Notes under the pieces: model-generated
Seen by the model: the letters and a program-made list of their open reading frames with translations, nothing else
What the model was told of the DNA's origin: nothing
The model's database searches: none
Position numbers and translations under genes: made by a program
NCBI GenBank assembly: GCA_030017555.1
Contig: JASEIC010000006.1
Location: 1-38,185 of the forward strand
Length of the DNA stretch: 38,185 nucleotides
Reading direction: 5' to 3'
From: Patescibacteria group bacterium
GTDB taxonomy: Bacteria; Patescibacteriota; Minisyncoccia; UBA6257; GWB1-50-10
Shown here: one piece after another, positions 1 to 38,185 of the stretch
Layout: every line of letters starts with the position of its first letter
How positions within the stretch are numbered: the stretch's first letter is position 1

Positions 1-78
1 GTTGGGGGGAAGGAATTTTTGCCCGCCCTCGCTTTCCGCCGCCGCCGAATTTCGTGCCAACGAAGTTGGCGCGTCGCC
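1..78 (-). repeat. Palindromic repeat element, left copy (cut by window edge)
   Basis: Positions 1-55 are the exact reverse complement of 2044-2098, so two copies lie in inverted orientation about 2 kb apart. After the identical part, this copy has a 6-bp hairpin (GCCAAC, loop GAA, GTTGGC, 56-70) followed by GCGTCGCC (71-78). The right copy has a different hairpin at the same place followed by GCACCGCC. The far end of this copy lies outside the window. It could be a REP-like or MITE-like element; no transposase is visible. Confidence 0.75.
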
Positions 79-133
79 TGATCATTCAAAAATAATTCCA
101 CACTTTCTAATCTGATATAGATTTCCCAACCAG

Positions 134-1627
134 CTACTTCGTCGTCAAAAAACTATACCACGGAAGACGTTCTCTAATTACATTTCCATTTCCAGCGTCT
201 GCGGCTACGGTCTTTTGGATATTAAACGGAATAAACCCGAACAGCTTTCGTCGTTCTTCGATTTTCATATTATAGACCGCCTTGGCGTTTTCTTCTTTTA
301 ATTCAATGGTTTTCGGCGCAAGGTTAAGTTTCTCCGTCACCTCGCTTGCAGACATTTTTACTTCAACGCCGCCTACGTTTAATACATTTTCTTTAATCGT
401 GATTTTATCTGTTTTTACTTCCAATCCTTTATCCCGAATGAGCACTTGGCTTGCCGTGGGTTCAACGCTCACTGGCCTATCTCCCACATTGACAAGCATC
501 TTTTTCTCCGTAGTTTTCACTGCTATATTATCGACCTTGATTTCTCCCTGACTTACTTTTATTTCTTTCACTAAGTTATTCAGCTCGCTTGTTTCTAATT
601 CTTTTCTGCTTTTTATAAAATTGGTAATAAGCCCGTCTATTTCGTCTCTCAACGCTTTAAGTTCTTCTATTTGTTTTTCTTCTCCTTGTATGGAAGCTGT
701 TTTTTCAAGTTTAGCTTTATAATAAGCGCTGATTTCTTGTCCTGATTCAACAACCACCGGTTTCACCGACTCTGTAATAGACAACAAACCCGCTGTCGCT
801 GTGGACGGCGCGGTAATTGTTCCGCTTTGATTACTGCACTGCGCTTTTACTTTTTCAAGGCCAAGCGAAAGGTCTTGCAAGATTTTTTCAACTTCTTCTC
901 GTGAAAAACCTTCTTTCTTTAAATCGGCATCGCTTAAACCGCTAAATTTTTTATAATAGGCAATCTTATTTTCCCATTGCGCAACTTCGTCACAACGATT
1001 TATCGATACGGCAACCGGTTTATTTATCGCTATCGGCGGGGCCAATGGCACTGGCTGCGAAACAGCCGTTGGTTTCGGCTGCGGAACATTAGCGCACTCT
1101 TTTTGTTGTTTTTCAATCTCCTGTTTCAGCGCAATTATTTTCTTAGTTATTTCTTCTGCCCTTACTTTATCAGATCCTGATTTTTGCAACTCAAGAATAA
1201 GCTGGTTGTATTCCTGCATTAAATTGTCGCTGATGTAGCATATAGAAATCGGTTTTGGCGCTGACAATGGCTGCGGCAGAGGTTTCGGAATAATATTTGG
1301 CTCTTTTCCGGTTGAACAGCGATTAACGCACACATCTTTTGCATACTGTTGCCATGTTTCGGAAGATTTGCACGAAGTTGCGTCTCCCATGGTAGTTTCA
1401 TAACCGTCATAACATTGAACATAAGCGCTTTTGAACGCGCCAACGCCACAATCGTTGTTGACAACAAAAGTGTTCACTCCGCATTTTACAGGCATCGGAG
1501 AAACGGCGGTTGTTTGCGGAGAAATAACATTTGCGGGAGAGGGGACTTGAGTATTTGAAGTTTGCGCTAACCCGATAACGGGAGATATTATTAAGCCAGT
1601 GAAAAATAAAATTGTTGTGATTTTCAT
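134..1627 (-). CDS. Secreted Cys-rich coiled-coil protein, unknown function
   Basis: A 497-residue protein with a clear N-terminal signal peptide (hydrophobic stretch about residues 4-20, ending near GLAQ). A Pro/Thr/Ser-rich linker follows, then a small domain around residues 48-110 with about eight cysteines, which suggests disulfides outside the cell. The rest alternates Pro-rich linkers with charged Lys/Glu coiled-coil segments (about 133-180, 210-265 and 290-360). The C-terminal third is rich in Val/Lys beta-like repeats and ends with a short aromatic tail. I do not recognise the family. The ATG at 1627 gives the complete signal peptide. It lies between two inverted copies of a palindromic repeat, next to a small HTH gene on the same strand, so it may be accessory rather than core. 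Confidence 0.8.
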   Translation of the reverse strand: MKITTILFFTGLIISPVIGLAQTSNTQVPSPANVISPQTTAVSPMPVKCGVNTFVVNNDCGVGAFKSAYVQCYDGYETTMGDATSCKSSETWQQYAKDVCVNRCSTGKEPNIIPKPLPQPLSAPKPISICYISDNLMQEYNQLILELQKSGSDKVRAEEITKKIIALKQEIEKQQKECANVPQPKPTAVSQPVPLAPPIAINKPVAVSINRCDEVAQWENKIAYYKKFSGLSDADLKKEGFSREEVEKILQDLSLGLEKVKAQCSNQSGTITAPSTATAGLLSITESVKPVVVESGQEISAYYKAKLEKTASIQGEEKQIEELKALRDEIDGLITNFIKSRKELETSELNNLVKEIKVSQGEIKVDNIAVKTTEKKMLVNVGDRPVSVEPTASQVLIRDKGLEVKTDKITIKENVLNVGGVEVKMSASEVTEKLNLAPKTIELKEENAKAVYNMKIEERRKLFGFIPFNIQKTVAADAGNGNVIRERLPWYSFLTTK

Positions 1628-1718
1628 ATTATTGTTTTTAAAAATTAGCCAAAGTTAATTTATTATGCGCGACCTTACTTATAGTTTACCCCCCCCGACA
1701 CTTTCTGCAATACCATAT

Positions 1719-1925
1719 TTATTTTAACAAATCCTCGATTGAAACGCCTAATGCTTTGGCTATTTTCGCCATAGTTTGAACGCTTGGCTTATTAACTGTA
1801 CCGCTTTCGACCTTCATAAGCGTTGTGTATTTTATGTCCGCTTTTTTGGCTAAATCGTCTTGGGTTAAGCCAAGCTTGGTGCGCATTTTCTTGATATTTT
1901 CGCTGATTGTTTTTCCACTTGTCAT
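1719..1925 (-). CDS. Small Xre-family (HTH_3) transcriptional regulator
   Basis: A 68-residue protein made up of little more than one Cro/C1-type helix-turn-helix. The pattern GLTQDDLAKKADI...LMKVESG...PSVQTMAKIAKALGVSIEDLL is typical of the family, with recognition helix around residues 28-38. Such proteins usually act as dimeric DNA-binding repressors. The upstream region (1926-1990) carries an inverted repeat, TTTGGTAGTAT / ATACTACCAAA, that brackets a TATAAT-like -10, so autoregulation is likely. No toxin partner lies directly beside it: the next gene downstream on this strand is the secreted protein at 134-1627. Confidence 0.85.
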   Translation of the reverse strand: MTSGKTISENIKKMRTKLGLTQDDLAKKADIKYTTLMKVESGTVNKPSVQTMAKIAKALGVSIEDLLK

Positions 1926-1936
1926 ATAAATAAAGT

Positions 1937-1989
1937 TTTGGTAGTATTATAGTATATAAGATTATTACCCTTATTGTTATACTACCAAA
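1937..1989. promoter_or_regulatory. Inverted-repeat operator/promoter of the Xre regulator
   Basis: The 11-base arms at 1937-1947 and 1979-1989 are perfect reverse complements. On the minus strand the repeat brackets a TATAAT-like box upstream of the ATG at 1925. The arrangement fits a dimer operator for the regulator itself. The core GGTAGTA/TACTACC recurs in the inverted repeat at 5696-5764, upstream of the sigma-factor operon. Confidence 0.6.
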
Positions 1990-2018
1990 TAAAATGAAAA
2001 TAATCAAACAAAAGTTTT

Positions 2019-2160
2019 GGCGGTGCATTTCGCAAAGCGAAATACGAAATTCGGCGGCGGCGGAAAGCGAGGGCGGGCAAAAATTCCTTCCCCCCAACCC
2101 CCTTCCTTTTTGCCCGCCCGAGCGTTCAGAATCGTTTGTGCCGCGCGTAGCGTGGCAACC
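2019..2160 (+). repeat. Palindromic repeat element, right copy
   Basis: Positions 2044-2098 match the reverse complement of 1-55 exactly. The element contains three hairpins in a row: ATTTCGC/GCGAAAT (2027-2043), GGGCGGGCAAAAA/TTTTTGCCCGCCC (2071-2083 with 2107-2119) and TGCCGCGC/GCGTGGCA (about 2140-2158). Its GC content is clearly above the surrounding sequence. The region 1926-2297 otherwise contains only promoter and terminator-like sequence; reading frames inside it are not convincing genes. Confidence 0.7.
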
Positions 2161-2210
2161 ATTCAGTTTTTGTCAAAAAATGTTCGAGCAGAGTTGTATA
2201 ATTCCACCAG

Positions 2211-2249
2211 AATAAAACAACCTATCGTGGAACAATGGGTTGTTTTATT
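2211..2249. terminator. Hairpin with T-tract, likely bidirectional terminator
   Basis: A perfect 12-bp stem (2211-2222 with 2238-2249) with a 15-base loop, followed by T-rich sequence. It sits between the repeat element and the transporter promoter, where it would insulate the metal-transport operon. A role as a leader attenuator is possible because a TATAAT sequence lies at about 2198. Confidence 0.55.
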
Positions 2250-2279
2250 TTCCACAAATTTCACTAAATTTAATATCTT

Positions 2280-2288
2280 TGCTAAAAT
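2280..2288 (+). promoter_or_regulatory. Extended -10 promoter of the metal ABC operon
   Basis: TGCTAAAAT, a TGn-extended -10 with TAAAAT at 2283-2288, lies only nine bases before the ATG at 2298. Transcription should begin within a few bases of the start codon, so the mRNA would be leaderless or nearly so. No Shine-Dalgarno sequence is visible. Confidence 0.55.
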
Positions 2289-2297
2289 ATTTCTACG

Positions 2298-2996
2298 ATG
2301 ACTGATGAACCCTTATTAAAAGTAAACGATTTAACCGTTGTCTTGGATGGCGAAAAAATCCTTGATGATATTTCTTTTGAAATTAAAAAAGAAGAAGTGC
2401 TTGCGGTAATCGGTCCTAATGGTTCGGGCAAAACCGTGCTTTTAAAAACACTGATCGGGCTTATTAAGCCGACTAAAGGAATAATAGAATGGGCGCCAAA
2501 CACGGAAATCGGCTATCTCCCCCAAAGATTTCAGGTTGACCGGTACCTACCAATGACTGTCAAAGAATTTTTGCGCCTTAAATTTGATCCTAAAAAATCA
2601 ATCAGCGCCGTTTTTAGGGAGGTTGGATTAAAAAATGAACTGCTTGACGAATCAATAGCTCACCTATCGAGCGGCCAGCTCCAAAAAGTCTTGTTTGCTT
2701 GGGCGTTAATTAATAAACCGGGAATCTTGCTTTTTGACGAACCAACTGAAAATATTGACGTGGTTGGCCAAGAATCAATTTACAAACTGCTCCATCATCT
2801 GCAGGATACATTAAATATTTCGCTAATCATTGTTTCCCACGATCTTCATGTTGTTTATCGTTACGCAAACCGCGTGCTCTGCCTGAATAAAAAAATGCTT
2901 TGCTACGGCGAACCGCACACCGCGTTGACTGACAAAATTTTAGCGGAACTTTACGGCGATCACGCTTTTTTCCACCACCATCATTATGATAAATAA
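2298..2996 (+). CDS. Metal (Zn/Mn-type) ABC transporter ATP-binding protein
   Basis: A 232-residue ABC ATPase of the ZnuC/MntB-like class. Walker A is GPNGSGKT (39-46), the Q-loop is at Gln76, the signature is LSSGQ (123-127), Walker B is ILLFDE (143-148) and the H-loop is in VSHDLH. The protein ends in a His-rich tail (HAFFHHHHYDK), which fits zinc or another transition metal. It would power uptake through the membrane protein encoded three bases downstream. No periplasmic binding protein gene lies in the operon. The start follows a promoter only nine bases upstream. Exact metal specificity cannot be read from the sequence. Confidence 0.9.
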   Translation: MTDEPLLKVNDLTVVLDGEKILDDISFEIKKEEVLAVIGPNGSGKTVLLKTLIGLIKPTKGIIEWAPNTEIGYLPQRFQVDRYLPMTVKEFLRLKFDPKKSISAVFREVGLKNELLDESIAHLSSGQLQKVLFAWALINKPGILLFDEPTENIDVVGQESIYKLLHHLQDTLNISLIIVSHDLHVVYRYANRVLCLNKKMLCYGEPHTALTDKILAELYGDHAFFHHHHYDK

Positions 2997-2999
2997 AAC

Positions 3000-3764
3000 A
3001 TGATTGAAAATTTTTCACTTATTCTTTTATCGGGCGTGGCGGTCGCGGCGGCAAGCGGTTTGGTTGGCACTTTTTTAATTTTGAGAAAAATGACTTTGCT
3101 TTCTGACGCTTTATCCCACGTGGCTTTGCCGGGCATTGCTTTGGGAGTTATTTTTAATTTTCAACCGATCGTGGGCGGTATTGCGTTTCTTTTTTTTGGA
3201 ATATTACTTATTTGGCAAATAGAAAACAAAACAAAACTTGCCATTGAATCAATAACCGGCGTTCTTTTTGTAACCACTTTAGCAATCGGCGCTTTAATTA
3301 TGCCGGAAACCGAACTGCTTGAAGCTTTTTTCGGTCATATTAAAAACACAACTGTTTTCCAAATTGTCCTTCAGACAATTATCGCGCTTTTAGTCATTGT
3401 AATCGCTTTGAAATACATAAAACCTTTAGTTTTAACCTCAATCGCGCCGGATTTAAGCGCCGCTGAAAAAATATCGCATACTAAAATGCAATTTCTTCTT
3501 CTTGCTCTTATTGCATTTACAATCTCAATTGGCATCAGTTTTGTGGGCGTGCTTTTAATAAGCGCTTTATTAATCGTGCCGGCCGCGACTGCCAGAAATC
3601 TATCTTCAAACTTTAAAACTTTTGTCGTACTTTCAATGATACTCGCCGTTGTCTCACTTTGCGGCGGTCTTACTGTTTCTTATTTCTGGAACATTGACCC
3701 GGGTGTTGCTACTGTTCTTTTAAGCGCCTTTCTTTTTACTTTAAGTTTATTTAAAAAACAATAA
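3000..3764 (+). CDS. Metal ABC transporter permease (ABC-3 family)
   Basis: A 254-residue polytopic membrane protein with about 7-8 hydrophobic segments and the hallmarks of the ABC-3/ZnuB family. These include the N-terminal LRKMTLLSDALSHVALPGIALG region and the later LLISALLIVPAATARNLS coupling and gating segment. It starts three bases after the ATPase stop, so the two are cotranscribed and probably translationally coupled. Together they form the inner-membrane part of a Zn/Mn/Fe importer. The solute-binding protein must be encoded elsewhere or be dispensable. Confidence 0.9.
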   Translation: MIENFSLILLSGVAVAAASGLVGTFLILRKMTLLSDALSHVALPGIALGVIFNFQPIVGGIAFLFFGILLIWQIENKTKLAIESITGVLFVTTLAIGALIMPETELLEAFFGHIKNTTVFQIVLQTIIALLVIVIALKYIKPLVLTSIAPDLSAAEKISHTKMQFLLLALIAFTISIGISFVGVLLISALLIVPAATARNLSSNFKTFVVLSMILAVVSLCGGLTVSYFWNIDPGVATVLLSAFLFTLSLFKKQ

Positions 3765-3776
3765 GAAAACTTTTTG

Positions 3777-3956
3777 CGTCCCCACGAGGAATCGAACCTC
3801 AATCTTTACCTTACCTGCCCGCCGTATACCTGTACCCTCGGTAGGAATCGAACCTACATCTAGGGATTAGAAGTCCCTCGTTCTATCCATTGAACTACGA
3901 GGGCATACTTTGGCAGACGGGGAAGGGTGTTACTCTATCCGTTGAGCTATGGGGAC
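3777..3956 (-). other. Split tRNA-like gene enclosing a complete tRNA-Arg
   Basis: On the minus strand, 3956-3921 reads as a tRNA 5' half: acceptor GTCCCCA, a D arm with GGATA, and the start of an anticodon arm with CTTCC. Positions 3807-3778 read as the matching 3' half: T arm GAGG-TTCGATT-CCTC, acceptor TGGGGAC, discriminator G at 3777. The seven acceptor pairs are perfect. Between the halves lies a full tRNA-Arg. The joining segments 3912-3926 and 3809-3823 pair at 13 of 15 positions, and GTAT/ATAC (3905-3908 with 3824-3827) extends the helix right up to the inner tRNA. The outer identity is unclear. Joining CTTCC to TAA would give a CCT-like anticodon loop, but the stem then pairs poorly. 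It may be an intron-like insertion or a broken tRNA. Confidence 0.6.
3833..3904 (-). tRNA. tRNA-Arg(TCT)
   Basis: A complete cloverleaf on the minus strand: acceptor GCCCTCG/CGAGGGT (with a G-U pair at 1-72), D stem GTTC/GAAC, anticodon stem AGGGA/TCCCT with loop CTTCTAA (anticodon TCT), and T arm GTAGG-TTCGATT-CCTAC. The discriminator is A and CCA is not encoded. It reads AGA/AGG arginine codons. It sits inside another tRNA-like gene. Confidence 0.9.
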
Positions 3957-4047
3957 AACGACAAAAGTTTAAAACTAATCTGAATAGAAGACAAGAGTTA
4001 AAAATTTAGTTTAATTTTATAAGCTGAATTTGAAAAATATTATTATC

Positions 4048-4593
4048 TTAAGACCCAACAAAAACTACGGCTGAAATAACTGTTGTCCAAAAACCGTCTT
4101 TGTGCCCCTCAGCTGATTGAGTAGTATTAGTAGTTCTTACAATTTTTCCGCTCATTTTAAAAAGCTGTTCGCGTTCGTCCCAAGCTTGTTCGGCATTAAA
4201 TTCAATACCCAAAATTGAAGCAAGCATTGATGCCGCCAAATCTTCCGCGTATTCGCCGGCTTTATCACCGGTTTTACCAAAACTGTGATGTTCAGAAATA
4301 TAACCGTGAGCATTTGGATCAACCGGAACAGCGAGCCCCACCGAAGAAGCAATCAAGCGATTCGGTTCATTAGTAGAATTGCGAGCCATAACGCAATAAA
4401 CAATTTCGCCCGGCCGGAGCAGAGCCAATCCTTCTTCTTTGGAAACTCGTTTACAATTCGGCGGATAAATACTTGAAACCGAAACTAAATTAAAAGACGC
4501 AATGCCGGCATCGCGAAGCGCCATTTCAAAAGAAGTAAGCTGTTCTTTATGAACGCCAACGCCTTTGGTTAAAAAAACTTTTTGCGGGACCAT
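4048..4593 (-). CDS. pdaD: Pyruvoyl-dependent arginine decarboxylase
   Basis: A 181-residue protein of the PvlArgDC family, which converts arginine to agmatine and CO2 using a pyruvoyl group made by self-cleavage. The motif [12 protein letters not shown] places the cleavage Ser-Ser at residues 40-41, so Ser41 would become the pyruvoyl. The family segments [10 protein letters not shown] and HSFGKT are present, and the length matches archaeal homologues. The gene stands alone: no agmatinase or spermidine synthase lies nearby. The product may feed polyamine synthesis or take part in an acid or arginine/agmatine response. Start at 4593 matches the usual N terminus. Confidence 0.9.
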
Positions 4594-4667
4594 TTAGTTA
4601 ATTTATTATATCAAAACTATTTTTAATTTGAAATAAAAAATGAAACAATTTAAACTAAAAACACGTA

Positions 4668-4741
4668 CGGGATGTGGTGTAATGGTAGCACGCATGCTTT
4701 GGGAGTATGTAGTCCGGGTTCGAATCCCGGCATCCCGACCA
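4668..4741 (+). tRNA. tRNA-Pro(TGG), CCA encoded
   Basis: Acceptor CGGGATG pairs with CATCCCG. The anticodon stem CATGC/GTATG holds loop TTTGGGA with anticodon TGG. The T arm is CCGGG-TTCGAAT-CCCGG. The 3' ACCA is in the DNA, unlike the other tRNAs here. Confidence 0.9.
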
Positions 4742-4747
4742 AGTTTT

Positions 4748-5356
4748 TTATTTTACAAAAGAAGCGTCAAATTCAGCCATTTTAACTAAAAATTCTTTAT
4801 TTAAACTGTTAATTCTTGCTACCTGGCCGTTTACTTCCCTGATGGATTCTTCGACATTTCTCCGGCTGGCAAAAGAATTAGTGGAAACCGCCTTGGTTAA
4901 ATTATCAAAAAATTTATTTAAATATTGAGTGTAAACAATAAAATCGCTTACAAGCGAAAGTTCAATTGCAATGGCTTGAGAAGCTAATTGCTGGCCTTCT
5001 ATACCGCGAATGTCATTTAACGACTCGGCGAGTCGCTGCAGACTTTTTGCCAATTCAGTTGCCTGATCATAAGCCCTTCGATTGCTTTCTTTCGCGTCTT
5101 TAATTAAAAGCAAGGCTCGATCCGGATCGCCTGTTAATTCTGAAACATTTACAACTTTTATTTTCTCGGCAGTTTCTTTGGTAAGCGATGCTATTTTTTG
5201 GCTTATTGCGGCCGTATCTTGCCGCGCCATTAAAAATTCTTTTGGAATCTCTGGGCCACTTGTTAAAACAAAATAAAATACCGCCGCAAGGGCAATAATT
5301 ATAAAAATGCCCCAACCAATCAATCTTAAAGTTCTTTTCTTCAAGTTTATAGCCAT
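4748..5356 (-). CDS. Membrane-anchored coiled-coil protein, unknown
   Basis: A 202-residue protein with a short basic N terminus, one transmembrane helix (about residues 11-32) and a largely alpha-helical outer domain. The outer domain is rich in Ala, Lys, Glu and Ser, with heptad-like patterns at about 45-95 and 150-195. The topology is probably N-in with the domain outside the membrane. I do not recognise a family. It starts at the ATG at 5356 and is apparently monocistronic, ending seven bases from the convergent tRNA-Pro. Confidence 0.75.
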   Translation of the reverse strand: MAINLKKRTLRLIGWGIFIIIALAAVFYFVLTSGPEIPKEFLMARQDTAAISQKIASLTKETAEKIKVVNVSELTGDPDRALLLIKDAKESNRRAYDQATELAKSLQRLAESLNDIRGIEGQQLASQAIAIELSLVSDFIVYTQYLNKFFDNLTKAVSTNSFASRRNVEESIREVNGQVARINSLNKEFLVKMAEFDASFVK

Positions 5357-5480
5357 AATTCTTATTCTTGCGAATATAACAATAATAACATAGCTTTTCA
5401 GAAAATCTCAACATTTTTGAAAGACTTGCATACATTTGGCTTTTTATGAGAGTATTATTAAACTAAGCGTTACTTGTAAC

Positions 5481-5531
5481 GCGGGTGTAGCATAATGGCC
5501 AGCGTGCCTGCTTTCCAAGCCCCGACACCCC
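5481..5531 (+). pseudogene. Degenerate tRNA-Gly(TCC) lacking its T arm
   Basis: The 5' part reads like a normal tRNA-Gly: acceptor GCGGGTG, D-arm region GCATAATGG, anticodon loop TTTCCAA (TCC). The sequence then jumps from GC directly to CCCGACACCCC, which can only partly close the acceptor (GGGTG/CACCC). The 3' anticodon stem, the variable region and the T arm are missing. An intact tRNA-Gly(TCC) follows about 55 bases later, so this is probably a deletion remnant. Confidence 0.65.
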
Positions 5532-5584
5532 AAAGAACGATCATTGTTACATTATTTATCAGGCTTCAAAACAAAAAGTGTGAT

Positions 5585-5655
5585 GCGGGATTAGTTTAGT
5601 GGTAAAACACGAACCTTCCAAGTTTGAATCACCGGTTCAATTCCGGTATCCCGCA
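5585..5655 (+). tRNA. tRNA-Gly(TCC)
   Basis: Acceptor GCGGGAT/ATCCCGC is perfect. The D arm is GTTT-AGTGGTA-AAAC, the anticodon stem is CGAAC/GTTTG with loop CTTCCAA (TCC), and the T arm is CCGG-TTCAATT-CCGG. The discriminator is A and CCA is not encoded. Confidence 0.9.
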
Positions 5656-5695
5656 CAAACAAAAACTTTATGTTACACCGCGTTACAAATACAAG

Positions 5696-5764
5696 CCCGG
5701 TAGTACAACATTACTAATAAAGTACTTAAGGGTAAGTTTTCGGTGGTATAGTTGTACTACCGGG
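5696..5764. promoter_or_regulatory. Inverted repeat upstream of the sigma-factor operon
   Basis: Perfect 14-base arms, CCCGGTAGTACAAC (5696-5709) and GTTGTACTACCGGG (5751-5764), lie 41 bases apart. A TATAGT box (5747-5752) abuts the right arm. The core GGTAGTA/TACTACC is shared with the operator at 1937-1989. It could be a regulator site or a stable hairpin. Confidence 0.5.
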
Positions 5765-5844
5765 TAAAGTCTTTAAAAAAAAACGTCAATAAAACAAACG
5801 CTTTTATACAAAGAAACAAAAATCATGTTTTATCGTTTTAACTT

Positions 5845-6396
5845 ATGAAAGAAGAAATAGAGATCGTTAAAAAAGCAAAAAATGGCGATGAAAAAGCATT
5901 CGGCAAATTATACGACGAACACATGCCGAGGATTTACCGCTTTGTCCTTTTGAGAACCGGACGGAAAGCCGACGCCGAAGATTTAACTCACCAGATTTTC
6001 ATGAATGCTTGGCAAAATGTAAATCGGTATGAATTTAGAGGTTTTCCTTTTTCGAGCTGGCTTTACCGAATTGCTAATAACGCGGTTATTGATTACTACC
6101 GAACTTGGAAAAACAATCAACCGCTTGAGACGACTGCGGAAGAAGTTCTAACCGAATCGCCAAATTTTGATGAACAGCTTGATCAACAATTAAATTTAAA
6201 AATAGTAAAAGCCGCGATTAACGACCTCGAGCAAAATCAACAAAATGTACTAATCATGAAATTCGTTGATGATCTGTCAAATAAAGAAATTGCGGAAGCT
6301 TTAGAAAAAAGCGAGGGCGCCATAAGAGTTATCCAACACCGAGCGTTAAAACAATTAAAAAATATTATTAATAATTCTCAAATTAAAGAGGTTTAA
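5845..6396 (+). CDS. Sigma-70 family (ECF-like) RNA polymerase sigma factor
   Basis: A 183-residue protein with region 2 (about residues 20-90) and region 4 (about 120-175), as in extracytoplasmic-function sigma factors. Region 2 shows DAEDLTHQIFMNAWQN and the SSWLYRIANNAVIDYYR segment. Region 4 has the helix-turn-helix FVDDLSNKEIAEALEKSEGAIRV. It should direct RNA polymerase to a small regulon. The next two genes follow at spacings of 6 and 4 bases and encode a one-TM protein and a secreted protein, so this looks like a sigma/membrane-regulator operon for envelope functions. The inverted repeat at 5696-5764 lies in its upstream region. Confidence 0.9.
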   Translation: MKEEIEIVKKAKNGDEKAFGKLYDEHMPRIYRFVLLRTGRKADAEDLTHQIFMNAWQNVNRYEFRGFPFSSWLYRIANNAVIDYYRTWKNNQPLETTAEEVLTESPNFDEQLDQQLNLKIVKAAINDLEQNQQNVLIMKFVDDLSNKEIAEALEKSEGAIRVIQHRALKQLKNIINNSQIKEV

Positions 6397-6402
6397 ACTA
6401 TT

Positions 6403-6870
6403 ATGCACGAAGAAATAATTCAACAAATAAAAAAATTAAGGGCGATAAGGCCCGATGAACAATTTGTAAAAAATTCTCGCGGCTTAATTTTAGCTGCCAA
6501 CGGACCGGCTAAAATTCAAATAAAAGTAACTTGGCCAATCTTTGCTTGGAGCGCGGTTGCCGCTTTTTGTATTATTCTTGTTATTTCTTTATCTTTACCG
6601 CGTATCCAAAATTCAAAAATCCTTTCTTCTTCATTAGACCAGGCAAAAATTGAGCAAGAACTCAATAATTTAACTATTAATATTCAACTTGAACAAATCA
6701 CATATAACCAAACAGTCAGCCAAACAATCGCTTCAGCGTTAAACGAAATAAGCGACACGTATATTAAACATTTAAATCGCGGCATTTTGGAATCAGAGCA
6801 AAGAACATTGAATGATTTAAACCCGCAGACACCCGATATAGATACCATGCTAAACAAAGTTATATTTTAA
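6403..6870 (+). CDS. Single-pass membrane protein, possible anti-sigma factor
   Basis: A 155-residue protein with a cytoplasmic N-terminal segment of about 45 residues (IKKLRAIRPDEQFVKNSRG), one transmembrane helix (about 46-65) and an extracytoplasmic helical domain. It is encoded six bases after the ECF-like sigma gene. The position and topology (short cytoplasmic part, one TM, outer domain) are those of a membrane anti-sigma factor, but I see no zinc-binding anti-sigma motif. The function is therefore inferred from context only. Confidence 0.75.
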   Translation: MHEEIIQQIKKLRAIRPDEQFVKNSRGLILAANGPAKIQIKVTWPIFAWSAVAAFCIILVISLSLPRIQNSKILSSSLDQAKIEQELNNLTINIQLEQITYNQTVSQTIASALNEISDTYIKHLNRGILESEQRTLNDLNPQTPDIDTMLNKVIF

Positions 6871-6874
6871 AAAA

Positions 6875-7873
6875 GTGCCTAAAAGATTTTTCAAAATTAT
6901 TTCTATTATCACCGTAATTTCACTAATTTCACTCGCCTTTCCCGCGAGTCTTGTTTTCGCTCAATCGCCAACTATTCAAAAGGCAATTGAAAATGTCCGT
7001 GATCGTCTTGATAACTTAGTAACCGCTAAGGATGAGAATAACCCAAACGAACTTAATTTTAGGATTGAAACGTTTAAAAAAGTTATTGATTTATCAATTA
7101 CTGAAGTTAAAGATTTAAAAGTGAAACTTTTTTCGATTGATCGCGAACTTAATGAGGCGACTAAAGCTTGGCAAAAAGCAATGGTTGAAAATCTTGATAA
7201 AGCACTCGAATATTACAACAAACAAGCGCAACTTATTGGTGACAGCGGAAAAAATTTCGATATTCAAACAATAAAATCGACTGCCTTAGAATTTAAAAAC
7301 TGGCGCGAAACCAATTATCTTGATACCGCAAATCAAATTAAGGACTTTTTCTTAATTGACCAGGAAGCAAAAGCTATTCAAATAGCGACGCGACGGCTTC
7401 AAAAAATAAGCGATGATTTAAAAAAATTAAACTTATTTCTTTCAAAAGGATCAGATAAATTAAATGGGCTTTTTTCACAAGCAAAGACTTTGATAAAAAA
7501 CAGTGAAAATCTAAATAACGAAGCTTATAATCTGTTTAATGGAATGTTTATAAACCGTTTTAGGACTGAATCGCTTAAATTATCTGCCACTTCTTCTCCT
7601 TCCTCTACTGCCTTAGCCTCAACCGAAGTTCTAAGTGAAAATCAAAAAAACACCGAGCCACCAACATCTACCGCTATCTCGACCCCTTCGATTCCCATTG
7701 AATCTGCCACAACCACTGCCACTTCCACCCCCGAGACGAATAGTTCTTCGTCTCTTCCTATCCTTCCTAATCCGTCAATAAAAGACTTAATTAAAGACTC
7801 TTTGAGTAAAATCAAAGAAGCTTATCAAGTCTTTATTGAAATGAGTAATTCGGTGAGGGAATTGCTCAAGTAA
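6875..7873 (+). CDS. Secreted helical protein with Ser/Thr-rich linker
   Basis: A 332-residue protein starting with GTG at 6875, four bases after the preceding stop. It has a signal peptide (hydrophobic core about residues 7-25, cleavage near VFAQ). A long charged helical region of coiled-coil type follows (about 35-235). Next comes a Ser/Thr/Pro-rich low-complexity linker (about 238-305), then a short C-terminal helix. It is the last gene of the sigma operon, so the sigma factor or its partner may sense or control this envelope protein. No catalytic motif is visible and I cannot name a family. Confidence 0.75.
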   Translation: MPKRFFKIISIITVISLISLAFPASLVFAQSPTIQKAIENVRDRLDNLVTAKDENNPNELNFRIETFKKVIDLSITEVKDLKVKLFSIDRELNEATKAWQKAMVENLDKALEYYNKQAQLIGDSGKNFDIQTIKSTALEFKNWRETNYLDTANQIKDFFLIDQEAKAIQIATRRLQKISDDLKKLNLFLSKGSDKLNGLFSQAKTLIKNSENLNNEAYNLFNGMFINRFRTESLKLSATSSPSSTALASTEVLSENQKNTEPPTSTAISTPSIPIESATTTATSTPETNSSSSLPILPNPSIKDLIKDSLSKIKEAYQVFIEMSNSVRELLK

Positions 7874-7874
7874 A

Positions 7875-7909
7875 TAAAAAACCCAAGGATGAACCCTTGG
7901 GTTTTTTAT
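7875..7909. terminator. Bidirectional terminator between sigma operon and hup
   Basis: The hairpin CCCAAGG/CCTTGGG is flanked by A-tracts and T-tracts on both sides, so it can serve both convergent transcripts. Confidence 0.85.
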
Positions 7910-7943
7910 TTTCACTCAAGTAAAAATACAATGCGGTAACTCT

Positions 7944-8219
7944 TTATTTAACTGCTTCTTTTAAAACCTTGCCAGCCCTAAATTTTGGCTTTGTTGAAGC
8001 GGCAATTTGTATTTTTTCACCAGTTTTCGGATTAACGCCCATTCGAGCCGCTCTTTTTGCAATTCTAAAAGTGCCAAAACCGCTGATTGCTACTTCTTCA
8101 CCGCGGCTCAAAGTTTTTACAATCGTATCAAAAACAGTCTCAACCGCTAATTGCGCTTGTTTTTTAGTTTCAATACCGGTAGCGCTAATTACTGCATCAA
8201 CGAGTCCGTCTTTTTTCAT
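7944..8219 (-). CDS. hup: HU-family DNA-binding protein
   Basis: A 91-residue histone-like protein with the whole HU/IHF fold. It has the N-terminal helical dimerisation part, the signature region GFGTFRIAKRAARMGVNPKTGE (split here as the core and the Pro-tipped arm) and the C-terminal KFRAGKVLKEAV. It binds and bends DNA as a dimer and compacts the nucleoid. It is monocistronic with a shared terminator. The 299 bases upstream (8220-8518) contain its promoter region, including a small CCACAAAGTGTGG palindrome at about 8318, and no other recognisable gene. Confidence 0.95.
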   Translation of the reverse strand: MKKDGLVDAVISATGIETKKQAQLAVETVFDTIVKTLSRGEEVAISGFGTFRIAKRAARMGVNPKTGEKIQIAASTKPKFRAGKVLKEAVK

Positions 8220-8518
8220 AAACTATTTTTTAAATTCTATATTTTTTCAACATCTCTCGACCTTTAAAAGTCGCTTTTATTATAGCAGACAAGCAAAATC
8301 AAGCAAAAACAAACCTGTCCACAAAGTGTGGAGAAGAAAAAACATAATATTTTCCTTATTAATTCCAATAAAACTGATAAAAATCGGAAATTATTTTATT
8401 TAATTAAGCGAAAAATCCCTGATTTTATCAAGATTTTACCGCTATTGACACAAATAGATATAGCCGGTGATTCGAAGAGCAACTCGGGAAAATAAATATT
8501 CTACATGCTCTCCTACGC

Positions 8519-10048
8519 TTACCTGGCAAACTCCACCGCCTTTATTTCCCTTATAACTGTAACTTTGATTTCACCCGGATATTGAATATCGGATTGAATT
8601 TTACCAGCCACTTTTTTAGCTAGCTGTAAAGCGCCAAAATCATCGATTTTTTCAGGCACAACAAAAACCCTGACTTCCCGACCGGCCGACACGGCATAAG
8701 CTTGTTTTACTCCTTCAAACGAATGAACAACTTTTTCTATTTCTTCCAAACGTTTCAAATACTTTTCAAGGGAATCTCGGCGGGCGCCCGGTCGAGCCGC
8801 GGAAATCGCATCCGCGGCAGCTACCACATATGATTCGGAACTTGAAAAAGGATATTCTTCATGATGAGCCTCCATGGCCTGAATTACCGCGTCATCAATA
8901 TTATATTTCTTTAAAATTTTTCTTCCTAAATCAACGTGAGTTCCTTCAACTTCATGATCAATCGCTTTGCCGATATCGTGAAGTAATGCCGCTTTTTTAG
9001 TAATTGCGATATTTAAATGAAGTTCAGCCGCAATCATTGCTGATATATGAGTCATCTCAATCGAGTGCTGAAGAACATTTTGCCCATAACTTGTCCGGTA
9101 ATTTAAACGTCCTAAAAGGAATGTAATTTCTTTTGGTAAATCAAGAATACCGACTTCATAAGCGGCTTCTTCACCGATTTTTCTTACTCGAGAATCCAGT
9201 TCAAGACGCGCTTCTTCAATTTTTTCCTCAATTTTAGCCGGTTGAATCCGACCGTCTTTTATAAGTTTTTCAAGCGCAATTTTTGCAAGCTCGCGACGCA
9301 TTGGATCAAAAGAAGATAAAAGAATACTCTCCGGCATTTCATCAACAATCACTTCAACGCCGGTTAACCTCTCGAAAGCTCTAATGTTCCTGCCTTCCCG
9401 ACCGATAATCTTTCCTTTTATTTCTTCATTAGGCAATTCAACAACCGTGGTGGTCACGTCAACCACATGGTCACGCGCATATCTTTGAATTGTCGAAGTA
9501 ATAATCTCAAGAGCTTTTGCTTCTACTTGATCTCTCCGATTTTTTTCAAGCTTAACAATACTTTCCTTCAAATCTTCTTTATATTCCTGTTCTAATTCAC
9601 GAAAAAGAGTATTTTTGGCCTCTTCTCGACTTAAACCCGCAACTCGTTCCATTTCTTTTACTGCTTTTTCTCGGAATGCTTTAGCGTCAGTTTCTAAATT
9701 CTCACTTTTTTGAAACTCTTTTTTTAATCTTTCACTTTCTGCATTTACATTGGAACGCTCACGTTCTAACAAATCCTCCTTTTTAACCAATCGTTCCTCA
9801 AGATGTCTTAATTCTTGCTTACGTTCGCGTTCTTCTTTTTGGGCTTCGACTAAAATGGACGCGGCCTTGTCTTTGCCCGCAATAATAATTTCTTTAGCCT
9901 CGTTCCTGGCAGATTCTAATTCAGCTTTAATTTTCTGCTCTAAGGTCGCGCCAATGCGCTTGGCAACTACGAGCCTCACAAAATAACCTAAAGCCAAACA
10001 TAAAACTACCAGACCACCGAGTAACCAAAGATTCATCTCTGTGGTCAT
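8519..10048 (-). CDS. rny: Ribonuclease Y
   Basis: A 509-residue membrane-anchored endoribonuclease that starts mRNA decay. Domains in order: an N-terminal transmembrane helix (about 5-25), a long coiled coil (about 30-200), a KH RNA-binding domain with IIGREGRNIRAFE (about 212-225), and an HD domain with the metal-binding LLHDIGKAIDHE (about 351-362). The C-terminal conserved region ends in IQYPGEIKVTVIRE. Length and order match the family. It is monocistronic, and RNase J lies in the same window (14412-16142), giving the Gram-positive-type decay pair. Confidence 0.95.
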   Translation of the reverse strand: MTTEMNLWLLGGLVVLCLALGYFVRLVVAKRIGATLEQKIKAELESARNEAKEIIIAGKDKAASILVEAQKEERERKQELRHLEERLVKKEDLLERERSNVNAESERLKKEFQKSENLETDAKAFREKAVKEMERVAGLSREEAKNTLFRELEQEYKEDLKESIVKLEKNRRDQVEAKALEIITSTIQRYARDHVVDVTTTVVELPNEEIKGKIIGREGRNIRAFERLTGVEVIVDEMPESILLSSFDPMRRELAKIALEKLIKDGRIQPAKIEEKIEEARLELDSRVRKIGEEAAYEVGILDLPKEITFLLGRLNYRTSYGQNVLQHSIEMTHISAMIAAELHLNIAITKKAALLHDIGKAIDHEVEGTHVDLGRKILKKYNIDDAVIQAMEAHHEEYPFSSSESYVVAAADAISAARPGARRDSLEKYLKRLEEIEKVVHSFEGVKQAYAVSAGREVRVFVVPEKIDDFGALQLAKKVAGKIQSDIQYPGEIKVTVIREIKAVEFAR

Positions 10049-10275
10049 GTTTTTAAATTTTAATTAAATTATTTTTTACCCAGCTTAGAAAATTGAGTTA
10101 AGCCACTCTTAAAAAGAAGTGGATTGTTACTATAGGAAAATGGACAAAATTCTTGAAATAAAAACACGTTCTTAAATTCCCTAACTGGGACTAATCGACG
10201 TTTTACATAAAAAGTATAATCCTCCAAATAAGACATGTCAAAAACGCGCCTGGTGATAAATCGTTAATTTTCGGC

Positions 10276-10281
10276 TAAAAT
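10276..10281 (+). promoter_or_regulatory. -10 box of gpmI with very short leader
   Basis: GGCTAAAATAAAGG places a TAAAAT -10 only nine bases before the ATG at 10291. AAAGG in between may act as a weak ribosome-binding site. The gap 10049-10275 shows a small CCACTCTT/AAGAAGTGG hairpin and no gene. Confidence 0.5.
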
Positions 10282-10290
10282 AAAGGAATT

Positions 10291-11838
10291 ATGAAAAGAA
10301 CTGTTACTCTTGTTGTCTTGGATGGTTGGGGTATTGGCAAACAAGATGAATCAAACCCAATTTATGCCGCGAAACCCAAAACCATTGATTATATTCAAGC
10401 CAATTTTCCAAACGGCGCTCTTCAAGCCTCGGGTATTGCCGCGGGCCTTCCTTGGGAAGAAGAAGGCAATAGCGAAGTGGGTCATTTAACAATCGGTGCC
10501 GGGAAAATACTTTATCAGCATTTTCCAAAAATTTCATTGGCTATTGATGACGGCAGTTTTTTTGAAAATACGGCATTAAAAGAAGCTTTCCTGCATACCA
10601 AGAAAAATAAAAGCGCAGTTCATTTAGCGGGTCTTCTTACAAGCGGTAATGTTCATGCGTCTTTTAAGCATTTAATTGCTTTGCTTAATATGGCGAAACG
10701 CGAAAATATTTTTCAAATTTACCTTCAAATATTTGCCGACGGCAGAGATAGTCCTCCGCATTCAGCCGGTAAGTTTATTCAGGAATTAAGAAGTGAAATT
10801 CAAAAACTAAATCTGGGCAAAATCGTAAGTTTAAGCGGCCGATATTATGCCATGGATCGAGACGGCCATTGGGATCGTACTCGACAAACATATCGTTTAA
10901 TTACCGAAGCAAAAAATACTCCGCAAAACGTAGAACAAGTACTTAAAAAAACTTATGATCATAATTTGAGCGATGAATTTATTGAACCGGCGATAATTGA
11001 CGAACCGCACCCGGTCAAAACTAATGACGCAATAATATTCTTTAACTTCCGTGAAGATCGCATGCGGCAAATTACTGAACCATTTTTAAACCCAAGCTTC
11101 GATAAATTTCCCATTCAGAAAATCAAAAACCTTTATATCACCACCATGACCGAATACCAAGAAAGACTTCCGACCAATGCCGCTTTCCATAAAGAAAAAG
11201 TTGAAAGTTCTCTTGGTAAAATTCTTTCTGAAAATAATAAAACTCAGCTTCGTATTGCTGAAACTGAAAAATACGCTCACATTACTTACTTTTTTAATGG
11301 CTTGCAAGAAAAACCCTTCCCAAATGAATATCGAGTTTTAATACCATCAGACGATGTTGCTCATCGTGAAGACCGTCCAGAAATGCAAGCTCGAGCCATT
11401 ACCGACCGGGCTCTTATTGCGCTAAAAGAAGGCGGTTTTGATTTTGTTCTTATAAACTATGCAAATCCTGATATTGTTGCCCACACCGGCAATTATGATG
11501 CGACAGTCAAAGCGATAAAAACCGTTGACCAAGAATTAGAACGCCTTCTTGAAGCTGCTTTTTCAAATAATCACTTGGTTATTATCACCTCTGACCACGG
11601 CAATGCCGAGGTTATTTTTGATCCGAAAACCGGAAGCATTGAAACAAAACACAATACTAATCCTGTTCCTATTTATCTTGTTGCTCAAGAATATAGGCTG
11701 CCCAAACCAAAATATGCAAATCATATTCAAACAATTGGTTTGTTATCCGATGTCGCGCCGACAATACTCGCTTTAATGAATATCAGAAAACCACCGGAAA
11801 TGACAGGCCAAAGCTTACTTGATCAACTTCTTTTCTAA
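10291..11838 (+). CDS. gpmI: 2,3-bisphosphoglycerate-independent phosphoglycerate mutase
   Basis: A 515-residue cytoplasmic enzyme that interconverts 3- and 2-phosphoglycerate in glycolysis using two Mn ions. The first metal ligand is in VVLDGWG (Asp11), and the phosphorylated serine is Ser61 in GNSEVGH. Other family motifs are ADGRDSPPHSA, GRYYAMDRDGHWDR, ITSDHGNAE and TKHNTNPVP. The length is that of full iPGM. It is followed by a small membrane protein, with secG further along. Confidence 0.95.
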   Translation: MKRTVTLVVLDGWGIGKQDESNPIYAAKPKTIDYIQANFPNGALQASGIAAGLPWEEEGNSEVGHLTIGAGKILYQHFPKISLAIDDGSFFENTALKEAFLHTKKNKSAVHLAGLLTSGNVHASFKHLIALLNMAKRENIFQIYLQIFADGRDSPPHSAGKFIQELRSEIQKLNLGKIVSLSGRYYAMDRDGHWDRTRQTYRLITEAKNTPQNVEQVLKKTYDHNLSDEFIEPAIIDEPHPVKTNDAIIFFNFREDRMRQITEPFLNPSFDKFPIQKIKNLYITTMTEYQERLPTNAAFHKEKVESSLGKILSENNKTQLRIAETEKYAHITYFFNGLQEKPFPNEYRVLIPSDDVAHREDRPEMQARAITDRALIALKEGGFDFVLINYANPDIVAHTGNYDATVKAIKTVDQELERLLEAAFSNNHLVIITSDHGNAEVIFDPKTGSIETKHNTNPVPIYLVAQEYRLPKPKYANHIQTIGLLSDVAPTILALMNIRKPPEMTGQSLLDQLLF

Positions 11839-11869
11839 AATAAAGGTTTTTTGTGCTAAAATTAACAGG

Positions 11870-12235
11870 ATGAAGCTTATTGGAAAAATTATCTTCCATG
11901 TTTTTTCTAACGCTATAGCAGTACTTGCTGCAAGTTATTTCATTAATGGTTTTGTTTTTAACGGTGATTTTCTGGCGTTACTTATCGCCGCCGTAATTCT
12001 TACTTTAATAAATACCTTCATCCGTCCAATCTTAAAATTATTCTTGGGACCATTAATTGTTTTGACTTTTGGTCTTTTTACCATTATCCTTAATGCAATC
12101 ACCCTCTACCTTCTTGACGTATTAAGCAGTTCTCTTACAATCCATGGATACTTGCCTCTTGTATTAGGAACGTTTATGATTGGGGCAATTAACTTTGTTT
12201 TAAATTTCGCAGCTAAAAAATCGCATCAAAAATAA
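11870..12235 (+). CDS. Small 4-TM membrane protein (PF04020-like)
   Basis: A protein of about 121 residues with four hydrophobic helices. It contains a conserved-looking NTFIRPILKLFLGPLIVLTFGLF segment typical of the YvlD/phage-holin-like superfamily; its function in that family is unknown. An upstream ATG in frame at 11819 would overlap gpmI. However, the extended -10 TGCTAAAAT (11854-11862) lies just eight bases before the ATG at 11870, which I prefer as the start and which would give a nearly leaderless mRNA. It abuts secG. Confidence 0.8.
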   Translation: MKLIGKIIFHVFSNAIAVLAASYFINGFVFNGDFLALLIAAVILTLINTFIRPILKLFLGPLIVLTFGLFTIILNAITLYLLDVLSSSLTIHGYLPLVLGTFMIGAINFVLNFAAKKSHQK

Positions 12236-12448
12236 ATGCTTACCGTTGCTCAAATAGTTGTTTCAATAATCCTTATCATTCTTGTTCTCCTACAAGAACG
12301 TTCTTCTGGTTTATCGGGTGTTTTTGGCGGCACTGGCGGTACTCCTTATCAAAGCCGCCGCGGTTTAGAAAAATTCATTTATTGGGCAACTATTGGCGCT
12401 GCCTCCATTTTTGCGGCTTTAGCAATAATAAATCTGATTATTAAATAG
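12236..12448 (+). CDS. secG: Preprotein translocase subunit SecG
   Basis: A 70-residue protein with two transmembrane helices (about 3-19 and 47-68) joined by the Gly/Ser-rich loop SSGLSGVFGGTGG. This is the usual SecG layout with its LLQERSSGLS motif. It forms the SecYEG channel and assists SecA cycling. Its ATG follows the preceding stop directly, so it is co-translated with the PF04020-like gene. Confidence 0.9.
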   Translation: MLTVAQIVVSIILIILVLLQERSSGLSGVFGGTGGTPYQSRRGLEKFIYWATIGAASIFAALAIINLIIK

Positions 12449-12503
12449 CTTGTTTTCTGATTTTTAAATCGGTACAATTTCTCGCTTTTTTCTTATTTTT
12501 GCC

Positions 12504-14168
12504 ATGCATAGCATAAAAAAAATTTTAAGCTCGCTTACCAAAAAAGAGAGAATATTGGTAATTATTTCGCTTGTAATTTTCGTTATAAGTTTTATCGCGA
12601 ATCTCGCAACTAATATCAGCGAACGAAGCGCCTTTGTACCTATCCGAGGAGGTTATTACATAGAAGGATTTGTTGGTCAGCCAATAGCTATAAACCCTAT
12701 TATTTCTAACAATCAGGCCGATCTTGATATAAGCGCATTGATTTATAGCCGCCTTTTTGATCTTTTAGCTCATCACGAAATTACTGATAACGGCCGGGTT
12801 TATGTTTTAAAGCTCAAAAACGACCTAGTTTGGGACGACAATGAACCGCTTACAAGCGATGATGTAATTTTTACCATCAAAACAATTCAAGATCCATCAA
12901 GTCATTCCCTTTTAATGAGAAATTGGGAAGGTGTTATTTTAGAACGGTTGAGCGAACTTCAAATAAAAATAACCTTGGCTACGCCCTATGCGTTTTTAAT
13001 TGACAATATTAAAAGATTGCCGATTTTACCAAAACATATTTTTGGCAATATTCCACCGGCAAACTTACGTCTTTCTGCTTATAATCTTGAGCCGGTTGGT
13101 AGCGGCCCGTATCGTTTCAAAGACTTTTCTAAACGTCGCGACGGTTTTATTACAAACTATCATTTAGTAACAAATGATAAATACTTCGGCGATAAACCTT
13201 TTATTGAAGATTTTTATTTTAATTTTTATGAACGCATTGACGAATTAATCGACGCCTTCCGCCTTCATCAAGTAAATGGTTTTGGAAGCGCGTTGCCGTT
13301 CAAAGAAGAAATAAAACAATTGGCCCAGGCAAAGTTTGAAAAAATAACAATGCCTCGCTATTATTCGTTATTTTTTAATTCTTTAAGCAATCGTTACTTA
13401 AAATCAGAAAATCTCAAATTGGCTCTCGCGACCGCCATTAACCGAGAAGAAATAATCAAAAAATTCTTGGACGATAGCGCTTTAATAACCGAAAGTCCTT
13501 TTTTGGAATATTCTAAAAAACCTTGGGCTCAAATCATAAACAATTCCGATGCTAATGATAATTTTTTAGATTGGCAACAAAAAACAAAATATGATCCGGA
13601 AAAAGCCAAAGAATACCTCGAAAACTGGCAAAAACAAAATAAAAAAGCTGAATTAAATCTTAATGTCTTTGTGCCCAAAATAAATTTTTTGGAAAAAATC
13701 GCAAATTCAATTATTGAATCTTGGCAAGCAATTGGTATTGAAAAAATTAATGTGAGCGCCATAGAAACCGAGGATATATTAAACGATGTTATAAAAACAA
13801 GAAATTACGATATTCTTCTTTTTGGTAATGTCTTAGAAAATCCTGAAGATTTCTTTCCGTTTTGGCACTCGTCACAACGTTTTTATCCCGGTTTAAATCT
13901 GTCTCTTTTTCAAAATCAAGAAGTTGATAAAATTATCGAAAATATTCGCCAAAAAGAAATGACTGATTACGAACGTTATTTAGAACTTAAAAAATTAGAA
14001 ACCTCGATCCTTGAAGAAAATCCGGCAATCTTCCTTTTTTCTTTACCGTATTTTTATGTTCATACTGAACGTTTAGAAGGATTTAACCCTAATATAATAA
14101 TCACTCCGGCTGATCGTTTCCGTGATATTAACAAATGGAATGTTGCTCGAGTAAGGGTAATAAAATAA
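12504..14168 (+). CDS. Family 5 extracellular solute-binding protein (OppA/DppA-like)
   Basis: A 554-residue protein with an N-terminal membrane helix (about 17-35) and no lipobox cysteine, so it is anchored by the helix or cleaved at an unusual site. The body matches the SBP_bac_5 family: an early GQPIAINPIIS segment, VYVLKLKNDLVWDDNEPLTSDDV, the GSGPYRF motif and the C-terminal peptide-binding lobe. Such proteins bind oligopeptides for ABC importers. No permease or ATPase genes are adjacent. A GGTACAAT -10-like sequence lies at about 12471. Confidence 0.85.
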   Translation: MHSIKKILSSLTKKERILVIISLVIFVISFIANLATNISERSAFVPIRGGYYIEGFVGQPIAINPIISNNQADLDISALIYSRLFDLLAHHEITDNGRVYVLKLKNDLVWDDNEPLTSDDVIFTIKTIQDPSSHSLLMRNWEGVILERLSELQIKITLATPYAFLIDNIKRLPILPKHIFGNIPPANLRLSAYNLEPVGSGPYRFKDFSKRRDGFITNYHLVTNDKYFGDKPFIEDFYFNFYERIDELIDAFRLHQVNGFGSALPFKEEIKQLAQAKFEKITMPRYYSLFFNSLSNRYLKSENLKLALATAINREEIIKKFLDDSALITESPFLEYSKKPWAQIINNSDANDNFLDWQQKTKYDPEKAKEYLENWQKQNKKAELNLNVFVPKINFLEKIANSIIESWQAIGIEKINVSAIETEDILNDVIKTRNYDILLFGNVLENPEDFFPFWHSSQRFYPGLNLSLFQNQEVDKIIENIRQKEMTDYERYLELKKLETSILEENPAIFLFSLPYFYVHTERLEGFNPNIIITPADRFRDINKWNVARVRVIK

Positions 14169-14310
14169 CTCTTGCCTTACTAGTACAAAAAATTGACAAA
14201 TAAACATTTATAAATTAAACTTAAATCGACTTAGTAAATCTCTCATATTTTCTTCTTTAAATCTCCGCAAAATATCTTTAAATTCAATTTTTATTTACAC
14301 AAAACAGAGA

Positions 14311-14394
14311 GCCCTCGTGGCGGAACTGGCAGACGCGCAGGCTTCAGGAGCCTGTGAGAGCAATCTTATAGAGGTTCAAATCCTCTCGAGGGCA
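14311..14394 (+). tRNA. tRNA-Leu(CAG)
   Basis: Class II tRNA: acceptor GCCCTCG/CGAGGGC, anticodon stem CAGGC/GCCTG with loop TTCAGGA (CAG), a long variable arm typical of Leu, and T arm GAGG-TTCAAAT-CCTC. The discriminator is A and CCA is not encoded. It lies 17 bases before the RNase J gene. Confidence 0.9.
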
Positions 14395-14411
14395 CGTAAT
14401 TAATTTTATTT

Positions 14412-16142
14412 ATGGTTACACGACACAAAAAAATAGGCATAAAGTCGACTCACAAACCGACTTTAAAAACCATGGACAAGGAATTTGTCCGATTTGTGGC
14501 ACTGGGCGGCCTCGAAGAGATCGGCCGCAATATGATGTTTTTCGAATACAAAAACGAAATTCTCATTATTGACGTCGGCCTTCAATTTCCAGAAGAAGAA
14601 CAACCGGGCATTGATTACATCATCCCTAATGTAAGTTACTTGGAAGGAAAAAAAGATAATATTAAAGGCATTATTATTACTCATGGCCACTATGACCACA
14701 TTGGCGCTCTGCCGTATCTTTTAAACAAATTAGGCAATCCGCCAATTTACGCCACCCGCTTAACTGAAGAAATCATAAAAAAACGCCAGGAAGATTTCCC
14801 TAATTCTCCAAAGCCAATTTTCCAAATTATAAAAGGCGGTGAAATGCATGAAATTTCAGATTATTTTTCCGCAACCTTTTTTGATGTTGTCCACAATATT
14901 CCGGAAGGTGTTGGCCTAATTATCCACACGCCAATCGGCAACATTGTTCATCCTGGTGAATTTAAATTTGATTATGACATGAATGGCAAACCAAAAGGAC
15001 TGGAAACTTGGAAACGGGTTGGCGCCCAAGGCATTCATACTCTCATGCTTGATTCTACCGGCGCTGAAGTGCCTGGTTTCGCTTTATCAGAAAGAATCGT
15101 TGAAGCTGAACTTGAAAAACTTTTTAAGGCCGCGCCTGGTAGAATTTTGGTTGGCACTTTCGCATCGCTTCTTGACCGCATTGGGGAAATTATAAAAATC
15201 GCTGAAAAAATTGGCCGCAAAGTTGCGGTCAGCGGCTTTTCAATGCAATCAAATATCCAGATCACTCAAAATCTGGGATTTCTTAAATTCCAAAAAGGCA
15301 CCATCATTCCGCTTGACGCCATTAACAGATACCACGATGACAAACTTTTGATTCTTTGCACTGGCGCCCAAGGCGAACCAAACGCAAGCCTGATGAAAAT
15401 TGCAAACGGCGAACACCGAAATATTAAAGTTAAAAAATCCGATACCATTATCCTTTCTTCATCTATTGTTCCCGGCAATGAACGCAGTGTCCAAAATCTT
15501 AAAGATAATTTAAGCCGTCAGGGCGCGCACATTTTTCATTATAAAATGCTTGATATCCACTCATCTGGCCACGCGCCTCAAGAAGAATTAAAAACCGTTA
15601 TGCGTTTGATAAAACCCCGATTCTTTATACCGATTCACGGCTATTATTTTATGCGCTCACAAAACGCCAAACTTGCTGAACAAGAATTAAAATTAAAACC
15701 GGAAGAAATCGCTTTAACCGACAATGGCCTTGTGGTTGAACTTCACAGAAACGGCGTCCGCGTCACCGACGAACAACTGCCCGCTCATTATGTTATGGTT
15801 GATGGTTTAGGTATTGGTGATGTCGGTGAAGTGGTTTTACGCGATCGATTAGCTTTAGCTCAGGAAGGTATGGTTGTCATTATCACAACTATTAGCCGGC
15901 AAAACGGCAAAATTTTGAAAAATCCCGATATTATTTCCCGCGGTTTTATTTACTTAAAAGAAAACCAAGAACTTTTGGATGAAATTAGGCGCAAAATCCG
16001 CGGTATTATCAGCCGCATCCCGCAATATCAACCGCTTGACGCGGACTACGTAAAAACTCTAATCCGTGACCAGATCGGACAGTTCCTCTACACAAAGACG
16101 AAAAGACGGCCCATGATCTTGCCGGTCATTATAGAGATTTAG
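14412..16142 (+). CDS. rnj: Ribonuclease J
   Basis: A 576-residue metallo-beta-lactamase-fold RNase with 5'-3' exonuclease and endonuclease activity. The HGHYDH zinc motif is at residues 91-96. Further motifs are VDHNIPE-like DVVHNIPEG, the LDSTGAE segment of the beta-CASP domain, SSSIVPGNE, HSSGHA and IPIHGYY near residue 410. The C-terminal domain for dimerisation (about 460-576) is present. The ATG at 14412 lies close behind tRNA-Leu. With RNase Y it forms a mRNA-decay set. Confidence 0.95.
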   Translation: MVTRHKKIGIKSTHKPTLKTMDKEFVRFVALGGLEEIGRNMMFFEYKNEILIIDVGLQFPEEEQPGIDYIIPNVSYLEGKKDNIKGIIITHGHYDHIGALPYLLNKLGNPPIYATRLTEEIIKKRQEDFPNSPKPIFQIIKGGEMHEISDYFSATFFDVVHNIPEGVGLIIHTPIGNIVHPGEFKFDYDMNGKPKGLETWKRVGAQGIHTLMLDSTGAEVPGFALSERIVEAELEKLFKAAPGRILVGTFASLLDRIGEIIKIAEKIGRKVAVSGFSMQSNIQITQNLGFLKFQKGTIIPLDAINRYHDDKLLILCTGAQGEPNASLMKIANGEHRNIKVKKSDTIILSSSIVPGNERSVQNLKDNLSRQGAHIFHYKMLDIHSSGHAPQEELKTVMRLIKPRFFIPIHGYYFMRSQNAKLAEQELKLKPEEIALTDNGLVVELHRNGVRVTDEQLPAHYVMVDGLGIGDVGEVVLRDRLALAQEGMVVIITTISRQNGKILKNPDIISRGFIYLKENQELLDEIRRKIRGIISRIPQYQPLDADYVKTLIRDQIGQFLYTKTKRRPMILPVIIEI

Positions 16143-16159
16143 AGTTTTATCAATGATTA

Positions 16160-16188
16160 TTGAAATTTAAATTGAATTAGATAATATA
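16160..16188 (+). promoter_or_regulatory. Promoter of candidate ncRNA before trpS
   Basis: TTGAAA (16160-16165), 16-17 bases, then TAATAT/AATATA (16182-16188). The predicted start is about 16194. Confidence 0.45.
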
Positions 16189-16193
16189 AACAC

Positions 16194-16326
16194 AGGACTT
16201 TCACGAGGTGGCGAGTTAAAGAAGGTTGATCCTGATTCTTTGTATTACCATGCTTCCTGAAAGGACTTTTTATATAAAGGATCTGATCGCGATTAAGAGG
16301 CGTTTTGAAACGCCTCTTTTGTTTTT
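16194..16326 (+). ncRNA. Candidate small RNA between rnj and trpS
   Basis: It has its own promoter-like sequence and ends in a strong intrinsic terminator (GAGGCGTTT/AAACGCCTC, 16297-16316, with a T-tract). In between, GATCCT (about 16230) can pair with AGGATC (about 16278). There is no ORF of note. It does not match T-box, tmRNA, RNase P or SRP RNA as far as I can see. It could instead be the 3' UTR of rnj. trpS has its own -10 after the terminator, so this is probably not a trpS attenuator. Confidence 0.4.
16295..16326 (+). terminator. Intrinsic terminator upstream of trpS
   Basis: Stem AAGAGGCGTTT/AAACGCCTCTT with a two-base loop and the T-rich tail TTTTGTTTTT. Confidence 0.85.
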
Positions 16327-16353
16327 ATAAATAAACGTTTTATACTGAAATCT

Positions 16354-17412
16354 ATGAAACCCATCCTCGTCTCCGGCATCCAGCCCACCGGCAAGCTCCA
16401 TTTAGGCAATTATCTCGGGGCGCTTAAAAACTTTGTCGAACTCCAAAATTCAAACAAATATTCCTCTTATTTCTTCATTGCGGATTACCATTCGCTCACT
16501 GAAACATTCGATCAAAAAGAAAAATCTGGGCAGATTCTTGATATAATGATCAATTTTCTCGCCGCAGGATTAGATCCAAAGAAATCCGTTATTTTTCTTC
16601 AATCCGCAATCCCTGCGCATGCAGAGCTTTGTTGGATTCTGAATACCATAACGCCTTTCGGCGAACTCCGCCGAATGACGCAATTTAAAGATAAGACTCA
16701 AGTTATTTTCGAATACCTCGATATAAAGCACAAAAATGAGCGGGGGTATAGCGATGAAGTAAGTGACGAGTTGGCGATCGAGTTGGCTACAAACGTCGGC
16801 CTCTTTGACTACCCCGTTCTTATGGCTGCCGATATTCTTCTCTACGATGCGGCGTTTGTCCCGGTGGGCGAAGATCAGCTTCAGCATCTTGAACTCACCC
16901 GTACCCTCGCACGTAAATTCAACTCCAAATTCAGCAAAACCTTCATCGAACCGAAACCGCTCCTGACCGAGGTGCCACGCCTTATGAGCTTGGATGATCC
17001 TACAAAAAAAATGTCTAAATCCCGTCCACAAGGCTGTTTGTTTTTGGATAATTCGCCGACAGAAATCAAAGCAAAAATCCAAAACGCAACAACTGATTCC
17101 GGCAAAGAAATAAAATATGACGAAACCCATAAACCCGGAATTAGCAATTTACTTTTAATCTACTCTTCGTTAAATAACGAATCTATAAAATCTATTGAGA
17201 AAAAATTTATTGGTAAGGGCTATGGCGATTTTAAAAAATCACTAGCCGAAGTCATAATAAAAGCCCTTGAACCATTCCAAAAAAACAAAAAAGAATTATC
17301 AAAAAACTTGAATTCAGTTAAGAAAATTATTGAAATCGGCAATAAAAAAGCCCTTGAAATAACAGGTAAAAAAATCATTCAAATAAAAGAAAAAATAGGG
17401 CTTATTTGGTAA
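16354..17412 (+). CDS. trpS: Tryptophanyl-tRNA synthetase
   Basis: A 352-residue class Ic synthetase that charges tRNA-Trp. The HIGH-like motif is PTGKLHLGN (12-19) and the KMSKS motif is KKMSKSRPQG (about 219-228). The ADYHSL segment and DILLYDAAFVPVGEDQ tryptophan-pocket region are present. The length is usual. The -10 TATACT at 16341-16346 is seven bases from the ATG, so the message is probably leaderless. No T-box is seen. Confidence 0.95.
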   Translation: MKPILVSGIQPTGKLHLGNYLGALKNFVELQNSNKYSSYFFIADYHSLTETFDQKEKSGQILDIMINFLAAGLDPKKSVIFLQSAIPAHAELCWILNTITPFGELRRMTQFKDKTQVIFEYLDIKHKNERGYSDEVSDELAIELATNVGLFDYPVLMAADILLYDAAFVPVGEDQLQHLELTRTLARKFNSKFSKTFIEPKPLLTEVPRLMSLDDPTKKMSKSRPQGCLFLDNSPTEIKAKIQNATTDSGKEIKYDETHKPGISNLLLIYSSLNNESIKSIEKKFIGKGYGDFKKSLAEVIIKALEPFQKNKKELSKNLNSVKKIIEIGNKKALEITGKKIIQIKEKIGLIW

Positions 17413-17427
17413 TTTTTTATTTTTCTC

Positions 17428-17456
17428 TTGACTTCCTGAAAACACTAAAATAAAAT
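17428..17456 (+). promoter_or_regulatory. Strong promoter of the 340-nt candidate RNA
   Basis: TTGACT (17428-17433), exactly 17 bases, then TAAAAT (17451-17456). It is one of the two best sigma-70-type promoters in the window. Confidence 0.7.
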
Positions 17457-17462
17457 AAACAT

Positions 17463-17801
17463 CTGTCAAACAAACAGCACATTTAAAAGAAGACGGGCGG
17501 GGCTTTTTGATCCTGAGCCTCTAATTCCAAGTTGGGCGACGTAATAACCCAACACAAAAGTATTCTTTGCAAGTAAGCGAGAATATGGGCATCTTATACC
17601 CGACAAATCTTTTGTAAAGAAATGCGGCTCTTCAAACGCGGAACGCGAAAAGAGCGAAAACGTTTTTATCTTATTTTTAAAAAAACGACGCATTTCAACC
17701 CTCCCTGTTCTGCTGAGGTCGGCAGATAAATGGAGCGGTAAGCTCGGGTAACGTCACTGAGCATGGATCACACCGGGGAACGATTTGATCGTTCCCTTTT
17801 T
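17463..17801 (+). ncRNA. Large structured RNA of unknown class (about 340 nt)
   Basis: A strong promoter and an intrinsic terminator (GGGAACGAT/ATCGTTCCC, 17776-17796, then T5) bound a region without a convincing gene. It is full of hairpins: GTTGGG/CCCAAC near 17535, TATTCT/AGAATA near 17560-17585, GGG/CCC near 17590, a nested GCTCTT...CGCG-GAA-CGCG...AAGAGC at about 17630-17660, CGTTTTT/AAAAACG at about 17665-17690, and GAGC/GCTC near 17735. Its length is like RNase P RNA, but I cannot find the conserved P4 sequences. tmRNA lies elsewhere in the window, and the SRP domain is not visible. The abundance of compact hairpins argues for a genuine structured RNA. Confidence 0.55.
17776..17801 (+). 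terminator. Terminator of the structured RNA
   Basis: Perfect 9-bp stem, three-base loop and T-tract. Confidence 0.85.
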
Positions 17802-17917
17802 ATTCCTAAAAAATCTTGAATACCGCGTCCACTAGCGCAGTTTTTTCTTTATTCTCAATTATTTTAAATATTAATCGAGAATTTACAAAAAATTCCATAA
17901 AATATATGATTGTATTC

Positions 17918-18754
17918 ATGAACAATAGACTGAGCGAGGAAAATAAAATATTTGAAAATTTAGATATTGACCAAGCATACAAAGAAGCGAATCGGCTTTT
18001 TAAAAAAGACGCAATTAAAATTTCAAATTTTTCTGATCTTTACGGTCAAAACATTATCAGTGAAGACGCGGCTTATGTTAAAAAAATGGAAGAATTATTT
18101 GTTAAAAACAACCTCCCTGAACAAGAACGAATAAAAAAACTTGCGGTTATTTTTGAAGCCCTTATCCATTACAATGTGGAACTTAATGACTGGTTTGGAC
18201 CAAATGCTTTTACTATAAAAACTTCTCGTTATGATGATATAAAAAATGGCATTGATGATATTGTTGAATTTGAGGAATCGGAAACAACCGTTTCTCACCT
18301 TGCTTTAGCAATTGACGTCACATTCAGTCCTGAAGAAAAACAAAAAACATTTGAACGAATTAAAAAAGAAATAGAATCTGGTGAATTAGCAAAAGTTAAA
18401 TACTTTCAGTCAGACCACATAAATATAAGAGGAGAGCTCATAAAAATACCAAGAGTAGTAATTGGCGCCGACACCAAAACTATTAAAAGACTTGGCATAG
18501 CTTGGTTGGAAAAAGATAATAAAACTTTAGGAAACGATCCGATTCAGCTTCAAATTCTAGAAGAAATCTTAATTCAATTAGAAGTTTTTCGAGCTTATGC
18601 AGAACGAGTAAAAAAATTGGAAATTGCGGAAATATATGAAAAAACACACGCGATGATTCAAAAAATTCACAATGAAAAAAGGTCGTCTATTGACGACTCT
18701 GGTATGCGCGATCACGTTTTTGACGCGATTAAAACCAGTCTTGATTATTTTTAA
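17918..18754 (+). CDS. Unknown conserved-type protein
   Basis: A protein of about 278 residues with no signal peptide or membrane helix, rich in Lys/Glu and mostly helical. The central segment shows acidic positions followed by a hydrophobic strand and an Asp (DDIVEF... LAIDVTF). This vaguely resembles the core of PD-(D/E)XK folds, but the Lys motif is not convincing. The frame is open from 17816, but a TAAAAT -10 at 17898-17903 makes the ATG at 17918 the best start. It is convergent with ileS and their stop codons overlap by four bases. Function unknown. Confidence 0.7.
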   Translation: MNNRLSEENKIFENLDIDQAYKEANRLFKKDAIKISNFSDLYGQNIISEDAAYVKKMEELFVKNNLPEQERIKKLAVIFEALIHYNVELNDWFGPNAFTIKTSRYDDIKNGIDDIVEFEESETTVSHLALAIDVTFSPEEKQKTFERIKKEIESGELAKVKYFQSDHINIRGELIKIPRVVIGADTKTIKRLGIAWLEKDNKTLGNDPIQLQILEEILIQLEVFRAYAERVKKLEIAEIYEKTHAMIQKIHNEKRSSIDDSGMRDHVFDAIKTSLDYF

Positions 18755-21700
18755 TTTTCTATTTTTCTAATTCCGATCCAAAGCGGCCATTCATCTAATC
18801 TCGTTTCTAATTCAACGCTAAATTTTGCCGAACGTTTAAAATCAATGGAAATTGCATTGATTTCTTTTTTAATTAAATCCTCGTTTTTCTCAAAAACATA
18901 AGTTAATTCCTTGCCGCCATCAGCCATTAATGCTATTTTATCTTTTGGTTCAAATTTACCGTCTTGTCTCAGATCTTGAACAATTCGCACAAATTCGCGA
19001 AGCCAACCCTCTTCCTTTAGTTCGTGGGTAATTTTAGTATCCAGTTCAAATTCGTTTTTTATACTTTTATCAAAAACAATATTTTTTACATTTATTTCGT
19101 CTTTCAAAATATCAAGCAATTCTTTCTGATTGTTTGATTTATGTCCGTCAGCTGACAGATTAATTTTAAGCTCCAAAAGCGGTTGTCTCACCTTAATTTT
19201 AACTTCGGCTCTTTTTGCTAATACGGCGCTCGCTAATTTCCTGATTTTTTCCATAGAATCAATTAAATCTTTATCAATAAACTCTTTATCGGCTTCCGGC
19301 CATTCTTCAAAATGAACTGATGCTTCATGATTTTTGTTTAAAGACTTATATAAAGCTTCGGCAAAAAACGGCGTAAAAGGCGCCATTAATTTACTTAAAA
19401 CAATAAGCGCATGTCCTAAAGTCTCGGAAGCGTTTTTATAATCTTTTTTTTCTTTTTCATTACCTTGACCTCTGACCGCAAGCGAAAAACGCCGGCGTGA
19501 ACGGCGGATATACCATTTTGATAAATCCTCGACAAAATTCTCTATAGATTTAGCTGACCGACCAACATCATAATTCTCTACGCCTTCGGTTGCCTCAATA
19601 ATTGTTTCATTAAGACGGGCAATAATCCATCGATCTAAAACATTTACTAGTTTAGTTTTTTTAACATCTTTCAGCGAATTAAAATCAGCGCACGCATATG
19701 AATCAAAAAATACAAACGAGTTGTAAATAAGTAATATAAACCGTCTTAATCCTTTCACTAAATCTAATTCATCAAACTTTTTTGTTTCACCCGGCGGATT
19801 AATGGTGAAGAAATACCATCTAATGGCATCGACGCCGTATTTTGCAATCACGGCCCAAGGATCAATAACGTTACCTCTAGATTTAGACATTTTCTGACCA
19901 TCTTTGTTTAAGACCAATCCTAAAGAAATCACGTTTTTAAAAGACAATTCAAAACCAAGCAAAACCGAAACAGCAAGAAGGGTGTAAAACCACCCGCGGG
20001 TTTGATCCATCGCTTCTGAAATATATTCAGCCGGAAAATTATTTGGTTTTTTTATATTTTCATTGCCTTTAAACAGCCAATGATTTTGAGCAAAAGGCAT
20101 TGCGCCAGAATCAAACCAAACATCAATTACTTCCGGAATTCGCTTCATTGCGCCGCCACAACCCGACTCCTTACATTTAAACTCAAACTCATCAACATAA
20201 GGTCTATGTGGATCAGTAATACCATATTCATTTCTCGGAAGATAAAATAAATCTATTTCTCGCCATTCTGCTTTGCCAATAAAATCATCGCCCCGCGCTT
20301 CTTTTCCTTCAATTGATTGTTCCACTCCCCAACCGCGCGCGGAAGTTTCTAGCATCCAAATAGGATATTCATGGCTTATTATTAAAATTGTTTTTCCTTT
20401 ATGTTTTTTCTCTAAATCAAATAGAGCTTCAGAAACACGTTTTGCCAATTCCAAAAGATTCTCGCCTCCTGGCGGTACTTTAGTGAATTTTTCTATATAA
20501 GAAGTAGTGAAATTACCATAAGTTTGACCGGGCTTACCGTTAAATTCACCGGTATTTATCTCTCTTAATCTTTTTTCAAAAATAATTTCTTTAACGCCTA
20601 AACCTGATGCAACAATCTCGGCTGTTTCTTTTGTCCGTCTAAAATCAGATGCCACAATTAAATCGATTTTTTCTTTTTTAAGATTTTCCACTGTTCTTTG
20701 AACTGCGGTTCTGCCTTTTAAAGTTAATGGATAAAGATTTTTGTCTTTTGGATCGCTATTTATAATATTTTTGATATTTGTCTCTGCTTCGCCATGACGC
20801 ATTACCAAATAGCGATTGCTGGCTTTTTGTTTTAAATTGCTTAATTCTTTGAAGCTTCCAATTACTTTTTGATGTCCGCATTTTTTGCATTGCCAAATTG
20901 GCATTGGCGTTCCCCAATATCTTTCTCTGGAAACTGCCCAATCTTTAACTTCTTTAAGCCACTCGCCAAAACGGCCATCCTGTAAATGTTCTGGAACCCA
21001 ATTTATCTTTTTGTTAGCCGCAAGGAGTTTTTCCCTCAATTTGCTCATAGCAATAAACCAAGAATCACGCGCGTAATAAAGGAGCGGCGTATCGCAGCGC
21101 CAGCAAAATGGATATTCGTGCTTATAACTTTCACTTCTCAAAAAATTACCTTGTTTTTTTAAATGATCAAATATTTTCTCGTCTGTTTCTTTTGTTTTAA
21201 CTTTCATTCCGTGAAATCCAACCACGTCTTTAGTAAATTTACCTTGTTCATCAACTGTGTGGTGCTCTGGCAAACCGACTTCTTTGCCTAAGTTATAATC
21301 ATCTTCACCATACATTACTGCTATGTGAACCACGCCCGTGCCTTCTTCCGTCGAAACAAATTTTGCCGGATAAACCTTATGGGCAGTTTTATTTTCGGGC
21401 GTTCTCGCTTTAAAAAGCGGTTCATATCCCAAATCAATCAAATTTTTTCCTTTGATATCGAGAATATTTTCTAATTCTTCGGTTTTAAAAACCTTGCTGA
21501 TAAGTTCGGATGCTAATATGTAAATTTCTTTGTTTTTTGAATCTTTTACCGCCCTATATTCAATATCTCTGCCCACTGCGAGCGCAATATTTCCAGGCAA
21601 GGTCCACGGCGTAGTTGTCCACGAAAGGATATAAGTTCGGTCGTCGGTCTTATATTGAAGAATTTGTTGGTCTTTACGAAGTTTGAATTTCACATACACA

Positions 21701-22320
21701 GACAATTCCTCAACCTCTTTATATCCTAAAGCCGCTTCATGCGAAGAAAGCGCCGTGCCGCACCGCGTACAAAACGGCACAACCTTATGTCCTTTATAAA
21801 GCAAATTTTTATCCCAAATATTTTTTAAAATCCACCAAAGCGTTTCAATATAAGAATTTTCGTAAGTGATGTATGGATTTTTTAAATCCAGCCAAAAACC
21901 AATTCGTTCAGTTAATTTTTCCCATTCTTCTTTGTATTGCCAAACAAGCTCACGGCATTTTTTGTTAAATTCTTTAATACCAAATTCTTCAATTTCTTTT
22001 TTTGATTTAAGACCCAATTTTTTCTCAACCTCAAGTTCAATCGGGAGCCCGTGAGTGTCCCACCCGCCTTTGCGTGGCACAAAAAACCCATTCATAGTTT
22101 TGAAGCGTAAAATAATATCTTTAAAAACCCGGGCTAAAACATGATGGATGCCCGGCCGCGCATTTGCGCTCGGTGGTCCTTCATAAAAAACAAATGTTTT
22201 TTTCTGATTTTTTCTAAAATCTAAGTTTTTCTCCGGAATATTATTTTTCCGCCAAAAATCCAAAACTTTTTCCTCAATTTCCGGCAATGAAAATTTTTCT
22301 AAATCTTTAAGCATAAACAA
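18751..22320 (-). CDS. ileS: Isoleucyl-tRNA synthetase with embedded histidine-phosphatase domain
   Basis: A 1189-residue class Ia synthetase. The HIGH-type motif is PGIHHVLA (57-64), the KMSKS motif is DGQKMSKSRGN (about 806-816), the editing-domain region includes LSWTTTPWTLPGN, and the anticodon-binding domain follows (about 860-1060). A zinc module begins at CKKCGHQ (about 475). It is then interrupted by some 200 residues and resumes at HRPYVDEFEF and CKESGCGG (about 704-722). The insert is a complete histidine phosphatase (phosphoglycerate-mutase superfamily): RHGE with His509, SDFRRTKETA, LREINTGEFNG and the second catalytic His650 in SHEY. Without it the protein would be about 990 residues, normal for IleRS. 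It is probably monocistronic. Confidence 0.95.
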   Translation of the reverse strand: MFMLKDLEKFSLPEIEEKVLDFWRKNNIPEKNLDFRKNQKKTFVFYEGPPSANARPGIHHVLARVFKDIILRFKTMNGFFVPRKGGWDTHGLPIELEVEKKLGLKSKKEIEEFGIKEFNKKCRELVWQYKEEWEKLTERIGFWLDLKNPYITYENSYIETLWWILKNIWDKNLLYKGHKVVPFCTRCGTALSSHEAALGYKEVEELSVYVKFKLRKDQQILQYKTDDRTYILSWTTTPWTLPGNIALAVGRDIEYRAVKDSKNKEIYILASELISKVFKTEELENILDIKGKNLIDLGYEPLFKARTPENKTAHKVYPAKFVSTEEGTGVVHIAVMYGEDDYNLGKEVGLPEHHTVDEQGKFTKDVVGFHGMKVKTKETDEKIFDHLKKQGNFLRSESYKHEYPFCWRCDTPLLYYARDSWFIAMSKLREKLLAANKKINWVPEHLQDGRFGEWLKEVKDWAVSRERYWGTPMPIWQCKKCGHQKVIGSFKELSNLKQKASNRYLVMRHGEAETNIKNIINSDPKDKNLYPLTLKGRTAVQRTVENLKKEKIDLIVASDFRRTKETAEIVASGLGVKEIIFEKRLREINTGEFNGKPGQTYGNFTTSYIEKFTKVPPGGENLLELAKRVSEALFDLEKKHKGKTILIISHEYPIWMLETSARGWGVEQSIEGKEARGDDFIGKAEWREIDLFYLPRNEYGITDPHRPYVDEFEFKCKESGCGGAMKRIPEVIDVWFDSGAMPFAQNHWLFKGNENIKKPNNFPAEYISEAMDQTRGWFYTLLAVSVLLGFELSFKNVISLGLVLNKDGQKMSKSRGNVIDPWAVIAKYGVDAIRWYFFTINPPGETKKFDELDLVKGLRRFILLIYNSFVFFDSYACADFNSLKDVKKTKLVNVLDRWIIARLNETIIEATEGVENYDVGRSAKSIENFVEDLSKWYIRRSRRRFSLAVRGQGNEKEKKDYKNASETLGHALIVLSKLMAPFTPFFAEALYKSLNKNHEASVHFEEWPEADKEFIDKDLIDSMEKIRKLASAVLAKRAEVKIKVRQPLLELKINLSADGHKSNNQKELLDILKDEINVKNIVFDKSIKNEFELDTKITHELKEEGWLREFVRIVQDLRQDGKFEPKDKIALMADGGKELTYVFEKNEDLIKKEINAISIDFKRSAKFSVELETRLDEWPLWIGIRKIEN

Positions 22321-22387
22321 GTATCTATCTATATTAACTTAACACAAAAAAAATGCCAAATTTAGAAATAAGTATATTTGCTTAAAC

Positions 22388-22416
22388 TTGACTTTTTTAT
22401 TAATCTTTGCTATACT
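22388..22416 (+). promoter_or_regulatory. Promoter of the lipoprotein gene
   Basis: TTGACT (22388-22393), 17 bases, TATACT (22411-22416). The predicted leader is about 45 bases with an AAAGGA ribosome-binding site before the ATG at 22469. Confidence 0.7.
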
Positions 22417-22468
22417 TAAAATAGTTTAATTAATAAATTTTAATCGCCATCTTGAAAGGATTTTTGAA

Positions 22469-22822
22469 ATGAAAAAAATAATTTCTTTGTTTTGTCTTAT
22501 TTTTTGTATATTTTTTCTGACCGCATGCGAAAATACCGCAAAATTCAAAATCGCTTACGGCAATCGGTTAGATGCCGACATCGATGCAGTTCTTAACGGC
22601 AATAATATTGGTATGGTTCTAGCTGGCGAAGCTAGAGAATTCACGATAGAACTCGAAATTTTAGATTCATCACCAACTAGTCCGCATGAACCAGAAATGG
22701 CTTATGCGACTGCCTCGGCCAGAAACCGTAAAACCGGCAAACTCTCAAGATCTTATCCGATTACTCTTTATACTGATCGATCTACCTACATTGAGGTAAA
22801 TCCTTGGGATTTTCCAGAATAA
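22469..22822 (+). CDS. Small lipoprotein, unknown
   Basis: A 117-residue protein with a lipoprotein signal peptide ending in the lipobox LTAC, so Cys20 would be lipidated and the protein anchored outside the cytoplasmic membrane. The mature part is about 97 residues, beta-rich in appearance, with no motif I know. It has a clear promoter and a Shine-Dalgarno-like AAAGGA, unlike most genes here. It is followed by a hairpin shared with argS. Confidence 0.8.
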   Translation: MKKIISLFCLIFCIFFLTACENTAKFKIAYGNRLDADIDAVLNGNNIGMVLAGEAREFTIELEILDSSPTSPHEPEMAYATASARNRKTGKLSRSYPITLYTDRSTYIEVNPWDFPE

Positions 22823-22827
22823 ATTTA

Positions 22828-22853
22828 TCCCGCCTTTTCACGAAAAGGCGGGA
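22828..22853. terminator. Terminator hairpin between lipoprotein gene and argS
   Basis: Perfect 11-bp stem TCCCGCCTTTT/AAAAGGCGGGA with a four-base loop between convergent genes. The downstream T-tracts are weak on both sides. Confidence 0.7.
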
Positions 22854-24443
22854 TTACATTTTATCTGGCGCGGAAATTCCTAAAACTTCAAAGAGATCTT
22901 GAAAAACAATAACTGCGGCTTTTATAAGCGAGGCACGGGCATTAACTATTTTTTCTTCTTCGCCAATAACCCGCTCTTTTTCATAAAAATCATGGAATAC
23001 TCGGCTTAAATCTTGAGCATAACGGGTAAGTCGATGTAATTGATAATCTTTGCTTGTATCCTCCAAAACTTCTGGAAAACGTGAAAGATTCAAAATAAGA
23101 TTCAAATCTTCTTTTGTGTTTAGAATGCTCAAATCCGCTTTTTTAGATATTTTGCCTAATTTTTCCAAAATATTTTTCGCCCTCACATAAGCATATTGCG
23201 CGTAAAAAACCGGATTTTTCCGCGATCGCTCTTTAGCAAGACCAATATCAAAATCCATGTGAGTACCCACTGAAATCATCAAGAAAAAGAATCGGGCCAC
23301 GTCTTCTCCGACCTCATCAATCAAATCTTCAAAAGTCACAAACTCGCCTTTTCGTTTGGACATTTTCGCTTCTTTGCCGTCACGCACAAGCCGGATTGCC
23401 TGCGTAATAATTACTTCTGATTTTTCAAGACCAATAATTTTTGCCGCCGACTGAATACGCTTAACATAACCGTAATGATCTGGCCCCAAAACATTGATTT
23501 TCCCGTCAAAGCCGCGCTCTTTTGTTTCTAAATAATGGCCGGCGTCAGCTAAAAAATATGTTGGCTCATGATCGCTTGTCATAAGCACGCGATCTTTGTC
23601 ATCTCCAAATTCTGTTGTTTTGAGCCACATCGCGCCGTCTTTTTTATAAACCTTACCCTCTTTATCAAAAAGCTTTAACACTTTTTGAATTAAGTCTTTT
23701 TTATGAATATCTTTATCTTCTGAAGTAAACCGATCAAAACGAATTCTTGCTTTGTCCTGAACTGCTTTTTTTATTAATTTCAAAAAATCTTCCGCTGCCC
23801 GCTGACCAAGTTTTAACGGATTATTTTTGTTTTCTTCAATAATTTTTTTATTTTTCTCCGCCCACTTCTTTATGTAATCGCCTTTATAAAATTCTTCTTC
23901 TTCTTTTAAAAATCCGGCGGCGGCTAAAATCGATTTTCCAAAAGTAATAATTTGATTTCCTGTATCATTAACATAATATTCTCGTTCAACTTCATAACCC
24001 GACCATTGAAGCACGTTTGAAAGCACGTCGCCGAAAAATCCGCCCCGGCCATTAGCTAAGGTCAAAGGTCCGGTAGGATTAGCGGAAATAAATTCAACCT
24101 GCACTTTTTCAATTTTGCTCTTTGACAATTTTTTCTTGCCAAAATCATTGCCGGCTTTCAAAATTTCCTGCAATCTTTTATGAAGAAAATCCAATGAAAA
24201 ACTAAAATTAATAAATCCCGGCTTTGAAATTTCTATTTTTTCAAAAATAAACGGTTCTTTCTTAAGAAAGGCGTTTTTTGATTCCTCGGCTGTTGCCATC
24301 GGATCGCTCTTTTTTTCTTTAGCCAATCGAAAAGCCACGTTCGTGCTGTAATGGCCGTATTTTTCATCATCGGGTATCAAAACATCAAAATCTATTTTTT
24401 TCGGAACTGTTTTTTTTATTAAATCAATGATTATTTGCCTCAT
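22854..24443 (-). CDS. argS: Arginyl-tRNA synthetase
   Basis: A 529-residue class Ia synthetase with an N-terminal Add1-type domain (about 1-95), the catalytic Rossmann fold, a KMSK-type motif (KMSKRKGEFVTFEDL) and a C-terminal helical anticodon-binding domain that ends at about residue 529, slightly short. The segment corresponding to HIGH reads NPTGPLTLANGRGG: the usual HxGH is TLAN (128-131), with both histidines absent. The ATG overlaps the stop of the upstream unknown gene by four bases (ATGA), implying coupled translation with it and with the Cas4-like nuclease gene upstream. Confidence 0.95.
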   Translation of the reverse strand: MRQIIIDLIKKTVPKKIDFDVLIPDDEKYGHYSTNVAFRLAKEKKSDPMATAEESKNAFLKKEPFIFEKIEISKPGFINFSFSLDFLHKRLQEILKAGNDFGKKKLSKSKIEKVQVEFISANPTGPLTLANGRGGFFGDVLSNVLQWSGYEVEREYYVNDTGNQIITFGKSILAAAGFLKEEEEFYKGDYIKKWAEKNKKIIEENKNNPLKLGQRAAEDFLKLIKKAVQDKARIRFDRFTSEDKDIHKKDLIQKVLKLFDKEGKVYKKDGAMWLKTTEFGDDKDRVLMTSDHEPTYFLADAGHYLETKERGFDGKINVLGPDHYGYVKRIQSAAKIIGLEKSEVIITQAIRLVRDGKEAKMSKRKGEFVTFEDLIDEVGEDVARFFFLMISVGTHMDFDIGLAKERSRKNPVFYAQYAYVRAKNILEKLGKISKKADLSILNTKEDLNLILNLSRFPEVLEDTSKDYQLHRLTRYAQDLSRVFHDFYEKERVIGEEEKIVNARASLIKAAVIVFQDLFEVLGISAPDKM

Positions 24444-25192
24444 GTTTCTTGTTTGTTACACAAAATCGCACGCATTTCCTTTTTAAACTCGTTAATGTTA
24501 TGTTTTTCTACTTTCAAATACTTTTTCCAACAGGGCAATATTTTCTTTTTGTATTTCTCCAACCATTTATGCCCGACAAATGGCGGGTATTTGCCTCCAT
24601 TCAATCTTACGCGCAATTCTTCGTCTGCTATTAATTCGACAATAGCGTGTTCAACATCAGACCGACCAATATAAAACTGCAATATTTCGTTCCATAAATA
24701 TACGGTTGTATAATTCGGCCAATCCTCATGATGTCCCCACTCAATTAAATTACTATTTCTATTACTGCCGTTTTTTAAACTTGGGTGAGTGATAAAAACA
24801 TCAATTTTTTTATTTAGCTTAAACCCCGTAAATTTTTTAATATATTTACTTGTAATGTGATAATTATTTTCCCACTGATTTTTGCAAAAATTCAAATATT
24901 TTTTAGTTTGCGACAAAATTTTCCTATACTGCTTGCTTTTTTCAAGTTCTTTTAAAAATTTCGGCAATTTTTTACAAATTTGTTGAATGTTTTTGTTTTT
25001 TATTTCCTCCGAAGACAATCTCCCAACTAACAATTGATAACACGACTTGCTCTTCCGCCAAGCATAATTTTGAAAAGATACAATATCTTTTTTGTGCTTC
25101 GTGGATGAAAATCTATGATTCTCCATACTAGAAAGCGTATGAATTATTAAAACATCGTTGTTGATCAAAAAGTTTAATTTTATTCCACTCAT
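24440..25192 (-). CDS. Unknown 250-residue protein coupled to argS
   Basis: A soluble Lys/Asn/Trp-rich protein. The N-terminal half is helical and charged. The C-terminal half has an ordered-looking segment with HPSLKNG, EWGHHEDW and IVELIADEELRVRLNGG-YPPFVGH. The two His clusters and the adjacent Glu might bind a metal, but no known protease or nuclease signature is clear. It begins nine bases after the Cas4-like nuclease gene and ends inside the argS start codon overlap, so the three form one operon. Not recognised. Confidence 0.75.
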   Translation of the reverse strand: MSGIKLNFLINNDVLIIHTLSSMENHRFSSTKHKKDIVSFQNYAWRKSKSCYQLLVGRLSSEEIKNKNIQQICKKLPKFLKELEKSKQYRKILSQTKKYLNFCKNQWENNYHITSKYIKKFTGFKLNKKIDVFITHPSLKNGSNRNSNLIEWGHHEDWPNYTTVYLWNEILQFYIGRSDVEHAIVELIADEELRVRLNGGKYPPFVGHKWLEKYKKKILPCWKKYLKVEKHNINEFKKEMRAILCNKQET

Positions 25193-25201
25193 GTTTAATC
25201 T

Positions 25202-25879
25202 TTATGCTTCCCCTCTAAACTCGCGATAATTACAAAACTGACATTCAATATTAGAAAGCGGCATCTCGCCTCTTAAAACGCTTACTGCTTCTCTAAAAAT
25301 ATCTTTTACTTGGTCCGGTTTAGTTTTCACCTCCTCAACTGTCACATTAAAGTGAAGCGGTTTTTCCATATCAAAACTTTTGTGATTAAAAAACCAATAA
25401 ACAAGATACGCCAACTCTTTTGTTTTAAAACCAGTTTCACGCAAAAGCAATGTATAAACGCTCATTTGAGCAACATGAGCGATGTGCGGTTCAAGCGGCG
25501 GAAAACCTTTGGTTTTGTTGTCCAACGGCACTATTGAACCTCCCGGAAGCTCCAAGGCATCGTCCAAAATACCCGTGAAATACGCATTCGATTCTGTATC
25601 GTGCCAAATAAATGACCGCGACCGAAACTTAGCAATAAGCGCTTGTTCGGCCACCAACTTGCCCGGCAGTTTACCGTGAAGAAGCGGCGGCAATACATTT
25701 TCTTTTCGCCAATGATCAAAATAAGCTTTAAGCGTAAGATCGACACCCATTGGTAAGGTTGAACTTGGATGTTCCGGTCTTTTCGTACCTTTATTGAGTT
25801 GTAGCCAAAAACAGCGCGGACACTCCCGGAAAAGATTCAAAGACGACGGTGATATTTTTATTGGTTTTTCTTCGCTCAT
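25202..25879 (-). CDS. PD-(D/E)XK nuclease with four-Cys (Cas4/RecB-like) cluster
   Basis: A 225-residue protein of the RecB/Cas4-like nuclease superfamily. The active-site pattern is visible as GILDD (Asp107/108), PLDNK (Asp121, Lys123) and the downstream Gln139 in QMSVY. Two CxxC pairs, Cys20/Cys23 near the N terminus (RECPRC) and Cys213/Cys216 near the C terminus (ECQFC), bracket the fold as in iron-sulfur nucleases such as Cas4, AddB and Dna2, though Cas4 usually has 1+3 cysteines. There is no CRISPR array or cas1/cas2 nearby, so a general DNA-repair or end-processing role is more likely than adaptation. First gene of the operon with argS. Confidence 0.85.
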   Translation of the reverse strand: MSEEKPIKISPSSLNLFRECPRCFWLQLNKGTKRPEHPSSTLPMGVDLTLKAYFDHWRKENVLPPLLHGKLPGKLVAEQALIAKFRSRSFIWHDTESNAYFTGILDDALELPGGSIVPLDNKTKGFPPLEPHIAHVAQMSVYTLLLRETGFKTKELAYLVYWFFNHKSFDMEKPLHFNVTVEEVKTKPDQVKDIFREAVSVLRGEMPLSNIECQFCNYREFRGEA

Positions 25880-25929
25880 TTATAAATTAAAGCAAAAAAA
25901 CACGCTTTATTAAAGCGTCTGTGTTATCC

Positions 25930-25935
25930 TAAAAT
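25930..25935 (+). promoter_or_regulatory. -10 box of smpB
   Basis: CCTAAAAT places TAAAAT eleven bases before the ATG at 25947; the leader would be about five bases. Confidence 0.45.
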
Positions 25936-25946
25936 AAAAGAAATCC

Positions 25947-26387
25947 ATGCCAATACTTTCTGTCAACAAACGAGCCATATTCGATTATGAAATCTTCGAG
26001 AAATTCGAAGCCGGTATTGAACTCAAAGGATTTGAAGCAAAAGCCATTACCACGGGCCGCGCAAATATTTCCGGAGCTTATGCTGTTATCCGAGATAACG
26101 AAGTTTGGCTTTTAAATCTTGATATCCCGCCATATCAGCCAAAAAATACTCCGGAATCATACGACTCAAAACGCACCCGCCGGCTTCTTTTAAAACGCAA
26201 TGAAATTAAAAACTTAATCGGTAACACAAAAGAAAAAGGATTGACTCTTGTAGTCACGAAATTGTATACTAAGAATAACAAGGCGAAAGTGGAATTAGGT
26301 CTTGCGCGGAGCAGAAAAAAGCACGATAAACGAGAGCTTATCAGAAAACGAGAAGTAGAACGAGAAATTCAGAAATTTAAAAAATAA
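25947..26387 (+). CDS. smpB: SsrA-binding protein SmpB
   Basis: A 146-residue tmRNA-binding protein needed for trans-translation. Family features are NKRAIFDYEIFEKFEAGIEL, GFEAKAI, the ISGAYAVIRDNEVWLLN region and the basic C-terminal tail rich in Lys/Arg, which helps decode in the empty A site. The gene lies eight bases before the tmRNA gene on the same strand, an arrangement that supports co-regulation of the rescue system. Confidence 0.95.
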   Translation: MPILSVNKRAIFDYEIFEKFEAGIELKGFEAKAITTGRANISGAYAVIRDNEVWLLNLDIPPYQPKNTPESYDSKRTRRLLLKRNEIKNLIGNTKEKGLTLVVTKLYTKNNKAKVELGLARSRKKHDKRELIRKREVEREIQKFKK

Positions 26388-26394
26388 ATAGCGA

Positions 26395-26705
26395 GGGGAC
26401 GCACGAATCGACAGGGAAAACTCTTTAAAAATTGCAAGTCGAGACGACTTTCTCGTAAATCCAGTCAAAAAACAAACAACTGCCAATAAAAACGCAGTCC
26501 CGGCGCTTGCGTTCGCGTAAGTGAAGGCATCAGCCCTTGATACCTACTGGAGGATCACTGGTGTAATACCGTAGGCTCGCTTTGGTGATTGATTCGTAAA
26601 CTAAAGCTAAATATTAGAATCAATTTGTTTTCGAAAGAAAGCTAAACTTGTAGATTGTTTTCAAAGATTTCCTTGGAAGAGGGTTCAATCCCTCCGTCTC
26701 CACCA
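26395..26705 (+). ncRNA. ssrA: tmRNA (transfer-messenger RNA)
   Basis: The tRNA-like ends are clear: 5' GGGGACG pairs with 3' CGTCTCC, followed by A and an encoded CCA (26702-26705). The T arm is GAGGG-TTCAATC-CCTCC. The mRNA-like part has AGTC (26463-26466) before a likely resume codon AAA at 26467 and reads to TAA at 26518-26520. The tag is KKQTTANKNAVPALAFA (17 residues), with the hydrophobic Ala-rich C terminus expected of a degradation tag. It has a one-piece structure, about 311 nt, and lies next to smpB. Confidence 0.95.
26467..26520 (+). other. tmRNA tag reading frame
   Basis: This frame inside ssrA encodes the proteolysis tag ending ALAFA. The first codon is inferred from its position after AGTC and is less certain than the end; a later resume point at GCC (26482) is possible. 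Confidence 0.7.
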
Positions 26706-27041
26706 CGATAAAACTAAAAGGCTTTTTGAAAAATTAAATAATGAGATTTTTTGTATCGCTCTTTTCATTCTTGATAAATTGATGTAAACATCTGCTTTTT
26801 TCTTGGATTTTTTGTCCTTAATAATACAGGTAGTAAAGTTTGAAATTCAAAAAGCAGTATACCCTTCTTCGTGCTTCCCTTATTGGAAGCGGTTATTTCT
26901 CTTGTCACAAAATTCCATTCCCGATCAAATTAAGTTATCCCCAGCATGACGCAAGAAAAATGAAAATTATGAAAAAGCAACTCAAATAAGAAATGAGGTA
27001 AAAACTTACCCAGGTTATAATTAATTTTCAGCAAAAAATGT
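26706..27041. other. Gene-free stretch between ssrA and infC
   Basis: It begins with a short AAAAG/CTTTT palindrome at about 26715 that may end the tmRNA transcript. A DnaA-box-like TTATCCCCA lies at 26935-26943 and a GGTAAAAACTTACC palindrome at about 27000. No protein-coding frame is convincing. Confidence 0.5.
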
Positions 27042-27069
27042 TTGATTTCCTTAAAAAATGTGTTATGCT
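27042..27069 (+). promoter_or_regulatory. Promoter of the infC operon
   Basis: TTGATT (27042-27047), 16 bases, TATGCT (27064-27069). The predicted start, about 27076, leaves a leader of about 12 bases before an ATA at 27088. Confidence 0.6.
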
Positions 27070-27087
27070 TAACTCATACAGTACAGA

Positions 27088-27576
27088 ATAAACAATCAAA
27101 TAACCGTTCCGGAATTAAGAGTCATTGATGAAAACAGCGCAAACCTGGGTGTTTTGAAACGCGAAGAAGCATTACGTCTCGCCAAAGAAAAAGGCTTGGA
27201 TTTAATTGAAATTGCGCCTACCGCAAAACCACCGGTAGCTCACATTATTAGTTTTGATAAATTCCGTTACCAAAAAGAAAAAGAAGAAAAAAAACAACGC
27301 CAAGCCCAAAAAACAAAAGAATTAAAACACATCCGAATTTCACCGCGGGCGGCTCTAAACGACCTGCGAATAAAAGCCAACCAGACTGAAAGTTTTTTAG
27401 AATACGGACACCAGGTTGAAATACTCCTTTTTGTTCGCGGTCGCGAAAAAGGCAATAGAGACTGGAATTTGAAAAAGCTAAATGGATTTCTTAATATGAT
27501 AAAAATACCGCATTTGATTAATTTAGAACCACGTTTTGTCGGCAAAGGATTTATTGTTCACATCGCTAAAAAATAA
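27088..27576 (+). CDS. infC: Translation initiation factor IF-3 (likely AUA start)
   Basis: IF-3 binds the 30S subunit and checks start-codon and initiator tRNA selection. The first conventional start, TTG at 27154, would cut the protein after the conserved N-terminal strand. Upstream in frame the sequence reads NNQITVPELRVIDENSANLG, which is the typical IF-3 N terminus. No ATG, GTG or TTG lies between the stop at 27070 and 27154. I therefore place the start at ATA 27088, giving about 163 residues, a normal length. Non-canonical infC starts (AUU in E. coli) are known and allow autoregulation. The C-terminal domain with HQVEILLFVRGRE is intact. It leads the rpmI-rplT operon. Confidence 0.85.
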   Translation: MNNQITVPELRVIDENSANLGVLKREEALRLAKEKGLDLIEIAPTAKPPVAHIISFDKFRYQKEKEEKKQRQAQKTKELKHIRISPRAALNDLRIKANQTESFLEYGHQVEILLFVRGREKGNRDWNLKKLNGFLNMIKIPHLINLEPRFVGKGFIVHIAKK

Positions 27577-27682
27577 ACTAATATGCTTGAAAAAACAAAT
27601 AAAATAGTGTAACATTCGGATTACTAAATTTATAAGCACTTGGTTTAAAAAAGTGCTTAATAATTAGCAAAATAGCATTAAA

Positions 27683-27853
27683 ATGAAAAAAAGCGTTTCT
27701 CAAAGAATTAAAATAACCAAATCCGGTAAAATATTACATCGAGCAATGGGACTTAGTCATTCTCGCGCAAGCAAAACCGGCATTCAAATGGGAAGAAAAA
27801 AAAGAAAACGCGCATTAAGCATTCATTCTTATACTGTCAAAAAATATTTATAA
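27683..27853 (+). CDS. rpmI: 50S ribosomal protein L35
   Basis: A 56-residue, very basic protein. KKSVSQRIKITKSGKILHRAMG and the GRKKRKRAL segment fit bL35, and its position between infC and rplT confirms this. Total length is slightly below the usual 64 residues because the C terminus ends at KKYL. The ATG at 27683 follows AAAATAGC-type spacing without a strong ribosome-binding site. Confidence 0.9.
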   Translation: MKKSVSQRIKITKSGKILHRAMGLSHSRASKTGIQMGRKKRKRALSIHSYTVKKYL

Positions 27854-27860
27854 AGCATGC

Positions 27861-27989
27861 CAGGCAGTGAAAATTCGATTGTTGCTATGGCAACAATTGG
27901 AAGCACTACTTGGAATAATAAATTGAATAAAAATAAATTATTTAATCTAAAAAGTCGGAACTAAAAATTAATCGAATTTCTACTACCTG
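27861..27989 (+). promoter_or_regulatory. Long-range RNA pairing before rplT, candidate autoregulatory leader
   Basis: Positions 27861-27880 pair with 27970-27989 at about 18 of 20 positions, including ten uninterrupted base pairs. An inner hairpin ATTGTTGC/GCAACAAT lies at 27878-27897. The 3' arm ends two bases before the rplT ATG, so the helix would hide the start region. L20 is known to repress its own operon in other bacteria, so L20 binding here is a reasonable inference. Confidence 0.55.
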
Positions 27990-27991
27990 GT

Positions 27992-28336
27992 ATGACCAGA
28001 GTAAAAAGAGGTAAAACAGCTCATAAAAAGCGAGAAAAATTATTGCGCCGCACAAAAGGCTATCGCTGGGGCCGTAAATCCAAAGAACGCGCCGCCAAAG
28101 AAGCATTACTTCATTCATTAAGCCGCAAGTTTAAAGGACGCAAAGAAAAAAAACGTAATTTCCGCGCACTTTGGAATGTTCAAATAAACGCGGCTTTAAG
28201 AGAAAATAATTCCACTTACAGCAGATTCATTAGCGCCTTGAAGAAAAAAAACGTAAAACTTGATCGCAAAATATTGGCTGAAATCGCAAAAACCGAACCA
28301 GAAGTATTTAAAAAAATAATTGAATTTGTAAAATAG
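27992..28336 (+). CDS. rplT: 50S ribosomal protein L20
   Basis: A 114-residue basic bL20 protein. It shows the long N-terminal helix TRVKRGKTAHKKREKLLRRTKGY, then SRKFKGRKEKKRNFRALW and the C-terminal domain NSTYSRFISALKKKNVKLDRKILAEIA. It is needed early in 50S assembly and represses its operon in E. coli and Bacillus. It closes the infC operon and is followed by a strong terminator. Confidence 0.95.
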   Translation: MTRVKRGKTAHKKREKLLRRTKGYRWGRKSKERAAKEALLHSLSRKFKGRKEKKRNFRALWNVQINAALRENNSTYSRFISALKKKNVKLDRKILAEIAKTEPEVFKKIIEFVK

Positions 28337-28371
28337 AAAAATCAGTCCGTAAGCTTACGGACTGATTTTTT
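28337..28371 (+). terminator. Terminator of the infC-rpmI-rplT operon
   Basis: A nearly perfect palindrome of AAAAATCAGTCCGTAA and its complement around GC, ending in T-rich sequence. Confidence 0.9.
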
Positions 28372-28382
28372 ATTAAATTATT

Positions 28383-28436
28383 GATTGTGGATAACTTAAG
28401 CTTTAAAACTGCCACTAAAATGTTATTATATTAATA
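28383..28436 (+). repeat. 54-bp direct repeat, copy 1 (promoter with DnaA-box-like site)
   Basis: Identical at every position to 28495-28548, offset 112. It contains TGTGGATAA (28386-28394, the complement of the DnaA box TTATCCACA), TTTAAA, and a TATTAT -10 (28424-28429). A hairpin terminator follows directly. Confidence 0.85.
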
Positions 28437-28465
28437 AGGTAGCTCGCAAAGCTACCTTATTTTTA
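28434..28465 (+). terminator. Hairpin immediately after promoter copy 1
   Basis: Stem ATAAGGTAGCT/AGCTACCTTAT (28434-28444 with 28450-28460), loop CGCAA, then T-tract. A transcript starting at copy 1 would be stopped after about 30 nt. Confidence 0.75.
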
Positions 28466-28494
28466 TTAAAAACAATTGATGTAAAAAGAAATTG

Positions 28495-28548
28495 GATTGT
28501 GGATAACTTAAGCTTTAAAACTGCCACTAAAATGTTATTATATTAATA
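28495..28548 (+). repeat. 54-bp direct repeat, copy 2 (promoter of candidate ncRNA)
   Basis: Second identical copy with TGTGGATAA at 28498-28506 and TATTAT at 28536-28541, followed by the candidate RNA rather than by a terminator. Confidence 0.85.
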
Positions 28549-28704
28549 TCCGCTTCCCTAATAATACTAGTAAAGGACGGGGAACTCGGATTCGTAGCAC
28601 ATTTACATATTTCATCATCAGCGATGTAAGTCGCATTACCGCAGCTTATACGCTGCGTTTGTTATGAGGGTGGTTACATATTATAAGTGCCACCCTCTTT
28701 TTTT
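28548..28704 (+). ncRNA. Candidate ncRNA (about 155 nt)
   Basis: It starts at promoter copy 2 and ends at a strong terminator (GAGGGTGG/CCACCCTC, 28666-28697, T7). Internal hairpins include TTACAT/ATGTAA (about 28602-28629) and GCAGC/GCTGC (28641-28656). No ORF. The terminator contains GAGGGTGG, reminiscent of a T-box, but the other T-box parts are absent and the next gene is on the opposite strand. Not assigned to a known RNA family. Confidence 0.5.
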
Positions 28705-29365
28705 AAATCAGGTCTTTTAAAATATTTTTGATTTCTTCTTTATTTGTAGACCAGATGATTTTGCCTTTCTCGAAAATGCGCGCCGACCCGTCTTCTTCTG
28801 AAAACACTAAAACAGTAGTATTTTTAAGACGGAACGAAGCGGCAATAGCCACAAGATGCCTTGTATGTACTTTTTTCTCAAATCCAAAAGCCGCCGACAA
28901 ATCCTCAACTCTCGAAGGATGAATTATTCTAACCAACTCTTTTGGTTTTGTATTTTCCAAATAAACGCCACTCGCTAAAATATGTCCATCCTTACTTATT
29001 AAAATTGCTCCGTCAAAATCAATGGTTTTCTTAATGGCTTCACAAGTTTCTTTGAATGATTTTTGCTTAATATCAAAATGGTGCTCTTTGAAAATATTCT
29101 GGGTAACATCGAGAATGGCTGAATAATTTTCGTTCCATTCCCGACGCCAACCCAAAACAATAATAAGCCCGAATGGTTTTTTTATTTCTCTTTTTAGTTC
29201 CAAAATAACTTTGTAAAGCTTTAACTTTAATTCTGGACTCGCGCCCATTTTTCTTATCGCTAAAATAGTAGCGAGATTATCACGCTCATATTTAGAAAAC
29301 AAATCAATCTTTTTTATTAATTTTTCGAATTTAGTAAAGTTTATTTTAAATTTATTTTTAAACAT
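28703..29365 (-). CDS. DisA_N-type (diadenylate cyclase-like) protein
   Basis: A 220-residue protein whose C-terminal half matches the DisA_N domain that makes c-di-AMP from two ATP. The DGA motif is intact (Asp118-Ala120, DGAILISKDGHILASGVYL), and the VFSEEDGSARI strand is present. The RHR motif reads TRHLV (Arg169, His170, Leu171), so the second Arg is lost. The N-terminal half is helical with no membrane segment and no DNA-binding HhH domain, so it is neither typical DisA nor CdaA. It is the last gene of the operon after polX. Activity is uncertain because of the changed motif. Confidence 0.75.
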   Translation of the reverse strand: MFKNKFKINFTKFEKLIKKIDLFSKYERDNLATILAIRKMGASPELKLKLYKVILELKREIKKPFGLIIVLGWRREWNENYSAILDVTQNIFKEHHFDIKQKSFKETCEAIKKTIDFDGAILISKDGHILASGVYLENTKPKELVRIIHPSRVEDLSAAFGFEKKVHTRHLVAIAASFRLKNTTVLVFSEEDGSARIFEKGKIIWSTNKEEIKNILKDLI

Positions 29366-29374
29366 TTTAAAATT

Positions 29375-31114
29375 TCAGTTTTTTAAAAATTTCAGCATTT
29401 TTTCAACTGGCCAAGCATTAATAACGTCTTCTCGAGTTGCCCAGCCCCGCCGTGCTTCGGCAACACCACATTCTAAATAAGAAAGATGATTTATTGAATG
29501 AGCATCAGAATCAACGGCAATTTTTACTTCGTTTTCAATACACTTTTTTATATATTCGTCTTTTAAATCAAGTCGGTCAGGAAAAGCGTCGACTTCCAAA
29601 ACCGTACCCGTTTCTTTTGCGGCTTTTATTATCTCGTCAACGTCAATTTTATAAGCTTCTCTTCTTTGAATAATTCGCCCGGTTGGATGAAATAATATAT
29701 CAATGTGGGGATTCTCTATAGCTTTTTTAATTCGCTTAGTTTGTTCTTTTTTATCAAGTTTAAAATAAGAGTGAACCGAAACACCCACTACATCTAATTT
29801 TGACAAAGCCCAGTCAGACAAATCTAAAGTTCCATCTTTTAAAATGTCGCATTCAGTACCTTTCAAAACCTTAAATTTAATATGTTTTTTTTCTAATTTT
29901 TTATTAATTCTATCAATTTCTTTTCCTTGCTCAATCAATTTTTTCTCATCTAAACCGTGAGTCATAGCTAAACGCTTTGTATGATCGGTAACGGCAATAT
30001 ATTCCAAACCCGCTTTCATCGCCGCATCAACTATTTCTTCTATTGAGTTTACGCCATCAGTCCAATTTGTCTGAATCTGTAAATCGCCTTTTATATCACT
30101 GTATCCAATAAGTTTTGGCAGTCTTTTTTTCTTAGCTAATTCTATCTCACCAAAATTTTCGCGCATTTCCGGTTCGATATATTCCATACCTAACGCGCGA
30201 TAAAGTTCTTCTTCGTCTTTTCCGGCAACTTGTTTCTTGCCTTTAAACAAACCATACTCACTAAGTTTTAGTCCTTTTTCTCGAGCAATTTTGCGAAGTT
30301 CAATGTTATGATCTTTAGAACCAGTAAAATAATTAAGCGCGGCGCCAAAAGACTTCTCTGCCACCACCCTTAAATCCACGTCTAAACCGCTTTGCAATTT
30401 TATGGCTGACTTGGTGTCGCCGCGAGCATAAACGCGAGCCACTTCTTTCATCCCCACAAAATAATCCATGATTGGTTTTGAATTCTTTGAAATGACAAGA
30501 ATGTCAACATCGCCAATTGTTTCCTTCCGACGCCTAACTGAACCGGCAACAACTATTTTTTCAACTTCTTTTAATTTCTTTAATCTCTCTTCAATAACCC
30601 TTACCTGCGGCATGATAAAACCAAGTACAAACCTGCCACCAGAGCGTTTAACAAACTCTATGCCGCGCAAAATGTTTTCTTCAGATTTTTCGCCAAAACC
30701 TTCCAACTTTCGTATATCACCTCGCTTAACCGCTTTTTCAAGATCATTAAGATTTTTAATACCTAATTCTTTATAAAGCTTCAGAATACTCTTGGACCCC
30801 AAGCCTTCAATACCATTAAAAGAACTTAAATCAATGGGTTTTTTCTCTTTTAATTTTTCATAATAAGAAAGATGGTCGGTTTTGATAAGTTCTTCTATTT
30901 TTTCGGCAATAGAAGCGCCAACGCCAGGAATTTCTTGAAGCGCTTTCAGACCGCCACGTTTATAAATATCAGCCGTTTCTTCTTCTAAACCATCAATAAC
31001 GTCAGCAACTTTCTCATAAGCGCGTGGTTTGAACGATTCATTATCCATTTCAAGATAAACTGCAATTTCGTGCAAAATTTTTGCAATTTCCCGATTAGTC
31101 ATACAAAAAACCAA
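29375..31114 (-). CDS. polX: DNA polymerase X with C-terminal PHP domain
   Basis: A 579-residue family X polymerase for gap filling in base-excision or end-joining repair. Domains in order: helix-hairpin-helix 8-kDa type domain (about 5-135, GVGASIAEKIEELI), nucleotidyltransferase core with GSVRRRKETIGDVDILV (about 192-208) and the third Asp in LDVDLRV, then PHP domain (about 340-575). The PHP motifs TDHTKR, HPTGR and DSDAH are present, but the first motif reads DLQIQTNW where DLHxHS is usual. The ATG at 31102 (MTNREIAK) is an alternative and perhaps better start. Nine bases separate it from the DisA_N-like gene. Confidence 0.9.
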   Translation of the reverse strand: MVFCMTNREIAKILHEIAVYLEMDNESFKPRAYEKVADVIDGLEEETADIYKRGGLKALQEIPGVGASIAEKIEELIKTDHLSYYEKLKEKKPIDLSSFNGIEGLGSKSILKLYKELGIKNLNDLEKAVKRGDIRKLEGFGEKSEENILRGIEFVKRSGGRFVLGFIMPQVRVIEERLKKLKEVEKIVVAGSVRRRKETIGDVDILVISKNSKPIMDYFVGMKEVARVYARGDTKSAIKLQSGLDVDLRVVAEKSFGAALNYFTGSKDHNIELRKIAREKGLKLSEYGLFKGKKQVAGKDEEELYRALGMEYIEPEMRENFGEIELAKKKRLPKLIGYSDIKGDLQIQTNWTDGVNSIEEIVDAAMKAGLEYIAVTDHTKRLAMTHGLDEKKLIEQGKEIDRINKKLEKKHIKFKVLKGTECDILKDGTLDLSDWALSKLDVVGVSVHSYFKLDKKEQTKRIKKAIENPHIDILFHPTGRIIQRREAYKIDVDEIIKAAKETGTVLEVDAFPDRLDLKDEYIKKCIENEVKIAVDSDAHSINHLSYLECGVAEARRGWATREDVINAWPVEKMLKFLKN

Positions 31115-31144
31115 TATCCATTGTCTTAATCGTCCTATAAAATT

Positions 31145-31816
31145 TTATCTATTGATGTTTTGTGGCGTATGATCACGCATCACATTTTCTTCTGAAATCG
31201 GTTTTGGTAAAATCAAATTTGGAACAGATAATAAAATCACGGCACTGGTAAAAGCAAGAATACTCGCAAGTATAAAAACTGCCGGGAAACCAATAAGCGT
31301 AGCTAAGCCACCGCCCAAAATTGCCGTAATACCGGACGCCAACCCCAAAGTAGTGCTGTCTAACGACCAATCGAACGCATAATGCTCTTTATCAAGATGG
31401 CGAGAAAACAAACCCGACCAAGAAGGAATATAAATCCCAAAAGCAACCCCTTGAAGAAAAGCAACGGCAAAAAGGCTTAATGGTTTTTGAACCAATAAAT
31501 ACGCCATTGCAACAAACCCAACTAATACAAAACTAAGAATAAGAGCGGAAAAATCGTCTTTTTCTCCTTTATTTTTGTCAAGAAAAACCGCCACTGGAAT
31601 CTGCGTTATTGATTTAACTATCCAATAGATTCCCGTGGCAAGCCCTATTGTAACCAAGTTAGCGCCTTCGATCCGTTCAAGAATAAAAACCGCAAATATT
31701 GGCCCGATAAGTCCCCAACCGCCAAAAAGAAAAAGATCGCCAATAATCAAAAAACGGATTATTCGATTTACTTTCAAATTTTTAAAATCGAAATTTAAAT
31801 TAACTTTTATTCGCAT
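31145..31816 (-). CDS. Half-size MFS-type membrane protein
   Basis: A 223-residue protein with about six transmembrane helices. It has an MFS-like first half: IGPIFAVFILERIEGANLVTIG, the loop FLDKNKGEKDD and GIYIPSWSGLFSRHLDK. A full MFS transporter has twelve helices. This frame ends in a hydrophilic tail, not in a stop inside a helix, so it may work as a dimer or be a stable truncated form. It lies in the clp-polX operon, with 6 bases to clp and 30 to polX. The substrate is unknown. Confidence 0.75.
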   Translation of the reverse strand: MRIKVNLNFDFKNLKVNRIIRFLIIGDLFLFGGWGLIGPIFAVFILERIEGANLVTIGLATGIYWIVKSITQIPVAVFLDKNKGEKDDFSALILSFVLVGFVAMAYLLVQKPLSLFAVAFLQGVAFGIYIPSWSGLFSRHLDKEHYAFDWSLDSTTLGLASGITAILGGGLATLIGFPAVFILASILAFTSAVILLSVPNLILPKPISEENVMRDHTPQNINR

Positions 31817-31822
31817 AAAATT

Positions 31823-34336
31823 TTAGGACTTTTTCTTAAATTCGAAGCGACCTTTCTCATACGAAAAATTAATGATATTTCCACGTTCTATTTCTTTACG
31901 CAATATCTTTTCAGCCAAAATCCCCCGCACTTGTTCGGAAATAACTTGCCGTAATGGCCTGGCGCCAAACACCGGACTATATCCAAGTTCGGCAATTTTC
32001 TTAATAGCGCTTTTATCGGCAACAAACTCAATACCGTGAGTTTCCCGCAGAGTTTCGTTAATTTCTTTCAGTAATAAACCGGCAATTAAATTGATTTCGT
32101 CGACATTCAAATCGCGAAAAACAATAGTACTTGAAAAACGATTGATAAGTTCCGGTTTAAAGTAATTAGTGAGTTTCTTTTTTATTTCCTCGGCGATTTC
32201 CTCAGCTGTTTTTCCTTTTTCAATTTCTTCTTTGATAAATTGGGAATTGGCGTTTGAAGTTGCGATAATTATCGTGTTTTCAAAATTTACCGTGCGCCCC
32301 AAACTGTCAGTAAGCCGCCCATCATCAAAAACTTGTAGGAATAAATTTAAAATATCGGGATGGGCTTTTTCAAATTCATCAAGCAAGACCAAACCGTAAG
32401 GCGTTTGCAACACCGCATCAGTCAAAGCACCGGTCCGCTCTCCGTCAGGCGTACCAATAAAACGGAAAATACTTTGCTTATCCTGATATTCCGACATATC
32501 AAAACGAAGCATTAATTCTTTAGAACCAAATTGAACTTTAGTTAAAATTTTAGCCAATTCTGTTTTACCGACACCGGTTGGTCCTACAAATAAAAATGCC
32601 GCAATTGGTCCGCCTTTTCTGGAAAGTCCGCTTCGATATTCTCTTAAAGCTCCGGCAACCGCCTTCACCGCTGATTCTTGATTAATAAGTCTTTCATGAA
32701 TAATCGATTCTAAATTCAATAATTTTTCTGTTTCGGCAATATCGGCTTTTTGAATCGGAATTTTACTTTTTTCTTCAGCAACTTGAATTACGGTATTTTC
32801 TTCAAGGGTTTTTAACCCTTCTTGTTTGGCTCGCGCAAAAGCTTGTTTTAAAAGATCCAAAGCGCTTCCTGGTAAAACCTTGTCTCTGAAATATCGATGA
32901 GCGATTTGAACCGCTTTTTTTATCGCTCGAAACGTCACTAAAACGCCGAACTCACGTTCAAGCATCAGTCCGTTATAAACCAAAAAACGCACTGTTTCGT
33001 CTTCGCTTATTTCTTCAATATTCACGACTTCAAATTGCTCCAAAAAATCTGAGCGCGGCTCAACATATTGTTTAAACTCACGCGGATATGTCTCGCCAAT
33101 TACAGGAATTGACTCGCTTTTTATAATTGGCAAAAGAAGGTCAACAGCATTCAATGTCCGAGTCTGACTAGTGCGAAAAAGATCATGAATATTAGGTATA
33201 AAAAGTACGATATTGCCGGCTTGAATTATTTCTTCTGCGACAGACTGAATTCTGCCGGCAAGAACTTCCGATGTAGCATTAGCTACAAGCGATCCAATAT
33301 CCAAAGAAATCAATCGTTTGTCAAAAAGCACGGAAGGCACCCGATCTTTAGTCATTTCAAACGCTAAATGCGCGATAATTGCGGTTTTTCCGATGCCGGC
33401 ATCGCCAACCAAAATTGCGTTTGGTTTACCGGGCCGAGAAATAATATTCAAAAGTTGATCAAATTCTCTTTTATGGCCGATAAGGAAGCCTATTTGTTCA
33501 GCGCGCGCAAGATCAGTCAAATCAGTACTAAATTGATCGAGAAATCGCGTAGGCCGGGCAGTCCAGGCGCGGTTCATTATCCTGTGGCGCAAAAATTTCG
33601 GTCGATTGGCAAATCCTCCCAAAACTGCCGGCAAATGGCGCAAACCAGCAAGTTTTTTACGCCAACGGCCAAAAATTACTGTTTCCTGAATATCAACGGT
33701 CGCTAATTCAAAAGTTTCAAAAAGTTTAGCGATAACACTGTTCTTTACCGTAGTTAGAGCAACAAAAAGATTTCTCGGCTCAATAAATTTCTCGGCAGTA
33801 TTTACCGCATTTTCATAAGCAATTATTACTAAATTTTCAACGCTTAAAAGAATCTCTTCAGAGTTAATTGTTTCTTTTTTTTGAGAGTCGTCAAACGGCT
33901 GTTTTAAATATTCATCGATTTTTTGAGAAAACTCCTTCGGATTAATGTTTAAACGGCGTAAGGCTTCTCCAATATCACTTTGACTGGCTAAAAATTTAGC
34001 CATAATAAGATAAAAATCCTGCCGAGTGGCGCGAGATTTTCTAAAGGAATAATTTAAAACCTTGTAGGCGGCCGGTGTTACGACTTGAGCTAAATTTACT
34101 TTATGTCCTTTAAGTTCTAAGAGACGCTTTTCTGCTTCGCCCATATGGATAACTCGATCAATTAAAAATAAAGCAAATAAAAAACCGAGCCAACGCATAG
34201 AAAAAGTTTCGCTTAAAAAAAGAAAAAGGGTTGTAACCGAAAGTAAAACATAAGAAGAATAAACAATTAATCGTACAAAAAATTCGCCGGGCGTAGAAAA
34301 TAATAATTTTGGTTCTTTGTAAAAAAGGGTCTGCAT
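31823..34336 (-). CDS. Membrane-anchored Clp-type AAA+ ATPase
   Basis: An 837-residue double-AAA+ protein of the ClpA/B/C class. Two hydrophobic helices near the N terminus (about 22-60) anchor it in the membrane, followed by a Clp_N-like helical region (about 75-200). AAA1 has Walker A VGDAGIGKT (about 308-316), but its Walker B reads VLFIPNIHD, where the Asp-Glu pair is usual. AAA2 has Walker A VGPTGVGKT (about 584-592), intact Walker B VLLDEFEKAHPD and sensor ATSNAN, then the D2-small domain. I see no IGF/LGF-type ClpP-binding loop. It is likely an unfoldase or disaggregase at the membrane. Confidence 0.9.
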   Translation of the reverse strand: MQTLFYKEPKLLFSTPGEFFVRLIVYSSYVLLSVTTLFLFLSETFSMRWLGFLFALFLIDRVIHMGEAEKRLLELKGHKVNLAQVVTPAAYKVLNYSFRKSRATRQDFYLIMAKFLASQSDIGEALRRLNINPKEFSQKIDEYLKQPFDDSQKKETINSEEILLSVENLVIIAYENAVNTAEKFIEPRNLFVALTTVKNSVIAKLFETFELATVDIQETVIFGRWRKKLAGLRHLPAVLGGFANRPKFLRHRIMNRAWTARPTRFLDQFSTDLTDLARAEQIGFLIGHKREFDQLLNIISRPGKPNAILVGDAGIGKTAIIAHLAFEMTKDRVPSVLFDKRLISLDIGSLVANATSEVLAGRIQSVAEEIIQAGNIVLFIPNIHDLFRTSQTRTLNAVDLLLPIIKSESIPVIGETYPREFKQYVEPRSDFLEQFEVVNIEEISEDETVRFLVYNGLMLEREFGVLVTFRAIKKAVQIAHRYFRDKVLPGSALDLLKQAFARAKQEGLKTLEENTVIQVAEEKSKIPIQKADIAETEKLLNLESIIHERLINQESAVKAVAGALREYRSGLSRKGGPIAAFLFVGPTGVGKTELAKILTKVQFGSKELMLRFDMSEYQDKQSIFRFIGTPDGERTGALTDAVLQTPYGLVLLDEFEKAHPDILNLFLQVFDDGRLTDSLGRTVNFENTIIIATSNANSQFIKEEIEKGKTAEEIAEEIKKKLTNYFKPELINRFSSTIVFRDLNVDEINLIAGLLLKEINETLRETHGIEFVADKSAIKKIAELGYSPVFGARPLRQVISEQVRGILAEKILRKEIERGNIINFSYEKGRFEFKKKS

Positions 34337-34348
34337 GATTTTTCGTTA

Positions 34349-34693
34349 TTAAAAAAACACTCGGCTCAATATATAAATTGGCGCAACAAGCCAAATAATA
34401 TAAAATCCAATGGCAATAGTAAAAACAATTAAATAAATAAAACTACTGACCAAGAGCCGGCCTAGCCTAAAACCAAATCCTAAAATATAGCCCAAAATCG
34501 TATAATCTTTATAAAGAGGTTCAAGAAGATGCTTAAGAGTAATGCGCCATGCTAAAAAATAATCAAGCTCTTTTAATTGATCCATTACAAAATTAAAATA
34601 AATCCGCATACTTTTTACGTACCAATGCCTGAAAAACTGAATAATCCTGTAAAAAAGCTTTTCAACTAAATAAACTAAAGCGTTATTCGTCAT
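34349..34693 (-). CDS. Small membrane protein, first gene of the clp operon
   Basis: A 114-residue protein with an amphipathic aromatic N-terminal half (RIIQFFRHWYVKSMRIYFNF) and two C-terminal hydrophobic helices (about 65-110). It starts the minus-strand operon and ends 12 bases before the Clp-type ATPase gene. Since that ATPase is membrane-anchored, the two may form a complex, but this rests on position alone. Family not recognised. Confidence 0.75.
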   Translation of the reverse strand: MTNNALVYLVEKLFYRIIQFFRHWYVKSMRIYFNFVMDQLKELDYFLAWRITLKHLLEPLYKDYTILGYILGFGFRLGRLLVSSFIYLIVFTIAIGFYIIWLVAPIYILSRVFF

Positions 34694-34731
34694 CCTATTT
34701 ATTATACCGCAAATTCTCTAATCTAAACAAA

Positions 34732-34765
34732 ACCCCTCCTAAATCCTTAGATTGGAGGGATTAAA
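34732..34765 (-). terminator. Terminator after the small basic protein gene
   Basis: On the minus strand CCCTCC-AATC pairs with GATT-(TA)-GGAGGG and is followed by GTTTTGTTT. Confidence 0.6.
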
Positions 34766-34779
34766 AAAATCTACAAACT

Positions 34780-35007
34780 TTATTTTTTTGAACGTTTTTC
34801 AGCAACTATTTGCGGCATTTGATTCCTAATCGGCGAATGCTTTTCAGGCATTATTCTTCTTTGCATTAAAGACTTACACACAAGCGGTACAACACATCTT
34901 AATTTTCGTTGATTCTTATAAACCTGCCGGCGCAAAAATCTTTTATTTGGAAAAAAACTATATGAATCTAAAAAATCAATGTAAATACCGAACACGTTAA
35001 TCCGCAT
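34780..35007 (-). CDS. Small basic protein, unknown
   Basis: A 75-residue, Arg/Lys-rich protein with an aromatic N-terminal half. The start is well supported: AAAGGAG lies eight bases before the ATG, one of the few strong Shine-Dalgarno sequences in the window, and a terminator follows the stop. The charge suggests nucleic-acid or ribosome binding, but no motif is recognisable. It might not be a real gene, although the ribosome-binding site argues for it. Confidence 0.55.
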   Translation of the reverse strand: MRINVFGIYIDFLDSYSFFPNKRFLRRQVYKNQRKLRCVVPLVCKSLMQRRIMPEKHSPIRNQMPQIVAEKRSKK

Positions 35008-35097
35008 ATATTCTCCTTTAAAAGGGCATTTATAAATAAACCAATTAATTTGGCAAGAATAACATTAACTTACCGAAGTCGTTTTAGTCAAGCTTAA

Positions 35098-36381
35098 TTA
35101 AAACAGTCCTTTTTGGGCTTCTAATTCTTTTCTTTCTTGTTCTTCAAATATTTTTATCTTGCCGTATTCGCCGTCATAACCCGGCTCAATATGAACCTTG
35201 CCTTGTCGCATCCTTATTACTCCTTCGGCAATAATGGGTATTAATCCCGACCGCAAATCTTTTTCCGTTGCATTAATCAAAATATTAAATTCAGAACCAA
35301 ATTGTTCAATGGCATTTTCATATTCAATCCAAACGCTTTTTGAAGCCTTGCCCACCCCCAAGCTTTCACCAATCACTTCATCAAAAGGCACAAAATTATA
35401 AAACGGTTTTGCCCATACTGGTTTAAATCCTTGCGGCCGCTTGGGATCAGCAAGCTCATCAATCCGCGCCATTACCCCGACTGTTACCGGCTTGCCGCAA
35501 TTTGGACAAATTCCTTTATGCTTTTTTGTTTGTTCCGGCGCCCAAACAACCTTACACTCCTTGTGCCCGTCATAATGATATCTGCCTTCTTCCGGGAAAA
35601 ATTCAATCGTACCCGCCAATTCTTTTCCTTTTTTGTCTTTTAACGCACTCATAATTCCTTGATAAGACAAATCCGTATCAAAAATAGTTGCTTCCCGACC
35701 AATTCGAATTAAAGAATGAGAATCAGAACTTGAAATTATGGTTTTGTCATCCAAAAAAGGAATGCGCCAGTTCATTGGCGGATCAGAAGAAAGCCCTGTT
35801 TCTATGGCAAATATTTGCGGTGTCAGTTCGTCAAAACATTCGTGAAGCGAATTAAACCCTGATTTTGAACCAAAAACACCGAACCAGGGCGTCCAAACAT
35901 GAGCCGGAATAAGAACGCAATCAGGCGACGCTGTTAGTAAAACCTTAAACAATTCTTTTGAATCAATGCCAATAATGGGCCGGCCGTCTGATTTAATATT
36001 GCCGATCCAGCCAAGTTGAGCATTTATTTTTTCCGCGATTTCAATTGAAGGCGCGTAAATCAAATGATGCACTCTTCGCCCCCTGCTATTTTTTGTATAA
36101 ACACAGCTTATTTCTCCTGATAAAATAAATCTCGTGTCCCGTGGATTGTGCACGCCATTACTTTTCAAAACATATTTCTCTTTAATTTGATAAAGTCCGG
36201 GCTCGGCCGGCTCTAATTTTTCTTTAATGTCTTTAAACCACGCGGGGTGAGTAAAGTCCCCGGTGCCCAAAACTTTAATGCCCTTTTTCGTAGCCCAAAG
36301 CGCTAAGTTTTCTAAAACCATTTGCGGACTTACGGCTCGCGCATATTTTGAATGGATTTCAATATCAGCAATAAATTTCAT
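35098..36381 (-). CDS. Endonuclease Q (PHP-family DNA repair nuclease)
   Basis: A 427-residue protein matching EndoQ, which cuts 5' of deaminated bases (uracil, hypoxanthine, xanthine) and abasic sites. The N-terminal PHP domain begins MKFIADIEIHSKYARA; the usual HxH is Glu8-x-His10 here. Further motifs are GTGDFTHP, LSGEIS, IPAHVWTPWFGVFGS and ISSSDSHS. A cysteine-rich module (KECKVVW... ICPNCGKPV, about 270-295) would bind zinc. Length matches archaeal EndoQ. It is known mostly from Thermococcales and scattered bacteria, so lateral acquisition in this lineage is plausible. Confidence 0.85.
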   Translation of the reverse strand: MKFIADIEIHSKYARAVSPQMVLENLALWATKKGIKVLGTGDFTHPAWFKDIKEKLEPAEPGLYQIKEKYVLKSNGVHNPRDTRFILSGEISCVYTKNSRGRRVHHLIYAPSIEIAEKINAQLGWIGNIKSDGRPIIGIDSKELFKVLLTASPDCVLIPAHVWTPWFGVFGSKSGFNSLHECFDELTPQIFAIETGLSSDPPMNWRIPFLDDKTIISSSDSHSLIRIGREATIFDTDLSYQGIMSALKDKKGKELAGTIEFFPEEGRYHYDGHKECKVVWAPEQTKKHKGICPNCGKPVTVGVMARIDELADPKRPQGFKPVWAKPFYNFVPFDEVIGESLGVGKASKSVWIEYENAIEQFGSEFNILINATEKDLRSGLIPIIAEGVIRMRQGKVHIEPGYDGEYGKIKIFEEQERKELEAQKGLF

Positions 36382-36418
36382 ATATTTAATGCTAACACTT
36401 TAAAAATAAGTCACAAAA

Positions 36419-36427
36419 TTATCCACA
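36419..36427. promoter_or_regulatory. DnaA-box sequence between divergent transcripts
   Basis: A perfect TTATCCACA upstream of the EndoQ gene (minus strand) and about 20 bases before an extended -10 (TTTGATATAAT, 36444-36454) pointing right. The two repeat copies at 28386 and 28498 carry the same box upstream of a promoter. Confidence 0.45.
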
Positions 36428-36460
36428 ACTCTTTATTTTTAACTTTGATATAATATAAAT

Positions 36461-36655
36461 ACAAAAGAAAACCGCCTCATTTTTATCGCAAATAAGACGG
36501 TTGCGGCCAGCTTCTTGGTGTACCGATCGATTACAGAAGTTTGTATTGTGTTAGGGATTGTTTTGCCTGACTGGAAACACAAATTATGAAATCTTGCCGA
36601 TGCTAGAAACGTGGCCTCTCCCTAAAGAGCGTATCGGGAAATTGTTTTTAATAAC
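36461..36655 (+). other. Possible transcript without ORF between endoQ and FkbM gene
   Basis: It lies downstream of an extended -10 (TGATATAAT). It contains a CCGC...GCGG-type hairpin (about 36470-36508) and a CCGAT/ATCGG hairpin near 36598-36636 followed by a T-rich stretch. The only frame is a shadow of the methyltransferase gene on the other strand. Could be a small RNA or plain intergenic sequence. Confidence 0.3.
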
Positions 36656-37543
36656 TCACAAGCCAGACAATTTTTTTATGGCATTATCCGATGACTTGTG
36701 TATAAAGAAAAAATTAGAGAAAAAATATTTCCCTGCCTCCTCTGAGGTTTCACGAATTTTCTTCGAGTCGCACAATTGTAGTTTCATATTTTCGTCGGAA
36801 CAATAAGCGTCATACCCTGCATCCCAAAATATTTCAAATGTCGCGAGATAATTCGGATTAATTCCGCGTTCTCTCGGTTGATTTCCCGTCAGAGTAGTAA
36901 TTTCGACCATCCATATCGGCTTCGGGTCAGATTTCAACAATTCTTTTGCTCCATTTAATACCCCATACTCTGCCCCTTCAACATCAATCAGTATAAAAAC
37001 ATTTAATCCGGCAAGCCTTTTCCCTATAACTAAATCTAGGGAAGAAACAGGAACTAATGTCGGCGTTCGGGAAGAAAATCCAGCCCGCCCTTTAATGAAC
37101 GAGGCTCCCGTCCCCCCACCATACATCTCAAGTATTCCAGATTTATCAGCCAACGCCAACTGAAACACTTCGGCATTATTTCCCCATCCGTTCAAATAAA
37201 TATTCTTGAGTAATACTTTCGTATTGAGCGGCATCGGCTCGAAGGCAATAAGGTGTTTATTTAAGCTAAGCGCGTTCAAACAATAATATCCGACGTGAGC
37301 GCCCACATCAATGACCACATCAACGTCTTCAACAAATGCCCTAAATTTTTTATTGTCAGATTGTTCAAACTCACCCTTTTGCATCGCATCTCCCGCTATG
37401 ATTTTAAATCCGAAAGGAGTCGCAACGGCTTCTCTATTCGCCCACCGATTGTCTCGTATATTTCGGTATATCGTTGGAATAAATGGAAGTTTTTTAACGA
37501 GGCTTTTGAGCTTTTCCATTATTCCATAATAACCGACTCTCAA
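36656..37543 (-). CDS. FkbM-family methyltransferase
   Basis: A protein of up to 295 residues; the Met at residue 9 (37519) is the more likely start. The SAM-binding motif is VIDVGAHVGYYCLNA (about 72-86), followed by AFEPMPLNTKVLLKNI and the IDVEGAEYGVLNGA segment, as usual for FkbM-type enzymes. These O-methylate sugars or lipids of surface glycans and antibiotics. No glycosyltransferases are nearby. Genes on both sides are small membrane proteins, which fits a cell-envelope locus. The substrate is unknown. Confidence 0.85.
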   Translation of the reverse strand: MRVGYYGIMEKLKSLVKKLPFIPTIYRNIRDNRWANREAVATPFGFKIIAGDAMQKGEFEQSDNKKFRAFVEDVDVVIDVGAHVGYYCLNALSLNKHLIAFEPMPLNTKVLLKNIYLNGWGNNAEVFQLALADKSGILEMYGGGTGASFIKGRAGFSSRTPTLVPVSSLDLVIGKRLAGLNVFILIDVEGAEYGVLNGAKELLKSDPKPIWMVEITTLTGNQPRERGINPNYLATFEIFWDAGYDAYCSDENMKLQLCDSKKIRETSEEAGKYFFSNFFFIHKSSDNAIKKLSGL

Positions 37544-37625
37544 AATATTACAAACGTTCTATTTAATGAGTTTTTCTTTGGTGGCAATCTAATTATGAAT
37601 TTAACTCAATTAAAAATCAAAAAAA

Positions 37626-37655
37626 TGAGGGAGCCGCTTTTGCATACTCCCTCGG
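37626..37655 (-). terminator. Terminator downstream of the small membrane protein genes
   Basis: GAGGGAG/CTCCCTC around a 13-base loop; on the minus strand it is followed by ATTTTTTTG. It would end the transcript from 37734-38185. Confidence 0.7.
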
Positions 37656-37733
37656 ATACATTGATGGGGTTCCATAAGCAAACTAACAGAAATGGCTACA
37701 AAAATCAAAAATATCTAACTTCTTCTTCTAATC

Positions 37734-37943
37734 CTATACAACTTCCTCTTTTTTCTTATGCCCGTAACCTAATTTGTACGCTACAAAATATACCGGCAAG
37801 AAAAGTATAAGCCCAACCAAATCCTCTGCTATCCCCTGCGACGGTATGCCACTCTTGAGAAAATTAAAACTTTCTCCCAACGCTATACTAACTGCCTCTA
37901 TCGCTAAATCTGCAATAAGTACTACAAAAAAACCTTCCACCAC
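37734..37943 (-). CDS. Small two-TM membrane protein, unknown
   Basis: A 69-residue protein with hydrophobic helices at about 3-22 and 40-58 and a charged, Lys-rich C terminus (GYGHKKKEEVV). Its start overlaps the end of the upstream gene by about 20 bases, so translation is probably coupled. No family recognised. Confidence 0.6.
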   Translation of the reverse strand: MVEGFFVVLIADLAIEAVSIALGESFNFLKSGIPSQGIAEDLVGLILFLPVYFVAYKLGYGHKKKEEVV

Positions 37944-38185
37944 CGAGGTATAAACAATGGTTTCTTAAATATGTAACTATAGAGCGAGAGCATGCTGAAA
38001 ATTATCAATAGGAAACCCATCCAATCTGCTGGTTTAAGCAAGGATACAAATCGACTGAAAACTACCACGAGTCCTAAAACGCTAAAAGAAGTAAATACCC
38101 AAAAATATATCTTCCACCCCATATTAGAAGTGCTGCGAGGAGTAGTATCTGTAACAACAGGCGCTCCTTGACCAGCAAGTACCAC
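37922..38185 (-). CDS. Membrane protein, partial at window edge
   Basis: At least 87 residues with two to three transmembrane helices (about 26-48, 54-72) and an N-terminal part that runs off the window. The GTG at the very edge is not evidence for a real start. It overlaps the next gene, suggesting an operon of small membrane proteins. Confidence 0.6.
   Translation of the reverse strand: MVLAGQGAPVVTDTTPRSTSNMGWKIYFWVFTSFSVLGLVVVFSRFVSLLKPADWMGFLLIIFSMLSLYSYIFKKPLFIPRWWKVFL

Follow-up and report, generated by a model that had tools for sequence, protein, structure and literature searches.

The window (the whole stretch of DNA analysed, 38,185 nucleotides) carries on its minus strand the ileS gene of an isoleucyl-tRNA synthetase (IleRS) with an embedded phosphatase, a single open reading frame of 1189 aa (18751..22320). 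The frame begins with TTG, and the ATG at 22314 is the likelier start. The argS gene (22854..24443, minus strand; domains Arg_tRNA_synt_N, tRNA-synt_1d, and DALR_1) lies upstream of ileS on the same strand. A small lipoprotein-like ORF occupies the gap between them on the opposite strand (22469–22822, plus strand). Pfam domains detected in the 1189-aa protein were tRNA-synt_1, His_Phos_1, Anticodon_1, and DUF5915. The protein scored 887.7 bits with the IleRS equivalog model TIGR00392 (ileS), well over the cut-off of 621.4 bits, and was the sole frame above this cut-off in its own genome (99% complete). The Zn-binding cysteines, the HIGH-type motif, KMSKS, and the anticodon domain were united in one frame; the synthetase motifs on either side of the phosphatase, including both zinc-ribbon halves, are thus intact, as the initial annotation had read them from the sequence. 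Charging of tRNA-Ile is the predicted function of the protein.

The first half of the zinc ribbon, CKKC (Cys478 and Cys481; 20878..20889, minus strand), aligned with the corresponding motif of Thermus thermophilus IleRS, and the second half, CKESGC (Cys716 and Cys721), was located at 20158..20175 of the same strand. Cys478, Cys716, and Cys721 were invariant in the alignment of relatives. Comparison with the PDB matched residues 3–494 to residues 1–477 of T. thermophilus IleRS (1ile) and residues 703–1039 to 489–818. Since the alignment halts at residue 477 of 1ile and restarts at 489, an insert of about 200 residues replaces an 11-residue loop. It lies in frame, in the loop joining the two halves of the ribbon (CKKCG and CKESGCG).

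The insert is a branch-1 histidine phosphatase domain (residues ~502–694; about 20239..20817, minus strand) according to PF00300, the structural model, and Foldseek. The His_Phos_1 profile PF00300 matched residues 505–668 with 105–110 bits (cut-off 21.7; E 4e-30 to 1e-31). The AlphaFold2 model of the insert had a pLDDT of 94.9, a confident alpha/beta fold of the family, and Foldseek matched it to histidine phosphatases, namely HFP (E 1e-13), GpgP, PspA, and PhoE. The insert scored above the cut-off of no named NCBIfam equivalog. A second His_Phos_1 match was absent from the genome (674 kb, 99% complete), so that the insert is its only one. The whole-protein model had a pLDDT of 88.6 and a pTM of 0.82; Foldseek recovered 1ile with a TMt of 0.94 and 8c8v with a TMt of 0.83, and the value for 1ile suggests that the synthetase fold is undisturbed by the insert. 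The initial annotation had proposed a complete histidine phosphatase within the zinc module at 20250–20830, which lies no more than about 15 bases off the domain boundaries, and had suggested a profile search and a structure prediction as checks; both agreed with it, as did the conservation and survey data given below, and the insert was predicted to fold as a histidine phosphatase.

All the features of branch 1 were found in the insert: the RHG motif, the second arginine, the acid, and the second histidine. The catalytic residues named in the initial annotation proved correct, and all of them fell in invariant columns when 35 embedded domains from the order were aligned. These are Arg508 and His509 of the RHG motif, the latter being the nucleophilic histidine (20794..20799, minus strand, as for the following residues); Arg562, the phosphate-binding arginine of SDFRRTKETA (20635..20637); Glu587, the putative general acid of LREINTGEFNG (20560..20562); and His650, the second catalytic histidine of SHEYP (20371..20373). 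A wider set comprised 115 IleRS-embedded domains, including independent insertions, with counts taken only among those with letters at the position. Arg508 was conserved in 114/114, His509 in 113/114, Arg562 in 114/114, and His650 in 113/113 of them, and the position of Glu587 was occupied by glutamate in 111 domains and by aspartate in three. Compared with the genus-mate G001, the window had a dN/dS ratio of 0.117 in the insert vs. 0.089–0.141 elsewhere in the gene. Together with the conservation of the catalytic residues, this indicates that the phosphatase has been kept by purifying selection as strictly as the synthetase. The same data are strong evidence of phosphatase activity, though short of proof, and the embedded domain is very probably an active, tethered phosphomonoesterase within a bifunctional IleRS.

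The arrangement was widespread among relatives. Within the family, 30 of the 34 other genomes had phosphatase matches in long, IleRS-sized frames, as did 20 of 24 additional genomes from the order. Across the phylum, in an even sample with 112 genomes having a strong ileS match, this match was split in 18, with frames of 1124–1480 aa; within the class of the window, Paceibacteria, it was split in all nine genomes sampled. Named carriers were Jorgensen-, Lipton-, Sungii-, Nomura-, Yanofsky-, Zambryski-, and Giovannonibacteria, and the IleRS of Peribacteria and Peregrinibacteria carry other phosphatases. Two different IleRS genes, each with a phosphatase insert, were present in one genome (G038:C8 and G038:C20). 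In three genomes of the same family as the window (G004, G009, and G015; 96–98% complete), no IleRS exceeded the TIGR00392 cut-off, owing to a missing contig or to true absence, and the only matches to this model were ValRS-like.

Outside Patescibacteria the trait was not recovered. The fetched non-CPR IleRS (Thermus, Chloroflexi, Spirochaetes, Clostridiales, Ignavibacteria, Euryarchaeota, and others) had no insert at this site, and every matching domain in 54 Caldisericota genomes was standalone, none being embedded. No place in plasmids covered 80% of the junction query, and viral contigs gave only one IleRS-like match, limited to residues 1–47. Identical in-frame arrangement in most related genomes, surveyed as the initial annotation had advised, rules out an assembly or frameshift artefact; the embedded arrangement is far beyond chance.

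On the IleRS tree, which was built with the insert left out and is, like the domain tree, a quick tree with modest internal support, presence and absence of the domain amounted to 12 changes, at least nine of them forced by well-supported branches. The insert-free IleRS of Sungbacteria was sister to an insert-bearing one, and the comparison of Sungbacteria with Sungiibacteria showed identical flanking residues and a clean insert edge. Several lineages have lost the domain with their IleRS left intact. In the domain tree, the inserts of Paceibacteria and their standalone relatives formed one group (SH-aLRT 96), and the Peribacteria-type and ValRS inserts were placed outside it. The AU test rejected a common origin for all IleRS inserts (p-AU 0.0014) and was borderline for the ValRS inserts (p 0.050). 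IleRS and ValRS elsewhere in Patescibacteria received other phosphatases by independent insertion. In these Patescibacteria (CPR), the phosphatase embedded in IleRS is an ancient trait maintained by selection and has been acquired and lost repeatedly.

The argS–ileS neighbourhood seen in the window is common in insert-bearing Paceibacteria. Four insert-free relatives (loci L108, L109, L110, and L152; genomes G394, G319, and G377, and L152 from Staskawiczbacteria) had argS, then a free phosphatase gene, and then ileS; for G377, only the first part of the gene beyond the phosphatase and a short ORF was seen. The initial annotation had named separate genes in related genomes, with the fusion an assembly artefact, as evidence against its reading. 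The separate form does exist in these few relatives, and the fused form is no artefact for that. Two further genomes (G045 and G055) had a standalone phosphatase elsewhere, not adjoining ileS, and no close phosphatase was found in the genome data searched for several insert-free Paceibacteria. The view that the phosphatase is indispensable and kept by every Paceibacterium was rejected on account of these last genomes, and its activity therefore appears to be useful rather than essential.

The phosphatase was not the only enzyme found inside synthetases of the phylum. IleRS of the Peribacteria type contained two tandem phosphatases. IleRS with further additions included those of G288 (L094:1667-6382, 1572 aa) and G103 (L097:2638-6990, 1451 aa). 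One IleRS held three phosphatases, a pair close to the zinc ribbon and a third immediately preceding the anticodon domain; in a relative, a GNAT domain was central and a phosphatase took the later position. ValRS carried one phosphatase in several genomes and two in one genome. A single ValRS frame of G274 (L105:327-4157, 1277 aa) combined HAD, serine-hydrolase, and histidine-phosphatase inserts, and a LeuRS of G038 (L210:1676-5554, 1293 aa) had inserts of an alpha/beta (RBBP9-like) serine hydrolase and NUDIX. The hosts checked came from the 150 top-scoring His_Phos_1 matches across 286 genomes and from the fetched frames, and every checked frame over 600 aa with His_Phos_1 was an IleRS or ValRS. 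The pairing is thus not random, which argues against random capture; this specificity does not prove a role in charging. The other long frames examined were 396–552 aa, with the phosphatase at one end. Among these end-on fusions (L298, L299, L300, and L301), one phosphatase followed a NUDIX-box-like stretch, and the others had unidentified N-terminal parts.

Taken together, we consider the gene product a bifunctional enzyme, a class Ia IleRS with an active, tethered, and detachable phosphomonoesterase, and we put the probability of this reading at about 0.7. The product would be a normal class Ia IleRS whose zinc ribbon bears, at its tip, a separately folding and catalytically competent phosphatase. 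According to the mechanism of the superfamily, the substrate would phosphorylate His509, with Arg508, Arg562, and His650 binding the phosphate; Glu587 would serve as the acid, and water would then free the phosphate. The substrate would be a small phosphomonoester, and the phosphatase would not act through aminoacylation chemistry, because the IleRS of relatives works without the insert. The chance that this substrate is made or met at the activation of isoleucine or valine is, in our estimate, one in two. Candidates are a nucleotide, another phosphorylated by-product, or the phosphorylated enzyme or tRNA. A substrate of this kind would explain why phosphatases were repeatedly inserted in synthetases and not in other large proteins. 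A role linked to a ligand of aminoacylation or to the regulation of charging, as guessed in the initial annotation, is favoured by insertion that is specific to class Ia synthetases and recurrent, as well as by the free form between argS and ileS; IleRS without the insert in several lineages and standalone copies away from ileS disfavour it. The GNAT and serine hydrolase in synthetases of some relatives also fit a merely permissive site. The odds between a phosphatase serving aminoacylation and a passenger with host-guaranteed expression are close to even.

The passenger explanation supposes that the gene of a metabolic or house-cleaning phosphatase once adjoined ileS and was caught in a permissive loop, unrelated to charging, and was retained because its own activity is useful and an essential host gene guarantees its expression. 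We rate this a little under even odds. The insert being the only His_Phos_1 domain of the genome is consistent with it, as are the free copies that survive, in situ or elsewhere, where IleRS lacks the insert, and the NUDIX, HAD, GNAT, and serine hydrolase domains inside Ile/Val/LeuRS of relatives. However, among the examined frames over 600 aa the domain was embedded only in IleRS and ValRS, and from several separate sources, although other large proteins would be expected to host a passenger too.

A role in local quality control or regulation is a serious contender that falls somewhat short of an even chance. The tethered phosphatase would clear an inhibitory or damaging phosphorylated molecule arising or encountered at Ile/Val activation, or dephosphorylate the synthetase or tRNA and so tune charging. 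Recurrent insertion confined to aminoacyl-tRNA synthetases agrees with such a role, NUDIX and HAD, two other inserted families, are also largely phosphohydrolases, and the operon with argS and ileS points in the same direction; the loss of the domain in several lineages with an intact IleRS speaks against it. Extended to the phylum, our tentative picture, which we hold at rather less than even confidence, is that Patescibacteria possess recurring multi-enzyme synthetases for isoleucine, valine, and sometimes leucine. Their tethered phosphohydrolases would form an added quality-control or regulatory layer of multiple origins from unrelated phosphatases, frequently inserted at the one loop of the zinc ribbon, with modules mobile between the interior of ileS and the argS–ileS gap.

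By analogy with GNAT and peptidase enzymes that act against microcin C-type aminoacyl-adenylate antibiotics, the embedded domains might modify aminoacyl-nucleotide-like inhibitors and shield the synthetase. The GNAT domain in the IleRS of one relative and the existence of an NCBIfam exception model for IleRS with GNAT are in line with this. We regard it as improbable: a resistance cassette would hardly be expected to persist so long under strong purifying selection, and the window protein fell far below the cut-offs of the exception models for GNAT and for mupirocin-resistance IleRS, with 752 and 789 against 1900 for MupA and MupB. A catalytically dead structural spacer is highly improbable, no support for it was found, and it was rejected in view of the nearly invariant catalytic residues and a dN/dS of 0.12. 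Least probable of all is that the insert supplies the phosphoglycerate mutase of a genome otherwise lacking one, for although it belongs to the superfamily containing dPGM, it scored 78.5 bits with dPGM_arch against a cut-off of 225, outside dPGM membership, and this reading was rejected because an iPGM-like gene, a PF01676 metalloenzyme of iPGM size, is present in the same window (10300–11787).

Few enzymes have been studied as much as aminoacyl-tRNA synthetases, yet an entire bacterial radiation houses a second, apparently active enzyme within an essential one. Should the phosphatase prove to be coupled to the activation of isoleucine and valine, this would point to synthetase quality control or regulation of a kind undescribed in the literature found. 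Should it instead be a passenger, the inserts would show clearly how enzymes were captured time and again by a single permissive loop, with their gain, loss, and excision apparent from closely related genomes. Automatic annotation is incomplete here, as a protein of this type is called simply isoleucine--tRNA ligase on the IleRS profile alone. The open-access literature, to which the search was confined, yielded no account of a phosphatase within IleRS or ValRS, a result that does not in itself prove novelty.

Synthetases that have acquired extra domains are already known, reflecting the modular growth of these enzymes. AARS Online lists GST, WHEP, and editing superfamilies as additions to synthetases, and a phosphatase is named zero times in the main text of its paper (PMC11580382). 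The IleRS with an N-acetyltransferase domain (NCBIfam NF040702, ileS_w_GNAT) likewise bears an extra enzyme domain, but the window protein reached only 334 bits with this model, against a cut-off of 1999, and had no GNAT match. The histidine phosphatases of branch 1, HFP (9mmh), PhoE (1h2e), PspA (4ij5), and GpgP (4pz9), have the same fold and catalytic residues at 22–27% identity; unlike them, the phosphatase of the window is embedded in a synthetase. The IleRS of Thermus and the type 2 IleRS (1ile and 8c8v) resemble the window protein in the whole synthetase, in both zinc sites, and in the editing and anticodon domains, whereas Thermus IleRS has an 11-residue loop where the window protein has a phosphatase of ~195 residues.
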